From positions 1 to 64,000 of the forward strand of contig NZ_RCVJ01000168.1 of NCBI RefSeq assembly GCF_003667505.1: DNA of 64,000 nucleotides, read 5' to 3'. Each line of letters opens with the position of its first letter. Position 1 is the first letter of the stretch. The position numbers and the translations under genes were made by a program. The DNA comes from Micromonospora sp. BL4. GTDB lineage: Bacteria > Actinomycetota > Actinomycetes > Mycobacteriales > Micromonosporaceae. Positions 1 to 64,000 of this stretch are shown one piece after another. The notes beneath the pieces are model-generated. The model saw only the letters and a list, made by a program, of their open reading frames with translations, was not told where the DNA came from and did no database searches.

Positions 1-767
1 GCCAATCCGAGATCAACTACCGGTTCTCCACCCTGCTGCACGCCGCCGACCAACTCCAACTGTTCAAGTACATCGTCAAGAACGAAGCCTGGGCCAACGG
101 CAAAACCGCCACCTTCATGCCCAAGCCGCTGTTCGGTGACAACGGCTCGGGCATGCACACCCACCAGAGCCTCTGGCTCAACGGCGAACCGCTGTTCTAC
201 GACGAGACCGGCTACGCCGGCCTGTCCGACACGGCCCGCTGGTACATCGGTGGTCTGCTGCACCACGCGCCGTCGCTGCTGGCCTTCACCAACCCGACGA
301 TCAACTCGTACCGCCGCCTGGTGCCGGGCTTCGAGGCGCCGGTCAACCTGGTCTACTCCCAGCGCAACCGCTCGGCCTGCACCCGCATCCCGGTCACCGG
401 CGCGAACCCGAAAGCCAAGCGCGTCGAGTTCCGCGTCCCGGACCCGTCCGCCAACGTCTACCTCGCCTTCTCCGCCATGATGATGGCCGGCCTCGACGGC
501 ATCAAGAGCAAGATCGAGCCACCGACGCCGATCGACAAGGACCTCTACGACCTCCCACCCGAGGAGTGGGGCGACGTCAAGCAGGTCCCCGACTCCCTCG
601 CACAAGCGTTGGACTCCCTCGCCCACGACCACGACTACCTGCTCGACGGCGGCGTGTTCACCTCCGACCTGATCACCACCTGGATCGACTGGAAGCGCAC
701 CAACGAGGTCCAACCCACGGCGCTGCGTCCGACTCCGCACGAGTTCGCCCTCTACTTCGACTGCTGA
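1..767 (+). CDS. glnA: Glutamine synthetase type I, 3' part (partial)
   Basis: This is the C-terminal part of an ammonium-assimilating glutamine synthetase, which makes glutamine from glutamate, ammonia and ATP in the cytoplasm. The reading frame is open from base 3, so the start lies outside the window. Visible family signatures are the [12 protein letters not shown] metal and substrate segment, NRSACTRIP, and [20 protein letters not shown]. The tyrosine in [11 protein letters not shown] matches the adenylylation site of the GSI-beta class, so control by GlnE-type adenylylation is expected from family knowledge. The protein ends in the usual HEFALYFDC-type tail, so the 3' end is intact. Which glnA paralogue it is cannot be told from this fragment. 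Confidence 0.95.
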
Positions 768-845
768 CCCGGCCGGACGTGCGGCAGCCGCCGCGGGCCC
801 TTTGGCGGGCAGGAAGGACAGCTCGCCGGGTGGCAAACTCTGCCC

Positions 846-1361
846 ATGACCCGCTTCGGCATCCAGGACTACCAGCCGCAGTGGCTCAACGGGCGCAGCG
901 ACATCACGGCCACACACGCCCGACGCCTGGGTGGGCTGGTCGGCCTCGCCCTCCAGCACGCCTGGCTGGTCTGGGACCTCGACCATGACGAGTGGTTCAC
1001 CGATGCACCCGTCCTACTCGACTTCGGAGCCGAGCAGGTTGAGATCGACCATCAGAAGTTCGACGACCTTTCCGTCACCTGGAACACCATCAACCCGTCC
1101 CGGGCGATCGAGGATCCCTACTTTCACCTCGCCTGGCGACCGGAACCATTGCCAGATCTCGTGGACCTGCCTGGCCGCACGCTGCGCCACGTCGAACTGC
1201 TCGAATGGATCGGAGGCGAGACTGACCTTGCCAACGGCAGTGTCGCGGTCGGCTTCGACTTCGCTACGGCATGGCTGACCGTCTTCAACGCCTTGGACGA
1301 GAACGGGTTCGAGCACCAGCCACCAGAGCCGGGCTACCGGCGTTACCGCATCGACCCCTGA
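846..1361 (+). CDS. Hypothetical protein, 171 aa
   Basis: I do not recognise this family. The product is 171 residues, soluble and acidic, with no signal peptide and no membrane segment. It contains many aromatic residues (for example HAWLVWDLDHDEWF at about residues 37-50) and a hydrophobic FDFATAWLTVFNAL stretch near residue 140. Codon use is strongly GC-ending, which supports it being a real gene. It starts at ATG 846, 78 bases after glnA, and stands alone on the plus strand ahead of a convergent TetR gene. No function can be assigned. Confidence 0.7.
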   Translation: MTRFGIQDYQPQWLNGRSDITATHARRLGGLVGLALQHAWLVWDLDHDEWFTDAPVLLDFGAEQVEIDHQKFDDLSVTWNTINPSRAIEDPYFHLAWRPEPLPDLVDLPGRTLRHVELLEWIGGETDLANGSVAVGFDFATAWLTVFNALDENGFEHQPPEPGYRRYRIDP

Positions 1362-1465
1362 CCAGCGACGAGGAGTCTGCTCCTGCCGTCATCAACTGCT
1401 GATGGCGCGTCGGGTAGCGCCACCGCGTGGTCCCGGGGTGCTCTCCCACTCCGCGGCCGGATTCG

Positions 1466-2095
1466 TCATCTCGGCTTGTGGACGTGCGGCGCAGGCTCCT
1501 CAAGAGGGGTGCGCCCGGGGGCGCGTATCCCGTCGAGCAGGATGGTGACGACTCGACGCCACCCCTCGGGTCCGGCGTCCACGCCGAGGCAGTGGTCGGT
1601 GTCCAGCGCCGCCCGCGAGCAGATCAGGATGTCCTGCCAGGTCACGTCGGCACGCAGGGCGCCGGCGTCGCGGGCCCGCTCGGTGAGCCGTGCGACAGCG
1701 TCCTGTAGTGCGGCGGTCCGCTGTGCGAGCTCGGGCGACGGCGGCCGTTCGCACGTCGCGGTGACCTCGGCCAGGCCGCGGCTGTCCCGGTGCGCTCCGG
1801 CCAGCTCCATCACGAACTCCGCCAGGCCCGCCCACGGGTCCGGACGCTCCAGGCAGACCTGCGCGGTGTCGCACAACTCGTCGTAGAGGCCGAGCACCAC
1901 GTGGTCCAGCAGCGCTTCCTTCGTCCCGAAGCGCCGGTACAGGGTGCCCACTCCCACGCCCGCCGCCGTCGCGATGTCCAGGGCTGAGACGTCGAGCCCG
2001 CGGGAATCGATCGCCTTTCGCGTCGCGACGATCAGCTGGCGTCGGTTGCGCTGTGCGTCCGCGCGGACGCCGTGCGCGGGGTCCCGTTCGGGCAT
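1466..2095 (-). CDS. TetR/AcrR-family transcriptional regulator
   Basis: A 209-residue TetR-type repressor. The N-terminal helix-turn-helix is clear at about residues 38-60 (ALDIATAAGVGVGTLYRRF, then TKEALL), followed by a helical ligand-binding region rich in alanine and leucine. The fold and length are typical of the family; the ligand is unknown. The gene reads leftward and ends close to a convergent hypothetical gene. A palindrome, CGGACG-N5-CGTCCG, sits just upstream over its likely promoter and is a candidate autoregulatory operator. The nearest divergent gene is the DksA-like gene, which may be a target. Start ATG 2095 is chosen because a -10-like TAATCT lies only 6 bases upstream, suggesting a leaderless message. 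Confidence 0.9.
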   Translation of the reverse strand: MPERDPAHGVRADAQRNRRQLIVATRKAIDSRGLDVSALDIATAAGVGVGTLYRRFGTKEALLDHVVLGLYDELCDTAQVCLERPDPWAGLAEFVMELAGAHRDSRGLAEVTATCERPPSPELAQRTAALQDAVARLTERARDAGALRADVTWQDILICSRAALDTDHCLGVDAGPEGWRRVVTILLDGIRAPGRTPLEEPAPHVHKPR

Positions 2096-2101
2096 CCGCA
2101 G

Positions 2102-2132
2102 AGATTATCATTAAGCGGACGCGAGTCGTCCG
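2102..2132 (-). promoter_or_regulatory. Putative leaderless promoter and operator of the TetR gene
   Basis: Reading leftward, the -10-like hexamer TAATCT (2107-2102) ends 6 bases before the TetR ATG, so the transcript would start at or next to the start codon. The inverted repeat CGGACG-cgagt-CGTCCG (2116-2132) covers the region just upstream of the -10 element, where a TetR dimer could block polymerase. The palindrome and spacing are read directly; the autoregulation is inferred. Confidence 0.45.
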
Positions 2133-2184
2133 ATTTGCGGTCGTTGGACCGCGCGATGCGGAGGTTGGTCCCGGCCAGCGGACG

Positions 2185-2213
2185 TTGGCTTTCGGCCAGC
2201 GCCGCCCTATGGT
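2185..2213 (+). promoter_or_regulatory. Putative promoter for the DksA-like gene
   Basis: TTGGCT (2185-2190), a 17-base spacer, then TATGGT (2208-2213) fits the actinobacterial TTGNNN-17-TANNNT pattern. Predicted transcription start is about base 2220, giving a leader of about 265 bases before the ATG at 2485. Found by eye only. Confidence 0.35.
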
Positions 2214-2424
2214 GGAGGCATGCCGCCGGTGACGTTCCGCTCGCCCGCCGTCACTGATGTGGCGGCATTCGGTGCTGTCCGCGTGGCGGCGGCGCACCGG
2301 ATGGCCGGGATGCGGGTGCCGGTTGTCCGTGCGCTGCACATCGCGCCCACGCACAGGCTGTCGAGCCCGGCGCGAACCGGCCGAGGCCCTCCCGCGGCAC
2401 CGTTGCACCCCAGAACGGCCGCCA

Positions 2425-2460
2425 GGGCGAAGCTATTCAGCTTCGGCCCTTTTTCTTTTT
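2425..2460 (+). terminator. Intrinsic terminator/attenuator in the leader of the DksA-like gene
   Basis: A stem GGGCGAAGCT (2425-2434), loop ATTC and GC-rich return arm AGCTTCGGCCC (2439-2449, one bulged G) is followed at once by TTTTTCTTTTTCC. This is a textbook Rho-independent terminator, unusual in such a GC-rich genome where stems without U-tracts are the norm. It lies 24 bases before the DksA-like start codon and points into that gene, so it either ends an upstream transcript or attenuates the gene. Confidence 0.75.
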
Positions 2461-2484
2461 CCGGTTCCTTGTGAAGGGCAGACC

Positions 2485-2814
2485 ATGAGCATCGATCATC
2501 GTACGGTTGACCAGAAATGGCTCGCTGATCTGCGAGCGTCCCTGGCGGACGACTTCGCCACGCAGACGGCTCGGCTGCGGGAACTGACCGAGCTCAACGC
2601 GGACACCGGCGACCCCAGCGAGGCCCACCACCGCGCCGCGCTGCTGGTGGCCACCCGCCGCAACATCGAGCAGATCACCGGTGCGCTGCGCCGGATCACC
2701 GACGGCACCTACGGCGCCTGCGAGAAGTGCGGCAAGAGCATCCCGCCGGAACGGCTTGAGGTCCTCCCGCACGCTCGCTTCTGCGTGCCATGCCAGGAAA
2801 AGCACAACGGGTGA
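2485..2814 (+). CDS. TraR/DksA-type C4 zinc-finger protein
   Basis: A 109-residue member of the DksA/TraR family. The N-terminal half is a helical hairpin (about residues 8-70). The C-terminal zinc finger uses C79, C82, C100 and C103, in the form C-x2-C-x17-C-x2-C. Family members insert the coiled coil into the RNA polymerase secondary channel and alter promoter response; in actinobacteria short versions of this kind are common and mostly uncharacterised. ATG 2485 follows AAGGGCAGACC and gives the usual family length. A terminator-like hairpin lies immediately upstream and a long perfect hairpin lies just downstream. The gene is monocistronic. Confidence 0.88.
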   Translation: MSIDHRTVDQKWLADLRASLADDFATQTARLRELTELNADTGDPSEAHHRAALLVATRRNIEQITGALRRITDGTYGACEKCGKSIPPERLEVLPHARFCVPCQEKHNG

Positions 2815-2822
2815 CGCCCGAC

Positions 2823-2858
2823 GTGGCTGCCGTGCCACGCGGGTGGCACGGCAGCCAC
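2823..2858. terminator. Bidirectional hairpin terminator
   Basis: A perfect 16-bp stem (GTGGCTGCCGTGCCAC and its complement) with a GCGG loop. It separates the convergent DksA-like and KhtT-N-like genes and could end both transcripts. Confidence 0.85.
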
Positions 2859-2864
2859 AAGCCG

Positions 2865-3107
2865 TTACGCGCCAGATGGTTCCGCGACGGTGACGACCTC
2901 CAGGATGCCCAAAAGCCCGGCGAGAGCCATGGCCTCGGATCGGGTCAGGGTCAGACAGCAGGTGGCGTCGGGATCGTCCGGGGACTCATAGACAAGATCC
3001 CGCCGGCCGCCGGGATGGTGCGTGACCACGCCGACGCGGCGGCCTTCGGCGGTGGTGAACATACGGCGTACCCCGATACCGGGCAGCGGGGTCAGTTCGA
3101 CATACAT
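2865..3107 (-). CDS. Stand-alone KhtT-type N-domain protein
   Basis: This 80-residue protein resembles the N-terminal domain of KhtT-type regulatory subunits of potassium/proton antiporters: it opens with a LTPLPGIGVRRMF segment, then EGRRVGVVTHH, then a DPDATCCLTLTRSEAMALAGLLG helix. Full-length KhtT continues into a TrkA-C (RCK-C) ligand-binding domain, which is absent here. No antiporter gene lies beside it. ATG 3107 has GGAG 5 bases upstream. It follows the MreB-like gene in the same direction after 23 bases, so the two are probably co-transcribed. The assignment rests on sequence pattern only; a role in sensing ions or pH is inference. Confidence 0.65.
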   Translation of the reverse strand: MYVELTPLPGIGVRRMFTTAEGRRVGVVTHHPGGRRDLVYESPDDPDATCCLTLTRSEAMALAGLLGILEVVTVAEPSGA

Positions 3108-3130
3108 GACGACTCCGGAAGAGAAGCGGC

Positions 3131-3889
3131 TCAGCGGGTCAGCAGCAGGCGCAGGCCGGCGAGCGTGGCCAGGTGTGGTTCGGCGGGCAGGGTCACCGTG
3201 CGGCCGGTCATCGCGGCCAGTCGGGCGGCGAGATCCGGATGAGTGGCACCGCCGCCGGTGAGCAACAGCCGGCGGACCGGTTGCGGTCCGGCGCCCAGAC
3301 GTCGTACGCAGGCGACGATCGCCGGGATCTGATCGACGGTGTTGGTCGCGTCCGCGCGTTCGGCAGCTACGACCGTTCCGTCGGTGATGCGGGCGACCTC
3401 GGTACGCCCGCCACCCACGTCCACGGCCAGCACATCGTCCCAGTCGGGACCGGGACAGCAGGCGAGCGCCGCCGCGAGTGGTTCCTCGACTGCGGCGACC
3501 CGCCCACCGGTTGCCCGCCGAACCGCCGCGATCAGCATGTTCTTCTGTCGGATCGTGGCGGTGGCCGGGACACCGACCAGGACCGGGGATTCGTCAGCAC
3601 GGGACCGGCCGGTGGCGGCGCTGAGCACGCGCACCAGGTACACGCAGGCGAAGAAGTCGTCGACCACGCCGTCACGAATCGGCCACGTCGGCTTCCCACC
3701 GCCGGAGGCGACCGCGTCGAGCGCGGCGCGACCGACGACATGCCGCCCGGACGGTCCCGGCGCGACGACGGCGGGTGCGGTGACGACCGAGCCGCGAACA
3801 GGGCTCCAGAGCCGCACGGTCGACGTGCCCAGATCGAGAGCGAGAGGATGGCGTACGCCCCGGCGGGCATACGCGCCGGGGGTCAGCAT
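3131..3889 (-). CDS. MreB-like actin-fold ATPase (short)
   Basis: A 252-residue protein of the MreB/Hsp70/actin superfamily. The phosphate-1 motif LALDLGTSTVRLW is near the N-terminus, phosphate-2 is VLAVDVGGGRTEVA in the middle, and the adenosine motif LLLTGGGATHPDLA is near the C-terminus. It is much shorter than classical MreB (about 340 residues), so loops or subdomains are reduced. Such proteins are often labelled rod shape-determining protein, but a cytoskeletal role is not shown by the sequence. ATG 3889 places the first motif 17 residues in; the frame stays open upstream, so the start is uncertain. It probably shares a transcript with the KhtT-N-like gene. Confidence 0.75.
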   Translation of the reverse strand: MLTPGAYARRGVRHPLALDLGTSTVRLWSPVRGSVVTAPAVVAPGPSGRHVVGRAALDAVASGGGKPTWPIRDGVVDDFFACVYLVRVLSAATGRSRADESPVLVGVPATATIRQKNMLIAAVRRATGGRVAAVEEPLAAALACCPGPDWDDVLAVDVGGGRTEVARITDGTVVAAERADATNTVDQIPAIVACVRRLGAGPQPVRRLLLTGGGATHPDLAARLAAMTGRTVTLPAEPHLATLAGLRLLLTR

Positions 3890-4008
3890 GTGCGCCGCCC
3901 CAGCGTCGGGGTGGCGGCACGTGTCGAGGGCGAAGACGGGCATGCGGACAGGCACGAGGTGGGCACGATGCTCCGAGGCGGGGACCGGCGGAAGCCGGGG
4001 CGAGTGGG

Positions 4009-4218
4009 TCAGGCGATGGCGCGCGCGAGGCGCGGCGGAGCACGGTCCGCCGACCAGGCAGGCACGCAGCCGGGGATCGCCCGTCGTGCGGAGCGGAACA
4101 CGATGCACAGCCCGATCGACCGGGTGGCGGAGAGCACCATCACGATCACGGCAAGCACCAGCATCGTCGGCAGCGGCATGCGCTGGCCGACGCGTCGAAG
4201 GGTGCGCCGATCGTGCAT
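4009..4218 (-). CDS. Small putative membrane protein
   Basis: A 69-residue product with one clear membrane segment (PTMLVLAVIVMVLSATRSIG, about residues 15-34) and basic flanks. Third codon positions are mostly G or C, as in real genes of this genome. It lies 119 bases upstream of the MreB-like gene on the same strand and could be in its operon. No ribosome binding site is obvious before ATG 4218, so the start may be elsewhere. I recognise no family. Confidence 0.4.
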   Translation of the reverse strand: MHDRRTLRRVGQRMPLPTMLVLAVIVMVLSATRSIGLCIVFRSARRAIPGCVPAWSADRAPPRLARAIA

Positions 4219-4352
4219 GTCGCAAACCATAGCCGTCGCCCAGCGTGTCGGCCACATCCGCACCATGTGACGGCAACGGCCATGCCATTGCCCGCAACTC
4301 CGAGCGAACCGGCTCGGGTCCGGCGCGGCAGCGGCGGTGGGGCGGAGCGCTG

Positions 4353-4424
4353 GTGACCCTCTACATTGCCCTGATTCTGGCGACGATCGCCGTGGGCTTC
4401 GTCCTGCACGCCCGCTTCCGGTGA
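4353..4424 (+). CDS. Possible 23-residue membrane micropeptide
   Basis: GTG 4353 opens a 23-codon frame ending at TGA 4424. Almost the whole product is one hydrophobic helix (TLYIALILATIAVGFVLHA) closed by ARFR, a layout common in bacterial single-span micropeptides. GGAG lies 5 bases before the GTG. It stands alone between a leftward membrane-protein gene and a convergent hydrolase. Chance cannot be excluded for so short a frame. Confidence 0.3.
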   Translation: MTLYIALILATIAVGFVLHARFR

Positions 4425-4436
4425 GCGGACCCTTCG

Positions 4437-5015
4437 CTATTCCCGGGCGACGGGTCCGCGGTCGTCCAGCTTGATCGCCTCCGCGACCTCGCTCAGGTCG
4501 TTGTTCAGCTGGTGGTCGCGCCCGGGCAGCCGGTGCGGCAGTGCCTGCGGGATGACGTGCGCATACAGGTCAGCATGCGACGGTGGAGCAGTCTCGTCCT
4601 GGAGTCCGTGGAACACGTGCACCGGCACGCCGTGCGGCAGCCTCGCGCCGAGGTCGTGCGGCAGCTCGAACTCGTCGCCGGGCCAGCCGCCCGCACCGAC
4701 GAACGGAGCGGCGATGAGCGCGATCATCTTGAGCTCCCGCTCCGGTGGCCGCTCGGCGAGGGCGTTGATGAGGATCGTCGCGCCGACTGAATGGCCCGCG
4801 ACGACCGCCCCGTCGCCCAGGGCCGCGATCTCCCGTCGGATGGCCGCGCTCCAACTGGCGTAGTTCGGGTCGTCCTCGTCGGGCATGCGCGGGTAGCGGA
4901 CCTCGTACCCGTTCCCGAGCTCCCGCCTCAAGCTGTCGACCAGCTCGTTGTCCCATTCGTCGTGCGTGCCCGCGCCGCCGCCCTGGATGAACAGGACCTG
5001 TCCGATCCCGGCCAT
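4437..5015 (-). CDS. Alpha/beta hydrolase (RBBP9/YdeN-like)
   Basis: A 192-residue serine hydrolase. The nucleophile elbow GHSVG puts Ser76 at the active site, with Asp140 (HGLQDE) and His168 (GRDHQL) completing the triad. An early FIQGGGAG loop is the likely oxyanion hole. Size and layout match small cytoplasmic hydrolases of the RBBP9/YdeN type; the substrate is unknown. It is preceded by GGACCGTC with AGGAGG slightly upstream, and is divergent from rph. Nothing suggests that it belongs with the rifamycin gene. Confidence 0.88.
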   Translation of the reverse strand: MAGIGQVLFIQGGGAGTHDEWDNELVDSLRRELGNGYEVRYPRMPDEDDPNYASWSAAIRREIAALGDGAVVAGHSVGATILINALAERPPERELKMIALIAAPFVGAGGWPGDEFELPHDLGARLPHGVPVHVFHGLQDETAPPSHADLYAHVIPQALPHRLPGRDHQLNNDLSEVAEAIKLDDRGPVARE

Positions 5016-5327
5016 GACGGTCCTCCTTCATATCCCCGACCGCGCCCTGACACAGGCCGACGCCACCGTTTTCGAGAACGATTTCTGGCCGCAACGCGCG
5101 ACAATGAAGAAAGTAATCCCACTTAAACGTATATCGCACCGGGGGACTTGCCGCAAGACCCGGGTCTTGCCGCAGAATCGTCGGCCGAAGCCATGAGCGG
5201 CCGAAGAAATGGGGCACGACGTGCGTGTGTTGGTGTCGACCTACGAGGGGCGCGATGTCGTCGAACCGCTACCGGCGTCGAGAGGACGGCAGGAAGAAAT
5301 GAGGGCGGCGGCCACGGAGGTATCGCG
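5016..5327. other. Intergenic region upstream of rph
   Basis: 312 bases between two divergent genes. It holds an AT-rich patch at about 5100-5135, the tandem rifamycin-associated element at 5143-5180, and the rph leader. The frame of rph stays open upstream to 5148, but no start there is better than ATG 5328. Confidence 0.6.
5143..5180 (+). promoter_or_regulatory. Tandem rifamycin-associated element (RAE-like)
   Basis: Two abutting 19-base units: GGGACTTGCCGCAAGACCC (5143-5161) and GGGTCTTGCCGCAGAATCG (5162-5180). The first is an inverted repeat around its central C with a single mismatch; the two units match at 14 of 19 positions, and their junction forms a perfect 18-bp palindrome (5153-5170). 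Sites of this CTTGC-N-GCAAG form are known upstream of rifamycin-inactivating genes in actinobacteria and are needed for rifamycin induction. Position, 147 bases before rph, agrees. Confidence 0.8.
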
Positions 5328-7925
5328 ATGAGCGAGCAGTACGTGCGGGGTCTCCAGGACCTCGACGAGACGCAGGTCGGGATCGTCGGCGGCAAGGGCG
5401 CGCACCTGGGGGCGCTCTCGCGGATCGGCGGCGTCCGCGTACCGGCCGGCTTCTGCGTGACGACGGACGCCTTCCGGCGGATCGTGGCCGAAGCCCCGTC
5501 GATCGACGATCGGCTCGATCAGCTGTCGCGCCTCAACCCGGACGACCGGGAGGGGATTCGCGCCCTCAGTGCGGAGATCCGCCGTACCCTCGAAGGAATC
5601 GTGGTCCCCGACGATGTGGCTGCGGCGATCACCCGGGCCCTCGCCGCGCTCGATGAGCGGGCCGCCTACGCCGTCCGATCCAGCGCGACGGCCGAGGACC
5701 TGCCGACAGCCTCCTTCGCCGGCCAGCAGGACACGTACCTGAACGTCGTGGGCCCGGCGGCGATCCTCCAGCACGTCAGCCGGTGCTGGGCCTCGCTGTT
5801 CACCGAGCGGGCCGTGACCTACCGTCAGCGCAACGGCATCGACCACCGCACGGTCCACATGGCCGTCGTCGTGCAGCAGATGGCCTTCCCGCAGGCGGCC
5901 GGGGTCCTGTTCACGGCCGACCCCGTCACGTCCAACCGGAAGGTCGCCCGCGTGGAGGCCAGCTTCGGCCTCGGCGAGGCTCTGGTCTCCGGTCTGGTGA
6001 ACGCGGACGCCTACACGGTGCGGGACGGTGTGATCGTCGACAAGGCGATCGCCACCAAGCGGCTCGCCATTCACGCCCTGCCCACCGGCGGGACGGCGGA
6101 GCAGGCGATCAGCTCGGACCGGCAGGAGCAGCCGACGCTGACGGACGAACAGGTCGTGCGACTGGTGCGGCTGGGCCGGCGGATCGAAGCACACTTCGGC
6201 CGCCCGCAGGACATCGAGTGGTGCCTGGTCGACGATGACTTCCAGATCGTGCAGAGCCGGCCGATCACCACGCTGTTCCCCGTCCCCGAGACCAGCGACG
6301 CGGGGAACCACGTCTACGTCTCGGTCGGTCATCAGCAGATGATGACCGACGCCATGAAGCCCCTGGGCGTCTCCATGTGGCAGCTGACGGCCATGGCGCC
6401 GATGCACGAGGCCGGCGGGAGGCTGTTCGTCGACGCCACCCCGCGCCTGGCCTCGCCCGCGGGCCGCGCCGGCTTCCTGGACCTGGTGGGACGGGGTGAT
6501 CCGTTGATCAGGGACGCGCTGGAAACCGTCCTCGACCGCGGCGACTTCATCCCGACGCTCCCGGACGCCGCTCCCGGCGGGCCACCGGCCAGCGGCGCGC
6601 CCGCCCAGATCGAGAACGATCCGGGCATCGTCACCGAGCTGATCGAGCGCAGCCAGGCTTCCATCGCCGCCCTACGGAGTGACATCCGGACGAAGAGCGG
6701 ACCGGGGCTGTTCGACTTCCTGCTGGAGGCCTTCCAGGAGCACAAGCGAGTCCTCGCCGACCCGCTGAGCATCCAGGCGATCATGGCGGGGATGGAGGCC
6801 ACCTGGTGGCTCAACGACCAGCTCCAGGAATGGCTGGGCGAGAAGAACGCGGCCGACACCCTCACGCTGTCGGCCCCCGGCAACATCACGTCAGAGATGG
6901 GCCTGGCGCTACTCGACGTCGCGGACGTGATCCGCCCCCACCCGGAGGTGGTGGCGTTCCTGCAGGAGGTCGAGGACGACGGCTTCCTTGACGAGCTGCC
7001 GAAGCTCGCGGGCGGGGGCGAAGCGCGCGACGCCATCGAGGCCTACCTCGACCGGTACGGCATGCGCTGCGTCGGCGAGATCGACATCACGAGACCGCGC
7101 TGGAGCGAACGCCCCGCCACGCTCGTGCCCCTGCTCCTCGACAACATCAAGCTCTTCGAGCCGGGCGCCGCCGAACGGCGCTTCGAGCAGGGGCGGCAGG
7201 AGGCGCGGAAGAAGCAGGAGGACGTGCTGGAACTCCTGCGGGCCCTGCCGGACGGGGAGCAGAAAGCCGCCGAGGCCAAGCGGATGATCGACCGGGTTCG
7301 GACCTTCATCGGCTACCGGGAGTATCCGAAGTACGGCATTGTCAGCCGCTACTTCATCTACAAACAGGCCCTGCTGGACGAGGCCGAGCGCCTCGTACAG
7401 GCCAACGTGCTTCGTGAGAGGGAGGACATCTTCTACCTCACGTTCCAGGAGCTGCACGACGTCGTACGCACGAACCAGGCTGACGATCAGCTCATCCAGC
7501 GGCGGAAGGAAGCGTTCAGGTCGTATCAGGCGCTCACACCGCCCCGGGTGCTCACGTCGGAAGGTGAGGGCATCACCGGGGCGTACCGACGCGACGACGT
7601 GCCGACCGGCGCGCTGGTCGGCCTCCCGGTCTCCAACGGCATCGTCGAGGGACGGGCTCGCGTCATCCTGGACCTGACCGAGGCCGACCTTGAACCAGGC
7701 GACATCCTGGTCACCGCCTACACCGACCCGAGCTGGTCGCCCCTGTTCGTCGCGATCGAAGGGTTGGTGACGGAGGTGGGCGGCCTCATGACCCACGGTG
7801 CGGTGATTGCCCGGGAGTACGGCCTGCCCGCCGTCGTCGGTGTGGAGCACGCGACCAAGCTGATCCGGGACGGGCAGCGGATTCGCGTGCACGGCACCGA
7901 CGGGTACGTGCAGATCCTGTCGTGA
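5328..7925 (+). CDS. rph: Rifamycin phosphotransferase (rifampin-inactivating)
   Basis: An 865-residue enzyme of the PEP-synthase-like family. Rph enzymes use ATP to phosphorylate the ansa-bridge hydroxyl of rifamycins, giving AMP, phosphate and inactive drug. The ATP-binding domain comes first (VGGKGAHLGALS, VRSSATAEDLPTASFAGQQDT, FTADPVTSNR). A long rifamycin-binding domain follows, opening near GNHVYVSVGHQQMM. The C-terminal phosphohistidine domain has GGLMTHGAVIAREYGLPAVVG with the swinging His at residue 823, close to the position in characterised homologues. Length matches Rph (about 865) rather than PEP synthase (about 790). ATG 5328 follows GGAGG with suitable spacing. The RAE-like element upstream supports drug-inducible expression. 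Confidence 0.93.
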   Translation: MSEQYVRGLQDLDETQVGIVGGKGAHLGALSRIGGVRVPAGFCVTTDAFRRIVAEAPSIDDRLDQLSRLNPDDREGIRALSAEIRRTLEGIVVPDDVAAAITRALAALDERAAYAVRSSATAEDLPTASFAGQQDTYLNVVGPAAILQHVSRCWASLFTERAVTYRQRNGIDHRTVHMAVVVQQMAFPQAAGVLFTADPVTSNRKVARVEASFGLGEALVSGLVNADAYTVRDGVIVDKAIATKRLAIHALPTGGTAEQAISSDRQEQPTLTDEQVVRLVRLGRRIEAHFGRPQDIEWCLVDDDFQIVQSRPITTLFPVPETSDAGNHVYVSVGHQQMMTDAMKPLGVSMWQLTAMAPMHEAGGRLFVDATPRLASPAGRAGFLDLVGRGDPLIRDALETVLDRGDFIPTLPDAAPGGPPASGAPAQIENDPGIVTELIERSQASIAALRSDIRTKSGPGLFDFLLEAFQEHKRVLADPLSIQAIMAGMEATWWLNDQLQEWLGEKNAADTLTLSAPGNITSEMGLALLDVADVIRPHPEVVAFLQEVEDDGFLDELPKLAGGGEARDAIEAYLDRYGMRCVGEIDITRPRWSERPATLVPLLLDNIKLFEPGAAERRFEQGRQEARKKQEDVLELLRALPDGEQKAAEAKRMIDRVRTFIGYREYPKYGIVSRYFIYKQALLDEAERLVQANVLREREDIFYLTFQELHDVVRTNQADDQLIQRRKEAFRSYQALTPPRVLTSEGEGITGAYRRDDVPTGALVGLPVSNGIVEGRARVILDLTEADLEPGDILVTAYTDPSWSPLFVAIEGLVTEVGGLMTHGAVIAREYGLPAVVGVEHATKLIRDGQRIRVHGTDGYVQILS

Positions 7926-7971
7926 CGGGACAGCAGGCCTCGATCTTGTCGCCGCCGACGCCGCCGTGGCT

Positions 7972-8011
7972 CCGCCCCAACGGCGCAGGGCCATCCTGCC
8001 CGTTGGGGCGG
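7972..8011 (+). terminator. Terminator hairpin after rph
   Basis: A 12-bp perfect outer stem (CCGCCCCAACGG) continues, after one bulged base, into a 5-bp inner stem GCAGG/CCTGC with a 5-base loop. It starts 47 bases after the rph stop. There is no U-tract, as is usual in this genome. Confidence 0.8.
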
Positions 8012-8093
8012 TCGTCGATGTCGACGACGACCTCCACCGGTGGCGCCCTTCCGTCGTAGGCTGCGTCTCGCACGCGATGGACGGGAGGCTGCG

Positions 8094-8780
8094 GTGGCCG
8101 AGACGACGCCGAGCGGGACGACGGTGGCCGAGGTGCTGGCCGAGCTGGCCGCTCTCGAGGACCCGAAGATACGCGAGGTGAACGAGAGACACGGTGACGA
8201 CCACGGTGTGCACCTCGGCAAGCTGCGCGCGCTCGCGAAGCGCCTGAAGACGCAGCAGGAACTCGCGTGCCACCTGTGGGCGACGGGCGACACCGCGGCG
8301 AGACTGCTGGCGATTCTGATCTGTCGACCGAAGGCGTTCGAGCGCGCCGAGTTGGACGTCATGTTGCGCGAGGCGCGCGTACCGAAGGTGCACGACTGGC
8401 TCGTGAGCTACGTGGTGAAGAAGAATCCGCACTCCGAGGAGCTGCGTGTGGCCTGGTCCGCCGATCCGGATCCGGTGGTCGCGAGCGCCGGCTGGGCGTT
8501 GACCACCGAACGTGTGACGAAGAAGCCGCAGGGCCTCGACCTTCCAGGCCTGCTCGACGTCATCGAGGCGGAGATGAAGGACGCCCCGGACCGCCTGCAG
8601 TGGGCGATGAACCACTGCCTGGCTCAGATCGGGATCGACCACGCCGAGCACCGCGCCCGTGCACTGGACATCGGTGAACGCTTGGAGGTGCTCAAGGACT
8701 ATCCGACCTCCCCCGGCTGCACGTCTCCGTTCGCACCCATCTGGATCAACGAGATGGTGCGCCGCCAGCACGACGGCTAG
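8094..8780 (+). CDS. DNA alkylation repair protein (AlkD-like)
   Basis: A 228-residue helical-repeat protein matching the DNA alkylation repair family. The recurring blocks RALAKRLKTQQELACHLW, AWSADPDPVVASAGWAL and AMNHCLAQIGIDHAEHRARA have the spacing of HEAT-like repeats. AlkD-type glycosylases remove bulky cationic alkylated bases without flipping them; that activity here is inferred from family. GTG 8094 is chosen because GGGAGG sits 5 bases upstream; the frame is open further upstream but gives a basic non-homologous extension. The gene stands alone. Confidence 0.82.
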   Translation: MAETTPSGTTVAEVLAELAALEDPKIREVNERHGDDHGVHLGKLRALAKRLKTQQELACHLWATGDTAARLLAILICRPKAFERAELDVMLREARVPKVHDWLVSYVVKKNPHSEELRVAWSADPDPVVASAGWALTTERVTKKPQGLDLPGLLDVIEAEMKDAPDRLQWAMNHCLAQIGIDHAEHRARALDIGERLEVLKDYPTSPGCTSPFAPIWINEMVRRQHDG

Positions 8781-8813
8781 GAGGTGACGCCGCGACCGGA
8801 CCGATGCCTCGGG

Positions 8814-9206
8814 TCACGGTCCGTCCGGCGGGTTGGCCGGTTGCTGTCCTGGCCAGAACGGCCACTCCTCGAACGACCGGCACCGTCCATCCTCGGCGAA
8901 TCGCATGATCCACAGGTCGCGGTACTCCTGGTCGACCGGATCGCCGTAGTGGACCTCCAGGCGCGCCACCGCGGTGTCGCCGTCCACGGCGACGATCTCC
9001 CTCGTCATCTCGAACACCTCGTCGGGGCCCCTGCGCTGCTCTTCCCACATCCGGGCGATGGCCGGCAGGCCGACGACGGGCGTCCAGTACGGCCCCTGCT
9101 GGTAGCTCGCATCCTCGGCGAAGAGCGTGCCCAGCGCGTTCGTGCCCGGCGTACGCCACGCCCGCTCGTAGGCGGCGAGCCAGTCGTCGACGTGCTTCCT
9201 GTCCAC
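8814..9206 (-). CDS. NTF2-like (SnoaL-type) protein
   Basis: A 130-residue protein with the cone-shaped NTF2/SnoaL pattern: an N-terminal helix (VDDWLAAYERAWRT), then LFAEDASYQQGPYWTPVVG, then strands including DGDTAVARLEVHYGD and LWIMRFAEDGRCRSFEEW. Family members range from polyketide cyclases to binding proteins, so no reaction can be named. GTG 9206 begins 15 bases after the stop of the DUF2231 gene on the same strand, indicating one transcript. Confidence 0.8.
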   Translation of the reverse strand: MDRKHVDDWLAAYERAWRTPGTNALGTLFAEDASYQQGPYWTPVVGLPAIARMWEEQRRGPDEVFEMTREIVAVDGDTAVARLEVHYGDPVDQEYRDLWIMRFAEDGRCRSFEEWPFWPGQQPANPPDGP

Positions 9207-9221
9207 GGCGCGGCGCCGGGG

Positions 9222-9713
9222 TCAGGCGCCGCGTGCCGGCGCGCGGCGCAGCGAGCTGGGCGCGTTCACCCCGGCGTTGTCGCTCACGCTGATGCCCAGC
9301 CGCTCGACCAGTTCCCCGCCCAGCCAGGCGGTCACCCCGGAGAGGATGATGCCCGCGAAGCTGAGGATCAGCGCGCCGGCGTTCGGTTCCCAGTTGTCCC
9401 GGGACAGACGCACCAGCCAGCTCACCGCGAACAGGATCACGACCACCAGGTTGCCGGTGCCGTGCGCCGCGCCGATCCGCTTGGCCCGGGTGCCGGCCGG
9501 GATGGCCCGCCAGTCGATGAAGCCGAACAGGGCGGCGACCACGCCGCCGATGACACCCGCCGCGATGGTGTACGCGGCGGAGATCTGGAATCCGGTTCGG
9601 TCGGTGATCAGATACAGGATGTCGAAGATGACCGACGTCGCGAGGAGTCCCAGCGGGAACACGATCAGCATGGGATGGATCCCGTGACCCATCGCCTTGG
9701 CTCGACTCTCCAC
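9222..9713 (-). CDS. DUF2231 integral membrane protein
   Basis: A 163-residue membrane protein with four hydrophobic segments. The first carries GHGIHPMLIVFPLGLL, the hallmark histidine-proline segment of DUF2231; the others are near residues 45-70, 85-105 and 115-140. Its function is not known; members often occur near redox or stress genes. GTG 9713 is preferred because AGGAGG lies 5 bases upstream. The C-terminus is cytoplasm-like and basic. It leads a two-gene operon with the NTF2-like gene. Confidence 0.85.
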   Translation of the reverse strand: MESRAKAMGHGIHPMLIVFPLGLLATSVIFDILYLITDRTGFQISAAYTIAAGVIGGVVAALFGFIDWRAIPAGTRAKRIGAAHGTGNLVVVILFAVSWLVRLSRDNWEPNAGALILSFAGIILSGVTAWLGGELVERLGISVSDNAGVNAPSSLRRAPARGA

Positions 9714-10023
9714 TGCAACCTCCTGTCGGGGTACCAACCGCACCCGCATACCCGGACCGGACGCCGATACACCTGGCGGACGATCCGGTTCAGCGGGCTG
9801 ACCGGACGCCCGGGCGGACGTTGCCGGCACCTGCCGTTCATTAGCCGTCATGCCGGGCGACATCGTGCGCTCTTCAACGATGGCTAGCGTTCGCGCGGCC
9901 GTGGCCCGCCCTTGAAGGAGAACCGTCATCACCGCCAGTTGGCCCCTGCACCGCACCGGCGCCATCGCTGCCCTGCCCGACCTGCCTGAAGCAGCCAAGG
10001 GAGCGCAGTCGCCAGGGGCGGAC
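9714..10023. other. Intergenic region before the GT-C gene
   Basis: 310 bases between divergent genes. The only feature I can point to is AAGGAG at 9915-9920, well spaced for a start near 9928, where an ATC codon lies in frame with the downstream glycosyltransferase. No promoter is convincing. Confidence 0.4.
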
Positions 10024-11469
10024 GTGGCGGACCAACCCCCGCGAGCGCATACGGCGGTCGGCGTGGCAGGTCTGGCTCTGCCCGGTCTGGTCGCGGCGGC
10101 GCTGGGTCTGTGGCGTCTGACCGGTGCGGCGTTGTGGGCTGACGAACTCGCCACCTGGGGCGCTGTACGGCTGTCGTGGTCCCAGTTGTGGCAGCTCTCG
10201 GGGTCGGTGGACGCGGTGCTCACCCCGTATTACGGGCTCATGAAGGCATACACAGCCGTGGCGGGCACCTCGACCCTCGCGCTACGGCTGCCCTCCGCCG
10301 TCGCGATGACCCTCTCCACGGTGGTGGTGACCGTGCTCGGCCGGCGGGTGGGCGGGAACGCGACGGGCCTGCTTGCCGGGCTGATCTTCGCGATTCTCCC
10401 GGTGACGTCGCGCTACGCGCAGGAAGCACGGTCGTACGCCGCGGTGATTCTCGGTGCCGCACTCGCCGTACTGCTCCTGGTCATGTCGTTGGAGCGTCCC
10501 ACGCGTGCTCGGCTCATCGGCTACGCCGCCGCCGTCGGTTTCGCCGGCATGCTGCATCCGCTCAGCGGACTGCTCATGATCGTCGGGCACGCCACGGCCG
10601 TGGGTTGGTGGCAGCTCGGACACCGCACCGACGGCTGGCGAACAACGCGGTGGTGGGCGACGGCGGCCTTCGTCGGCGCACTGCCAGCCCTTGCCCTGTC
10701 CGTTCGGGGCTCCGGGCAGACAGCGCAGGTCTCCTGGATCGCCCTGGTCGACCTCAGCGCCCTGCAGGAGTTCCCGGAACGGCTCTTCCACTCCGCGGCC
10801 GTCGGCGGGTTCGTCCTCGTGCTGGCGGTGCTCGGCGTACGCCGCGACTCGGCCCACGTCTGCCTGGCCACCGCGGCGTTCGTTCCGGCGGTCCTGCTGT
10901 TCCTCGTCGGCACCCAGGTCCAGGTGTGGACAGCCCGGTACGTCCTGGTGGTGCTGCCGGCAATGGCCATCCTCGCGGCGTCCGCCCTGACCCGGATCGG
11001 CCGGGCGCATTCGATCGTCGCCGTCTGCCTGGCCACGACCCTGGCCTGTCCCGCACAGGTCACCGTCCGCTCCCAGGCTGGCCACAGCCAGGACTCGTTC
11101 CGCATCGCGGCGGTCATCGGCCCCCGATACCGCCCTGGTGACGTGGTCGTCTTTCCCGACAGCCACCCGAGCATCCCCTGGTCCCCGCGGGACATCTACG
11201 AGCGCTACCTGCCTACCCCTCGCCCGCCTGATGTGCTGCGTACCGCCCGACAGCGCACCAACGGCCAGTTCTTGGCGACGGAATGCCCCGATGCGGTCTG
11301 CCTGGGCACCCCGCCCCGGATCTGGGTCGTCCGCGTCGACAACGCGACCGACCCGATGAAGGACATGGCACCTGGAAAACAGGAACGGATCCGGAAGGAC
11401 TATCGGCCCGCACAGCGTTGGCAGTACGCGCTGTTGGGCATCAGCCTTCTGGAACGCATGCCGAGTTGA
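10024..11469 (+). CDS. GT-C family membrane glycosyltransferase (GT39/PMT-like)
   Basis: A 481-residue polytopic membrane protein. The first external loop carries WADELATWG, holding the acidic pair typical of polyprenyl-phosphate-sugar-dependent GT-C enzymes. About ten hydrophobic segments follow to residue 340, then a soluble C-terminal part of about 130 residues. Such enzymes transfer a sugar, often mannose, from a lipid carrier outside the membrane; donor and acceptor are unknown here. GTG 10024 is the first ordinary start. A stronger ribosome binding site sits 32 codons further upstream in frame, ahead of an ATC codon, so the real N-terminus is uncertain. The gene is monocistronic. Confidence 0.8.
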   Translation: MADQPPRAHTAVGVAGLALPGLVAAALGLWRLTGAALWADELATWGAVRLSWSQLWQLSGSVDAVLTPYYGLMKAYTAVAGTSTLALRLPSAVAMTLSTVVVTVLGRRVGGNATGLLAGLIFAILPVTSRYAQEARSYAAVILGAALAVLLLVMSLERPTRARLIGYAAAVGFAGMLHPLSGLLMIVGHATAVGWWQLGHRTDGWRTTRWWATAAFVGALPALALSVRGSGQTAQVSWIALVDLSALQEFPERLFHSAAVGGFVLVLAVLGVRRDSAHVCLATAAFVPAVLLFLVGTQVQVWTARYVLVVLPAMAILAASALTRIGRAHSIVAVCLATTLACPAQVTVRSQAGHSQDSFRIAAVIGPRYRPGDVVVFPDSHPSIPWSPRDIYERYLPTPRPPDVLRTARQRTNGQFLATECPDAVCLGTPPRIWVVRVDNATDPMKDMAPGKQERIRKDYRPAQRWQYALLGISLLERMPS

Positions 11470-11663
11470 CTGGTAACCCCACCGCCGCTCGTCCGGAACG
11501 GCCCGTGTCTCGGCAAGTGGATACGCCGCTGGCTGGCGAAGCGTGAGTGGCGCTGATTCTTCACTCCGATGTCACCAATCCATCCCGAAGGCGACGTGTC
11601 GGCGTCTGTCCGCGGGGGTTGGCTGTCATTCGTCGCACTTGCCCTGACCAGGAGCTGATCCGC

Positions 11664-13118
11664 GTGCCTTCCTCTCGTCGTACCTTCCTCGCCGGTGGCG
11701 CCGCCGCCGGCGTGGGCCTCGCCATCGCCGGCGGCCTGCCGTCCCTGGCGCAGGCCAAGCCGGGCCGGCCGCACCCGCCGGTCAAGGCCGGTCCCGTGCC
11801 CTTCCCGCCGCTCGTGGACGACCCCGACGGCATCCTGGCCCTGCCCGAGGGCTTCAGCTACACCGTGGTCACCCGGACGGGTGTCACCCGGCTCGACCGC
11901 GGCCAGGGCGTGACCCCGGCCGACCACGACGGCATGGCCGTCTACGACGCCGGACACGGCCGCTACACCCTGATCCAGAACCACGAGATCGACCCGGGCG
12001 CCGAGTTCGGCGTGCCGCACGTCAAGGGCACGGTGTACGACTCGGGCGCCGTCGACGCCGGCGGTTGCACGGTGATCAAGACGGACCGTGCGGGCCGGAA
12101 CCTGGGTGAGTTCGTCGCCCTCTCCGGCACCATCTCCAACTGCGCCGGCGGGCCGACCCCCTGGGGGACCTGGCTCACCTGTGAGGAGACCGAGGACCGC
12201 GCGGGCGACGACTGGGAAGAGGGCGGCCGGTCCGGCGTCTACCAGAAGGATCACGGCTACGTCTTCGAGGTCTGGGCCGACGGCAGCGCGGACCCGCGGC
12301 CGATCAAGTGCCTGGGCCGCTACTCCCACGAGGCCCTGGCGGTCGACAAGGACCGGACCAGCGTCTACCTCTCCGAAGACGCCGACGGGCCCAACGGCCT
12401 CTTCTACCGTTGGACGGCGCCGCGCGGCGTCAAGCTCGGTCCCGGCGTGCTCACCCGCCTCGCACCGAACGCCGGCGTCCTCGCCGCCATGCAGATCATC
12501 ATGGACGACGGCTCCGTGCTGCCGGACGTCGCCTACCTGACCTCCGCCCAGTTGGGCCGGCCCTTCCCCGTGCGGTGGATCGAGGTGCCGGACCGCGACG
12601 CGCGCCACAAGTCCGTACGCGAGCAGTTCGCCGACGGCCAGGTGACCCGCGGACGCAAGTTCGAGGGCGTGTGGGGCACCGACGAGGGCGTGTACGTGGT
12701 CAACTCCTACGCCTGGGACGAGGGTGACCTGCCGGCGGACGCGGCTCCGCACGACGGCATGGTCTGGTTCTACAACTACGAGGCCCAGACCATCCAGCTG
12801 GTGACGTACTTCCCGCACCAAACCGCCTCGGAGGAGGGGACGTCGGTCAAGTACACCGACCTCACCTTCGACGGCCCGGACAACGTGACCGTCACCCCGT
12901 GGGGAAGCCTCGTGCTCGCCGAGGACGGCTCGGGCGCCTCCCACGTGCTCAGCGCGGTCCCGGGTGGGCCGACGTACGCGATCGCCCGCAATCAGCTCAA
13001 CGACTCGGAGTTCTGCGGGCCGACCTTCACGGCCGACGGCAAGGTGCTCTTCGTCAACATGCAGGATCCCGGCCTCACACTGGCCATCACCGGCCCGTGG
13101 GAGAAGTACCTGGGCTGA
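11664..13118 (+). CDS. Tat-exported PhoX-family (DUF839) protein
   Basis: A 484-residue exported protein. GTG 11664 gives a Tat signal directly: SSRRTFLAGG followed by a hydrophobic alanine/glycine run ending ...LAQA. The mature part has the PhoX/DUF839 pattern, with QNHEIDPGAEFG, GGPTPWGTWLTCEE, GRYSHEALAVD and YLSEDADGPNGLFYRW blocks forming a beta-propeller. Classical PhoX is a calcium/iron alkaline phosphatase. Short actinobacterial members are less studied, so phosphatase activity is probable but not certain. Substrate would be extracellular phosphoesters. An in-frame start at 11547 exists but would bury the signal peptide. Confidence 0.85.
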   Translation: MPSSRRTFLAGGAAAGVGLAIAGGLPSLAQAKPGRPHPPVKAGPVPFPPLVDDPDGILALPEGFSYTVVTRTGVTRLDRGQGVTPADHDGMAVYDAGHGRYTLIQNHEIDPGAEFGVPHVKGTVYDSGAVDAGGCTVIKTDRAGRNLGEFVALSGTISNCAGGPTPWGTWLTCEETEDRAGDDWEEGGRSGVYQKDHGYVFEVWADGSADPRPIKCLGRYSHEALAVDKDRTSVYLSEDADGPNGLFYRWTAPRGVKLGPGVLTRLAPNAGVLAAMQIIMDDGSVLPDVAYLTSAQLGRPFPVRWIEVPDRDARHKSVREQFADGQVTRGRKFEGVWGTDEGVYVVNSYAWDEGDLPADAAPHDGMVWFYNYEAQTIQLVTYFPHQTASEEGTSVKYTDLTFDGPDNVTVTPWGSLVLAEDGSGASHVLSAVPGGPTYAIARNQLNDSEFCGPTFTADGKVLFVNMQDPGLTLAITGPWEKYLG

Positions 13119-13138
13119 CCGAGCCACTTCGAACGGGT

Positions 13139-13165
13139 GGGGGTCCGGCGATCCGCCGGGCCCCC
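13139..13165 (+). terminator. Terminator hairpin after the PhoX-family gene
   Basis: GGGGGTCCGGCG and CGCCGGGCCCCC form a 12-bp stem with one G-U pair and a 3-base loop, starting 21 bases after the stop. Confidence 0.7.
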
Positions 13166-13198
13166 CGCCGCTCTCTCCGACCCCACCTGATCGACCCG

Positions 13199-13254
13199 TT
13201 GACAGGTGTACGCCGTACACCTACCGTGAGTCCAGATGGTGTACGGCGTACACC
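13199..13254 (+). promoter_or_regulatory. Promoter with two 17-bp operators upstream of the DUF4386 gene
   Basis: TTGACA (13199-13204), then exactly 17 bases, then TACCGT (13222-13227) forms a strong promoter. The whole spacer is a perfect palindrome, GGTGTACGCCGTACACC (13205-13221). A second copy, GGTGTACGGCGTACACC (13238-13254), follows downstream of the -10 with centres 33 bases apart, about three helical turns. A bound dimer on either site would block polymerase. The site form is typical of TetR-type repressors; the cognate regulator is not adjacent. Confidence 0.82.
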
Positions 13255-13275
13255 ACGACGAGAGGGTGGTGGCTC

Positions 13276-13995
13276 ATGAGTTCCAGGAGTAGGACCGCGA
13301 CTGTCGCGGGTGTGTTGTTCCTGATCACCGAGATCGCCGGGATCACCGGCCTGGCGCTGTACCAGCCCGTACTGTCCAACGAGAACTATGTCGGGGGCGC
13401 CGGGGCCGACACCCGGGTGCTGGTGGGAGCGTTCAGCGAGCTCATCGTCGTCATGGCCGTCATCGGCACCGCGGTCACGCTGTATCCCGTGATCAAACGG
13501 CAGAACGAGGGCATGGCCCTCGCCCACGTCTGCGGTCGCCTCCTCGAAGCCGCGGTTATCACCGTCGGGATCGTCAGCGTCGTGTCGATCGTGACGTTGC
13601 GACAGGACGGCGCGGGCCCGAGCACCGACGACGGCGCGCTCGCGGCGGTCGGGCAGTCGCTCGTGGCCATCCACGACTGGACGTTCCTGCTCGGTTCCAA
13701 CGTCATTCTGGGCGTGAACAGCCTGCTGCTGGCCTACCTGGTGTACCGGTCCCAGGCGGTGCCACGGATCATCGCCCTCCTGGGTCTCGTCGGTGGGCCG
13801 CTCGTCACCACCTCCGCGGTTGCGGTGATGTTCGGGCTCTACAGTCCGCTCGACCACGCGATCGCCGCGCTTCCCGTGTTCGCGTGGGAAGTCAGCCTCG
13901 CCGTCCACCTCATCGTCAAGGGGTTCCGGTCCCCTCCCGCCATCCCCCGCAACACCGGCTCGGTAGCGGCGACCAGCACGCTGTCCCAAGCCTGA
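13276..13995 (+). CDS. DUF4386 family membrane protein
   Basis: A 239-residue protein with about six membrane segments, starting with RTATVAGVLFLITEIAGITGL. The pattern of SELIVVMAVIGTAVTLYPVIKRQNE, then a loop, then LGSNVILGVNSLLLAYLVYRS matches DUF4386 proteins, which are of unknown function and often sit beside TetR regulators. ATG 13276 follows GAGGGTGG. Expression should be tightly controlled, given two perfect operators over its promoter. No regulator gene is adjacent, so control comes from elsewhere in the genome. The gene is monocistronic and convergent with the DedA-like gene. Confidence 0.82.
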   Translation: MSSRSRTATVAGVLFLITEIAGITGLALYQPVLSNENYVGGAGADTRVLVGAFSELIVVMAVIGTAVTLYPVIKRQNEGMALAHVCGRLLEAAVITVGIVSVVSIVTLRQDGAGPSTDDGALAAVGQSLVAIHDWTFLLGSNVILGVNSLLLAYLVYRSQAVPRIIALLGLVGGPLVTTSAVAVMFGLYSPLDHAIAALPVFAWEVSLAVHLIVKGFRSPPAIPRNTGSVAATSTLSQA

Positions 13996-14060
13996 GAGCG
14001 GCGTCAGCGGTCCCGGGTGTTGTCTCCTCCATGCGGCGGCTGGATGTCACGCAGGCGGGG

Positions 14061-14531
14061 CTAGGCGAGCGCCGCCGGCAGGGCGAGGAGCGCGAAACGG
14101 ATCACCCGCCCGAGGAGGCACGAGACCGCGAACTCCCAGTGTCGAAGTCCTGCGGTGCCGGCGGCGAGGCTGACCACGGCCAGCGGCGGAACCCCGACTG
14201 CGGCGGCGACGAGCACCGTCGGCAGGGCGGTGCGGCGGCGGGAGAGCCAGCGCCGGATCCGCCCGGCCCAACGGGTGGCCCGGGTCGCCGCGCGACCTGA
14301 TCGAGTCCGTCGCGCGAGCTTCCGGGCCAGCCGTCCGGTTCCGCGACGCGCGGCTTCGAACAGGAGCAGTTTGCCGGCGGTCTGCCCGAGCGCCAGAGCG
14401 AGTACGGCGACCAGAGCGTGGCCGCCACGGTGCCCGGCGACCACGGCGTAGGCCTCGGCGTTGACGACCGGGACGAGGGCCGAGGCGAGACCGTACCCGA
14501 GCGCCACCACCGCCTCGCCGAGACTGCTCAC
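14061..14531 (-). CDS. DedA/VTT-like small membrane protein
   Basis: A 156-residue membrane protein resembling a reduced DedA (SNARE-associated, VTT) protein. An N-terminal ALGYGLASALVPVVNAEAY segment is followed by a hydrophobic ALVAVLALALGQTAGKLLLFEAAR segment with the family's G-Q-x2-G-K-like motif, a strongly basic middle and two C-terminal helices. DedA proteins act in lipid flipping and envelope homeostasis. Its GTG overlaps the stop of the CDP-alcohol phosphatidyltransferase gene by four bases, so the two are translationally coupled, supporting a phospholipid role. Confidence 0.7.
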   Translation of the reverse strand: MSSLGEAVVALGYGLASALVPVVNAEAYAVVAGHRGGHALVAVLALALGQTAGKLLLFEAARRGTGRLARKLARRTRSGRAATRATRWAGRIRRWLSRRRTALPTVLVAAAVGVPPLAVVSLAAGTAGLRHWEFAVSCLLGRVIRFALLALPAALA

Positions 14532-15121
14532 GCCCGGCCGTCCCGGTTAAGCAGCCGGGCCACCGCTGCGGCTGACCACAGCTTGACCGCGACGACGGCC
14601 ACGGCTACGCCCAGCGCGAGCTGGTACTGCCCGAACGCGACGGCGCCGATCACCCCGGCGGTGTTGGCGGCCTTGGCCAGGGGCGACCAGTTCAACGCCC
14701 ATACCCGCCGGTCGACCAGGTGGAAGTAGTTCGGGCTGAGCACGGGCCAGCACAGGAACGCCAGCGACAGCATGGTGTCCAGCACCAGGAACGAGAGCAG
14801 GAACACCAGGGCCACGACCGCGACGTCGGGCACGAGGGAGACCAGACCCACGCAGAGCACGGCGGTGCACGCGCGGTCGCTCACGATATCGAGTACGGCC
14901 CCCGCGCGGGTCTCCTGTCCGAGCCGGCGGGCGGCCCAGCCGTCGAGCATGTCGCCGAGCCAGTAGATCCCGTACGCCACCGCCAGCAGTGCCACGGAGC
15001 CGGCGACGAGGGCGACGACACCGACGGTGACAGCGGCGACCGTACGGAGGGCGGTGATGTAGTTCGGAACCGTACGAAGAGGGCCGACGTTGATGGCGGC
15101 GCGAGGGTCAGCAAGAGTCAC
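14528..15121 (-). CDS. CDP-alcohol phosphatidyltransferase
   Basis: A 197-residue integral membrane enzyme. The catalytic signature D-G-x2-A-R-x8-G-x3-D-x3-D is complete within LDGWAARRLGQ and GAVLDIVSDR. It joins a CDP-linked lipid to an alcohol acceptor, as in making phosphatidylglycerol-phosphate, phosphatidylinositol or cardiolipin. The acceptor cannot be read from sequence. About six hydrophobic segments are visible. GTG 15121 is favoured; the frame is open upstream but the extension is proline- and arginine-rich and overlaps the divergent kinase. It is the first gene of a two-gene operon with the DedA-like gene. Confidence 0.85.
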   Translation of the reverse strand: MTLADPRAAINVGPLRTVPNYITALRTVAAVTVGVVALVAGSVALLAVAYGIYWLGDMLDGWAARRLGQETRAGAVLDIVSDRACTAVLCVGLVSLVPDVAVVALVFLLSFLVLDTMLSLAFLCWPVLSPNYFHLVDRRVWALNWSPLAKAANTAGVIGAVAFGQYQLALGVAVAVVAVKLWSAAAVARLLNRDGRA

Positions 15122-15255
15122 CTCTGCAGCGTCGTGCTGAGGGCGTTCCGGGCGGAACGTGCCGCGGTGCCGATCTGGTCGCGGCGGCGGCACCGGGGTG
15201 CCGGCCGGTCTGGTACCGGGGTACCTGGCCGATTTCCGGGCTGGTCGCCGAGACT

Positions 15256-16368
15256 GTGCAGGTGAGGACTGCAAACCGGGACTGGTTGCGCGACCCCGAG
15301 CGGGTGCGCCGGCTGGCGTACGGCGCGGCCGGCTTGATCGTCGCCCTGGTGGTCACGACCGCCGAGGGGGGCCTGTCCGTGCCGGCGGGTTGGGCGTGGG
15401 TGGTGCTGCCCGTCGGCCTCGCGGCCTTGACGCTGCGGCCCCGCCACCGGGCCCTGGTCTTCGCGGTCTGCGCCGGGTTCGTGGCGCTGGTGAGCACCGG
15501 AGAGTCCGTACAGTTGGGCCTCGCGGCCGGCACCTTCGTGTTCGTCTCGACCTGCGTGGACCCGGCCCGACGCCCGTGGCTGGGGTGGGTTTTCGGCTTG
15601 CTCGGCGCCGTCGGCGCCCTCGCCACCGCGCTGCTCAACCAGCGAGGGCTGTACGAGCAGCCGTTCGCCTTCGTGGCGGGCGGCTACCTCCTGGCGATCC
15701 TGCTGCGGTCGTGGTCACGCGGCCACGCCCTCACTCGGGAAACAGGCGAGCTGCGCGGCCAGGCGGCCTGGCTGGAGCAGCGCACGAACCTGGCCCGCGA
15801 GCTGCACGACGTGGTCGGCCACCACGTCACCGCGATGGTGGTTCAGGCCGAGGCGGGCCAGCTCAGCGACGATCCGGGGGCGGCCCTGCGGGCGATCGCG
15901 GACAGCGGACGCACCGCGTTGAGTGAGCTCGATACGCTCGTCGTGCACCTGCGCGATCCGGGCGCGGCGATCGTCGTGAGCGCGCCGCCCCGCCTGTCCG
16001 ACATCGACGAACTGCTCGCGCAGCCGCTGCGCCACCAGGGCGTGACAGTGCGGGTGCGCCTGGACCCCGAGCCGGGCCTGGACGAGATCGGCGTGTTGGC
16101 CGTCTACCGCATCGCCCAGGAGGCCCTCACCAACATCGCCCGCCACGCCAAAGCCACGGCCGCCTGGGTCGAACTGGTCCGCATCGGCGACCGCGTCCGT
16201 CTACGGGTCAGCGACGACGGCATCGGGCCGCCCCGGGCACCAACGCGAGGCTCGGGCCTGCTCGGCATCGAGGAGCGGGTGAGCGCCCGCGGAGGGAGCT
16301 GGAAGCTGAGCCAGCGCCCCGGCGGCGGCACCATGCTGGAGGCCGACCTGCCGGTGGTGACGACGTGA
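15256..16368 (+). CDS. NarL-type sensor histidine kinase
   Basis: A 370-residue kinase with an N-terminal region of five or six membrane segments (about residues 20-150) and almost no extracellular loops, as in sensors that read the membrane itself. The HisKA_3 box RELHDVVGHH puts the phospho-accepting His at residue 184. The ATPase domain shows YRIAQEALTNIARHAKA (N-box) and VSDDGIG / GLLGIEERV (G-boxes). The layout resembles DesK. GTG 15256 is used. Its stop overlaps the response regulator start, and the pair diverges from a phospholipid-synthesis operon, which is a plausible target. Confidence 0.9.
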   Translation: MQVRTANRDWLRDPERVRRLAYGAAGLIVALVVTTAEGGLSVPAGWAWVVLPVGLAALTLRPRHRALVFAVCAGFVALVSTGESVQLGLAAGTFVFVSTCVDPARRPWLGWVFGLLGAVGALATALLNQRGLYEQPFAFVAGGYLLAILLRSWSRGHALTRETGELRGQAAWLEQRTNLARELHDVVGHHVTAMVVQAEAGQLSDDPGAALRAIADSGRTALSELDTLVVHLRDPGAAIVVSAPPRLSDIDELLAQPLRHQGVTVRVRLDPEPGLDEIGVLAVYRIAQEALTNIARHAKATAAWVELVRIGDRVRLRVSDDGIGPPRAPTRGSGLLGIEERVSARGGSWKLSQRPGGGTMLEADLPVVTT

Positions 16369-17012
16369 TCCGCGTCGCGATCGCCGACGACCAGCAGTTG
16401 GTCCGCGAAGGCTTCAGCCTGATCCTGCGTTCCCAACCCGACATCCACGTCGCGGCCGAGGCGGCCGACGGCCGGCAGTTCCTCGACGCCGTACGTCGCG
16501 ACTCCCGCATCGACGTCGCCCTCGTCGACATCCGCATGCCGGTACTCGACGGCCTGCAGGCCACCCGCGAGCTGGCCGGGGTCCCGCACGCCCCGGCCGT
16601 CATCGTCGTCACCACCTTCGACGACGACGCCTACGTCCTGGACGCCATCGCCTCCGGCGCGCGCGGGTTCCTGCTCAAGCGGTGCAGCGCCCGCGACCTG
16701 ATCGCCGCGGTGCGGACCGTCGCGTCCGGGGAGGCGATCCTCTCCTCCGAGGTCACCGGCGCCGTACTCGACCGGGTACGCGCTACCGGGCCCGCCACCC
16801 TCGTGGAACTGGCGGCCTACCAGCTGACCACTCGGGAGACCGACGTGCTCGCCCTGATCGGCGGCGGACTCAACAACAACGAGATAGCCGAACGCCTGCA
16901 CCTTTCGATGAGCACCGTCAAGACCCACGTCACCAACGTGCTGGCCAAGACCGGCAGCCGCGACCGCGTACGAGCCGCCATCCTCGCGATCCAGGCCGGC
17001 CTCGCCCCCTGA
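16365..17012 (+). CDS. NarL/LuxR-type response regulator
   Basis: A 215-residue regulator. The receiver domain (1-120) has the acidic pocket DD at 8-9 and the phospho-acceptor Asp55 in VALVDIRMP, with conserved Thr (VVTTF) and Lys (LLKRC). The C-terminal LuxR helix-turn-helix spans about residues 145-205 (LTTRETDVLALIGGGLNNNE, then LHLSMSTVKTHVTNVLAK). Its GTG overlaps the kinase stop by four bases, so the pair is co-translated. Confidence 0.93.
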   Translation: MIRVAIADDQQLVREGFSLILRSQPDIHVAAEAADGRQFLDAVRRDSRIDVALVDIRMPVLDGLQATRELAGVPHAPAVIVVTTFDDDAYVLDAIASGARGFLLKRCSARDLIAAVRTVASGEAILSSEVTGAVLDRVRATGPATLVELAAYQLTTRETDVLALIGGGLNNNEIAERLHLSMSTVKTHVTNVLAKTGSRDRVRAAILAIQAGLAP

Positions 17013-17064
17013 CAAGAACGCGGTCCGGGTGCCACGGCCGACTCCTGGTGGCGTGACGCCCGGG

Positions 17065-18051
17065 TCATCCGGCGTTCAACAGCGCCAGGCCCAGCGGGGT
17101 GAGGGTGTGGTGCACGGCGTTGCGGTCGCGGGCGCTGGTGACCAGACCCGAGGAGCGCAGTACGGCCAGGTGCCGGCTTGCCGACGGGACGCTGATGTCG
17201 AGCCGGTGGGCGACCTCCGACGTGGTCCCGCCCTCGGCGGTCAGCACCAGGATGGCGGCCCGCGTGTCGCCCACCAGCGCCGACAGGGATTTGGCCGCAG
17301 CCGCCGTCGACACCACCCGGGCGTGCGGATGGATTGAATAGATCAACACCGGTGGCAGCAGCGGATCGGCGAGCACCATCGGCTTGTCGTGCCGCTTGAA
17401 GTAGCAGGGCACGAGGAGTAGCCCCCTACCGTCCAGGTGGAGGTCACGCTCGGCGATGTAGTCGGTGATCGTCAGGACACCGCCGTCGAACCTGGCGGTC
17501 GGATGCAGGTCGTTGAGGAGCGCCGACAGGCCCTGGTTCAGCAGTCGTCGGGACCGCAACGCCCGGTCGGCGTCGAACGCGGAGCGGACCACGTTCCACA
17601 GGGGCAGGATCGCGAGCCGGTAGTAGAGCTGAAGGCCGGCCCCGAGCTGGCGCAGGGCGGTCACGTCGCCGGCCGCCAGATCCGCGACGGCCGACGAGAG
17701 CCGGATCCCCGTCGACCGGAGCGTCGCCAGGTCGATGGCGAGTCTGGCCTTGGGCGTGCGCAGCAGGGCGTCCAGTCCCGGCTCGAACCCGTCGGCCGCC
17801 TCGGTCGGGGTGAGGAAGTCCGGGAAGTAGCCCAGCGGCGGGTTGATCGACAAGGGCAACGCCACCTCGGCCCGGTGTCCGTGGCGCTGATGCAGCAAGC
17901 CGCACGTTCGTTGCCGCCACCCGGCCAGCAGCGGGTCCCGGCACCGGAGCCGCAGCCAGTGCATGCTGAGCATGCTCTCCCACAGTGGATCAGGCGTACC
18001 GGCGATCCGGGTGCGGACGAGGTCCGCGGCGGTGAAGTGGATCCGAAGCAT
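17065..18051 (-). CDS. Winged-helix (ArsR-like) transcriptional regulator
   Basis: A 328-residue regulator with a long N-terminal region of unknown fold and a C-terminal winged helix at about residues 255-325 (LTAEGGTTSEVAHRLDISVP, SASRHLAVLRSSGLV). The layout matches actinobacterial DUF5937-plus-ArsR proteins, which are mostly uncharacterised. No cysteine cluster for metal sensing is visible in the winged helix, so it is probably not a metal sensor. It stands alone and no target is apparent. Confidence 0.82.
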   Translation of the reverse strand: MLRIHFTAADLVRTRIAGTPDPLWESMLSMHWLRLRCRDPLLAGWRQRTCGLLHQRHGHRAEVALPLSINPPLGYFPDFLTPTEAADGFEPGLDALLRTPKARLAIDLATLRSTGIRLSSAVADLAAGDVTALRQLGAGLQLYYRLAILPLWNVVRSAFDADRALRSRRLLNQGLSALLNDLHPTARFDGGVLTITDYIAERDLHLDGRGLLLVPCYFKRHDKPMVLADPLLPPVLIYSIHPHARVVSTAAAAKSLSALVGDTRAAILVLTAEGGTTSEVAHRLDISVPSASRHLAVLRSSGLVTSARDRNAVHHTLTPLGLALLNAG

Positions 18052-18328
18052 GACGGTCCCCCGGTCGACTGGACGTGCGTCCAGTCTGACGGCCGGTCAG
18101 CCGCCACGATTCCGCCGACCGGATCATGACGACCGACTACGGGTCGGCAAAGATTCGCGGGGCTGCCGCAAACCGGCAGCTTCTAAGACGGAGGTCAATG
18201 CTTGGGCATCAACCCAAACAAGGTCGACAACTTGCCGCCTGACCAGCGCATCGGATGCCTGACCAGCGAGTTTGCAGCCCAGCGCAACGAGATCGACAGG
18301 ACCCGGGCGGCCCATCGATGATCGCCCG

Positions 18329-18856
18329 ATGAAGAGAATTTTGCGCAAGGCCGGCATCGTGGCGGTCATCGCAACGGCGGTGGCCCTCCTTGCCCCATCG
18401 ACCGCGTTCGCCGTGTCGAACCTGCCCAACAACAGCGCGCTGCGGCACTATTCGGGCTACAAGGGCACGGGGAGCGTGCCCGTGCCCATGTACAACTCCA
18501 GCAACCAGAAGATCGGCGAATACCAGCTCTATGTCGAGTACTGGTACACCCCGGGGGACGGCACGTACAACGTCGAGGTGACGGCCTGCGTGTGGGACAG
18601 GCTCGCCAACGGGCGAGGCGTGATCGCCCGCGTCCTGTTGAAGTACGGATCGAACTCCAGCGAAGAGGTCGGCAGGTTCAAGGCCGCCGGCGGGTGTACT
18701 CATCAGACGGTGTTCGACGACGCCCCCGCGCCGGTCTGGGCCGTCGACGTCGACTACGGCGAGGACTGGGCCGGTGTGCCCTACCGGTACGCCGGGAACT
18801 ACGACCGGTACACGTCGGAGAAGCTGCCGTACTGGCCGTACTTCGGCACCAGCTGA
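18329..18856 (+). CDS. Secreted protein of unknown function
   Basis: A 175-residue exported protein. The N-terminal KRILRKAGIVAVIATAVALL then PSTAFA is a standard Sec signal, with cleavage expected near residue 28. The mature part is rich in Tyr and Trp, has two cysteines (about 90 and 117) that could form a disulphide, and ends in a tyrosine-rich DRYTSEKLPYWPYFGTS tail. I recognise no family. ATG 18329 is chosen because it starts the signal peptide. The upstream region carries two copies of GCCTGACCAGCG 20 bases apart, of unknown meaning. Confidence 0.75.
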   Translation: MKRILRKAGIVAVIATAVALLAPSTAFAVSNLPNNSALRHYSGYKGTGSVPVPMYNSSNQKIGEYQLYVEYWYTPGDGTYNVEVTACVWDRLANGRGVIARVLLKYGSNSSEEVGRFKAAGGCTHQTVFDDAPAPVWAVDVDYGEDWAGVPYRYAGNYDRYTSEKLPYWPYFGTS

Positions 18857-18876
18857 CCGGACCAGGAGAACCGCCC

Positions 18877-18917
18877 GCGCCGGCGGTGACAGCGCACCAC
18901 ACTGTCACCGCCGGCGC
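18877..18917. terminator. Bidirectional hairpin terminator
   Basis: A perfect 16-bp stem (GCGCCGGCGGTGACAG and complement) with a 9-base loop, between convergent genes. Confidence 0.85.
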
Positions 18918-18960
18918 TGTCCGTACCCCGATGGTCCCGCTGCGGGGCGCCAGGAGTCGA

Positions 18961-20493
18961 TCAGGCGACGAAGCGGGTCTTGCGGCGGCGGGCGACCAGG
19001 TAGCTCGCGGCTCCGGCGACGAGCAGCAGCCCGCCGACGCCGGTGATCAGGCCGGTCGGGTCACCGGTGATCGGCAGCGTCGGGCCGTCGTCACCGCCGC
19101 CCTGACCGCCGTCTCCTCCCCCGTTGCCGGCCGCATTGACGATGATTTTCGCCGAGTCGTTCCGCGCGTTCGGGTCACCGTCCAGCTTCACGACGAGGGT
19201 GCCGGTGGCGTCCGCCACCACCTCGTCGATGCGCAGCGCAAACACGTACGGGTGCTCACCGCCCACCGCGATCTCGCTGGCGCGGCAGACGTACTCCTTG
19301 GCGCCCGGCTCGGCCCACTTCGCGTTCCCCGGGTCCCACTCCTCGCCCGGCACGTACGGCACACAGTCGCCGGATGCCTCGACGGCGGTGGTGCCCCTCG
19401 GGATGGTGATCCGGACCGGCGGCTTCTCAATCTGAGGGTCGAGCGCGGCGGGACCGAGGTTGGTGAAGCTCGGTCGTACGGCGACCACGTCACCCTTCCT
19501 GCCGCGGGCGGTGGCGCCCTTGGCTGCGAGATCCGCCGGGTTGTCGCCGGTCACGGTGACCGACGCCCGGGTGAAGTTGTTCATCCGGTCCACGTCGGTC
19601 TGCGGGGCCTTCGCCTTCGCGCCGGTCTGCTCGACCAGGCGAAGTTCGCCACCGCGACCCGGCTCGAAGCCGGGCATCGGCCACTCCCCGTAGATGCGCG
19701 CCCAGTCGTCCTTCGTCCACCAGTCGAGGGTGACCGGGAGCTCGGCGCCGGTGCGGGCCTGCTCGTGCAGCCTGAGCGGGAGATCCTCGGAGAGCTGGTA
19801 GGACGTGTTCGCCTCGAGTTGCGTGTCGAAGGTGCAGATGGCGTTCAGGTTCAGGAACGACGCGCAGTTGGAGTAGTCGCCGGCGTACGTGACGAGCCAG
19901 TCGGCCTCCAGCATGAGGACAGTTCCGTTGACCGTGGTCGCGCTGCCGTTGCGGACCCCGCCGGGCAGCTCCACCCGGCTGCGTGGGGCGCCGCTGACCT
20001 CGACCGTCTCGTCGCTCACGAGGTCGACACCCTCGGCGATCGTGATGCCGGCCGTTGCGGTGGCGGAGATGCCGCCGGACGTGACCGTGACCGTGAGGTC
20101 ACCCTGCTGCCCCGGGGTCGCGTCGTCCTCGCCGGTGAGCGTGTAGTTGAACCGGGGGTGCTGGCCCCTCGGAATGTCGACCTCGCAGTGCAGCGTGCTC
20201 GACGCCGTCTCGCAGGCCCAACCGTCGGACATCGGCTCGACGGTGGCGAAATCCTCGACCTCGGACAAGTCGACGTCGAGCGTGGTCCTGCCGAACTGCC
20301 ACTGATCCTCGTCGTCCCGGACGGGTTGCGCCACGAGCAATCCGTGGGTCGAGTGGCCGGGAGCGACGAGCTGGTTCGGCGCGTCAACGACGAAGGGAGG
20401 GTCGTCGGCGACCGCCGGGGTGGGGGCGGCAGCGACGAGCGCGCCCGCGACGCTCAGACCGGTGAGCCAACGCCGGGTGGAGTGCTTGAGCAT
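18961..20493 (-). CDS. LPXTG cell-wall-anchored surface protein
   Basis: A 510-residue surface protein. It begins with a signal peptide (TRRWLTGLSVAGALVAAAP...AVA) and ends with a glycine-rich spacer, the sortase motif LPITG, a hydrophobic span (LITGVGGLLLVAGAASYLV) and a basic ARRRKTRF tail, the complete sorting signal. The middle has repeated beta-rich segments with DUF11-like character (for example VTVTGDNPADLA, FTNLGPAALDPQIEKPP). Role is unknown; adhesion or envelope structure is likely. No sortase gene is in the window. ATG 20493 is chosen because it opens the signal peptide. Confidence 0.85.
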   Translation of the reverse strand: MLKHSTRRWLTGLSVAGALVAAAPTPAVADDPPFVVDAPNQLVAPGHSTHGLLVAQPVRDDEDQWQFGRTTLDVDLSEVEDFATVEPMSDGWACETASSTLHCEVDIPRGQHPRFNYTLTGEDDATPGQQGDLTVTVTSGGISATATAGITIAEGVDLVSDETVEVSGAPRSRVELPGGVRNGSATTVNGTVLMLEADWLVTYAGDYSNCASFLNLNAICTFDTQLEANTSYQLSEDLPLRLHEQARTGAELPVTLDWWTKDDWARIYGEWPMPGFEPGRGGELRLVEQTGAKAKAPQTDVDRMNNFTRASVTVTGDNPADLAAKGATARGRKGDVVAVRPSFTNLGPAALDPQIEKPPVRITIPRGTTAVEASGDCVPYVPGEEWDPGNAKWAEPGAKEYVCRASEIAVGGEHPYVFALRIDEVVADATGTLVVKLDGDPNARNDSAKIIVNAAGNGGGDGGQGGGDDGPTLPITGDPTGLITGVGGLLLVAGAASYLVARRRKTRFVA

Positions 20494-20693
20494 GTGGGTC
20501 CTCCCGTACGCGCGCCCAGGGGTGACCAACGGATGGTAAGGATTCATCGAAGCTCTCCGCTGCCCCGGCCTGCCTTCGACCGTCAACTCCGACCGAACGG
20601 CTGACCCGGCTCAGCACCAGCTCTACCAGGTCCGGAACGACCGAGCCCCGCCGACCCGCGACCGACGCCGCGACTCGGGCACTCCGACCCGGC

Positions 20694-21356
20694 TTACGAA
20701 ACGAGGCCCGGATCCACACTTTCCGAGTCGATGGTGACTGGCTGCCGGAGGATGGTGCGTTGCTTGTCGGGTGCGACCTTGCGGAAATCGCTGAGGTAGA
20801 TCTCGTGGTGAGTTCCGGTCAGGCGGAGCCGGTTGGCGGGGATGTACTCGTGGTGCAGCTGTGCGAGCACGTCGGCCTCGTCGTCAAAGGAACCGACGTG
20901 CAGCGTCTGCACGCACCGCCCCTCGGGCAGCGTCTGGAGGCGGATGTCGTTGATACGCGCCGGTCGCTGCTTGGCGCCGGCTTGCTCGATGGCGGTGGTG
21001 ACCATGGGCTGGTCGATCCAGTGGGGGACCATGAGCATCAACGTCCAGCTCCACCGGGACTTGTGTCGTGCGGTGGTGAACGCCGTCATGTCCTCGGCCC
21101 ACCACAGACCTTCCAGGGGCGGGACGACGTAGTCGCGCCCGAGGGTGCGCTTGCTGGCGAACTTCAGCTTGTAGGCCGTCGGGTAGAGCGCCTCGATCGC
21201 CTGGGTGAAAGCGGGTGAGGTGTTGGGGTCGCCGTGGCCGTCAATCATCAGGTAGTGCATGTCCGGTACGCCGACCATCCGGAACCGGCCCCGTTGTGCC
21301 TGGTAGGCGTCAAGCGTCTTCTTGAAGTCGATCTTGTCGGTCGTCCTGTTGGTCAT
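20694..21356 (-). CDS. GyrI-like small-molecule-binding protein
   Basis: A 220-residue protein of the GyrI/SOUL-like binding fold, recognised from the GRFRMVGVPDMHYLMIDGHGDPN opening region, the LEGLWW core and the HHEIYLSDFRK C-terminal segment. Family members bind hydrophobic ligands or hydrolyse cyclopropane compounds; no DNA-binding domain is present, so it is stand-alone. It is divergent from a LysR regulator with an 88-base gap, so regulation by that protein is likely. Confidence 0.85.
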   Translation of the reverse strand: MTNRTTDKIDFKKTLDAYQAQRGRFRMVGVPDMHYLMIDGHGDPNTSPAFTQAIEALYPTAYKLKFASKRTLGRDYVVPPLEGLWWAEDMTAFTTARHKSRWSWTLMLMVPHWIDQPMVTTAIEQAGAKQRPARINDIRLQTLPEGRCVQTLHVGSFDDEADVLAQLHHEYIPANRLRLTGTHHEIYLSDFRKVAPDKQRTILRQPVTIDSESVDPGLVS

Positions 21357-21444
21357 GGGGCACCTGGACTCGGGTGGCGAGCCACTGCCTTTCTGAGTAG
21401 GTAAGGTCGGATGCCAGGTAGGCCTCTCGCGAACGGGATCACAG

Positions 21445-22332
21445 GTGGAGCTGCGCGACATCGAGACCTTTCTGGTGCTCGCCGACGAGCTGCACTTCGG
21501 ACGGACAGCGCAACGACTGCACGTCACCACAGCTCGGGTCAGCCAGGCCATCAAGCAACAGGAACGCCGCATCGGTGGTCTGCTTTTCGACCGCTCCACC
21601 CGTACCGTCCGGCTCACACCGCTCGGCGAACAGCTGCGCGACGACCTGCGGCCCGTCCACGCCGGCCTGCTAAAGAGCGTCGAGCGGGCCCGGCGGGCCG
21701 CCCAGGGCATCACCGGCACGCTCCGCGTGGGCATGATCCCTTTCAACACATACGACCTGCGCCCGTTCTGGGACACGTTCCGCCGTCGGCACCCGCAGTG
21801 GTCGTTGCAGGTCCGCCGGGCCTCGTTCGTGGACCCGTTCGCCGCGCTGCGTACGGGAGAGCATGACATCCTCGTCGCCTGGCTGCCCGTGAACGAACCG
21901 GACCTGACCGTGGGACCGGTCCTTTTCGGCGACCAGCGAATCCTGGCAGTGTCGACCGATCACGAACTGGCCCGAAGACCATCCGTGTCGCTGGAGATGC
22001 TCGCCGACTTCCCGAACGGAACGGGGCAACGCCTGCCGGACTACTGGGAAGACGCGTACCTGCCGTTCCACAGCCCACGCGGCCACACGATCGAGCGTGG
22101 CGCATTCGTCACCAACAGCGACGAACTCATCCACCTCGTCGCCCTCGGCGAGACGGTCCAGGTCTTCCCCGTCCACGTGACCGACCACTGGGCCATGCCG
22201 GACGTGCGGTGGCTGCCCATCACCGACCTGCCCCGCCTGAACTACGCCCTGGTCTGGCGCACCGAGACCGAAACCGAGATCATCCGCGCAATGGCACAGG
22301 TCGTCAACGATCTGTGCCCGCTGTTGCGCTAG
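21445..22332 (+). CDS. LysR-family transcriptional regulator
   Basis: A 295-residue LysR protein. The N-terminal helix-turn-helix (residues 1-60) shows ELRDIETFLVLADELHFGRT and RLHVTTARVSQAIKQQE. The periplasmic-binding-protein-like effector domain follows (GTLRVGMIPFNTY..., then DLTVGPVLFGDQRILAVSTD). GTG 21445 lies 88 bases from the divergent GyrI-like gene, the usual layout for a LysR regulator and its target. The inducer is unknown. Confidence 0.92.
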   Translation: MELRDIETFLVLADELHFGRTAQRLHVTTARVSQAIKQQERRIGGLLFDRSTRTVRLTPLGEQLRDDLRPVHAGLLKSVERARRAAQGITGTLRVGMIPFNTYDLRPFWDTFRRRHPQWSLQVRRASFVDPFAALRTGEHDILVAWLPVNEPDLTVGPVLFGDQRILAVSTDHELARRPSVSLEMLADFPNGTGQRLPDYWEDAYLPFHSPRGHTIERGAFVTNSDELIHLVALGETVQVFPVHVTDHWAMPDVRWLPITDLPRLNYALVWRTETETEIIRAMAQVVNDLCPLLR

Positions 22333-22362
22333 CCGAGAGACGGAGAGACTCAGACGACGCCG

Positions 22363-22785
22363 TCACTCACCGGCCAGACCATTGTCGGCGAGCCATTGCG
22401 GGTCCGGTGCCACCATCTGCAGAACCTCCACCAGCAGCCCGTCGGGACCGGCGACCTGGAATCGGCGCTGTCCCCACGGCTCGGTCACGAGCGGCAGGAC
22501 CACCTCCAACTCAGCAGAGCGCAGCCGTTCGAACTCGGCGTCAACGTCGGCGACCAGGAACGCCAGCAGCGTGCCGACCACCGCCCTGCCCCGGGTTGCC
22601 CGCGGCCACGATTCGTGGTCGCGCTGCACGAAGTCCAGGCTGACGGTCGGGTGATCAGCGTGCTGCGTGTTCACGTACCAGCCCAGGTCGATCCCGACCT
22701 TGAACCCGAAATGCTCGGCGAACCACGCCGCGCTCGCGGTCGGGTTGTCCGCCGCGACCGCCATCCCGATCAACGAGAACTGCAT
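22363..22785 (-). CDS. VOC (glyoxalase-fold) protein
   Basis: A 140-residue protein with paired beta-alpha-beta-beta-beta modules: AVAADNPTASAAWFAEHFGF first, then ADVDAEFERLRSAELEVVLP, ending with FQVAGPDGLLVEVLQM. The first metal-ligand position lacks the usual histidine, so it may bind a ligand rather than catalyse metal chemistry. GGGGAGAGGCACGT before ATG 22785 gives a good ribosome binding site. It converges with the LysR gene with a 30-base gap. Confidence 0.82.
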   Translation of the reverse strand: MQFSLIGMAVAADNPTASAAWFAEHFGFKVGIDLGWYVNTQHADHPTVSLDFVQRDHESWPRATRGRAVVGTLLAFLVADVDAEFERLRSAELEVVLPLVTEPWGQRRFQVAGPDGLLVEVLQMVAPDPQWLADNGLAGE

Positions 22786-23160
22786 ACGTGCCTCTCCCCT
22801 GTTCCACGGACGGTCACGTCCCTGATCTGTCCAGCGCGTGGCCCGAGACCGGCCAGCGATCTTTGCGCTTGATACCACCAGCGTCCGTCACCCGCCGGTG
22901 CGGATCAACGACGACCTCGCACACGTACTGTTAAGCCGCGATTGACAATCGATTCACTTGGTTCCCGGACGGACACCAGTCGCGGCCGCCGGCATCAGAC
23001 CCGCAAGCGCCGCTCGTCGGCTCGACAGCGCGCGCCGGGCTCTACCGTCCTCGGTCACGTACTCGGAAGCCGGACGGGCGGCAGATCCGCGCACGTGATT
23101 TCGGGTACACGCGTCCCAGGGCGTGACGGGCCCTTCACGTGCAAGTGATCTAGTTGACGG
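22786..23160. other. Intergenic region between VOC and GNAT genes
   Basis: 375 bases between divergent genes. TTGACA occurs at 22942-22947 without a convincing -10 at the right distance. I see no reading frame with gene-like codon use, no repeat and no strong hairpin. Confidence 0.4.
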
Positions 23161-23844
23161 GTGAGTGACCTGCGAGATCTCATCGTCCGCTGGCAGCGCG
23201 GCTGGGGCGTGGCTCGCGGGCTGCCCGTCGCCAAGGACGTCGGCGGCGCGTTGCGGGTCCGGTGCATGCAGCCCGGCCGCGACATCGAGTATGTCGCGCT
23301 CGATGCCGGCGAAGACCTCGCGTCGCTCGCCACGTTGGCTGAGCTGGTCATTGGCGAGGACGCCGTCACATGGCTGACCGTGCCCACCATCGATCCGGCG
23401 AGGGCGGCCTCGGCTCTGGCGGCCGCCGGTCTGATCGTGCTCAAGCACTCAGAACTGCTGATGACAGCCGATCTTCGCGGGCATCCGCAGAACATGCCCG
23501 TGGCACCGTACCGGCTCCTGACCCAGGTCGACGCGCGCGGAGGCGACAGCGTGGTCACGGCCACGGTACGGCACGAGTCGGGAGAGGTCGGCGCGCGCGG
23601 AACGATGGGACTGGCCGGTACGGATGGGGTCGCAGACCGGATCGAAACCATGCCGGCTCATCGCCGCAAGGGTCTGGCCAGCGCGGTCATGAGTGCACTA
23701 GCCCGTTCCGCGATCGAAGAAGGCGTCGAAGAGGGCATTCTCATCGCCAGCGAGGACGGTCAGCGTCTGTACAGGACGCTCGGCTGGCAGCCGGTGGCCG
23801 ACGTGCTGATCGCAACGACGCCTGGCAACGCCTACCCGTCCTGA
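23161..23844 (+). CDS. GNAT-family N-acetyltransferase
   Basis: A 227-residue protein with a GNAT domain in its C-terminal half. The acetyl-CoA loop is seen as ETMPAHRRKGLASAVMSALA (about residues 161-180), followed by the beta-5/alpha-4 pair EGILIASEDGQRLYRTLGWQP. The N-terminal half is divergent and probably supplies substrate specificity; the acceptor is unknown. GTG 23161 is the first start in frame. Confidence 0.85.
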   Translation: MSDLRDLIVRWQRGWGVARGLPVAKDVGGALRVRCMQPGRDIEYVALDAGEDLASLATLAELVIGEDAVTWLTVPTIDPARAASALAAAGLIVLKHSELLMTADLRGHPQNMPVAPYRLLTQVDARGGDSVVTATVRHESGEVGARGTMGLAGTDGVADRIETMPAHRRKGLASAVMSALARSAIEEGVEEGILIASEDGQRLYRTLGWQPVADVLIATTPGNAYPS

Positions 23845-23869
23845 ACGGCGGGGACATTGCGGCCGCTGG

Positions 23870-24823
23870 TCAGTTGACGCTCACGACGACCTTTCCGAGG
23901 GCACGTCCCTTACCCACGTGGGCCAACGCCTCGGGCGTCTCGTCGAGAGTGAAGGCCCGGTCGATGTGGATGACGAGGTCACCCGCCACGCAGAGATCGG
24001 CCACCGGTTCGAAGTGGGTCGGTCCTTCCCGGACGGCGAGCACACCCAGCCGGCGGTGGGTGAGCCGGCCGGCCGCCGCGCCGATCGTCAGGACGCGCAG
24101 CAGCGCCGAGACCGATCCGCCGACGCACCGGTAGCGGCCGCCGGGGGCCAGCGCCCGGCGGTAGGCGAACACCGATCGGTGCGCGACCAGATCGAGGATG
24201 AGATCGTACGGGCCGCTGCGGGTGAAGTCCCGGCGGCGGTAGTCGATCACCTCGTCCGCGCCGACGGACCGCATGAAGTCGAGCTTGCCCGCGTTGTCGA
24301 CGCCGGTCACCTGGGCGCCGAGTCGTTTGGCCAGCTGGATCGCGAATGCGCCGGATCCTCCGCCGGCGCCGTTGATGAGGACCCGGTTGCCGGCTGCGGC
24401 GCCCGCGGTGCCCTGCTGTGCGATCACGCCCGCCTGTGGGATGGCCGACGCCTCGGCGAAGGTCAGGGCGGCGGGCTTGCGGGCCAGGACCGATTCGGGT
24501 GCGATCGCGTACTCGGCGAAACCGCCCTTGAGCATGAGGTTGTCGCCATACACCTCGTCACCGGGTCGGAACCGAGTGACGGCGGAGCCCACCGCGTCGA
24601 CCCATCCGGCGATGTCCGAGCCGAGGGTCCGGCGTGCCGGGGAGCGCAGCCCACCGATGCGCGAATACAGTGGCGAACCTTGCAGGGTTTCCCAATCGCT
24701 CAAATTCACCGAGGTCGCCGCAATCTTGACGAGCACCTGTCGGGCGGCGGGAGAGGGCTTGGGGAGATTCTCGATTCGCAGCCCATCCGGGGGCCCGTAC
24801 CGGTCGTACACGACTGCTCTCAC
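23870..24823 (-). CDS. Zinc-independent quinone oxidoreductase / alcohol dehydrogenase
   Basis: A 317-residue MDR-superfamily oxidoreductase. It opens with RAVVYDRYGPPDGLRIENLP, has a GroES-like domain (to about residue 115), then a Rossmann fold with VLINGAGGGSGAFAIQLAKRLGAQVTG, and a KVVVSVN C-terminus. Catalytic zinc cysteines are missing, so it is likely an NADPH quinone or enone reductase. The gene converges with the GNAT gene and lies upstream of no partner. Confidence 0.88.
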   Translation of the reverse strand: MRAVVYDRYGPPDGLRIENLPKPSPAARQVLVKIAATSVNLSDWETLQGSPLYSRIGGLRSPARRTLGSDIAGWVDAVGSAVTRFRPGDEVYGDNLMLKGGFAEYAIAPESVLARKPAALTFAEASAIPQAGVIAQQGTAGAAAGNRVLINGAGGGSGAFAIQLAKRLGAQVTGVDNAGKLDFMRSVGADEVIDYRRRDFTRSGPYDLILDLVAHRSVFAYRRALAPGGRYRCVGGSVSALLRVLTIGAAAGRLTHRRLGVLAVREGPTHFEPVADLCVAGDLVIHIDRAFTLDETPEALAHVGKGRALGKVVVSVN

Positions 24824-24972
24824 CTGGTACCACCAGCCCTTCGGGAGAGTAGGCCGCAGTACCCGATGCGTTCAGGGCCAGCGCCTACGCCTCTTGGTTA
24901 GCACGGCGGGACAAGCGGCTGGTCGACACCACCCTGCTCCCAATCTGCTCCCAGGTAAGCGGCAGATACAGC

Positions 24973-25007
24973 GAAGCCCGTTACCGACCTATCCGGTAAC
25001 GGGCTTC
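24973..25007 (-). terminator. Terminator of tRNA-Val
   Basis: A perfect 14-bp stem (GAAGCCCGTTACCG and complement) with a 7-base loop, 19 bases beyond the tRNA 3' end. Confidence 0.85.
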
Positions 25008-25026
25008 TGACCTGCACATACTTCGG

Positions 25027-25098
25027 TGGGCGATGCTGGTATCGAACCAGCGACCTCTTCGGTGTGAACGAAGCGCTCTCCCACTGAGCTAATCGCCC
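25027..25098 (-). tRNA. tRNA-Val (anticodon CAC)
   Basis: The complement folds as a complete cloverleaf: acceptor stem GGGCGAT/ATCGCCC, D-arm GCTC/GAGC, anticodon stem CTTCG/CGAAG with loop TTCACAC, and T-arm GCTGG-TTCGATA-CCAGC. The anticodon CAC reads the valine codon GUG. The 3' CCA is not encoded, so it must be added after transcription. Discriminator base is A. A terminator hairpin follows. tRNA genes are common integration sites, but no integrase is nearby. Confidence 0.96.
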
Positions 25099-25148
25099 TC
25101 AGCGCCGTTGACTCTACCCGATCGTGGAACCAGACCGGAAATCCGGGG

Positions 25149-25799
25149 TCAGTGCGTCGCGAGGTACCGCATCGCCGTGGCCACCACGTCGATGCCGAGG
25201 CTGTACTTGAGTGACAGCCACACCACCACGCCCACGAAGACGAGGCCGACGGAGCCGAGCGCGATTCGTACCGGCAGTGACTGCCGTTTCGCCCAGTTGG
25301 TCCAGCCGTGCACGTGGCGGCGGGTGAAGCCGAGCAGCCGGCGGGCCCAGTGGTATTCGACGGCCCAGATGCCCAGCCCGGCGATGACCAGCAGCCAGCC
25401 CGGCCCGGGTAGCGGGATGAGGGCGATGCCGATGGTCACGACCACCGCCCCGGCGATCGCAATGAAGATCTTGAGGGTGATCCGGCCGGTGGGGTTGGCC
25501 CGGATCAGGTCGAGGGTGGTGGAGACCCGCTCCCGCCAGCGAGGGCGCCGCGGCGGGTCCGCCACGACGAGGACGCCACCGGTGGCGCCGGCCTCGTCCG
25601 CGGTGGCGCGATCCGCATCACCGCCACCAGATCGGCCGGCTGCTCGGGCACCGGGGCGGCCGGGGTCGGACGCCGGCCGCCCGGGCCGCTCAGGCTGCTC
25701 CATTGGCACTGCGCACCCCCGCTTTTCGGCTGCTCGGGCCGCGACGTTCGGCTGACCGGACGCCACTGCCGGATCCACTGAGGATCGGTTCGTGACCAT
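25149..25799 (-). CDS. TIGR02611/PGPGW-type membrane protein
   Basis: A 216-residue protein. The first about 90 residues are a disordered proline-, glycine- and arginine-rich tail. Then come membrane segments carrying the diagnostic IPLPGPGWLLVIAGLGIWAVEYHWARRLL motif region and a last span LGSVGLVFVGVVVWLSLKY. Function is unknown; the family is widespread in actinobacteria. ATG 25799 is preceded by GGGGGTGAA. Confidence 0.82.
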   Translation of the reverse strand: MVTNRSSVDPAVASGQPNVAARAAEKRGCAVPMEQPERPGRPASDPGRPGARAAGRSGGGDADRATADEAGATGGVLVVADPPRRPRWRERVSTTLDLIRANPTGRITLKIFIAIAGAVVVTIGIALIPLPGPGWLLVIAGLGIWAVEYHWARRLLGFTRRHVHGWTNWAKRQSLPVRIALGSVGLVFVGVVVWLSLKYSLGIDVVATAMRYLATH

Positions 25800-26072
25800 T
25801 TCACCCCCCAGTGTCGCTCGGGCCCGTCACTGCAACGGCCGACTGGACGTTACCGGAGTAAGTCGACGACTGAGCCACCCGATGCCGGGCGGGATCACGC
25901 ACTGGGCAGAACCGGAAATCCTACATGAATCCTCACATTCACGCGGCCTTTCCGTCCCCCTTCCCACCACTGGGTGAAGTCAGCGTATGGCGGAGCGTAG
26001 CCAGGAGTAGCACCTGAGTATGGGAAAAGCGGGACACGCGCGTTCCGCAGCGGTGCCGGGGGGAGAACGTCC

Positions 26073-26504
26073 ATGAGTGTCATTCGACCGACGACCGTAG
26101 AGGTCGAGACGTCGCTAAGGCTCGTCGCGCCTGACGCCACCGCATTGCCGGTGCGTGCCAGTTTGCGTTACGACCCTGCTGACCCGTATGCGGTCCATGT
26201 CCTGTTCCATGCCGAATCTGCCGGCGGCGAGGCGGTGAGCTGGTCCTTCGCCCGCGAACTGCTCGTCACCGGCCTGGACGAGCCAGCCGGCATCGGAGAT
26301 GTGCGGGTCTGGCCCTGGGCCACGCCGCGCGGCGACTTCGTCGCGCTGGCCCTGTCGTCACCGGACGGCAACGCCCTCTTCGAGGTGCCGCGCAGCGTCC
26401 TGGTGCGTTTCCTTCGACGGACCTACGTCGTCGTCCCGCGCGGCCGGGAGGCCGAGCACCTGGACGTCGACACGGCGGTGAACCGGCTGCTCGCCGGTCG
26501 CTGA
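26073..26504 (+). CDS. ssgB: Sporulation and cell-division regulator SsgB
   Basis: A 143-residue SsgA-like protein. The family blocks are RASLRYDPADPYAVHVLFH, then VSWSFARELLVTGL, GDVRVWPW and FEVPRSVLVRFLRRTYVVVP. SsgB recruits FtsZ to sporulation septum sites in morphologically complex actinobacteria and is the most conserved family member; the strong fit supports SsgB rather than another paralogue. ATG 26073 follows GGGGGGAGAACGTCC. It is monocistronic and followed by a hairpin. Its presence places the source among sporulating mycelial actinobacteria. Confidence 0.92.
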   Translation: MSVIRPTTVEVETSLRLVAPDATALPVRASLRYDPADPYAVHVLFHAESAGGEAVSWSFARELLVTGLDEPAGIGDVRVWPWATPRGDFVALALSSPDGNALFEVPRSVLVRFLRRTYVVVPRGREAEHLDVDTAVNRLLAGR

Positions 26505-26536
26505 CCACCGCCCGACCGGGCAACACCGGCCAGTAC

Positions 26537-26569
26537 GGGGCCGCGCGGATCTGCCGACCGCGCGGCCCC
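26537..26569. terminator. Bidirectional hairpin terminator
   Basis: A perfect 12-bp stem (GGGGCCGCGCGG) with a 9-base loop between the convergent ssgB and SDR genes. Confidence 0.85.
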
Positions 26570-26619
26570 GGCACACCCCCGGGGGTACGCGGGCCCGCCC
26601 GCCCCGGGTCGGCCGGTGC

Positions 26620-27402
26620 TCAGCCGTGCGTGGTGATGCCGCCGTCGACCGGGATGACCGCGCCGGTGAGGTACGCGCCGGCCCGGGACGAGAGGTAGAT
26701 GGCCGTGCCGGCCATGTCCTCCGGACGCCCGATGCGGCCCAGCGGCACCTGCTGCTCGATGCTGGCCCGGCTCGCCGGGTCGTTCAGCGCGAACGCCATC
26801 ATCTTGCTCTCGAACGGGCCGGGCGCGATCGCGTTGACGGTGATCTGCTCGCCGGCCAGCTGGTGGGCCAGGCTGCGGGTGAGCATGTGCACGGCCGCCT
26901 TGGTGGCCGAGTACGCGTACACCTCCATCCACGGCACCCGGATGCCGTCGATCGACCCGATGTTGATGACGCGGGCCGGATCGTCGGCGCTGGCGGCGGC
27001 GCGCAGCGCCGGCAGCAGCGCGGTGGTCAGCCGGAAGACGGCCTTGACGTTGACCGCCCAGAGCTTGTCGAACGCGGCCTCCGGGTAGTTTTCCAGCGGG
27101 GCGCCCCAGGTCGCGCCGGCGTTGTTGACCAGCACGTCGAGGCGGTCGAAGCGCTCCCGCACGGCGGCGGCCAGCGACTCGGCCCCGGTGTCGGCGCCCA
27201 GGTCGGCCGGGATCGCCTCGCAGCGCCCCTCGGCGGAGAGTTCCTTGGCGACCGCCTCGCAGACGTCCGCCTTGCGGGACGAGATGAGCACGTGTGCGCC
27301 GGCCCGGACGAAGCCCTGGGCGATCATCAGACCGATCCCCCGTGACCCGCCGGTGACCAGGACCGTCTTGCCTTCGACCGAGAACAGCTGCGTCATGCCC
27401 AT
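26620..27402 (-). CDS. Short-chain dehydrogenase/reductase
   Basis: A 260-residue classical SDR. The cofactor motif is TGGSRGIG near residue 18, NNAGA follows near residue 95, the catalytic serine lies in INIGSIDG, and the Tyr-x3-Lys pair is in YAYSATKAA. The C-terminal GAYLTGAVIPVDGGITTHG is the usual SDR ending. An Arg after the glycine motif suggests NADPH preference. Substrate is unknown. It diverges from an AraC-type regulator, its probable controller. Confidence 0.92.
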   Translation of the reverse strand: MGMTQLFSVEGKTVLVTGGSRGIGLMIAQGFVRAGAHVLISSRKADVCEAVAKELSAEGRCEAIPADLGADTGAESLAAAVRERFDRLDVLVNNAGATWGAPLENYPEAAFDKLWAVNVKAVFRLTTALLPALRAAASADDPARVINIGSIDGIRVPWMEVYAYSATKAAVHMLTRSLAHQLAGEQITVNAIAPGPFESKMMAFALNDPASRASIEQQVPLGRIGRPEDMAGTAIYLSSRAGAYLTGAVIPVDGGITTHG

Positions 27403-27605
27403 CCCATCGCGAGTCGGCGGGTCCGCCGGTCCGGCGGCCGGCCAGCGGGGCGCCGGGCGGACCGGGGACCGGGCGGCGCTACCGCCGGGTAACGTAGCCC
27501 GGCCGCCGGGACCGCGACAAGCCCGTGGCGGCGCGGCGGATCCCCTGCGACGAGCACCGGCGGTCGGGATGCGGTGACCTGCGCTTCGAGCTACCGTCGC
27601 AGGCG

Positions 27606-28562
27606 ATGGTCTCCACCGGTCCCCTTCCTGCGGCAACGATCGGAACGGCGCCACCCGTCCCCGACGAGATCGCCACGTTCGCGCTGGCCGACCTGGCCCG
27701 TGACCGGGGCTGGCGCCGTCCGGTGTTCGTCGAACGGGAGCTGCTGATCCTCACCACCCGTGGGCACGGCGACGCCGAGCTGGATTTCCACCTCCTGCCG
27801 TGCCGGCCCGGCACGCTGCTGCGGGTCCGCGCCGGTCAGGTGCTCCGCTGCGCCGGCCCGCAGTTCGACGCCACCGTGGTCGGCTGGGATTCCGAGGCGC
27901 TGCGCGGTCTCGACGTCGACCCGGACGCGTCGCCGACCTGGCGGCAGCTGGCCGGCGAGGACGAGGACGCCGTGATCAGCGAGGTGAGCCAACTGGCGGT
28001 TGACTGCCAGCGGCATCGCGACACGCCCGCCGGCCGCGCTCTGCTCCGCCACCAGCTCGCCGTGCTGCTGCTGCGGTTGGCCCTGCCCGGCGGGGACCGG
28101 TCGGCGGGCCGGCCCGAGGTGGAGACGTTCCACCGGTTCTGCCGGGAGGTGGAGCACGCCTACCAGCACACCCGGCGCGTGGAGGACTACGCCGCCGCGC
28201 TCGGCTGCTCGGTCCGCACCCTGACACGGGCCTGCCTGGCCGTCACCGGGCGCAGCGCCAAGCAGGTCATCGACGAGCGGGTCGCGTTGCAGGCCGGCCG
28301 GCTGCTCGCCGCGACCGACGAACCGATCGCCCGGATCGGTCGGGAGCTGGGCTTCTCCGAGCCCACCAATTTCGGCCGCTTCTTCACCCGCGAGGTCGGG
28401 CTCAGCCCCGGCGCGTTCCGGGCCGCCCGGGACCAGCCGGCCGCCGCCCGGGTGGTCCGGCCCCGACCACCGGCCGAGGCGGCGAACGCCAACGCGGGCC
28501 GGTTCCGCCCCGGCACCCCCGGCGAGCCGACCAACGGCGGTCACGCGACCCGACCCGGCTGA
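27606..28562 (+). CDS. AraC-family transcriptional regulator
   Basis: A 318-residue regulator. The N-terminal half is a cupin-like sensor (FHLLPCRPGTLLRVRAGQVLR). The AraC/XylS double helix-turn-helix is at about residues 185-285, with VEDYAAALGCSVRTLTRACL and IGRELGFSEPTNFGRFF. The last about 30 residues are proline-rich and probably disordered. ATG 27606 is chosen as nearest the folded sensor; an upstream in-frame start at 27525 is possible. It is divergent from the SDR gene, 203 bases away. Confidence 0.88.
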   Translation: MVSTGPLPAATIGTAPPVPDEIATFALADLARDRGWRRPVFVERELLILTTRGHGDAELDFHLLPCRPGTLLRVRAGQVLRCAGPQFDATVVGWDSEALRGLDVDPDASPTWRQLAGEDEDAVISEVSQLAVDCQRHRDTPAGRALLRHQLAVLLLRLALPGGDRSAGRPEVETFHRFCREVEHAYQHTRRVEDYAAALGCSVRTLTRACLAVTGRSAKQVIDERVALQAGRLLAATDEPIARIGRELGFSEPTNFGRFFTREVGLSPGAFRAARDQPAAARVVRPRPPAEAANANAGRFRPGTPGEPTNGGHATRPG

Positions 28563-28605
28563 CCCGCCGGACCAGCGAGCGGCGCCGGCCGGGCATGATG
28601 GCAGG

Positions 28606-29061
28606 GTGCAGATCTCCGCGCGCGGCGACTACGCGGTACGGGCGGCGCTGAGCCTCGCCACCGCGTACCCCTCGCTGCGGTCCACGCAGGCCATCGCCGC
28701 GGAGCAGGACATGCCCCGCAAGTTCCTGGAGGCGGTCCTGGCCGATCTGCGCCGGGCCGGCATCGTCCGCGCCCAGCGCGGCGCCGAGGGTGGCTACACC
28801 CTCGCTCGCCCGCCGCGCGAGGTGACCGTCGGCGCGGTGCTGCGCGCGGTGGAGGGTCCGCTGGCCGGGGTACGCGGCCTGCGCCCGGAGGAGACCCGGT
28901 ACGACGGCGCGGCGGAGAACCTCCCCGGCCTCTGGGTGGCGGTACGCGCCGCGGTCCGTCGGGTGGTCGACGAGGTGAGCCTCGCCGAGATCGTCAGCGG
29001 TCGGCTGCCGGCCCACGTCCGCAAGCTCACCGCTCTGCCCGACGCCTGGGAGCCCCGCTGA
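28606..29061 (+). CDS. Rrf2-family regulator without cluster cysteines
   Basis: A 151-residue Rrf2 protein: winged helix at residues 1-70 (ISARGDYAVRAALSLA..., AEQDMPRKFLEAVLADLRRA, GAEGGYTLARPP). IscR and NsrR bind an iron-sulphur cluster through three cysteines at about 90-105; this protein has no cysteine at all, so it must sense by another route or none. GTG 28606 is used. Its stop overlaps the start of the following GNAT gene by one base, so both are in one transcript. Confidence 0.85.
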   Translation: MQISARGDYAVRAALSLATAYPSLRSTQAIAAEQDMPRKFLEAVLADLRRAGIVRAQRGAEGGYTLARPPREVTVGAVLRAVEGPLAGVRGLRPEETRYDGAAENLPGLWVAVRAAVRRVVDEVSLAEIVSGRLPAHVRKLTALPDAWEPR

Positions 29062-29597
29062 TGCCCACCCCCACCCTGCGCACCGACCGTCTTCTGCTGG
29101 AGCCGTACCAACCGGCCGACGCCGAGGATTTCGTCGCGCTGCTCGCCGACCCGGAGGTGGGCCGGTTCATGGGTGACGGGCCGCTGACCGTGGCGGACGC
29201 CACCGACCTGTTCGGGCGGGTGTTCAGCCGGGTCTACGCCGACGACCTCTTCGACGTGTGGGCGGTCCGCCGGGACGGCCGCTACATCGGGCACGCCGAG
29301 ATCAAGCGGACCGACGACGTCGAGGGTCACGAGCTCGTCTACGCGCTGGCCCGGCCGGCGTGGGGAGGTGGCCTGGGCACCGAACTGGCCACCGCACTGG
29401 TCCGGTACGGCTTCAACCGTCTCGACCTGCCCCGGGTGTACGCCACGGTCGCCGACGCCAACCACGCCTCGCTCGGACTGCTGGCCAAGCTCAACTTCGT
29501 CCACCAACAGGACGTGACCGAGGCCGACGGCAGCGTCACCCAGGTCCTCGCGCTGGACCGAGACACCGACCCGGCCGGCTCACCGCGCAGCTCCTGA
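29061..29597 (+). CDS. RimJ/RimL-type GNAT acetyltransferase
   Basis: A 178-residue acetyltransferase of the RimJ/RimL branch. It opens with LRTDRLLLEPYQPADAEDF, has ARPAWGGGLGTELATALVRY at the acetyl-CoA loop and ANHASLGLLAKLNFVHQQDV near the C-terminus. Substrate could be a protein N-terminus or a small amine. The TGATG overlap with the Rrf2 gene indicates coupling. Confidence 0.88.
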   Translation: MPTPTLRTDRLLLEPYQPADAEDFVALLADPEVGRFMGDGPLTVADATDLFGRVFSRVYADDLFDVWAVRRDGRYIGHAEIKRTDDVEGHELVYALARPAWGGGLGTELATALVRYGFNRLDLPRVYATVADANHASLGLLAKLNFVHQQDVTEADGSVTQVLALDRDTDPAGSPRSS

Positions 29598-29609
29598 GTC
29601 GCGCGTCTC

Positions 29610-29643
29610 CTGAATGGAGACCCCGACTGAATGGAGACCCCGA
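29610..29643 (+). repeat. Perfect 17-bp tandem duplication
   Basis: CTGAATGGAGACCCCGA occurs twice back to back (29610-29626, 29627-29643), just after the GNAT stop. It is non-coding and probably a replication-slippage duplication. Confidence 0.9.
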
Positions 29644-29754
29644 CGCCGCACCGGGTGACCGTCCAGGCCGGACACCGACTGGGTTTCGGATTTCATCGGT
29701 TCGGGAATGTTCGATCTCGACACGGCAGGGAACGGTGACGAGGGGAGTCCTCCG

Positions 29755-29934
29755 ATGGGCCTCATGTTTCGCAAGCGCAAGAAGATCGGTCCGATCATCC
29801 TGAACTTCACCGAGAACGGCTTCTCCTCGTGGAGCATCAAGATCGGCCGCTGGTCCTGGAACTCCAAGGCTCGGGCGCACCGGGTCGACCTGCCGGGTCC
29901 GCTGTCCTGGAAGCAGGACAAGTCCCGGTCGTAG
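29755..29934 (+). CDS. DUF4236 small protein
   Basis: A 59-residue basic protein with the DUF4236 pattern: an N-terminal MFRKRKKIGPIILNFTENG, then SSWSIKIGRWSWNSKARAH, ending in a proline-rich lysine/arginine tail. Function is unknown. GGGGAG lies 10 bases before ATG 29755; an earlier in-frame start at 29707 adds 16 residues unlike the family. It is followed by a strong hairpin. Confidence 0.78.
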   Translation: MGLMFRKRKKIGPIILNFTENGFSSWSIKIGRWSWNSKARAHRVDLPGPLSWKQDKSRS

Positions 29935-29946
29935 CGTCCCGGGAGT

Positions 29947-29983
29947 CGAACGGGGTGCCGGTGATTCACCGGCACCCCGTTCG
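29947..29983. terminator. Bidirectional hairpin terminator
   Basis: A perfect 17-bp stem (CGAACGGGGTGCCGGTG) with a 3-base loop between convergent genes. Confidence 0.88.
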
Positions 29984-30003
29984 GCGTCCGTGACCCGGCA
30001 CGG

Positions 30004-30894
30004 TCATCGCGTCGCGGTGATCATTTCGTCGCCGGCCAGGCGACCGGCCTCGCGCTCGCGCCGCACGTCGCCCGCGTCGAGCAGCCCGTCGAGCGCCCGG
30101 ATGGCGTCGGAGGCCCGGTAGACGGTCGCGGTGAGGGCGTGCCGGCGCAGGTCGGTGACCGGCCGCGGTCCGCTGCGGCGCAGCTCGGCCAGCAGTTCGC
30201 GGGCCAGGGGCTCCGGATCGGGATCGCCGGTCACGTCGACCGGTGCGCCCGCCGGGTCGGCCGGGTCTTCCAGGCGCACGTCGAGGTCCGCGCCGACGGC
30301 CCAGAGCGCCTCGCGGACCGCCTCCAGGCTCCGGTCCGAGCGGCTGCCGAACGCGACCACGCCGGCCGCCGCGCCGTCCCGGAGCACCGGCGTCACCTCG
30401 GCGACCAGGGGGAAGCCGGCGGCGACCAGCGCTTCGCGGGCGCCGCTGCCGGCGTGCAGCAACACCTCCCCCGTGCGGCCGTTGCTCGCGGCGGTGAGCA
30501 GCTTCGGGGTCACGGCGCCGGGTAGGTCCACAAAGCAGAACAGCGGGGAGCCGGCGGCGCCCGCCGCCTTCACCGCGACCGGCAGCCGATCCGGTACGCC
30601 CGGCAGCAGGTGCACGGTGACCTCGGCGGGCAGCTCCGCCTCGACCGGGCCGAGCCGGGTCGGCAGGTCAGCCGCGCCGTCGGCCAGCACCAGCACGGTC
30701 ACCCGCCGGCCGCGCACCTGGTCGGCGTGCCCGGCGACCACCCGCAGGGCGGCCTCCGCGCCACCGGCGTCGTCACCGGTCCAGGCAAGGGCGATGGTGG
30801 CCCGCCGGGAGCGGTGCAGGGCCGCGGGCAGCCAGGTCGTCAACTGGCGGACCAGCAGCTCGCGGAGGAAGTCGGTGGTCCGGTCGGTCGACAT
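30004..30894 (-). CDS. Conserved hypothetical protein, 296 aa
   Basis: I do not recognise a named family. The 296-residue soluble protein has alternating strands and helices in its first 200 residues (RRATIALAWTGDDAGG, GRRVTVLVLADGAADLP, LFCFVDLPGAVTPKLL), suggesting a Rossmann-like sheet, and a C-terminal segment resembling a winged helix (LARELLAELRRSGPRPVTDL to about residue 285). It may be a regulator or a scaffold. It lies 24 bases upstream of nothing co-directional on its 3' side and follows the VOC gene in the same direction after 24 bases, so they may share a transcript. Confidence 0.65.
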   Translation of the reverse strand: MSTDRTTDFLRELLVRQLTTWLPAALHRSRRATIALAWTGDDAGGAEAALRVVAGHADQVRGRRVTVLVLADGAADLPTRLGPVEAELPAEVTVHLLPGVPDRLPVAVKAAGAAGSPLFCFVDLPGAVTPKLLTAASNGRTGEVLLHAGSGAREALVAAGFPLVAEVTPVLRDGAAAGVVAFGSRSDRSLEAVREALWAVGADLDVRLEDPADPAGAPVDVTGDPDPEPLARELLAELRRSGPRPVTDLRRHALTATVYRASDAIRALDGLLDAGDVRREREAGRLAGDEMITATR

Positions 30895-30918
30895 CGGTCC
30901 GTTCTACCCTACGGCCGG

Positions 30919-31440
30919 TCAGGCCGGGACGGAGATCCCCACCCCGCCCCGGGTCTGCCCGCCGTAGCGCTGCCGCTCGGCGGCCAGGTCGAGCCGGCCG
31001 ATGCGTTTGCGGGCGGCCAGCGCGTCGTCGTCGAGCCGGTCGGCCGGGACCAGCCAGACCACCTCGAACTCCAGGCCGTCCGGGTCCTGCCCGTAGAGGC
31101 TCTTGGTGGTGCCGTGGTCGGAGGTGCCGACCAGAGCGCCGGCGGCCGAGAGCCGCTCGGCGGTGGCGGCCAGCTCGTCGAGGGTGTCCACCTCCCAGGC
31201 CAGGTGGTAGAGCCCGACGGTGGCCCGGCCGGCGGTCGACCGCCCGGCGCCGGCGCCGATCTCGAACAGACCGAGGTCATGGTCGTTGGTCGAGTCGGGC
31301 GCCTGGAGGAAGGTGGCGCCCCGGAAGCCGTCCGGGGTCATCAGCACCGGGCGGAAGCCCAGCACGTCGCCGTAGAAGGCGACACTGCGGGCGAGGTCAC
31401 TGACGTAGAGGACCGCGTGGTTGAGCCGGTGGATTCCCAT
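30919..31440 (-). CDS. VOC-family dioxygenase-like protein (CatE type)
   Basis: A 173-residue extradiol-dioxygenase-fold protein. It starts RLNHAVLYVSDLARSVAFY, and the metal triad His8, His79 (LYHLAW) and Glu126 (DPDGLEFE) is complete, so it may be an active metal enzyme, unlike the other VOC gene in this window. Related CatE-type proteins cleave catechols or act in quinone resistance. It diverges from a MarR regulator across 46 bases that hold one palindromic operator. Confidence 0.85.
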   Translation of the reverse strand: MGIHRLNHAVLYVSDLARSVAFYGDVLGFRPVLMTPDGFRGATFLQAPDSTNDHDLGLFEIGAGAGRSTAGRATVGLYHLAWEVDTLDELAATAERLSAAGALVGTSDHGTTKSLYGQDPDGLEFEVVWLVPADRLDDDALAARKRIGRLDLAAERQRYGGQTRGGVGISVPA

Positions 31441-31460
31441 GACCCCAGACTAGCGCGGTT

Positions 31461-31478
31461 TAGTTGAGCCCTCAACTA
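31461..31478. promoter_or_regulatory. MarR-type operator between VOC and MarR genes
   Basis: TAGTTGAG-CC-CTCAACTA is a palindrome with perfect 8-bp arms, centred in the 46-base gap between the two divergent start codons. This TTGA/TCAA form and size are usual for MarR dimers. It must overlap both promoters, so a single repressor could control both genes. Confidence 0.82.
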
Positions 31479-31486
31479 TCGCGGGT

Positions 31487-31951
31487 ATGATGACGGTCAT
31501 GACCCGCTGGCTGGACTCCGACGAGCAGCGCACCTGGCGGGCGTTCCTCACCGCCTCCCGCGCGCTGATGGACACGCTCGACCGCGAGCTGCAACGCGAC
31601 GCATCGATGCCGCACGCCTACTACGAAATCCTGGTCCGCCTCTCCGAGGCCCCCGACCGGCGGCTGCGCATGAGCGACCTGGCCGAGGCGACCGGCTCCT
31701 CGCGGAGCCGGCTCTCGCACGCCGTGGCCCGACTGGAGGCGGCCGGCTGGGTCCACCGCGAGGAGTGCGCCACCGACCGGCGCGGGCAGGTCGCGCTGCT
31801 CACCGACGCGGGCTTCGCCACCCTCGCCGCCGCCGCGCCGGGCCACGTCGAGGGCGTACGCCGGCACCTGTTCGACGCGTTGAGCCCGGCCCAGGTCGAC
31901 CAGCTGCGCCGGATCAGCGAGACGCTGGCCGAGCACCTGAGGAGATCCTGA
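31487..31951 (+). CDS. MarR-family transcriptional regulator
   Basis: A 154-residue MarR protein. The winged helix lies at about residues 45-110, with LRMSDLAEATGSSRSRLSHAV and VHREECATDRRGQVALLTDAG forming the recognition helix and wing. MarR proteins loosen from DNA when they bind phenolics or when cysteines oxidise. Start could be ATG 31487, 31490 or 31499. With the operator in the shared gap it probably represses both itself and the VOC dioxygenase-like gene. Confidence 0.92.
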   Translation: MMTVMTRWLDSDEQRTWRAFLTASRALMDTLDRELQRDASMPHAYYEILVRLSEAPDRRLRMSDLAEATGSSRSRLSHAVARLEAAGWVHREECATDRRGQVALLTDAGFATLAAAAPGHVEGVRRHLFDALSPAQVDQLRRISETLAEHLRRS

Positions 31952-32008
31952 CCGATCGACACCGGCGCGGGTCTTGTACTTACCGTCGTCGGATGAGCAC
32001 GATGGGGC

Positions 32009-33700
32009 GTGCCCTCCGGCTTCGGCGAACTGACTGATCAGGCGCACCACCTCGTGTCCGCCGGCGACCTGGCCGGCGCGCAACGGTTGCTCTCCGAAGC
32101 GCTCACCGACGCCGACCCCCGCCCGGCCAACGCCACCCCCGAGCTCGCCGAGGCCGCCAGCCTCCAGGCGCGGGTGCTGGTCGCGCTCGGCGAGCCGCAC
32201 TCCGCCCGGGGTTGGGCCGCCTTCGCGTACTCGGCCACCACCCGGTTGCACGGCCGCTCCGACCCGCGCACGGTGGCCGCCGCGGCGACCCTGGCCGCGG
32301 TGCTGCACCGGGTGGGCAGCCACTCCCGGGCCGCCCGGCTCTACCAGGAAGTCATCATCGAGCTGACCGCGCAGGACGGCCCCGAGTCGCTGCGGGTGCT
32401 CGCCGCGCACGCCGATCTGGCCACCGTGGAGTACGCCCGCGGCCAGTGCACGGTGGCCCGCGACCGGCTCCAGGACGCCTGGGAGCTGCACCGCGAGGTG
32501 TACGGCGACGGGCATCCCAGCGGCATCAAGATGCTGGCCCGCCTCGGCGCGATGCAGCGCGACTGTGGGCAGTTCGCCGAGGCGCACGACAACCTGGCGC
32601 TGGCCCGCGAGCTGTGCCGGCAGCACCTGACCGCCGACGACCCGCTGGCCGCACAGGTGGCGGCGCTGGCCCGGGCGGCGGCCAACCCCGACCACGTCTG
32701 CGCCGACGAGACGCCCCGGGACAGCCGGGTGGTACCGGCCGCCCGGACCCCGTCACACGCCGACGGGCCGGTCCAGTCCGGCTATCACCCGCCGGACCCC
32801 CCGCCGCAGCACGTCGACCCGACGACGGCCGGCCCCGAGATCGACGACGATGAGGCCCTGGCCGGTCATGGAGCCGTGGCCGGCGGCGGCGCGGTGCCGA
32901 ATCCACGGTCGCCGGCCGACGAACCGGGTGGATCGGTGGGCTTCGCGTGGCCACCCGGTCCGGCGGACGAGCCCGCTCGGCACACCACCGACACACCGGT
33001 CCCCCCGTCCGTGGTCGGGCTCACCGGCGGCGCGGAGGAGTCGCCCGGGGTGTACCGGCTGCACCGCCCGGGCACGCCGGCCGAGCCGGGAACGCCGGCC
33101 GAGCCGTACGGCGCGTACGCGCCGCCGGATCCGTACGCGCCGCCGGATCCGTACGCGCCGCTTGAGCCGTACACACCGTCCCGGCTGCTGCCGGTGCCCG
33201 TACACCGGGCCTCGGCGCCGCGGCGCAACCGGCTGGTGCCGGTGCTGGTGGCCGGTGTGGTCGTGGTGCTGCTGGGCACCGCGGCCGTGATCGCCGGGGT
33301 GGCCCGGGTCGGGGACGATCAGCCTTCCGGCCCCGGTACCGGCTCTCCCCGCACCGGCCCGACCGGCACGGGCACGCCGGCCAGCGCCAGCGCCTCGCCG
33401 ACCGGCGCGGCACCGCCCGCGGCCGCGCCGGGCACCCCACCGGGCGCGGTGGCCCTGCGCGACAACCGGGACAACATCGCCCTGCGGTGGACCTACCCCG
33501 CCGGCGGCGAGGGACCGGTGGTCGTCTCCGCCGGCCGGGCCGGCCAGGGCAAGAACGCCATCGCCACACTGCCCGCCGGTGCCACCAGCTTCGTCGTCTA
33601 CGCGCTCAACCGCGCCAACGACTACTGCTTCACGGTGGCCGTCGTCTGGTCCACCGACACCGTGGCCAGCGCCGACGAGGTCTGCACCCGCCGCCGCTGA
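32009..33700 (+). CDS. TPR-repeat, single-span membrane protein with C-terminal Fn3-like domain
   Basis: A 563-residue protein of three parts. Residues 1-210 are helical repeats of the TPR kind (LVSAGDLAGAQRLLSEAL, VLHRVGSHSRAARLYQEVI, CGQFAEAHDNLALARELC). Residues 215-405 are a low-complexity proline-rich region with YAPPDP repeats. One membrane span follows (LVPVLVAGVVVVLLGTAAVIAG, about 411-432), then a Ser/Thr/Pro linker and a C-terminal beta domain (about 475-563, ALRWTYPAGGEGPVVVSA-like) resembling fibronectin type III. The TPR part would face the cytoplasm and the beta domain outside. Function is unknown. GTG 32009 is used. Confidence 0.7.
   Translation: MPSGFGELTDQAHHLVSAGDLAGAQRLLSEALTDADPRPANATPELAEAASLQARVLVALGEPHSARGWAAFAYSATTRLHGRSDPRTVAAAATLAAVLHRVGSHSRAARLYQEVIIELTAQDGPESLRVLAAHADLATVEYARGQCTVARDRLQDAWELHREVYGDGHPSGIKMLARLGAMQRDCGQFAEAHDNLALARELCRQHLTADDPLAAQVAALARAAANPDHVCADETPRDSRVVPAARTPSHADGPVQSGYHPPDPPPQHVDPTTAGPEIDDDEALAGHGAVAGGGAVPNPRSPADEPGGSVGFAWPPGPADEPARHTTDTPVPPSVVGLTGGAEESPGVYRLHRPGTPAEPGTPAEPYGAYAPPDPYAPPDPYAPLEPYTPSRLLPVPVHRASAPRRNRLVPVLVAGVVVVLLGTAAVIAGVARVGDDQPSGPGTGSPRTGPTGTGTPASASASPTGAAPPAAAPGTPPGAVALRDNRDNIALRWTYPAGGEGPVVVSAGRAGQGKNAIATLPAGATSFVVYALNRANDYCFTVAVVWSTDTVASADEVCTRRR
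33115..33168 (+). repeat. 18-bp coding repeat (YAPPDP units)
   Basis: GTACGCGCCGCCGGATCC occurs twice perfectly (33115-33132, 33133-33150) and a third time in altered form (33151-33168). It encodes YAPPDP-YAPPDP-YAPLEP in the proline-rich stalk of the TPR protein. Confidence 0.92.
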
Positions 33701-33720
33701 GCGTGCTGGGCCACGACCGG

Positions 33721-35234
33721 TCAGCCGCCGTCCCGTGGTTCCTCGTCGACGGGCAGTGCCGGCAGCAGCAGACGTACCTGGAGCCCGCGCTGGTCGTCGC
33801 CGTCGGTCAGCGCGATGCGTCCACCGGCCCGGCGCACCAACTCCCACACGATGGCCAGGCCGAGGCCGGCTCCGCCGTCGTCGCGGGCCCGCCCGTCGTC
33901 CAGGCGGGTGAACCGGCCGAAGACCCGCTCCCGGTCGGCCACCGGAATCCCCGGGCCGTCGTCGGTCACCGTCACCAGGTGGTACGCCGCCTCCGGGTGC
34001 CCGGCCGGTGTCGCCTCCACGGCGAGCAGCACGGCGCCGTACGCGTGCCGCACCGCGTTGTCGACCAGGTTGGCCAGCACCCGGCGCAGCTCGTCGGCGT
34101 TCCCCACCGTCCACAGCGGGCCCGGCGGCGGCGCCACCCGCACCGGCGGCGACGGGTACCGGGCGGCGACCTCGGTCAGCAGGGCGCCCAGCTCCACCGG
34201 GCCGGTCCCCCGGGCCGGTGGCGTCTCGTCCAGTCGGGCCAGCAGCAGCAGGTCGTCGACGAGTCGGCTGAGCCGGTCCGTGTCGGCGAGCAGGTTGGCG
34301 GTCACCGCCGTCCAGTCCGTCCGGCTGGCGAGGCGCTGGGCCACCTCCAACTCGGTCCGGATGTTGGTCAACGGGCTGCGCAACTCGTGTGCCGCGTCGG
34401 AGACGAACGCCCGCTGCCGAGCCCGGGCGGACTCCAACCGGTCCAGCATCCCGTTGAGAGTGACCGCCAGCCGATGGATCTCGTCGGCCGAGGCCGGCAC
34501 CGGCAGTCGTCCCGTCCCGGCCCTCCCGGTGATCTCCTCGGCGCCCCGGCGCAGCGCCTCCACCGGCCTCAGAGTGGCGCCCACCACCCGCCAGGCCACC
34601 GCCGCCAGCACGGCGACCAGCAGCGGGAACGCCACCAGCAGGATGGTCCGGACCACGTGCGTGCTGTGCCGCACGTCGGCCATCGAGCGGGCGACCAGCA
34701 CGGTGAGCGGGTCGGCCGCGGTGCCGGCGGGCACGGCGACCACCCGCACCGGGCCGGCGAGCCCGGCGCGCTCCGCCGGCACCTCCAGCCGCTGCCGGCG
34801 GTCCCCGTTCAGCCGCTCCGGGCGGACCATCGGGACCAGCCGGTCCGCGTCGATCGAGGCAGCCCGGATCCGCCCCTGCGCGTCGATGACCTGGACGCGG
34901 ACCTGCCCGCCGGCCACCGGCAGCGGGTCGGGCAACGCGTCCTCGGCGGCGAGCAGGGCGACGGCGTCGGCGGTCCGGAACGCCTCGGTGTCCACGGTGC
35001 GCTGGAGCACGTAGCCGAGCGCGCCGAGCAGCACCACCCCACCGAGGGCCAGCCCCACGGCGAGACCGAACACCCCGATCGCCATGAGCCGGCCACGCAG
35101 TCCGAGCACCGGCAACCGGCTGCGCCAGGGCCGCCCCGCGGGCCCCGGACCGGCGGAGGTCGCCGGGCGGTCGGCGGTCGCCGCGGCGGCTGCGGGCGGC
35201 TCGCCGGTCGTCAGGTCGGCCGGCGCATCCGTGC

Positions 35235-35238
<4 letters not shown>
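33721..35238 (-). CDS. OmpR-type sensor histidine kinase
   Basis: A 505-residue kinase. A proline-rich cytoplasmic leader (1-50) precedes two membrane spans (about 52-77 and 197-220) around a 120-residue external sensor. A HAMP linker follows. The HisKA box SDAAHELRSPLTNI places the phospho-accepting His at 284. The ATPase shows NLVDNAVRHA, DDGPGIP and GAGLGLAIVWEL. The GTG start overlaps the response-regulator stop by four bases. The signal is unknown, but the divergent LolA/RseB-like gene suggests envelope sensing. Confidence 0.92.
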
Positions 35239-35891
<653 letters not shown>

Positions 35892-35986
35892 GCCTCAAGG
35901 GTGCCACCTGGTTCAAAGCCGGCGGATCGGCGTCCTCAGCGTGTTCACAGCGCCGAGCGGGCAGGATGGTCGCAGGAGGTGCCCAC

Positions 35987-37114
35987 ATGTCCGTTCTGAG
36001 AAGCCGTCCCGTCCTGCGCTGGCTGGTCCCGGCGACCGCCGCCGTCGCCGTCATCGGTGGCGGCGCGGCGATCGGCACGTTCGCCGCCGAGGCCGAACCG
36101 AGCCTGCCGCCGCGCACCGCCGCCCAGCTCCTGGTCGATCTGCAGACCTCCCGGCTGGAGGGGTTGTCCGGCACCGTCGTACAGCGCGCCGACCTCGGCC
36201 TGCCGCCGCTGGTCGGGCTGGTCCCCGGCAACGACCTGACCACCCTGTTGACCGGCACGCACACCCTGCGGGTCTGGTATTCCGGCCCGGAGCGGCAGCG
36301 GGTGGCGCTGCTGGACACCCTCGGCGAGCGGGACATCATCCGCAACGGCCGGGACGTGTGGACCTGGGAGAGCCGCGGCAACACCGCCAAGCACGCCACG
36401 CTGGGCGACGTCATGGCCGAGAAGCCGGCGCCCGAGGCGGCGCCGAGCCTGCCGGCCACCCCGCAGGAGGCGGCCGACCTGGCGTTGCGGGCGATCGACC
36501 CGAGCACCGAGGTCAGCGTCGGCCGGTCGGCGACGGTCGCCGGTCGGGACGCGTACGAGCTGGTGCTCCAGCCACGCGACAAGGACTCGCTGGTGCACCA
36601 GCTGCGGATCGCCATCGACGCCAAGCAGCACGTGCCGCTGCGCTTCGAGGTGCTCGCCACGGGCAGCGACCAGCCGGCGTTCGAGGTGGCCTTCACCCAG
36701 GTCGACTACCGGCGTCCCGACGCCGACCAGTTCACCTTCAACCCGCCGCCCGGTGTGACCGTGACCGAGGAGTCGGCCGAGCGGCCGCCCGCGGTCAGGC
36801 CCGGCCATTCCGAGCCGGCCGGTGATCCGCAGGTGCGCGCCGTGGGCACCGGCTGGGCCACCGTGCTGGTCGCCCGCCTCGACGGTGCCGTCGGCGGCAG
36901 GCCGGCCGTCGAAAAGCCAGCCGGCGACAAGCCGGTCGGTACGCCGGACGTCGACGTGTCGAAGCTGCTTGGCGGGCTCGAGGCGGTCAAGGGTGACTGG
37001 GGCAGCGGCCGGCTGCTCACCAGCAAGTTGTTCAGTGTGCTGCTCACCGACGACGGCCGGCTGCTCGCCGGCGCGGTGACCCCGGAGCGGCTCTACCAGG
37101 TCGCCCGCGGCTGA
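35987..37114 (+). CDS. LolA/RseB-like envelope protein
   Basis: A 375-residue protein with an N-terminal hydrophobic signal or anchor (VLRWLVPATAAVAVIGGGAA) and a lipoprotein-carrier-type beta fold, seen in LSGTVVQRADLGLP, LRVWYSGPERQRVALLD, GRDVWTWESRG and YRRPDADQFTFNPPPGV. Related proteins carry lipid-linked cargo or sense it, as RseB does for sigma-E. AGGAGG lies 7 bases before ATG 35987. It diverges from an OmpR-type two-component operon, so it may be both target and modulator of that system. Confidence 0.8.
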   Translation: MSVLRSRPVLRWLVPATAAVAVIGGGAAIGTFAAEAEPSLPPRTAAQLLVDLQTSRLEGLSGTVVQRADLGLPPLVGLVPGNDLTTLLTGTHTLRVWYSGPERQRVALLDTLGERDIIRNGRDVWTWESRGNTAKHATLGDVMAEKPAPEAAPSLPATPQEAADLALRAIDPSTEVSVGRSATVAGRDAYELVLQPRDKDSLVHQLRIAIDAKQHVPLRFEVLATGSDQPAFEVAFTQVDYRRPDADQFTFNPPPGVTVTEESAERPPAVRPGHSEPAGDPQVRAVGTGWATVLVARLDGAVGGRPAVEKPAGDKPVGTPDVDVSKLLGGLEAVKGDWGSGRLLTSKLFSVLLTDDGRLLAGAVTPERLYQVARG

Positions 37115-37128
37115 TCTCCCGGTGTTGT

Positions 37129-37162
37129 GGCGCCGGGTCGACCCATCGGTCGGCCCGGCGCC
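37129..37162. terminator. Bidirectional hairpin terminator
   Basis: A 15-bp stem (GGCGCCGGGTCGACC with one G-U pair) and a 4-base loop between convergent genes. Confidence 0.78.
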
Positions 37163-37216
37163 GCCGTGTGCGGTGGGCGCCACGGTCGAGCGGAGCGGAC
37201 CGTCAGCGGGCCCGGG

Positions 37217-37852
37217 TCAGGGCGTGGCGGTCACGCCGAGGGCGGTGAGGAACGCGTCGGCGAGCACCGCGTGGCCGGGCAGGTGCGGATGCACCCGGTC
37301 GTCGGCCCAGCGCTTCGCGGGGCTGACCGCGAGCACCCGGTCGAACGCGGCCTGGGTCGGCACGTGCACCGCGTCGAACTCGGCGACCAGCGCGGCGACC
37401 ACCGCGCAGTACCGGTCGGTGTCGGCGCGCTGCGGATCGTTGCGGTCGGTCTCGATCAGGAACGGGTCGGCCAGGACCAGCCGGCAGCCGGTGGCACCCA
37501 CCGCGCGGCGGAGCAGGTCACGCAGGGTGCGCTCGTACTCGTCGATGGGGACGGCCTCGTCGGGCCGGTCGCCGTAGCCCCGCCAGATGTCGTTGATGCC
37601 GATCATGACCGAGAGCACGTCGGGACGCTCGGCGACGGCGTCGTCGTCCCAGCGGGCGGCCAGATCGCGGACGGTGTCCCCGCCCACGCCCCGGTTGATC
37701 CACTCCACGTCCAGCTCGGGGTGACGGGCGCCGACCAGGGCACGGACGAGGCTGACATACCCGGCGCCGTAGGGCCTGGCGGTGTCCCGCCGGCCGCAGT
37801 CGGTGATGCTGTCGCCGATGAAGACCACCCGTTGCCCGGTCCGCAGGATCAT
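37217..37852 (-). CDS. SGNH/GDSL-family esterase
   Basis: A 211-residue SGNH hydrolase. Block I is VVFIGDSITDCG with the catalytic Ser, block II GVGGDTVRD gives the oxyanion Gly, block III MIGINDIW the Asn, and block V DRVHPHLPGH the Asp and His. There is no signal peptide, so it acts in the cytoplasm. Substrates of such enzymes include acetylated sugars and lipids. ATG 37852 gives the family's usual short lead-in; an in-frame GTG at 37873 would add seven residues. Confidence 0.88.
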   Translation of the reverse strand: MILRTGQRVVFIGDSITDCGRRDTARPYGAGYVSLVRALVGARHPELDVEWINRGVGGDTVRDLAARWDDDAVAERPDVLSVMIGINDIWRGYGDRPDEAVPIDEYERTLRDLLRRAVGATGCRLVLADPFLIETDRNDPQRADTDRYCAVVAALVAEFDAVHVPTQAAFDRVLAVSPAKRWADDRVHPHLPGHAVLADAFLTALGVTATP

Positions 37853-37942
37853 CCGCCGCCACCTCGCGATCACCGGGCGCGCCGACTCGGCCAGCTTGGT
37901 CGAGGCCAGCGGGACGCGCTATCTTCAACAGTTCGAGGGCAC

Positions 37943-37968
37943 AAAAAAGAACGGCTACAAAGCCGTTC
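37943..37968 (-). terminator. Leftward intrinsic terminator upstream of the HelD gene
   Basis: On the minus strand the hairpin GAACGGCT-TTGT-AGCCGTTC (8-bp perfect stem) is followed at once by TTTTTT, the form of a Rho-independent terminator. It points away from the HelD gene toward the GDSL gene, and no leftward gene lies upstream of it, so it would stop antisense transcripts leaving the HelD region. Confidence 0.7.
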
Positions 37969-37975
37969 CTGCAAG

Positions 37976-38000
37976 AGATTCTAATCTTTAGGGAGACGGC
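37976..38000 (+). promoter_or_regulatory. Putative short-leader promoter of the HelD gene
   Basis: A 12-bp palindrome AGATTCTAATCT (37976-37987) contains a -10-like TAATCT (37982-37987). GGGAG (37991-37995) then precedes TTG 38001 by five bases. Transcription would start almost on the ribosome binding site. No clear -35 is visible. The region is AT-rich against a GC-rich background. Confidence 0.4.
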
Positions 38001-40295
38001 TTGTCAAGGCACTCCGGCGGTTCGGGCGAATTGCCGCTCGACGACGAGATCGGTCGCGAGCAGGAGTACGTCTCGATGCTCTACGACCGGCTGGACGGAC
38101 TGCGCGAGCAGGCCGCCGAGCGGCTCACCGGCGAGCTGCGCAACACCGGCGGCACCCTGCAGGACCGCTCCCAGCGCGACAGCTCGGTACAGATGTACGC
38201 CGACCAGGTCGAGCAGTTCTCCGCCGTGGAGAACGGTCTGTGCTTCGGCCGCCTCGACGGCGACGACGGCGCGCGCCACTACATCGGCCGGATCGGCATC
38301 TTCGACACCAGCGGCGACTACGACCCGCTGCTGATGGACTGGCGGGCTCCCGCCGCCCGCCCGTTCTACCTCGCCACCGCCGCCAACCCGCAGGGCGTAC
38401 GCCGCCGCAGGCACCTGCGCACCCGGCAGCGCAAGGTGACCGGCCTCAACGACGAGGTGCTCGACATCTCCACCGCCGCTCCGGGCGCGCACGAGGAGCT
38501 GACCGGCGAGGCGTCGCTGCTCGCCGCGCTCAACGCCGGCCGGACCGGCCGGATGCGGGACATCGTGGAGACCATCCAGGCCGAGCAGGACCGGATCATC
38601 CGCGCCGATCTGCCCGGGGTGATGGTCGTCCAGGGCGGCCCGGGCACCGGCAAGACCGCGGTCGCGTTGCACCGGGCGGCGTACCTGCTCTACACACACC
38701 GGCGGGAGCTGTCCAGCCGTGGTGTGCTGCTGGTGGGCCCGAACGCGACGTTCCTGCGCTACATCTCCCAGGTGCTGCCCACCCTGGCCGAGACCGGCGT
38801 GCTGCTGCGTACCCAGGGCGATCTCTTTCCCGGGGTCAGTGCGCAACGGACCGAGTCGGCCGAGGCCGCCGCGCTCAAGGGCCGGGCGGTGCTGGCCGAG
38901 GTGCTGGCGCTGGCCGTACGGGACCGGCAGTGGGTGCCGGACGAGCCGCTGGAGATCGAGGTCGAGCGGGAGACGCTGACCCTCGACCCGGAGATCGTGC
39001 GGGTTGCCCGGGACCGGGTGCGTCGCGTCGACCGTCCGCACAACCTGGCCCGGGCGCTGTTCGACGTGGAGATCGTGCACGCGCTCGCCGACCAGGTGGC
39101 CGAGCGGATCGGCGCCGACCCGCTGGGCGGGGACAACCTGCTCGACGAGGCGGACCGGGCCGAGATCCGCCGGGAGCTGCGCGAGGAATCGGAGGTCCAG
39201 GCGGCCCTCGACCGGCTGTGGCCGGTGCTGACGCCGCAGCGTCTGCTCGCCGACCTGTACGCCGACCCGGACCGGATCGCCACGGCCGCGCCGATGCTCA
39301 CCGACGACGAGCGGGCCCTGCTGCACCGCGAGCCGGGCGGGTGGACGCCGGCCGACGTGCCGCTGCTCGACGAGGCCGCCGAGCTGCTCGGCGAGGACGA
39401 GCGGGCCGCCGCCGCCCGGCGGGATCGCATCCGGATGCTGGAACGGGAGTACGCCGAGGGCGTGCTCGAAATCGCCCGGGGTTCCCGCTCGATCGACGTC
39501 GAGGACGAGGCCGAGGGCGGCGAGATCCTGGGCGTGACCGACCTGATCGACGCGGACCGGCTGCTGGAGCGGCAGGAGGAGGCCGACCGCCTCACCACCG
39601 CCCAGCGGGCCGCCGCCGACCGGACCTGGGCGTTCGGCCACGTCATCGTGGACGAGGCGCAGGAGCTGTCGCCGATGGCGTGGCGGCTGCTGATGCGCCG
39701 CTGCCCGAGCCGGTCCATGACGATCGTCGGGGACGTGGCGCAGACCGGCGCGCTCAGCGGCACGCCGTCCTGGGCGGACGCCCTCGCGCCGTACGTGGCG
39801 CAGCGGTGGCGGCTGACCGAGCTGACTGTCAGCTACCGCACCCCGGCCGAGATCATGGCGGTCGCCGCCGACGTGCTGGCCGAGATCGACCCGGCGCTGC
39901 GGCCGCCGCGCTCGGTGCGGGAGAGCGGCGTACCTCCGTGGGACCGCACGGTGCACGACGACCAGTTGGCCGCGGAGCTGGTGACGGCGGCCACCCGGGA
40001 GGCAACCGGACTGGCCGAGGGCCGGCTCGGCGTGATCGTGCCGGCCGGCCGGGTGGACGCGCTCGGCGCGTCGTTGACCGCGGCGCTGCCGGAGGCCGCC
40101 GTGGGCGAGCATCCGGAGCTGGAGAGCCGCGTGGTGGTGTTGACCGTCGCGCAGGCCAAGGGGCTGGAGTTCGACTCGGTGCTGGTGGTCGACCCGGACC
40201 GGATGGTGGCCGAGTCACCGCGCGGGCGCAGCGACCTGTACGTGGCGCTCACCCGCGCCACCCAACGCCTCGGCATCCTGCGCCCCAGCCGCTGA
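38001..40295 (+). CDS. HelD-type RNA polymerase-associated helicase
   Basis: A 764-residue superfamily-1 ATPase of the HelD type, which pries stalled or inhibited RNA polymerase off DNA. The N-terminal coiled coil (about 10-60, YVSMLYDRLDGLREQAAE) is followed by DPLLMDWRAPAARPFY, a HelD hallmark. Walker A is GGPGTGKTAVAL near residue 213 and Walker B VIVDEAQELSPMAW near 550. C-terminal helicase motifs include LTVSYRTPAEIM and VLTVAQAKGLEFDSVLVVDP. Some HelD relatives (HelR) give rifamycin tolerance. The start is a TTG behind GGGAG. The gene is monocistronic and followed by a strong hairpin. Confidence 0.88.
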   Translation: MSRHSGGSGELPLDDEIGREQEYVSMLYDRLDGLREQAAERLTGELRNTGGTLQDRSQRDSSVQMYADQVEQFSAVENGLCFGRLDGDDGARHYIGRIGIFDTSGDYDPLLMDWRAPAARPFYLATAANPQGVRRRRHLRTRQRKVTGLNDEVLDISTAAPGAHEELTGEASLLAALNAGRTGRMRDIVETIQAEQDRIIRADLPGVMVVQGGPGTGKTAVALHRAAYLLYTHRRELSSRGVLLVGPNATFLRYISQVLPTLAETGVLLRTQGDLFPGVSAQRTESAEAAALKGRAVLAEVLALAVRDRQWVPDEPLEIEVERETLTLDPEIVRVARDRVRRVDRPHNLARALFDVEIVHALADQVAERIGADPLGGDNLLDEADRAEIRRELREESEVQAALDRLWPVLTPQRLLADLYADPDRIATAAPMLTDDERALLHREPGGWTPADVPLLDEAAELLGEDERAAAARRDRIRMLEREYAEGVLEIARGSRSIDVEDEAEGGEILGVTDLIDADRLLERQEEADRLTTAQRAAADRTWAFGHVIVDEAQELSPMAWRLLMRRCPSRSMTIVGDVAQTGALSGTPSWADALAPYVAQRWRLTELTVSYRTPAEIMAVAADVLAEIDPALRPPRSVRESGVPPWDRTVHDDQLAAELVTAATREATGLAEGRLGVIVPAGRVDALGASLTAALPEAAVGEHPELESRVVVLTVAQAKGLEFDSVLVVDPDRMVAESPRGRSDLYVALTRATQRLGILRPSR

Positions 40296-40316
40296 TCCGA
40301 GCGGCCCGGAGCCACG

Positions 40317-40350
40317 CCGCCCCCGCCGACCTGCCGGTCGGCGGGGGCGG
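40317..40350. terminator. Bidirectional hairpin terminator
   Basis: A perfect 15-bp stem (CCGCCCCCGCCGACC) with a TGCC loop between the HelD gene and a convergent small gene. Confidence 0.88.
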
Positions 40351-40374
40351 TGACGGGCGGCCGTGCTCCGCCGG

Positions 40375-40800
40375 TCAGTCTCTGGCCGTGTCCTGGATGG
40401 ATTTGCTCGGACCGGTCGCGGACGTGGACTGGTCGCTGGTGCCGCCGCCCATCGGGGTGCTCAGACCACCGGTGGTGGCGTCGCCGGTCGTCGTCGGGGC
40501 GACCTTCCCCTGGTGCCGCTCCGGCTGCCGGGCGACCCGCCGCGCACTGGCCGGGCCGGCGGTGCCACCGGTCGTGGTCACCGCGCCCTGCCCCCCGACC
40601 GGGCCGCCGTCGCGCAGGACCTGCGGATCGACCCGCACCTTCGCCGGATCGTCCGGGTCTTCGCGCTGGATCTGGCTCTCCACATCGGTGCGGGGCACCG
40701 TCACCTCGTCGAGGGCGCCCTCGCCGTACACGCCGCCGGCGATCCGGTCCTCCGCCCGCCGGGCGGCCTCCTGCCGCATGTCGTCCTCACGCACGTCCAT
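40375..40800 (-). CDS. Small disordered hypothetical protein, 141 aa
   Basis: A 141-residue hydrophilic protein without a recognisable domain. The first 40 residues are helical and charged (REDDMRQEAARRAEDRIAGG); the rest is glycine-, threonine- and serine-rich and probably disordered. GAGGTG before ATG 40800 is a reasonable ribosome binding site. It diverges from the glycerophosphodiesterase gene. It may be lineage-specific; I cannot suggest a function. Confidence 0.6.
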   Translation of the reverse strand: MDVREDDMRQEAARRAEDRIAGGVYGEGALDEVTVPRTDVESQIQREDPDDPAKVRVDPQVLRDGGPVGGQGAVTTTGGTAGPASARRVARQPERHQGKVAPTTTGDATTGGLSTPMGGGTSDQSTSATGPSKSIQDTARD

Positions 40801-40985
40801 CACCTCGCAGAAGCTGTGGAACTGACTGCGTGCCCGACCGCCGGCCGACCAAACCCGCCGGGCCCCGCAGGTCGTCCACACCGGTTCACCGTCGCGCCGT
40901 CCGCCGGCCGCCTGCCGGCCGTCCCCGGTGTCCATGCTGTCCGGCGACCGGTGGGAGACGCCCGCCGGCAGGAGGGGATGACAGC

Positions 40986-43028
40986 GTGCGCAGAGTACGC
41001 CGTACCGCCATCGCGGCCCTGGTGGCCGCGACGGTGACGACCGGGATCGCCGTGCCCGCACAGGCCAAGCCTCGGCCGGACCGGACATTCGACGTGCAGG
41101 CCCACCGCGGCGGCCTCGGGTTGCGGGTGGAGAACACCCTCGCGTCCTTCGGCAACGCCCTCCAGCTCGGGGTGAGCACCCTCGAACTGGACGTGCAGAT
41201 CACCGAGGACGGCCAGGCCGTGGTCACCCACGACCGGAAGGTCACCGGCGCCAAGTGCGTCGACACCGCCCCGGTGACGCCCAATGACCCGGAGTTCCCG
41301 TACGTCGGTAAGTACGTCAACACCCTGACCGTCGCTCAGGTGCGCAGCCTCGACTGCGGTTCGAAGACGCTGCCGGACAAGCCCGGCCAGCTCGCCGTGC
41401 CGGGTGCCCGGATGCCGCTGCTGCGTGAGGTGTTCGCGCTGGTCAACCGGTACCAGGCGAAGGACGTGAAGCTCAACGTCGAGACCAAGGTGGAGGCCGG
41501 CGCGCCGACCGAGACCGCGCCCCGCGAGCAGTTCGTCCGGGTCACGGCCGCCGAGGTCCGCGCCGCCGGCCTGCTGAAGCAGGTCACCATCCAGAGCTTC
41601 GACTGGGGCGCGCTGATGCGGATGCGCCAGGTCGAGCCGAAGCTCCCCCTGGTCGCGCTGACCAACTACGACTTCCTGCAGACCGGCCAGCCGGGTGCCT
41701 CGCCGTGGCTCGGCGGGCTGGACATCGACGACTTCGGCGGCGACCCGATCCGGGCGATCCGCAGCTTCGGCGTCAGTGCCTTCTCCCCGGTGCACGGCTC
41801 CCCCCAGAACGGCACGGTCACCGAGCCCGGCTACAAGCCGTACGTCACCAGGGAGATGGTGGCCCGGGCGCACCGGTACGGGATCAAGGTGATCCCGTGG
41901 ACGGTCGACGACCTGCCGACCATGAACAAGCTCATCGACGACGGCGTGGACGGCATCATCACCGACTACCCGGACCGGCTGCGCGGCCTGCTGGCGCAGC
42001 GCGGTTACCGGCTGCCGAAGGCGTACGCGGCGCCGTTCGACATCCAGGCGCACCGCGGCGGTCGGGCGACCCGCCCGGAGAACACCCTGCCGGCCTTCGC
42101 CAACGCGCTGGCCAACCGGGCCATCTCCACCCTCGAACTGGACACCGGCGTGACCGCCGACGGCGCGCTCGTGGTGCTGCACGACCGCACGGTCAACGGC
42201 TCGCACTGCGTCGACACCGCCCCGGTGCGCCCCGGCGACCGGCAGTTCCCGTATGTGGGCAAGCCGGTGCACGAGCTGACCCTGGCGCAGCTCAAGACCG
42301 TGGACTGCGGCACGAAGACGCTGCCCGAGCTGCCCGCGCAGGTGCCCGCGCCGGGCGCCCGGATTCCCACGCTGGACGAGGTCTTCGCCCTGGTGAAGGC
42401 GAGTGGCCGCAGCGACATCGGAATGAACATCGAGACGAAGATCAGCCCGGTGGTGAACGACACCGAGCCGTACCGCAGCTTCACCCGCAAGCTGGTGGGG
42501 GCGATCCAGCGGGCCGGCTTCACCGACCGGGCCACCATCCAGTCGTTCGACTGGCGCACCATCACCTACGCCCGGCAGCTCGACCGCCGGATCGGCACGG
42601 TCGGCCTGGTCTGGCAGTACGGCCCGGCCGAGTGCGCCACCCTCGCCGACGAGTGCTCCCTCGAGGCCGTGTACGGCGACCGCTCGGTCAAGAGTCCGTG
42701 GACCGGTGGGCTGGACTGGTGGAAGTACCAGGACCTGGGCAAACTGACCCGGGCCGCGGGCGCCGGCACGGTGTCGGCGAACTGGCAGGTGCACGACCCG
42801 CGCCAGGGCACGGTCGCCTCGCCCGACTGGTACCTGCGGGAGAACCCGGCATACTTCCACGGACCGGACGTCCGGACCCTCCAGACGCGGGACGACCTGA
42901 AGGTGATCCCGTACACGGTCGACGACGCGCAGGTGATGCAGCGGGTCATCGACCTGGGTGTCGACGGGATGATCACCGACGACCCGGACCTGTTGGTGAG
43001 CGTCGCGATCCGCAACGGCCTGCGCTGA
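40986..43028 (+). CDS. Secreted double-domain glycerophosphodiester phosphodiesterase
   Basis: A 680-residue exported protein with two GDPD domains in tandem. After a signal peptide (TAIAALVAATVTTGIAVPAQA) each domain opens with Q-A-H-R-G-G, then R-x-E-N-T-L, then STLELD and a V-x-H-D-R motif; domain 1 spans about 33-340 and domain 2 about 345-680. Those His, Glu and Asp residues form the metal site in TIM-barrel GDPDs, so both domains look active. Each also keeps a C-V-D-T-A-P-V insertion with a matching cysteine (DCG). It would release glycerol-3-phosphate from phospholipid head groups or teichoic acids outside the cell. GTG 40986 follows AGGAGGGG. Confidence 0.88.
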   Translation: MRRVRRTAIAALVAATVTTGIAVPAQAKPRPDRTFDVQAHRGGLGLRVENTLASFGNALQLGVSTLELDVQITEDGQAVVTHDRKVTGAKCVDTAPVTPNDPEFPYVGKYVNTLTVAQVRSLDCGSKTLPDKPGQLAVPGARMPLLREVFALVNRYQAKDVKLNVETKVEAGAPTETAPREQFVRVTAAEVRAAGLLKQVTIQSFDWGALMRMRQVEPKLPLVALTNYDFLQTGQPGASPWLGGLDIDDFGGDPIRAIRSFGVSAFSPVHGSPQNGTVTEPGYKPYVTREMVARAHRYGIKVIPWTVDDLPTMNKLIDDGVDGIITDYPDRLRGLLAQRGYRLPKAYAAPFDIQAHRGGRATRPENTLPAFANALANRAISTLELDTGVTADGALVVLHDRTVNGSHCVDTAPVRPGDRQFPYVGKPVHELTLAQLKTVDCGTKTLPELPAQVPAPGARIPTLDEVFALVKASGRSDIGMNIETKISPVVNDTEPYRSFTRKLVGAIQRAGFTDRATIQSFDWRTITYARQLDRRIGTVGLVWQYGPAECATLADECSLEAVYGDRSVKSPWTGGLDWWKYQDLGKLTRAAGAGTVSANWQVHDPRQGTVASPDWYLRENPAYFHGPDVRTLQTRDDLKVIPYTVDDAQVMQRVIDLGVDGMITDDPDLLVSVAIRNGLR

Positions 43029-43053
43029 CCTGCCCTGATCTGCGCTGACCACC

Positions 43054-43085
43054 CGACCGCCGGCCGGATTTCCGGCCGGCGGTCG
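43054..43085 (+). terminator. Terminator after the glycerophosphodiesterase gene
   Basis: A 14-bp perfect stem (CGACCGCCGGCCGG) with a 4-base loop, 26 bases after the stop. Confidence 0.85.
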
Positions 43086-43216
43086 GTGTTACCTGCTCGG
43101 GGGGCGCGGGTAGTCGGGGGTTGTCCCCGCCGTGAACACGAACCGTGCCGTGGCCGAAACGCGGTAGCGGGGCGAGGGAATGCAGGTACGACTCATCGCA
43201 TCCTGAGGAGGACCAG

Positions 43217-43594
43217 ATGAGCACGCAGGCTGCTTCCACCCGGCCGACGAACCGGCCGGCCTCGGACGTGCAGAACCCGGCGTCGATGCAGAACACGCAG
43301 ACTCGGCAGATGCCGGTCATGCAGGACGGGCGTCGCAACGACATGCAGGCACCCGGTACGGAGACCAAGCAGGCATTCAAGACCACCGAGTTCTGGATCT
43401 ACCTGATCGCGGTGGCCGCCGTACTGGGCGCTTCGCAGGTCGTCGGGAAGAACTCGGCTGGGGTGGACATCTTCCGCGCCGACAACGCCTGGTTCCTGAT
43501 CACCCTGCTGACGCTGGGCTACCTCGGTAGCCGAGGCCTGGCCAAGGCCGGCAGCAATCACCGCAGCGGTGAGGAGCGCAAGGCCCGGCACTGA
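43217..43594 (+). CDS. Small two-span membrane protein, 125 aa
   Basis: A 125-residue protein. The first about 50 residues are Gln-, Asn- and Thr-rich and likely disordered. Two membrane spans follow (FWIYLIAVAAVLGASQVVG at about 57-75 and WFLITLLTLGYLGSRGLA at about 91-108), with a basic C-terminal tail. I recognise no family. GAGGAGGACCAG before ATG 43217 is a strong ribosome binding site. The gene is monocistronic between hairpins. Confidence 0.72.
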   Translation: MSTQAASTRPTNRPASDVQNPASMQNTQTRQMPVMQDGRRNDMQAPGTETKQAFKTTEFWIYLIAVAAVLGASQVVGKNSAGVDIFRADNAWFLITLLTLGYLGSRGLAKAGSNHRSGEERKARH

Positions 43595-43618
43595 CCGGGT
43601 ACACGGCTCCACATCGAA

Positions 43619-43653
43619 CAGTGGCCTCCGGGAGAACCTCCCGGAGGCCACTG
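43619..43653. terminator. Bidirectional hairpin terminator
   Basis: A perfect 16-bp stem (CAGTGGCCTCCGGGAG) with a 3-base loop between the small membrane protein gene and convergent spo0M. Confidence 0.88.
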
Positions 43654-43666
43654 TCGCGCTGGGCGA

Positions 43667-44629
43667 CTACTCGCCGAAGTCGCCACCGAAGTCGCCGCCG
43701 AAGTCACCCTCGAAGGCGTCCTCGATCATCTCGCCGGCGATCATGCCGCCGGCCACGCCGAGCGCCGCTCCGGCCACCATGCCGCCCATCCCGTGCCCCC
43801 GGCCGTGGCCGCGCCCGTGACCCGGCCCGAACCCGCCCTGGGAGCGCAGGCTGCCGTAGCGGGAGGTGGTCTCCCGCAGCCAACCGTCGACCACCTGCGC
43901 CCAGTCGACCCGGTCGGCGTCGGCGTGCGACACCTGGTACCGGCCGAAGGCGTCGTGGCCGGCGCTGAGGAAGCCGCCGCGCTTGTCGCACTCCAGGATC
44001 ACGTCCACGCCGCGCTGGCTGGTCACGAAGGTCAGCTCGACCTCGCGGATCGTGCTGGCGTACTGCGGCGAGGCGAAGAACTCGATCTCCTGGTAGAACG
44101 GCAGCGTCTGCTGGACGCCCCGGATGTGGCCGCGCTCCAGGTCGGCGTGCTTGAACCGGAAGCCGAGCCGCTGGAACGCCTCCAGGATCCGCTCGTGCAC
44201 CGGCAGCGGGTGCACCGCCACCTGGTCCAGGTCGCTCTTGTCGACCGCACGGGCGATCGCCAGCTCGGTACGCAGGCCCATCGTCATGCCGTGCAGGCGC
44301 TGGCCGTACACGTCGGTGATCGGGGTCTCCCACGGCACCGGCAGCTGGAACGGAAGCGACAGTTCCTGCTTCGGCGCGAGCTGGAGCGGGCCGCTCACGG
44401 CCATCCGGTGAAACTCCATGGTGCCCGCGTACTCGGTGTCGTGTCCCTCGACCTCGACCCGCGTGACCAGGCCGATCACCACCTGCTCGATGGCCGCCGG
44501 GCTGTCACCGCCGACGAGGTTGACCTGCCCGTCGAGGGTCAGGCCAGGCCGGGTGTTGGGGTTGGTCAGCACGGTGTCCACGCTGGGACCGCCGACACCG
44601 AACGCGCTCAACATCTTCTTGAAGACCAT
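43667..44629 (-). CDS. spo0M: Spo0M-type sporulation-control protein
   Basis: A 320-residue arrestin-fold Spo0M protein. The first 250 residues hold the family's double beta sandwich (KKMLSAFGVGGPSVDTVL, LSLPFQLPVPWETPITDVYG, then FYQEIEFFASPQYASTI). A tail follows with a Gly/His-rich segment (GHGRGHGRGHGMGG), a hydrophobic Gly/Ala patch and three GGDFG repeats at the end. Spo0M affects entry into sporulation in Bacillus and occurs in many actinobacteria. Its His-rich tail could bind metal. The gene is monocistronic. Confidence 0.88.
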   Translation of the reverse strand: MVFKKMLSAFGVGGPSVDTVLTNPNTRPGLTLDGQVNLVGGDSPAAIEQVVIGLVTRVEVEGHDTEYAGTMEFHRMAVSGPLQLAPKQELSLPFQLPVPWETPITDVYGQRLHGMTMGLRTELAIARAVDKSDLDQVAVHPLPVHERILEAFQRLGFRFKHADLERGHIRGVQQTLPFYQEIEFFASPQYASTIREVELTFVTSQRGVDVILECDKRGGFLSAGHDAFGRYQVSHADADRVDWAQVVDGWLRETTSRYGSLRSQGGFGPGHGRGHGRGHGMGGMVAGAALGVAGGMIAGEMIEDAFEGDFGGDFGGDFGE

Positions 44630-44795
44630 CGGAACTCCTGTGCGACAGCCGACCGCTCCAGGATGGAGTCGGACGTTGACTCGAAGGGCACCTTATCCAG
44701 CAGCCCTGTGAGGTGGCTGTGAAGTGCGCCCCCTGCTCACGGTGTGTTTCCGCAGGGATGCGCTGGGTCGCGCCAGCGGCTCACCCGTCCCACCC

Positions 44796-44857
44796 CGTTG
44801 ATCAAGAGATCTGCGTCAGGAAACGCGTTCCCGGTGACGCGAACCTCTTGATCAACG
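44796..44857. repeat. 62-nt nested palindromic element
   Basis: Perfect 13-bp outer arms CGTTGATCAAGAG (44796-44808) and its complement (44845-44857) enclose a second stem GCGTCA/TGACGC (44813-44818, 44835-44840), which encloses a third, GGAA/TTCC, around an ACGCG loop. The arms differ only at a few middle positions, so the whole element folds into one long hairpin. It lies in the 265-base gap between spo0M and the DeoR gene, both leftward. The design suits a dispersed extragenic palindrome or a non-autonomous mobile element; copy number cannot be seen here. Confidence 0.75.
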
Positions 44858-44894
44858 TCGGAAGGCTGGCGGCGCTGAGCTGTGGCGCCTGCCG

Positions 44895-45671
44895 TCAGTC
44901 GGCCTGGACGACGACCAGCTCGCCGACCTGCTCGCCGATCTCGGTACGCGCCTCCGCCGACAAGCCGAGGTCGGTGATCAGCACGTCGGCCGCCTCCAGC
45001 GGGGCGATGGTGGCGATGCCGATGGTCTCCCACTTGGTGTGGTCGGCGAGCACCACGAGCCGGCGGGCGGCGCCGATCAGGCAGCGGTTGACCCCCGCCT
45101 CCAGCAGGTTGGGCGTGGTGAAGCCGGTCCGTGGGCTGAGCCCGTGCACGCCCAGAAAGAGCAGGTCGACGTTGAGCGCGCTGATCGCCGCCTCGGCCAC
45201 CGGCCCGGTCAGCGCGTCCGACGGGGTACGGATGCCGCCGGTCAGCACCACCGTCTGGTCGGCGCGCGGATTCTGGTAGAGCGCGTCGGCCACCGGGATC
45301 GAGTTGGTCACCACGGTCAGCCCTCGTACGTCGGAGAGCAGCGTGGCCAACGCGGCGGTGGTGGTGCCGGCGGAGAGCGCGATGGCCATCCCCGGCTCCA
45401 CCATGGTCGCCGCCCGCTCGGCGATGGCCCGCTTCTCCGCCTGCTGGCGGATCGACTTCGCGGCGAAGCCGGGCTCCTCGGCCGACCCCGGCCCGGCCAG
45501 CGTCGCGCCGCCGTGCACCTTGTCCACCAGGCCGCGTTCGGCCAGCACCTCCAGGTCGCGCCGGATCGTCATGTCGGACACGCCGAACCGGCTGACGAGC
45601 TGGCTCACCCGTACGCCGCCACGCTGGCGGATCAGATCGAGAATGGCGGTCTGCCGCTGCTGGGCGAGCAC
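44895..45671 (-). CDS. DeoR-family sugar-responsive regulator
   Basis: A 258-residue DeoR repressor. The helix-turn-helix (residues 1-57) shows RVSQLVSRFGVSDMTIRRDL. The sugar-phosphate-binding domain follows, with ALSAGTTTAALATLL, VVTNSIPVADAL and FLGVHGLSPRTGFTTPN. GTG 45671 has AAGGAGG 8 bases upstream. It follows the beta-galactosidase gene after 36 bases and probably controls the galactoside genes on both sides of the divergent promoter at 47.8 kb. Confidence 0.9.
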   Translation of the reverse strand: MLAQQRQTAILDLIRQRGGVRVSQLVSRFGVSDMTIRRDLEVLAERGLVDKVHGGATLAGPGSAEEPGFAAKSIRQQAEKRAIAERAATMVEPGMAIALSAGTTTAALATLLSDVRGLTVVTNSIPVADALYQNPRADQTVVLTGGIRTPSDALTGPVAEAAISALNVDLLFLGVHGLSPRTGFTTPNLLEAGVNRCLIGAARRLVVLADHTKWETIGIATIAPLEAADVLITDLGLSAEARTEIGEQVGELVVVQAD

Positions 45672-45707
45672 CTGGGGAACCTCCTTCGCGCCGTGACTGT
45701 CACCGGG

Positions 45708-47762
45708 TCAGACCGGTCCGTCGGCCCGGTCCTCCCGGACCACGGCCACCTCGCCGGCCGGCACTGTCAGCTCACCGGCACACTCCGTACCGGTCAACAG
45801 CTCGGTGCCGGTCACCGTGAGCCGTACCTCGCTCTCAGTGTGGTTGATCGCGAACAGCCAGCTTCGCTCGCCGTCGCGGCGCCGGACCACCTCCACCCCG
45901 GTCGGCGCCTGCGCCGCCGGACGGACACCCGCCTCGTCGACCAGCCGGGCGACCAGCCGGTCGGTGGCCGGCTCGTCCAGCCGGGTGCCGACGTACCAGG
46001 CGGCGCCCGCGCCGACCGGGTGCCGGGTCAGCGCCGGCACGCCGGGCAACGGCCCATCGGTGTACGCGGCGAGCACCTCGGCGCCCTCCGGGTGCAGCCA
46101 CTCGGTCCACACGTCGGCCGTGCTGTCGTCGTCCAGCCGCACCTGCTCGCCCTCGCGCAACGGAAAGAACTCCTCGGTCCGTACGCCGAGCAGCTCCCGG
46201 AACGCGCCCGGGTAGCCGCCCAGCCGGATGTGGTCATTCTCGTCCACGATGCCGCTGAAGTAGGTGATCGCCGCGGTGCCACCGGCCTGGACGAACCGGC
46301 GCAGCGCGTCGACGTCAGCATCGCGGACCAGGTAGAGGGTGGGTGCCAGGACCAGCCGGTAGCCGCTGAGGTCGGCGGACGGGTGGACGATGTCGGCGGT
46401 CACGCCGGCCCGCCACAGCGCGCCGTACAGGGCGGTCAACCGGTCGGCGTAGCGGACGTCCACACTGGGGTGCGAGTCCAGCTCGACACCCCACCACGCC
46501 TCCCAGTCGAACAGGATGGCCACGTCCGCGTCGACCCGGCTGCCGCGTACCTCGGCGAGCGCCCTGAGGTCCGCGCCCAGCTGGCAGACCTCCCGGAACA
46601 CCTTGGTCTCCGGCCCGGCGTGCGGCACCAGCGCGGAGTGGAACTTCTCGGCGCCGGCCCGGGAGGCCCGCCACTGGAAGAACAGCACCCCGTCGGCGCC
46701 GCGGGCGACGTGCGCCAGGCTGTTGCGGCGCAGCTGGCCCGGCAGCTTCGCCACGTTGCGCGGCTGCCAGTTCACCGCGCTGGTGGAGTGCTCCATCAGC
46801 AGCCACGGGTCGCCACCGGCGACGCCGCGGGTGTGGTCGGCGGAGAGCGCCAGCCCGAGGTGCGCCTGCGGGTCGGCGGCGGTGAGGTAGTGGTCGTTGG
46901 AGACCAGGTCCACGTCGTCGGCCCACGAGTGGTAGTCCATGTGCTTGATGCCGGTGCCGATCATGAAGTTGGTGGTGACCGGCTGTCGGACCAGCGTCTT
47001 CAACAGCTCGCGCTCGGCGCGCAGCTGGGCCCGCTGCTCGTCGGAGGAGAAGCGCAGGAAGTCCAGCTGCTGGGTGGGGTTGGCGAAGGTCGGCGCGGTG
47101 CGCGGCGGGTTGATCTCGGCCCAGTCGCCGTAGCGCTGGCTCCAGAACGCCGTGCCCCAGGCGTCGTTGAGCCGGTCCAGGTCGCCGTAGCGCTCGCGCA
47201 GCCAACCACGGAACGCCTCGGCGCTGACGTCGCAGTAGCAGTGCACGTTGTGGCAGCCCAGCTCGTTGGAGACGTGCCACATCACCACCGCCGGGTGCTC
47301 GGCGTACCGGCCGGCGACCGCTCGGACCAGCTTCAGCGACCGATCGCGGAACACCGGCGAGCTGGGGCAGTACGCCTGCCGGCCGCCCGGCCACAGGATC
47401 GCGCCGTCGGCTCGGCGGGGCAGCGTCTCCGGGTGCGCGCGGGCGAGCCACGGCGGCGGGCTGGCGGTGGCGGTGGCCAGGTCGACCTGGATGCCGCCGT
47501 CGTGCAACAGGTCCAGCACCCGGTCCAGCCAGCCGAACTCGAACCGGCCCGGAGCGGGCTCCAGCAGGGCCCAGGAGAAGATGCCGACGGAGACCAGGTT
47601 GACCCCGGCCCGACGCATCAGCTCGACGTCTTCCGACCAGGTCTGCTCGGGCCACTGCTCGGGGTTGTAGTCGCCGCCGAAATAGATGCCGTCACCCTGC
47701 CATCGCCGCATGAGAGCTGAGGGTGCACCCGGCGGAGCGCGCAAGTCAACAGGTTCCAACAT
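45708..47762 (-). CDS. GH42 beta-galactosidase
   Basis: A 684-residue cytoplasmic glycoside hydrolase of family 42, which removes terminal beta-linked galactose. The acid/base is Glu168 (WHVSNELG) and the nucleophile Glu324 (LLMEHSTSAVNW). Cys132, Cys170, Cys175 and Cys177 form the zinc cluster found in many GH42 enzymes. The trimerisation and C-terminal beta domains complete the usual length. ATG 47762 is chosen; an in-frame TTG at 47777 is possible. It begins a leftward operon with the DeoR gene and diverges from the sugar importer. Confidence 0.93.
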   Translation of the reverse strand: MLEPVDLRAPPGAPSALMRRWQGDGIYFGGDYNPEQWPEQTWSEDVELMRRAGVNLVSVGIFSWALLEPAPGRFEFGWLDRVLDLLHDGGIQVDLATATASPPPWLARAHPETLPRRADGAILWPGGRQAYCPSSPVFRDRSLKLVRAVAGRYAEHPAVVMWHVSNELGCHNVHCYCDVSAEAFRGWLRERYGDLDRLNDAWGTAFWSQRYGDWAEINPPRTAPTFANPTQQLDFLRFSSDEQRAQLRAERELLKTLVRQPVTTNFMIGTGIKHMDYHSWADDVDLVSNDHYLTAADPQAHLGLALSADHTRGVAGGDPWLLMEHSTSAVNWQPRNVAKLPGQLRRNSLAHVARGADGVLFFQWRASRAGAEKFHSALVPHAGPETKVFREVCQLGADLRALAEVRGSRVDADVAILFDWEAWWGVELDSHPSVDVRYADRLTALYGALWRAGVTADIVHPSADLSGYRLVLAPTLYLVRDADVDALRRFVQAGGTAAITYFSGIVDENDHIRLGGYPGAFRELLGVRTEEFFPLREGEQVRLDDDSTADVWTEWLHPEGAEVLAAYTDGPLPGVPALTRHPVGAGAAWYVGTRLDEPATDRLVARLVDEAGVRPAAQAPTGVEVVRRRDGERSWLFAINHTESEVRLTVTGTELLTGTECAGELTVPAGEVAVVREDRADGPV

Positions 47763-47832
47763 CGATTTCTTTTCCAACGTTTACCGCGTAACGGCCGTGT
47801 CACGACCGGATTATCGGCGGCGAACTGCCCTC

Positions 47833-47860
47833 TTGACAGCGCCCTCGGGACGGGTAGCTT
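47833..47860 (+). promoter_or_regulatory. Promoter of the galactoside importer operon
   Basis: TTGACA (47833-47838), a 16-base spacer and TAGCTT (47855-47860) give a near-consensus promoter. The transcript would begin near 47867, with a leader of about 130 bases that contains GTGATCAC (47917-47924) and a weak TCGGG/CCCGA inverted repeat (47900-47913). Confidence 0.6.
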
Positions 47861-47995
47861 GAGGCCCCAATGGCCGTTCGTGTTCGCCAATGTGGATTCT
47901 CGGGGGATCCCGATGTGTGATCACGACGCCGGATCTGCCTTCACCACCCCTGACGACCCTTGGGCGTAGCACCTCTTCATCCGTAGGAGGCACAG

Positions 47996-49324
47996 ATGTC
48001 CCGTCCCCGATCCCAAGCCGAATACCTGGCTCGGCTCGTACCGCCCTCCGTAGCCGGCATCAACCGACGCTCGCTGCTCGCCGGCGCCGCCGGCACGGGC
48101 GCGCTGCTCGGCACCGGCCTGCTCGCCGGCTGCGGCGACTCCGACTCCGGCGGGTCCGACTCCAAGGAGGTGTCGCTCGGGTCGAACCAGTCCGACCCGA
48201 AGCCGAAGGACGTGGTCGCCAAGGTCGTCGACGGGTTCAAGACCTCGTCCGGCGTCCAGGTCGCGGTGAACACGGTCGACCACAACACGTTCCAGGAGAA
48301 CATCAACAACTACCTGCAGGGCAAGCCGGACGACGTGTTCACCTAGTTCGCCGGCTACCGGATGCGCTTCTTCGCCCAAAAGGGACTGGCCAGCGACATC
48401 AGCGACGTGTGGGGCAAGCTCTCGGGCTACTCCGACGCCTTCAAGAAGGCGTCGACCGGGGACGACGGCAAGCAGTACTTCGTCCCGGCGACGTACTACC
48501 CCTGGGCGGTCTTCTACCGCAAGTCGGTCTGGCAGCAGCACGGCTACCAGCAGCCCAAGACCCTCGACGATCTGACCGCCCTCGCCGCGCAGATGAAGAA
48601 GGACGGGCTGACCCCGATCGCCTTCGCCGACAAGGACGGCTGGCCGGCGATGGGCACCTTCGACATCCTCAACCTCCGGATCAACGGCTACCAGTTCCAC
48701 GTCGACCTGATGGCCGGCAAGGAATCCTGGACCTCCGACAAGGTCAAGAAGGTCTTCGACACCTGGGCCGGCCTGCTCCCCCTGCACCAGCCGGACAGCC
48801 TCGGCCGTACCTGGCAGGAGGCGGCGCAGTCGCTGCAGCAGAAGAAGAGCGGCATGTACCTGCTCGGTCTCTTCGTCGGCCAGCAGTTCAGCAACGAGGA
48901 GCAGAGCGACCTCGACTTCTTCACCTTCCCGGAGATCGACCCGGCGATCGGCGCCAAGGCCCTGGACGCCCCGATCGACGGCTACATGATGGCCCGCAAG
49001 CCCAAGAATGAGGACAGCGCCCGGAAGCTGCTGGAGTACTTCGGCGGCAAGGCCGCCGCGGACATCACCGTCAAGAACGACCCGGCCACCCTGGTCGCCA
49101 ACAGTGGCGCGGACGTCAGCGGCTACACCGCCCTGCAGAAGAAGGCGGCCGAGCTGGTCGGATCGGCCACCGAGATCGCCCAGTTCCTCGACCGGGACAC
49201 CCGGCCGGACTTCGCCTCCACGGTGATCATCCCGGCGCTCCAGCAGTTCATCAAGAACCCCAAGGACATCGGCGGGCTCACCTCGAGCATCGAGAACCAG
49301 AAGAAGTCGATCTTCACCGACTGA
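47996..49324 (+). pseudogene. ABC sugar-binding lipoprotein interrupted by an in-frame TAG
   Basis: The frame encodes a 442-residue extracellular solute-binding protein, broken by TAG at 48344-48346 after codon 116. Both sides are in the same frame and join as DDVFT-stop-FAGYRMRFFAQ; in this family the stop position is normally tryptophan, so a single TGG-to-TAG change explains it. The N-terminus has a twin-arginine (NRRSLL) lipoprotein signal with lipobox LLAGC. The rest (YYPWAVFYRKSVWQ, FFTFPEIDP, GYMMARKP) is intact with normal codon use. AGGAGG precedes ATG 47996. A restart at ATG 48362 would lack an export signal. Two permeases and an alpha-galactosidase follow. It is a recent pseudogene, a read-through gene, or a sequence error. 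Confidence 0.85.
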
Positions 49325-49345
49325 CGGCGGAAGGGGGAGGACATC

Positions 49346-50302
49346 GTGTCCGACCTGCCCCTGATCCAAACGGATCGCGCCGTGCCGCCGCCGGCCGCGA
49401 CCACCTCCACGGGTGGTCGTCGCCGGCGGCTACGGCTCCTGTCCCGCACCGACCGCGTGGTCATCACGCTGATGGTGCTCGTCCCGCTGCTGCTCGTCAC
49501 GGGTTTCGTCTGGATGCCGGCGGTGGCCACCGTGCTGCTCTCCGGCACCAACTGGGACGGCATCGGCCCACTGAACGAGATCGAGTTCGTCGGCGCGCGC
49601 AACTACAGCGACGTGGTGAACATCTACCCGCCGTTCGTGCCGGCGGTCCAGCACAACCTGCTCTGGCTGGCGGTGCTGTTCCTGGTGGCCAGCCCGTTCG
49701 GCATGTTCCTGGCCGTCCTGCTCGACAAGGAATTGCGCGGCAGCCGCTTCTACCAGACCGCTCTCTACCTGCCGGTGGTGCTCTCGCTGGCGCTGATCGG
49801 CTTCGTCTGGCAGCTGCTGTACTCCCGCGATCAGGGTCTGATCAACGCCGTGTTCGGCAGCAACGTCGACTGGTACGGCGACTCGAACGTGAACATCTGG
49901 GCGGTCATGGTCGCCTCCGGCTGGCGGCACGTCGGCTACATCATGCTGCTCTACCTGGCCGGGCTGAAGGGCGTCGACCCGTCGCTGCGGGAAGCCGCCG
50001 CGGTCGACGGCGCCTCGGAGAGCCGGGCGTTCTTCCGGGTGGTGTTCCCGGTCATGCGGCCGATCAACATCATCGTGCTGGTGGTGACGGTGATCGAGTC
50101 GCTGCGCGCGTTCGACCTGGTCTGGGTGGTCAACAAGGGCCGCAACGGGTTGGAGCTGATCTCCGCGCTGGTCACCCAGAACGTCGTGGGTGAGGCGAGC
50201 CGGATCGGGTTCGGCTCGGCGCTGGCAACCATCATGCTGGTCGTCTCGCTGGTCTTCATCACCATCTACCTGGCGACCGTGATGAGGGAGAACCGGCAAT
50301 GA
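49346..50302 (+). CDS. ABC sugar transporter permease (MalF type)
   Basis: A 318-residue inner-membrane permease with six spans. The EAA loop that docks the ATPase is seen as REAAAVDGASESRAFFRVVFPVMRP, split here at YLAGLKGVDPSL and the following residues. GTG 49346 follows GGGGGAGGACATC and lies 21 bases after the binding-protein stop. It overlaps the next permease by four bases. No ATPase gene is in the operon; actinobacterial sugar importers usually share one MsiK-type ATPase encoded elsewhere. Confidence 0.93.
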   Translation: MSDLPLIQTDRAVPPPAATTSTGGRRRRLRLLSRTDRVVITLMVLVPLLLVTGFVWMPAVATVLLSGTNWDGIGPLNEIEFVGARNYSDVVNIYPPFVPAVQHNLLWLAVLFLVASPFGMFLAVLLDKELRGSRFYQTALYLPVVLSLALIGFVWQLLYSRDQGLINAVFGSNVDWYGDSNVNIWAVMVASGWRHVGYIMLLYLAGLKGVDPSLREAAAVDGASESRAFFRVVFPVMRPINIIVLVVTVIESLRAFDLVWVVNKGRNGLELISALVTQNVVGEASRIGFGSALATIMLVVSLVFITIYLATVMRENRQ

Positions 50303-51210
50303 GCACCGCGACCGCGACCCGGCGTACCGAAGACGGGGTCGAGGCCCCGGCCCGTCGCAAGCTGACCCCGGCTCGGCTGCTCCTGCACGGCTTCCTTCTC
50401 GCCGTCGCGCTGACCTGGCTCTTTCCGATCGCCTGGGCGGTGCTCACGTCGCTGCGTTCCTACGAGTACACCGCCGCCAACGGCTACGTCTCGTTCGGCG
50501 GCTGGACCGTCGACAACTACGTCACCGCCTGGCAGACCGCCGAGTTCGGCAAGCACTTCCTCAACTCGGTGTACATCACCGTGCCGGCGGTGCTGCTCAC
50601 ACTCTTCCTCGCCTCCTGCGTGGCGTTCGTCATCGCCCGGTTCAGCTGGAAGCTCAACCTGGTGCTGCTGGGCATCTTCACCGCGGCCAACCTGCTGCCC
50701 CAGCAGGCGCTGCTGATCCCGCTGTTCCGGCTGTTCACCGAGGTGCCGTTGCCGGAGTTCATGAGCGACTCGGAGCTGCTCTACGACAGCTACTGGGGGC
50801 TGATCCTGATCAACGTGGCCTTCCAGTGCGGGTTCTGCGTCTTCGTGCTCAGCAACTACATGAAGGCGCTGCCCCGCGACCTGTACGAGGCGGCGATGGT
50901 CGACGGGGCGAGCATCTGGCGGCAGTACTGGCAGGTCACCATGCCACTGTGCCGGCCGGCCCTGGCCGCGCTGGCGACCCTGGAGGTGACCTGGATCTAC
51001 AACGAGTTCTTCTGGGCCACCGTCCTCATGCGCACCGGCGACAAGTTCCCGGTGACCAGCTCGCTCAACAACCTGCGCGGCGAGTTCTTCACCGACAACA
51101 ACCTGGTCTCGGCGGGCAGCGTGCTCGTCGCGATCCCCACTCTGGTGATCTTCTTTATGCTCCAGCGGCACTTCGTCCGGGGCCTGACCTTGGGAGCCTC
51201 CAAAGGATGA
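50299..51210 (+). CDS. ABC sugar transporter permease (MalG type)
   Basis: A 303-residue permease with six membrane spans. The EAA loop LYEAAMVDGASIWRQYWQV is complete. It pairs with the MalF-type permease to form the membrane channel. ATG 50299 overlaps the previous stop and its own stop overlaps the alpha-galactosidase start (ATGA), so the three genes are translationally coupled. Confidence 0.93.
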   Translation: MSTATATRRTEDGVEAPARRKLTPARLLLHGFLLAVALTWLFPIAWAVLTSLRSYEYTAANGYVSFGGWTVDNYVTAWQTAEFGKHFLNSVYITVPAVLLTLFLASCVAFVIARFSWKLNLVLLGIFTAANLLPQQALLIPLFRLFTEVPLPEFMSDSELLYDSYWGLILINVAFQCGFCVFVLSNYMKALPRDLYEAAMVDGASIWRQYWQVTMPLCRPALAALATLEVTWIYNEFFWATVLMRTGDKFPVTSSLNNLRGEFFTDNNLVSAGSVLVAIPTLVIFFMLQRHFVRGLTLGASKG

Positions 51211-53345
51211 CCATCCTGCACCTGCGCCGCGCGCGGACCAGCCTGGTGCTCGACGCGCGCGGCCCGGGGCTGCCCCGGGTCGCGCACTGGGGCGGCGACA
51301 TCGGCGACCTCGACGACGACGGCCTGCGCCAGCTCGTCGACGCGACCGTGCCGCCGGTGGTGCCGAGCAGCTTCGACGAGCCCACCGTGCTCTCCCTGCT
51401 GCCGGAGCCGAGCGCCGGCTGGAGCGGCCGGCCGGGGCTGGCCGGGCACCGCGACGGCGCCGGCTGGTCCACCGCGTTCCGCCTGGACGGCCTCGACGTC
51501 GACGCCTCCGGGGACGAGGGCTCGGCGCGGGTGACCGTGCGGGCCAGCGACGCGGCCGCACAGCTCTCCCTGACCATCGAGATCGAGGTGGACCCGACCG
51601 GGTTGCTGCTGCTGCGCCACCGGCTGCGCAACGACGGCGACGACGCGTACGAGCTGCGGGAACTGACCCCGGTGCTGCCGGTCCCGGCGGTCGCCACCGA
51701 ACTGCTCGACCTGACCGGCCGGTGGTGCCGGGAACGGTCCCCGCAGCGGCACTCGTGGCAGCAGGGCAGCTGGGTGCGCGAAGGCCGGCACGGACGCACC
51801 GGGCACGACGCCACCCTGCTGCTGGTGGCCGGCACCGCCGGGTTCGGTTTCGGCCACGGCGAGGTCTGGGCGGTGCACACCGCCTGGAGCGGCGACCACG
51901 TCACCTTCGCCGAGCGCCGGCCCACCGGCGAGTCGACCCTCGGCGGCGGCGAGCTGCTCGCCCCCGGCGAGGTCCGGCTCGGCCCCGGCGAGTCGTACGC
52001 CACTCCCCTGCTCTACGCGGTCTGGTCCGACGACGGGCTGGACGGGCTCAGCGACGTGCTGCACACCCACCTGCGGGCCCGGCCCGGTCACCCACGCTCC
52101 CCGCGCCCGGTGACCCTGAACGTGTGGGAGGCGGTCTACTTCGACCACGACCTGGACCGGCTGCGGGCGCTGGCGGACCGGGCCGCGCAGATCGGCGTCG
52201 AGCGGTTCGTGCTCGACGACGGCTGGTTCCGCGGCCGGCGCGACGACACCGCCGGGCTCGGCGACTGGTTCGTCGACGAGGGCGTCTGGCCGGACGGCCT
52301 GCAACCGTTGATCGACCACGTGACCGGCCGGGGTCTGGAGTTCGGCCTCTGGGTGGAGCCGGAGATGATCAACCCCGACTCCGACCTGTTCCGTGCGCAC
52401 GCCGACTGGTTGCTGGCCGTGCCGGGCCGGCTGCCGGCGCTCTGGCGCAACCAGCAGGTGCTCGACCTGGGCCGGCCGGAGGCGTACGACTACCTGCTGG
52501 ACCGGCTCGACAACCTGCTCACCGAGCATCCCGGCATCAGCTACCTCAAGTGGGACCACAACCGGGACCTCACCGAGGCCGGGCACCACGGCCGCCCCGG
52601 AGTGCACGGGCAGACCCTGGCGGTCTACCGGCTCCTCGACGAGCTGCGCCGCCGCCACCCCGGGGTGGAGATCGAAAGCTGCGCGTCCGGCGGCGCCCGG
52701 GTGGACCTGGGCATCCTCGCGCGCACCGACCGGGTCTGGGCCAGCGACTGCAACGACGCCCTGGAACGGCTCAGCATCCAGCGGTGGACGGGGCTGCTGC
52801 TGCCACCGGAGCTGGTCGGCACGCACGTCGGCCCGGAACGCTCGCACACCACCAACCGCGTGCACGACCTCGGCTTCCGGGCGGCCACCGCGCTCTTCGG
52901 CCACCACGGCATCGAGTGGGACATCGCGTCGATCAGCGCCGCCGAGCAGACCGAGCTGGCCGCCTGGGTCGCGCTGCACAAGCGGCTGCGCCCGCTGCTG
53001 CACGCCGGCCGGGTGGTCCGGGTCGACCATCCGGACCCGGCCGTCTGGGCGCACGGCGTGGTCGGCCACGACGGCACCGGAGCGGTGTACGCGGTGGCCC
53101 GGCTGGCCACCTCGCTGGCGCAGTCCCCGGGCGCCCTCCGGCTGCCCGGCCTCGACCCGTGCCGGCGTTACCGGGTGCGACCGGTGTCGGACGTGCCGGC
53201 CCCGGCGACGATCGACCGGGCCGCGCCGGCCTGGCTGGCCGGCGGCGTCACGCTCAGCGGGGCGGCGCTGGCTCGGGTCGGGGTGCAGCTGCCCGCGCTG
53301 CACCCGGAGCAGAGCCTGGTCCTGGAGGTCACGGCCGCCGGCTGA
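51207..53345 (+). CDS. GH36 alpha-galactosidase
   Basis: A 712-residue glycoside hydrolase of family 36, which removes alpha-linked galactose from melibiose, raffinose and stachyose. The nucleophile is Asp450 (YLKWDHN) and the acid/base Asp514 (WASDCNDALERL). An N-terminal beta domain (1-270) and the LDDGWFRGRR barrel segment are also typical. No signal peptide is present, so it works on imported sugar. Four-base overlap with the permease gene puts it in the importer operon, which suggests the transported sugar is an alpha-galactoside. Confidence 0.94.
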   Translation: MTILHLRRARTSLVLDARGPGLPRVAHWGGDIGDLDDDGLRQLVDATVPPVVPSSFDEPTVLSLLPEPSAGWSGRPGLAGHRDGAGWSTAFRLDGLDVDASGDEGSARVTVRASDAAAQLSLTIEIEVDPTGLLLLRHRLRNDGDDAYELRELTPVLPVPAVATELLDLTGRWCRERSPQRHSWQQGSWVREGRHGRTGHDATLLLVAGTAGFGFGHGEVWAVHTAWSGDHVTFAERRPTGESTLGGGELLAPGEVRLGPGESYATPLLYAVWSDDGLDGLSDVLHTHLRARPGHPRSPRPVTLNVWEAVYFDHDLDRLRALADRAAQIGVERFVLDDGWFRGRRDDTAGLGDWFVDEGVWPDGLQPLIDHVTGRGLEFGLWVEPEMINPDSDLFRAHADWLLAVPGRLPALWRNQQVLDLGRPEAYDYLLDRLDNLLTEHPGISYLKWDHNRDLTEAGHHGRPGVHGQTLAVYRLLDELRRRHPGVEIESCASGGARVDLGILARTDRVWASDCNDALERLSIQRWTGLLLPPELVGTHVGPERSHTTNRVHDLGFRAATALFGHHGIEWDIASISAAEQTELAAWVALHKRLRPLLHAGRVVRVDHPDPAVWAHGVVGHDGTGAVYAVARLATSLAQSPGALRLPGLDPCRRYRVRPVSDVPAPATIDRAAPAWLAGGVTLSGAALARVGVQLPALHPEQSLVLEVTAAG

Positions 53346-53449
53346 AAAGATTCGGGAAATCTTCGGCCGGAGTGTCGAGAACGGTGTCTCCTGCTTCTAC
53401 CTCAGGGTGAGAGCACCGAAGATGGTGCGCAGGCGTGAGGAGCGAAACC

Positions 53450-53851
53450 ATGAAGTACATGCTGCTGATGCAGTTCAGCGCCGCCGGGACCGACTTCCCG
53501 CCCATCGACACGTGGACCCCCGCGGAGGTCCAGGCACACATCGCGTTCATGGGCGAGGTCAACGCGAAGCTCGCCGCCGCCGGGGAGTGGGTCGACGGGC
53601 AGGGCCTCGGCGGCCCGCAGCAGGCGCGGATCGTCCGCGCCGGCGAGGGCGGGGCGCCGGTGGTCACCGAGGGGCCGTTCGCCGAGACGAAGGAGTTCCT
53701 CGCCGGCTTCTGGATCGTCGACTGCGACACCCCGCAGCGGGCGGTGGAGCTGGCCGCGTACATCTCCACCGCGCCCGGCCCCGGCGGGCGGCCGCTGAAC
53801 ATGCCGATCGAGGTGCACCCGGTCATGTCCGCCCCACCTGAGGAGCTGTGA
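53450..53851 (+). CDS. DGPF/YCII-domain protein (ECF42 partner)
   Basis: A 133-residue YCII-fold protein with the features KYMLLMQFSAAGTDFPPI, VTEGPFAETKEFLAGFWIVDC and the IEVHPV end. Proteins of this kind are encoded beside ECF42 sigma factors and form part of their regulons. GAGGAGCGAAACC precedes ATG 53450. Its stop is three bases before the likely start of the sigma factor gene, so translation is probably coupled. Confidence 0.92.
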   Translation: MKYMLLMQFSAAGTDFPPIDTWTPAEVQAHIAFMGEVNAKLAAAGEWVDGQGLGGPQQARIVRAGEGGAPVVTEGPFAETKEFLAGFWIVDCDTPQRAVELAAYISTAPGPGGRPLNMPIEVHPVMSAPPEEL

Positions 53852-53854
53852 GGG

Positions 53855-55204
53855 CTGACCACCACCGATCCCCGCATCGAGGACCTGCTGCGCGAGTTGG
53901 CGCCGCAGGTCCTCGGTGTGCTCGCCCGCCGGTTCGGAGACTTCGCCACCGCCGAGGACGCGGTGCAGGAGGCCCTGTTGGCCGCCGCCACCCAGTGGCC
54001 GGCGGACGGGCTGCCGGCGAACCCGCGCGGCTGGCTGATCCAGGTCGGCTACCGCCGGATGATCGAGCTGGTCCGCGGCGAGCAGGCGCGGCGCCGCCGC
54101 GAGGACCTGGTCGCCCGCCGGGACCCGGACGACCGGCAGCACGCACCCGCGGCGGACGAGGAGCTGACCGCCGAACGGGACGACACCCTGGTCATGCTCT
54201 TCCTCTGCTGCCACCCGGCGCTCACGTCCGCGTCGGCCGTCGCGCTGACCCTGCGCGCCGTCGGTGGGCTGAGCACCGCCGAGATCGCCCGCGCGTTCCT
54301 GGTGCCCGAGGCGACCATGGCCCAACGGATCAGCCGGGCCAAGCAGCGCATCCGCTCCTCCGGGCTGCCGTTCCGGATGCCGGAGCCCGCGGAGCGGGCC
54401 GACCGGCTGGCCGCCGTGCGGCAGGTGCTCTACCTGATCTTCACGGAGGGGCACACCAGTACCGCAGGCCCGGACCTGCGCCGGGTCGACCTGGCCGTGG
54501 AGGCGATTCGGCTGACCCGCGCGCTGCACATGCTGCTGCCCGGCGACAGCGAGTCGGCCGGCCTGTTGGCGTTGATGCTGCTCACCGAGGCGCGCAGCCC
54601 GGCGCGGACAGGGCCGTCCGGTGAGCTGATCCCGCTGACCGACCAGGACCGCGCCCGCTGGGACGCGGCGGCGATCGCCGAGGGCGTCGCGCTGGTCACC
54701 CGGGCGCTGCCACGCGGGCCGGTCGGCCCGTACCAGGTGCAGGCCGCCATCGCGGCGCTGCACGACGAGGCCCCGAGCGCCGAAGCGACCGACTGGCCAC
54801 AGATCCTGGCGCTCTACGGGGTGCTGGACCAGCTCGCCGGCAGCCCGGTGGTGGCGCTCAACCGGGCCGTGGCGGCCGCCATGGTGCACGGGCCGGCAGC
54901 CGGTCTGGCCGCTCTCGACGCGCTGGCCGACGACCCGCAGTTGGCCGGGCACCACCGGCTTCCCGCCGCCCGCGCGCACCTGCACGAGATGGCCGGCGAC
55001 CGGGCCCGCGCGATCGCCGACTACCGGGCCGCCGCCGGGCGGACGAGCAGCCTGCCCGAGCAGCGCTACCTCACGATGCGGGCGGCGCGGCTCGCCGCCG
55101 AACCCGGCCCGACCACCGCCCAGGTCGGACCTGCCGCCGCCGAACCCGGCCCGATCGCCGCCTCGACATCGGTACCTGGCCGTGCCCAGCGGGGCGAAGG
55201 CTGA
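53855..55204 (+). CDS. ECF42-type RNA polymerase sigma factor
   Basis: A sigma factor of about 449 residues with sigma-2 (APQVLGVLARRFGDFATAED, VQEAL) and sigma-4 (LSTAEIARAFLVPEATMAQR) domains and a long C-terminal helical extension (about 200-415) typical of ECF42. The extension replaces an anti-sigma factor in controlling activity. The frame is bounded upstream by the YCII stop, leaving CTG 53855 as the only start that keeps the usual DPRIEDLLRELAP N-terminus; TTG 53897 is the first standard start and would remove it. The last about 30 residues are an AAEPGP-rich tail. Confidence 0.88.
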   Translation: MTTTDPRIEDLLRELAPQVLGVLARRFGDFATAEDAVQEALLAAATQWPADGLPANPRGWLIQVGYRRMIELVRGEQARRRREDLVARRDPDDRQHAPAADEELTAERDDTLVMLFLCCHPALTSASAVALTLRAVGGLSTAEIARAFLVPEATMAQRISRAKQRIRSSGLPFRMPEPAERADRLAAVRQVLYLIFTEGHTSTAGPDLRRVDLAVEAIRLTRALHMLLPGDSESAGLLALMLLTEARSPARTGPSGELIPLTDQDRARWDAAAIAEGVALVTRALPRGPVGPYQVQAAIAALHDEAPSAEATDWPQILALYGVLDQLAGSPVVALNRAVAAAMVHGPAAGLAALDALADDPQLAGHHRLPAARAHLHEMAGDRARAIADYRAAAGRTSSLPEQRYLTMRAARLAAEPGPTTAQVGPAAAEPGPIAASTSVPGRAQRGEG

Positions 55205-55410
55205 CGGCGCTACCGGTCCGGACCGGGGTCGGAACGTTGCTGCGAAGCTCATCTCTGAGGGCCGGGATCGGAAACGGTTGCTGGACCGGGGGCCACTTCG
55301 GACCGGGACCGGCGCGAGGGCTCGCACCCGTCGTGGACCGCGAGATCCCGCGAAAGGGTGGCGCTAGCCTGACCATCGACGACCCACGAGCGCTGAGGAC
55401 TGAGGACCGC

Positions 55411-55731
55411 ATGGCGTACGTGCTGCTGGGGATCGCCATCGCCGCCGAGGTGGTGGCGACCAGTCTGCTCAAGACCACCGCCGGGTTCACCCGGCTGGGG
55501 CCGACGGTGGCCTGCCTCGGCGGTTACCTGCTGGCGTTCATCCTGCTGGCCCAGGCCGTGAAGGAGATCCCGGTGGGTGTCGCGTACGCCCTCTGGTCCG
55601 GTCTGGGCACCGCGACCATCGTGGCGATCGGCGCGGTTTTCCTCGATGAGCCGGTCGGGCTGGCCAAGCTCGCCGGCATCGCGCTGATCATCGCGGGGGT
55701 GGTCATCGTGAACCTGGCCGGGGAGCACTGA
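55411..55731 (+). CDS. Small multidrug resistance (SMR) transporter
   Basis: A 106-residue protein with four membrane helices. The essential membrane glutamate is Glu13 (IAAEVVATSLLK), followed by VGVAYALWSGLGT and a final IALIIAGVVIVNL. SMR proteins act as antiparallel or parallel dimers exchanging protons for cationic drugs or guanidinium. The sequence fits the QacE/EmrE side better than the guanidinium exporters, but this is a judgement by eye. ATG 55411 starts the first helix. I see no guanidine riboswitch upstream. Confidence 0.9.
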   Translation: MAYVLLGIAIAAEVVATSLLKTTAGFTRLGPTVACLGGYLLAFILLAQAVKEIPVGVAYALWSGLGTATIVAIGAVFLDEPVGLAKLAGIALIIAGVVIVNLAGEH

Positions 55732-55744
55732 CCACGACCGGCAC

Positions 55745-55775
55745 GGTGGCCGAGCCCGGTGCGGGCCCGGCCACC
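55745..55775. terminator. Bidirectional hairpin terminator
   Basis: A 14-bp stem with one mismatch (GGTGGCCGAGCCCG) and a 3-base loop between the convergent SMR and mannanase genes. Confidence 0.65.
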
Positions 55776-55785
55776 TGCCCCTCGG

Positions 55786-57132
55786 TCAGCTCGCGGCGCA
55801 GCTCACCGCCGGCCTGGCGTTGCTGCCGTTCCAGCCGCCAATGAAGCCGAAGCTGGTGCTGGCACCGGCGGCCAGTCGGCCGTTGTAGTCCACGTTGCGC
55901 GCGGTCACCGCGGCGCCGCTGCTGGTCAGCGTCACGTTCCAGGACTGGCTGACGCTCTGGCCGTTGGCGAAGGTCCACCGGACGGTCCACCCGGTGATCG
56001 CGGTGGCGCCGGCGGTCACCCGTACCTCGCCCTGGAAGCCGCCCTGCCACTGGTTGGCGACCGTGTACGTCGCCGTGCAGCCACCGGCGGGCGGAGGCGT
56101 GGTTGGCGGCGGAGTCGTCGGCGGCGGTGTGGTGGGCGGCGGAGTGCCACCGAAGACGCTGGCCTCCCGGGCGGTCTGCCGGATGCCGTTGGCGCCGTTG
56201 AACAGCCGTTGACCCCAGCTGGTCAGGTTGGCCGGGTTGAAGGCGGTGGCCAGGTCGAGATATTCCACGCCGCCGCCGTTGCCGCTCCACGACCAGCCCA
56301 GCCAGCCGATTCCGTTGGCCTGGCTGTAGGCGAGGATGGTGTCCTCGTCCGGGTCGCCGTCGGAGTGGTTGAAGCCGAACTCACCGACCACGATGGGCAG
56401 GCCGGCCGCCCGGAAGCGACCCAGGTAGTCGGTGATCTCCGCGGCGGTGTCGAAGACCCCGTACATGTGGATGGAGAAGACGGTGTTGCGGGCCGGGTCG
56501 GCGGCGAAGACCGAGGCGGCGTTGTCGCGCATGGTGAACGACCAGTCCTGCCCCCAGTTCGGCGCGTCCACCATGATCGTGTGGGTCAGACCGCCGGCGC
56601 GCAGCCGGCCGATCGCGTTGGCGTTGTCGGTGGCCCACGAGGCGTAGTTCTGGTTGCCGTACGGCTCGTTGCCGATGTTGACGATGACGTACTTCTCCTG
56701 GCCGGCGAGGACGTCGGCGAGACTGAGCCAGTAGTCGACGGCCCGGGCGAGGGTGATCGCCCCGCTCTGCTCGCCGTAGCCGGTGGTGTCGTGCACCTCC
56801 AGCACACAGATCAGCCGGTTGGCCTTGCACAGCGAGATGACGTTGGCGACGTCGGCGTTGGTGTTGCGGGTCCACCGGTCGCCGCTGGAGAGCACGACCC
56901 GGACGGTGTTCGCGCCGAGCGCCTTCACGTCGGCGAACGAACTGGTCTGCTGTGGATACCAGGTGTGCGCGTGGTTGACCCCGCGCATGATGAATTCGGT
57001 GCCGTTGGCGTCGTACAGCTTGCCGCCCGCGACGGTGAAACCGGCCGCGGCCTGCGCCGGTTGGCCGAACGCCAGCACGGCGACGAGCAGCGCGAGCAGC
57101 GCCGCGCCGGCGGCGGAGAGTCGAGTCTTCAT
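55786..57132 (-). CDS. Secreted GH5 beta-mannanase with CBM2
   Basis: A 448-residue secreted enzyme in four parts: signal peptide (1-29), GH5 catalytic domain (30-325), proline-threonine linker with three PPPTT units (about 329-350), and a C-terminal family 2 carbohydrate-binding module (351-448, opening GCTATYTVANQWQGGF). Catalytic glutamates are Glu156 (NIGNEPYG) and Glu251 (VVGEFG). The sequence follows the actinobacterial GH5 subfamily 8 mannanases (FIMRGVNHAHTWYPQQ, DAPNWGQDWSFTMRDNAA), so it should cut beta-1,4-mannan, while the CBM2 binds cellulose or chitin-like polymers. A 22-bp palindrome upstream is a possible operator. Confidence 0.93.
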   Translation of the reverse strand: MKTRLSAAGAALLALLVAVLAFGQPAQAAAGFTVAGGKLYDANGTEFIMRGVNHAHTWYPQQTSSFADVKALGANTVRVVLSSGDRWTRNTNADVANVISLCKANRLICVLEVHDTTGYGEQSGAITLARAVDYWLSLADVLAGQEKYVIVNIGNEPYGNQNYASWATDNANAIGRLRAGGLTHTIMVDAPNWGQDWSFTMRDNAASVFAADPARNTVFSIHMYGVFDTAAEITDYLGRFRAAGLPIVVGEFGFNHSDGDPDEDTILAYSQANGIGWLGWSWSGNGGGVEYLDLATAFNPANLTSWGQRLFNGANGIRQTAREASVFGGTPPPTTPPPTTPPPTTPPPAGGCTATYTVANQWQGGFQGEVRVTAGATAITGWTVRWTFANGQSVSQSWNVTLTSSGAAVTARNVDYNGRLAAGASTSFGFIGGWNGSNARPAVSCAAS

Positions 57133-57302
57133 GGCCTTCCTCAGGGAGGACCCCCGATGCCCGACAGGGGTGGGACGTGACAGGGGGAAGGCGGCTGCAG
57201 CCCGACAGCCGCCGCCCGGATCCCGGCGGCGCACGCATCAGCGTAGGGCGATGGATCGATGGGCGCAACCGGTTCAGTGACCGGGTCGCGGGTGGCGGAC
57301 AG

Positions 57303-57336
57303 CCGTGACGGCCCACGCGGACGCGGGCCGTCACGG
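57303..57336. terminator. Hairpin in a divergent intergenic region
   Basis: A perfect 12-bp stem (CCGTGACGGCCC and complement) with a 10-base loop. It resembles the genome's terminators but lies between two divergent genes, where no transcript is expected to end. Confidence 0.55.
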
Positions 57337-57373
57337 GGCGGTCATCCCCACCACAGGATGTGCGCCACACCGG

Positions 57374-57395
57374 CGCTCTTAACCGGTTAAGAGCG
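57374..57395. promoter_or_regulatory. 22-bp perfect palindromic operator candidate
   Basis: The arms CGCTCTTAACC and GGTTAAGAGCG form an uninterrupted 22-bp palindrome with a central CG, the pattern bound by LacI-family repressors. It sits 242 bases upstream of the mannanase start and 118 upstream of the LLM gene. LacI-type control of polysaccharide hydrolases is well known in actinobacteria. The repressor gene is not in the window. Confidence 0.7.
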
Positions 57396-57512
57396 ACGGT
57401 AGGCAGGTCGCGGTCATCCGTCAAGCGTCATCCGCTCGAACCGGACGCGAGGGTTGACGGCTGCTGACCTGGGTATCCCGGGACGATCCGTCGGCGGGAA
57501 GGAGAAACCAGA

Positions 57513-58475
57513 ATGGTCAGCGTCGGCTACACCCTGATGTGCGAGCAGGCCGGTCCGAAGCAGCTGGTCGACCACGCGGTACGGGCCGAGGCGGCGGGCT
57601 TCGACCAGCTGGTGATCTCCGATCACTACTACCCCTGGCTGGACGCCCAGGGCCACTCCCCGTACGCCTGGTCGGTGCTCGGCGCGGTCGCCCACGCCAC
57701 CTCCCGGGCCGAGCTGATGTCCTTCGTGACCTGCCCGATCCGCCGCTACCACCCCGCCGTGGTCGCGCAGAAGGCCAGCACCATCGGAGCGCTCTCGGAC
57801 GGCCGGTTCACCCTCGGCCTCGGCGCCGGCGAGAACCTCAACGAACACGTGGTCGGCGGCTGGCCGCACGTGCAGCAGCGGCACGAGATGTTCGAGGAGG
57901 CCCTCCAGATCATCCGGCCGCTGCTCAACGGCGAGTCGCTGACGTTTTCCGGCAACCACTTCGACGTGCCCGACGCCTACGTCTGGGACCGGCCGGACCA
58001 GCCGGTGCCGATGGCCGTCGCCGCCTCCGGCCGACAGTCCGCCACCCTGGCCGCCGAGTACGCCAACGGCATCATCGCCACCGAGCCCGACCGGCACATC
58101 ATCGAGATGTACGACGACGCAGGCGGCGCCGGCCAGCCGCGCTACGGGCAGGTGGCCATCTGCTACGGCCCGGACGAGGCCGAGTGCCGCAAGATCGTGC
58201 ACGACCAGTTCCGCTGGTTCGGGCTGGGTTGGAAGGTCAACGCGGAGCTGCCGGGCCCGGACTCCTTCGCCGCCGCCACCCAGTTCGTCCGCGAGGAGGA
58301 CGTCGCCGAGGGCATCCCCTGCGGGCCGGACGTGGACGCGCACGTCGAGGCGTTCCGGAAGTTCGTCGACGCCGGCTTCACCCACGTGGCGATCGTTCAG
58401 GTCGGCGGGGAGACCCAGCCGATGTTCCTCGACTGGGCGCAGGAGCAGTTGCTGCCGCGCCTGCGCGCACTGTGA
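57513..58475 (+). CDS. F420-dependent LLM-class oxidoreductase (TIGR03557 type)
   Basis: A 320-residue luciferase-like monooxygenase-fold protein. Its opening (SVGYTLMCEQAGPKQLVDHA), DHYYPWLDAQGHSPYAWSVL and the ERRYHPAVVAQK-type segment (here RRYHPAVVAQKASTIGALSD) match the F420-dependent glucose-6-phosphate dehydrogenase-like group in actinobacteria. The reaction is unknown. GGAAGGAGAAACCAGA before ATG 57513 is a strong ribosome binding site. The stop overlaps the next gene's GTG by four bases. Confidence 0.9.
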   Translation: MVSVGYTLMCEQAGPKQLVDHAVRAEAAGFDQLVISDHYYPWLDAQGHSPYAWSVLGAVAHATSRAELMSFVTCPIRRYHPAVVAQKASTIGALSDGRFTLGLGAGENLNEHVVGGWPHVQQRHEMFEEALQIIRPLLNGESLTFSGNHFDVPDAYVWDRPDQPVPMAVAASGRQSATLAAEYANGIIATEPDRHIIEMYDDAGGAGQPRYGQVAICYGPDEAECRKIVHDQFRWFGLGWKVNAELPGPDSFAAATQFVREEDVAEGIPCGPDVDAHVEAFRKFVDAGFTHVAIVQVGGETQPMFLDWAQEQLLPRLRAL

Positions 58476-59317
58476 GGCTCACCCCCGCCGGGCGGTTCAG
58501 CCTGGGCGAGTTGCGGCTCGCGCTGGCCGCGCCCCGGCCGGCCGGCGGGCTCACCAGCGAGTGGCGGACGGTCGACGGGCTGCGGACGCACACCCGGCGC
58601 GGCACCGATCCCGGGACCGGAGCGCCACCGGTCGTGCTGGTGCACGGCCTGGCGGTCTCGCACCGCTATCTCACCCCGCTGGCCGTCGCGCTCGCCGCCA
58701 CCCATCCGGTGTACGTGCCGGACCTGCCCGGCTTCGGGCTGACCGAGCACCCCCGGGGCGCGTACGACGTGCGCGCGCACGCCGACCACCTGGCCGCCTG
58801 GCTGGCCGCGTACCGGCTGCCGCCGGTCTGCCTGCTCGGGCACTCGTTCGGCGCCGAGGTCGTGGCCGCGCTCGCCGCGGCGCACCCGGACCTGGTCCGC
58901 GCGGTGGTCCTGGCCGGGCCGACGAGCGACCCGGACGCCCGGTCCCGGCGAGGTCAGTTCGGCCGGTGGCTGGTGGACACCCTGCGCGAGGCGCCGTTGC
59001 AGGCGCCGATCCTGGCCCGCGACGTCTGGGACGCCCGGCCCTGGCGGGTGGTCGCGACCCTGTCGCACTCGGTCCGCAACGCCATCGAGGCGGACCTGGT
59101 CCGGGTCGACGCGCCCACGCTGGTGGTCACCGGCGGACGGGACCCGGTGGTGCCGGCGACCTGGCGGGACCAGGTGGCCCGGCTGGTCCCCGACGCCCGC
59201 CCGGTGGCCGTGCCCGGCGCCGCCCACAACGTCGCCACCACCGCCCCGGCGGCGGTCGCCGACGCCGTTCGCCATCTCCTCGCTACCGCTCCCACTCCCG
59301 CACTCCTGGACAGGTGA
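58472..59317 (+). CDS. Alpha/beta hydrolase
   Basis: A 281-residue hydrolase. The oxyanion motif is VVLVHGLAVSHRY, the nucleophile elbow GHSFGAE, the acid GGRDPVVPATW and the base His in PGAAHNVATT. It is of the esterase or C-C hydrolase type with unknown substrate. GTG 58472 overlaps the LLM stop (GTGA), so the two are co-translated and may act on the same compound. Confidence 0.9.
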   Translation: MRLTPAGRFSLGELRLALAAPRPAGGLTSEWRTVDGLRTHTRRGTDPGTGAPPVVLVHGLAVSHRYLTPLAVALAATHPVYVPDLPGFGLTEHPRGAYDVRAHADHLAAWLAAYRLPPVCLLGHSFGAEVVAALAAAHPDLVRAVVLAGPTSDPDARSRRGQFGRWLVDTLREAPLQAPILARDVWDARPWRVVATLSHSVRNAIEADLVRVDAPTLVVTGGRDPVVPATWRDQVARLVPDARPVAVPGAAHNVATTAPAAVADAVRHLLATAPTPALLDR

Positions 59318-59323
59318 AACCCC

Positions 59324-59443
59324 ATGCGCTTCGGCAACACGGAGATCCGCCCGCTCGGCGGTGGCCTCGGCTGCCTCCTGATGATTCTCTTCTCGATCGT
59401 GGCCTCGGTCGTGCTGACCGTCCTGCTCAACCTGGTCCTCTGA
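59324..59443 (+). CDS. 39-residue single-span membrane protein
   Basis: ATG 59324 lies six bases after the hydrolase stop, with AGGTGA overlapping that stop as ribosome binding site. The product starts RFGNTEIRPLGGGLGC and continues into one hydrophobic span (LLMILFSIVASVVLTVLLNL). Codons are GC-ending. The close spacing suggests it is the third gene of the LLM operon. A cysteine at residue 17 lies just before the span. Function is unknown. Confidence 0.6.
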   Translation: MRFGNTEIRPLGGGLGCLLMILFSIVASVVLTVLLNLVL

Positions 59444-59451
59444 CCCCGCCC

Positions 59452-59483
59452 GCCCGTGCGCCCCGGTCGGAGGGCGCACGGGC
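59452..59483. terminator. Bidirectional hairpin terminator
   Basis: A perfect 12-bp stem (GCCCGTGCGCCC) with an 8-base loop between the micropeptide gene and the convergent phosphatase gene. Confidence 0.85.
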
Positions 59484-59488
59484 CCGGC

Positions 59489-60298
59489 TCAGGCCGGGTC
59501 GAGGTCCAGCTCGGCGACGACCGGGTAGTGGTCGGAGGCGGTCTCGGCGCCCCCGTCGCGGACCACCCGGACGGAACGGGTCCACTCGGCCACCGCCGGA
59601 GTGCCGAACAGATAGTCCAGCCGCATCCCCGCGAACTCCGCCCCGCCGAACCGGGTGGGCACGGTGAGGCCGTCGCCCTCCGGTGCGCCGGCGGCGCAGG
59701 AGAGCCAGAGGTCGACCAGGCCGGCGGCCAGCAGCCGGGCGACCGCACGGGTGTCCACGCTGTCGCTGCCCCGGCGCAGGTGGCGCCGCCGGTAGAGGGC
59801 GGGCATCCCGGCCAGGCGTGCGGTGTGGTCGACGGTCGGGTCGAGCGAGTTGAGGTCACCGGTGACCAGCGTCAGCCGGCCCTGGGCGCGTCGCACCGCG
59901 GCCGCCAGCCAGTCGACCTCCATCCGACGCCGCCCCCCGGAGTACGGATGGAGGTGGGTGCCGAACACGGTCAGCGGGCCGGCCGAGGTGGCCACCACGA
60001 CACGGGCGGCGGCGTGGTGGAACGGCCGACGCAGCGCCCCCGCGGCGTCGACCCGCAGCGGCGGCCGGACCAGCACCGCCACCGGCTGCCCGAAGCAGGA
60101 CCGGGCCAGGTGTGGTGTCATCCCCACCCGATCCGCGATCTCGGCCATGAGTCCGCCGCGGTCGAAACCGCGCAGCTCCTGAAGGGCCAGCACGTCCGGC
60201 GCCTGCGCCGTGATGACCCGGACCACCTGGCTCAGCCGGTCGGGGCCGCCCCGGTCCCGACCGCCGGTGCGGATGTTCCAGGTCATCACTCGCAGCAC
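59489..60298 (-). CDS. Endonuclease/exonuclease/phosphatase-family protein
   Basis: A 269-residue EEP-fold hydrolase. Motifs are TWNIRTGG, LALQELRGFD, FGTHLHPYSG, TGDLNSLDP and the C-terminal ASDHYPVVAEL, providing the metal and catalytic Asn, Glu, His, Asp and His. There is no export signal. Members cut DNA or phosphodiesters, including lipid head groups. GTG 60298 has GAGAG upstream and lies 8 bases after the double-PAP2 stop, so it is the last gene of the lipid operon, favouring a phospholipid or inositol-phosphate substrate. Confidence 0.88.
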   Translation of the reverse strand: MLRVMTWNIRTGGRDRGGPDRLSQVVRVITAQAPDVLALQELRGFDRGGLMAEIADRVGMTPHLARSCFGQPVAVLVRPPLRVDAAGALRRPFHHAAARVVVATSAGPLTVFGTHLHPYSGGRRRMEVDWLAAAVRRAQGRLTLVTGDLNSLDPTVDHTARLAGMPALYRRRHLRRGSDSVDTRAVARLLAAGLVDLWLSCAAGAPEGDGLTVPTRFGGAEFAGMRLDYLFGTPAVAEWTRSVRVVRDGGAETASDHYPVVAELDLDPA

Positions 60299-60306
60299 GG
60301 CGGCTC

Positions 60307-61797
60307 TCAGTCGGCCCGGCCGGCCCGGGCCAGCTCGTCGTCGAGGGTGTCCACGTCCTCCGACTCGATGGCCGGCTGATTGCCTTCCTTCAGGTCGGCG
60401 TTCGGCCGGACGACCAGGTAGAGCAGCCCGATCCAGAGCGCGGAGAGCAGGATCGCGCCCATAAAGTCGGTCGGGTGGTGCATCCCCCGGTACATCCGGG
60501 AGGTCGCCACCCCGACCGGCATGATCACCGCCAGCGCCACGAAGACCCAGCGCCACCAGCGGTCCGTACGCGGCAGCACGATGACAGTGATCGCCAGCCA
60601 GACGCAGATGGTCGCCGCGATGTGCCCGGACGGGAAGGAGGAGGTGGGCATCGGCCCGTCCAGGTTCTCCACCGGCGGGCGCGGCCGGTCGACCGCCCGG
60701 GCGGAGGCGAGGAAGAGGGTCAGCTCGCCGACCATCGCCAGCGCCACGAAGAGCACCGGCCGCCACCGTCGCCACACCGCCAGCACCAGCGGGCAGAACA
60801 CCAGCGAGATCAGCAGGATGGCGTGCGTGTCGCCGAACTTGCTCCACCACCAGCTCACGTCGGTCAGCACCTCGGTGTGCCGGTCGGCGAACCAGCGCGG
60901 CACCTCCGTGTCGAGGGTGTCGAAGAAGGTGCCCTTGGCGTGGAAGCTGACGTACATGCCGAAGGCGTACAGCGCACCGAAGACCAGCACCCAGCCGACC
61001 AGCAGCTCGGCCACCGCCGAACGGGGGTGGGCCAGCACGTGCTCCTCGTCGGGGGCGGGGGCGATGTCGTGCCCGGCCTCCGGTTCCAGGCCCTCGGTCA
61101 GCGGCGGCACCGCGCGGCCCCGCTCGCGCCGCCACAGCCGGAACGCGTACGCGGTGACGCCCAACCAGGCGGCGCCGAGCAGCCAGCCGGCCAGCACGTC
61201 GGAGACGAAGTGCACGCCGAGCGCGATCCGGGTCAGCCCGACCAGCGCCACCAGCACGGCGACCCCGGCGATCGCCGGCTTACGCCAGCGTGGCGCCATC
61301 GCCGGCAGGAACACCAGCAGCAACGCCCCGTACGCGACGAACGAGCCGAGCGCGTGCCCGCTCGGGAAGCTGTTGCCCGGCGCGCTGGCGATCGGCACGT
61401 CCACCACCGGGCGGAGCCGACCGACCAGCGTCTTCAGGGACGGGTCGAGGATCAGGCCGCCCACCCCGGTGATGATCAGATAGACGGCCAGCCGTGGCTG
61501 CCGCCGGATCAGCAGTCCGACCACGGCGATGGTGACCAGCCAGATGAGGATCGGCCGGCCGCCCAGGTCGGTCACCGCCTGGAGCACGGTGACCAGCGCG
61601 TGGTGCGGGGCGACGAGACCGTTGAACCACTCCGCGACGGCGTGGTCGGCGTCCTGCAACGGGCTCCACCGCACCCGGACGAGCAACAACAGCAGCCCGA
61701 ACGCCACCCCGGCGCCGGTGACGGCCGCCAGGCCGGCGATGCTCCGCTCGGCGAAATGCCCGATCGGACGCCGCGCCACCTCTTTGACCGCGGTCAC
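60307..61797 (-). CDS. Double-PAP2 membrane phosphatase
   Basis: A 496-residue membrane protein with two PAP2 domains. Domain 1 (about 25-225) has the tripartite motif KTLVGRLRP, PSGHALG and RIALGVHFVSD; domain 2 (about 265-465) has RAVDRPRPP, PSGHIAA and SRMYRGMHHPTD. Both keep the catalytic histidines. PAP2 enzymes remove phosphate from phosphatidic acid, undecaprenyl diphosphate or similar lipids outside the membrane. A hydrophilic linker (about 228-255) joins the halves. GTG 61797 follows GGGAGG. It lies between BrkB-like and EEP genes in a leftward operon. Confidence 0.9.
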   Translation of the reverse strand: MTAVKEVARRPIGHFAERSIAGLAAVTGAGVAFGLLLLLVRVRWSPLQDADHAVAEWFNGLVAPHHALVTVLQAVTDLGGRPILIWLVTIAVVGLLIRRQPRLAVYLIITGVGGLILDPSLKTLVGRLRPVVDVPIASAPGNSFPSGHALGSFVAYGALLLVFLPAMAPRWRKPAIAGVAVLVALVGLTRIALGVHFVSDVLAGWLLGAAWLGVTAYAFRLWRRERGRAVPPLTEGLEPEAGHDIAPAPDEEHVLAHPRSAVAELLVGWVLVFGALYAFGMYVSFHAKGTFFDTLDTEVPRWFADRHTEVLTDVSWWWSKFGDTHAILLISLVFCPLVLAVWRRWRPVLFVALAMVGELTLFLASARAVDRPRPPVENLDGPMPTSSFPSGHIAATICVWLAITVIVLPRTDRWWRWVFVALAVIMPVGVATSRMYRGMHHPTDFMGAILLSALWIGLLYLVVRPNADLKEGNQPAIESEDVDTLDDELARAGRAD

Positions 61798-61876
61798 CCC
61801 GCACCTCCCTTGTCTACTGGCGAGGCGCTTTACCCGATCGGCGCCGCGCGTACACGCGGGTGACCGGCGGGGTCGG

Positions 61877-62878
61877 TCAGAGGGCCGTCATGTCCCCGGT
61901 GTCGTGGAGCTCGACGCGGTCGGCCTCGGGCTCCCACAGATCCGGTTGGGCCGGCTCCCGCACGCCGATGCGCAGCGCCTCCAGCTGGGCGGCGAAGGCC
62001 AGCCCACCGAAGAGCGCCATGCCGGTGAGGTTGGCCCAGAGCAGCAACGCCATCATCCCGGTCAGCGCGCCGTAGGTCTGCCCGAAGCCGTCGCTGAACC
62101 GCACGTACGCGGCGAGCAGCAGGCTGGCCAGCCACCACAGCGCGGTCGCGATGCCGGCGCCGAAGAGCAGCCAGGACAGGCCGGGTTGCCTGCGGCGCGG
62201 CGCGTGCCGGAACAGCACCGCCACGGCGAGCACGGTCAACGCGAGGCTCAGCGGGAAGCGGACCACGGTCCAGATGTTCCCGGCGACGTCGCCCCACTCG
62301 TAGTGCTCGCGCACCGAGTCGCCCACCGCGCCGCCGCCGACCAGGATCAGGAAGCCGGCGAGCGCGGGCAGGCCGGCGGTGACCGCCAGCACGGCGGCAC
62401 GGACGTACTTCCACAGCGCCGGGCGGTCCCGCTCCACGCCGTAGATCCGGTTGGCGCCCCGTTCGATCTGGGCCATCGTGGTGGTCAGCGCGACCAACCC
62501 GGTGAGCAGACCGAGGGTGAGCGCCAACTCACCGGCGTCCTCGACGCGTTCGCCCTCGCCGAGCAGCTCGGCCACCATCTGCTCGCTCTGGCCGGGGGTC
62601 AGCGCCAGCACGGTGTCGGCGACCACCCGGCCACCCTCCTCGACGCCCAGCTCGCTGATCAGGCCGGTGAGGGCGATCAGGAACGGCACCACGGCCAGGC
62701 ACAGTTGCAGCGCGAAGGCCCGGGAGTGGCTGAACCCGTCGCCGTAGCGGAACCGGATGAAGGCGTCCCGCAGCAGGTGCCAGCCGCCCTGGCGGCGCAG
62801 GGTGTGCCAGGCGTCGTCGGCGGACAGCTCGTCGTCGGCCATCAGCCGGGTCTCCGGCACGATCCGGGTGCTACTCAC
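61877..62878 (-). CDS. YihY/BrkB-family membrane protein
   Basis: A 333-residue polytopic membrane protein of the YihY/BrkB family, seen in DAFIRFRYGDGFSHSRAFALQ, then GLVALTTTMAQIERGANRIYGVERDRP and the GLTGMM-like TYGALTGMMALLLWANLTG segment. Six membrane spans are visible. The family is not a ribonuclease, despite old labels; transport or envelope roles are proposed. The GTG start overlaps the preceding kinase gene by eight bases. Confidence 0.92.
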   Translation of the reverse strand: MSSTRIVPETRLMADDELSADDAWHTLRRQGGWHLLRDAFIRFRYGDGFSHSRAFALQLCLAVVPFLIALTGLISELGVEEGGRVVADTVLALTPGQSEQMVAELLGEGERVEDAGELALTLGLLTGLVALTTTMAQIERGANRIYGVERDRPALWKYVRAAVLAVTAGLPALAGFLILVGGGAVGDSVREHYEWGDVAGNIWTVVRFPLSLALTVLAVAVLFRHAPRRRQPGLSWLLFGAGIATALWWLASLLLAAYVRFSDGFGQTYGALTGMMALLLWANLTGMALFGGLAFAAQLEALRIGVREPAQPDLWEPEADRVELHDTGDMTAL

Positions 62879-63941
62879 GGCGCGCTTCCTCGATCAGCTG
62901 CTCGCCTCGCTCCCCGGCGCTCTGCGCGTCGACGGCCAGGTCGGGGGCTTCCTCGGGCTGTGGCACGCAGAGCCAGAGCGCCTGGGGCCGGACCTCGGCC
63001 CGCAGCTGCCGGCTGGGAGCGATGAGGTCGCCGTCCAGCTCCCGGGGCTGGGCCCGGTTGCTGGTGACCACGACGCGACGGCCCCGGAACACCTCCATCT
63101 GCGGCACCCGGCCGTTGCGCCGGATCACCGCCCAGCCGAGCGCGAGCCAGTGCCGCAGGTTTCGCGGGGTGAGCACGGCGACGTCGAGCCAGCCGTCGTC
63201 CGGCTCGGCCTCGGTGAGCAGCCGTACGCCGCCTTGGAGCCGGCCGACGTTGGCGATCAGCACCGAGCGGGCCCGACGGCGCACCGGCGGCCGGTCGTCG
63301 ATGCGGATCTGCACCCGCATCGGCCGGTCCCGCAGGTGTCGTGCGGCGCCCATCACGTACGCCGGCCAGCCGATGCGGGCCTTGGTGGTCTCGGAGGTGG
63401 CGGCGAGCATCTGGGCGTCGAAGCCCATGCCGGCCATCACGGTGAAGTACCGGTCCTCGACGGCGCCGACATCGAGCAGCCGCCGGCCGCGATCGATGGC
63501 GACCTGGAGCCCGGCGGCCATGTCGGTGGAGAGACCCAGGTTGGCGGCGAGCAGGTTGCCCGTGCCCTGGGGCAGCACGGCCAACGCCACGTCCGTGCCG
63601 ACCAGCCCACTGACGCAGGACATCACGGTGCCGTCGCCGCCGCAGGCGAAGACCAGGTCGACGCCGGCCTTGACGGCCTGCTCGGTCTGGCCCCGGCCGG
63701 GGTCGTCGACGGTGGTCTCGTACCACTGCGGCTCGGGCCAGCCGGCGGCGGTCAGGGCGTCGTTCACGGTGCGGCGCAGGTCGTCGAGATCGGCGACCTT
63801 CACCGGGTTGACCACCACGGCGGAGCGCAGCCCGCCGTCGCCGCCCGAGGGTCGCCTGTCCTGTCCAGGATCCACGGCGCCAGTGTGCAGCACCGGGGCG
63901 GCTTCAGCGAGCCCGCGAGCGGCCGGCGTCGGAAGTGCCAC
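62871..63941 (-). CDS. Diacylglycerol kinase-family lipid kinase
   Basis: A 356-residue lipid kinase with the DAGK catalytic domain: AVVVNPVKVADLDDLRR, VFACGGDGTVMSC (nucleotide loop), VLPQGTGNLLAANLGL, then a YegS/DgkB-like C-terminal half with DDGWLDVAVLTP. Such enzymes phosphorylate diacylglycerol or related lipids using ATP. The N-terminal about 40 residues are unlike the family, so the true start may be inside, for example GTG near 63890. It is the first gene of the operon with the BrkB-like, PAP2 and EEP genes. Confidence 0.9.
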   Translation of the reverse strand: MALPTPAARGLAEAAPVLHTGAVDPGQDRRPSGGDGGLRSAVVVNPVKVADLDDLRRTVNDALTAAGWPEPQWYETTVDDPGRGQTEQAVKAGVDLVFACGGDGTVMSCVSGLVGTDVALAVLPQGTGNLLAANLGLSTDMAAGLQVAIDRGRRLLDVGAVEDRYFTVMAGMGFDAQMLAATSETTKARIGWPAYVMGAARHLRDRPMRVQIRIDDRPPVRRRARSVLIANVGRLQGGVRLLTEAEPDDGWLDVAVLTPRNLRHWLALGWAVIRRNGRVPQMEVFRGRRVVVTSNRAQPRELDGDLIAPSRQLRAEVRPQALWLCVPQPEEAPDLAVDAQSAGERGEQLIEEARRE

Positions 63942-64000
63942 AGACAGGTTTCAACGCGCCCGCCGCCGTTCCGCCCGCCGCTGTCAGGCTGTGGCCCGCA

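Follow-up and report, generated by a model that had tools for sequence, protein, structure and literature searches.

The closest solved relative of the protein described here is AcbH, the galactose receptor of Actinoplanes sp. SE50/110 (PDB 3oo6 to 3ooa), for which a high affinity for galactose is reported (PMC3364876). We analyzed a window of 64,000 bases, the first of contig C2 in a Micromonospora draft genome (6.41 Mb in 283 contigs, rated 100% complete), which carries an AcbH-like solute-binding lipoprotein gene interrupted by an in-frame TAG. The gene resembles AcbH by family match (E 1e-85, with the alignment covering residues 1-318 of the 320 residues downstream of the stop), and differs from it in being interrupted, in lying beside GH36 and GH42 glycosidase genes, and in having a ligand that is predicted from AcbH and the neighboring genes.

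The locus can also be set against the ordinary recent bacterial pseudogene, in which one lineage has acquired a single nonsense mutation. Like such a pseudogene, it shows one stop in a conserved frame that is absent from the relatives read, neighboring genes without internal stops, and a ratio of altering to silent changes similar to that of its neighbors. Nothing observed sets the window gene apart from this class; its loss of function is presumed, and the base itself is that of the draft assembly. A literature search on Micromonospora pseudogenes, nonsense mutations or in-frame stop codons found no such report.

The interrupted gene and its neighbors

The binding-protein frame runs on the forward strand from an ATG at 47996 to a TGA at 49322-49324 (47996..49324) and comprises 442 codons that are open apart from a TAG at 48344-48346, which direct reading of the window places at codon 117, in frame with the ATG. 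The initial annotation had reported an amber codon at this position in a frame of this length, and both the coordinates and the length are right. In a profile search, the PF01547 (SBP_bac_1) match spans the stop, with one TAG inside the matched stretch. By eye, two features that we take to be signals can be made out in the encoded N-terminus, a twin arginine and an LAGC that resembles a lipobox. The predicted truncated product (47996..48346, forward strand) would consist of 116 residues followed by the stop, and neither Pfam nor NCBIfam yields a hit for this stub at E 0.001. The frame remaining after the stop (48362..49324, forward strand) starts at the first in-frame ATG, 15 bases past the TAG, and encodes 320 residues that match SBP_bac_1; a product initiated there would be without a signal peptide. 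The complementary strand opposite the gene contains a 482-residue open reading frame (47921-49369). In the relative L028 a stop interrupts the portion of this antisense frame that could be read, so that it is likely a by-product of high G+C.

Downstream on the same strand lie two ABC sugar permease genes, each matching PF00528 (49346..50302 and 50299..51210, overlapping by 4 bases at 50299-50302), and a GH36 alpha-galactosidase gene (51207..53345; PF02065, PF16875 and PF16874) that overlaps the second permease gene by 4 bases at 51207-51210 when the start at 51207, which is our choice, is used. On the minus strand, a divergent GH42 beta-galactosidase gene (45708..47777; PF02449, PF08532 and PF08533) and a gene for a DeoR-family regulator (44895..45671; PF00455 and PF08220) complete the neighborhood. 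None of these five genes contains an internal stop, and the earlier description of the rest of the operon, permeases and alpha-galactosidase, as intact was borne out.

A PF01547 binding protein together with two PF00528 permease genes gives the make-up of a sugar ABC importer. By analogy, galactose or galactosides are the likely substrate class because AcbH is the closest solved relative and GH36 and GH42 enzymes are encoded next to the transporter. Melibiose or raffinose, the substrates guessed at first, are plausible from the GH36 enzyme, but galactose or galactosides is the better label given the proximity to AcbH and the divergent GH42 gene. We found no close second copy of the binding protein in the genome; the best other match is 39% identical and sits on contig C207, where two permease matches follow it.

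Conservation of the codon and age of the change

We read the equivalent codon in 109 ortholog loci (L009-L117), of which 94 differ from one another when as many as 900 bases are compared; the set includes other actinobacterial genera and counts some genomes twice. All 109 have TGG and none has TAG, in agreement with the tryptophan that the initial annotation had expected here, and in the comparison with related binding proteins that it had proposed no ortholog ends at this codon. In 108 of the loci the frame continues to a stop 328-334 residues past the motif start. The exception, L082 (also L174), belongs to Micromonospora sp. ATCC 39149 (G103) and has a one-base frameshift about ten codons past the equivalent position, which is either an independent lesion or a sequencing error.

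Within the genus, the downstream part is matched by a close ortholog at E below 1e-180 in 104 of 151 genomes, counting the source genome, and no stop occurs in the matched stretch of any of these 104. Past the stop, the frame shares 83-96% identity with its close orthologs, which 103 of the 150 other genomes carry. With the PF01547 match across the stop and the uniform TGG of the orthologs, this takes the interrupted frame beyond chance. The genome collections hold one genome per species, with no further strains of the source species, and among the relatives read the stop appears to be confined to one lineage. A close ortholog is missing from 47 of the 151 genomes; because of this, and because one other genome is frameshifted in the same gene, the importer is considered dispensable within the genus.

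The pattern of substitutions bears on how long the gene may have been free of constraint. Across nine genes compared with up to nine relatives, with counts made for five genomes, the binding-protein gene of the source genome has 12 silent and 7 altering private codon changes, the stop among the latter. These proportions are similar to those in eight nearby genes (82 silent, 31 altering; Fisher P 0.42) and to those of the same gene in four relatives (34 silent, 14 altering; P 0.57). A fully neutral branch is rejected (6 or fewer altering changes of 18, P 0.0005), although the test for relaxation is weak: the counts would tolerate it over about 30% of the branch (P 0.08) but not over 40% (P 0.04). 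They reveal no detectable long-standing relaxation of selection. Silent changes are in excess, as they are in the nearby genes, which leaves a stop that arose recently on this branch, one that is not real, or one that is bypassed; given the decoding evidence below, recent or not real is simpler than bypassed.

As for the mutation itself, three relatives carry the same base at 24,361 positions; at 572 of these the source genome has a base of its own, in 100 cases by a change from G to A. The CCTGG context of the codon in relatives prompted us to consider a methylated CCWGG (Dcm-like) hotspot, which we rejected: among changes private to the source genome, a C-to-T or G-to-A change affects 1 of 206 inner cytosines of CCWGG sites, the amber site itself, and 174 of the 17365 remaining positions with C or G. 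Nothing special is needed to account for the G-to-A change.

Explanations for the stop

The most likely explanation is a nonsense mutation of ordinary kind and recent origin that struck the gene for the binding protein of a galactose-type ABC importer, probably with loss of uptake by that importer. In this Micromonospora lineage the tryptophan codon TGG would recently have become amber TAG through a change of G to A, so that translation would end after 116 residues and leave a stub that would not bind sugar. A protein made by restart at 48362 would lack the signal for export. Uptake by the transporter would be lost while the permeases and glycosidases have not yet decayed, and some downstream expression may be lost by polarity. 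The stop does not look like a novel use of the genetic code. If real, it would represent an early stage in the loss of a sugar uptake system whose enzymes are still whole, and the strain, although it has the genes, may be unable to import galactose or galactosides through this system. Beyond this genome the significance is small. Recent loss of uptake was one of three options offered in the initial annotation and is the one that fits best.

The second of those options, a one-base sequencing or assembly error behind which the real codon is tryptophan and the operon works, we consider unlikely, though it is the main rival. Only one genome, a draft of 283 contigs, has the change, and in its other features, among them the pattern of substitutions, the gene looks functional, as an error would predict. 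Substitution errors are rare in well-covered assemblies, and this assembly is not visibly error-rich: no other internal stop was found in 33 conserved, hand-picked window genes, or in the other 267 of 268 domain matches scored across the genome (33 PF01547, 150 PF00005 and 85 PF00528, with some proteins giving two matches and the PF00005 set being 150 of 256 candidates), while frameshifts were looked for within the window. If the base is an error, the case cautions that this draft is no sufficient basis for labeling the gene a pseudogene.

The third option, read-through or natural suppression, would have an amino acid inserted at UAG often enough to produce a useful amount of full-length protein. 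In favor of this, the frame stays open past the stop and no relaxation can be detected in it on the branch, but a recent mutation accounts for the open frame equally well, and the decoding machinery speaks against read-through. Among the 49 tRNA matches in the 283-contig draft, none has a CUA, UUA or UCA anticodon, according to a tRNA search and to ARAGORN run on loci covering all 49. Release factor RF1 is present, with a match over the cut-off and an open frame without a stop inside. The search for pyrrolysine machinery covered PylS, whose C-terminal model gives a signal in 13 of 14 control genomes, over the cut-off in 1, and has no match in the source genome. UAG as a sense codon through a suppressor tRNA, pyrrolysine or loss of RF1 is therefore unsupported.

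Codon usage at gene ends and stop counts agree with conventional decoding. The 33 conserved window genes end with TAG in 2 cases and TGA in 31, and the binding-protein gene is the only one among them, and the only one among the 268 domain matches, with an internal stop. When open reading frames of two relatives (39 of G066, 24 of G087) were compared with the window, 9 and 6, respectively, were flagged for stops or low coverage, with the binding protein in both sets; the others we took, as a group, to be extensions at the start site, antisense frames or weak matches. The base directly after the TAG is T, and a U at the +4 position is reported to lower read-through in E. coli, an effect described mainly for UAA (PMC5289835). 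With TAG in none of the 109 ortholog loci as well, we regard read-through as very improbable, and it is the option for which we found no support. We find no more credible a real TAG read in part by a near-cognate tRNA, in which a little full-length receptor would keep the operon under selection. A programmed stop serving to control the coupled genes downstream can be dismissed as negligible: the 4-base overlaps mean that upstream translation could affect downstream genes, but such a device would be expected to be conserved and none of the 109 ortholog loci has a stop here.

Genome setting and nearby regions

The nearest named relatives of the genome are Micromonospora species, and among 20 relatives compared gene by gene the nearest overall are G066 and G087 (Micromonospora sp. 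U21). The region from 44.9 to 55.1 kb is about 95% identical to these nearest relatives and aligns to G066 as one piece; therefore the stretch between the divergent genes is present in that genome too. Beside the DeoR gene, at 44725-44891, the window is without a block that is found in G066, G087 and RHAY321. In these three genomes the block encodes an ABC-2 exporter (ABC_tran and ABC2_membrane) and a TetR regulator, with a FolD-like gene in addition in G066. We considered a loss of neighboring galactose genes and rejected it, as the block absent from the window holds no sugar genes. One TGA within a FolD-like match ends a 290-residue frame, and we read it as the gene's own terminator.

Farther upstream, collinearity of the window with G066 (80 kb compared) begins at about 25026, where a tRNA-Val gene on the minus strand (25025-25098) has its edge. 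To the left of this point, only 8807-9202 and 11499-13168 align to G066 over 300 bases. Positions 1-25026 could represent a genomic island, or else the tRNA could be the site of a rearrangement; we found no long repeat of the tRNA end inside the window, and no integrase among the ten open reading frames scanned by Pfam out of 41 of at least 200 amino acids. Between this boundary and the galactose-type locus, one long frame at 40350-43028 falls into two halves that resemble each other and both contain a D[VI]QAHRGG motif; they may represent a duplicated glycerophosphodiester phosphodiesterase-like domain.
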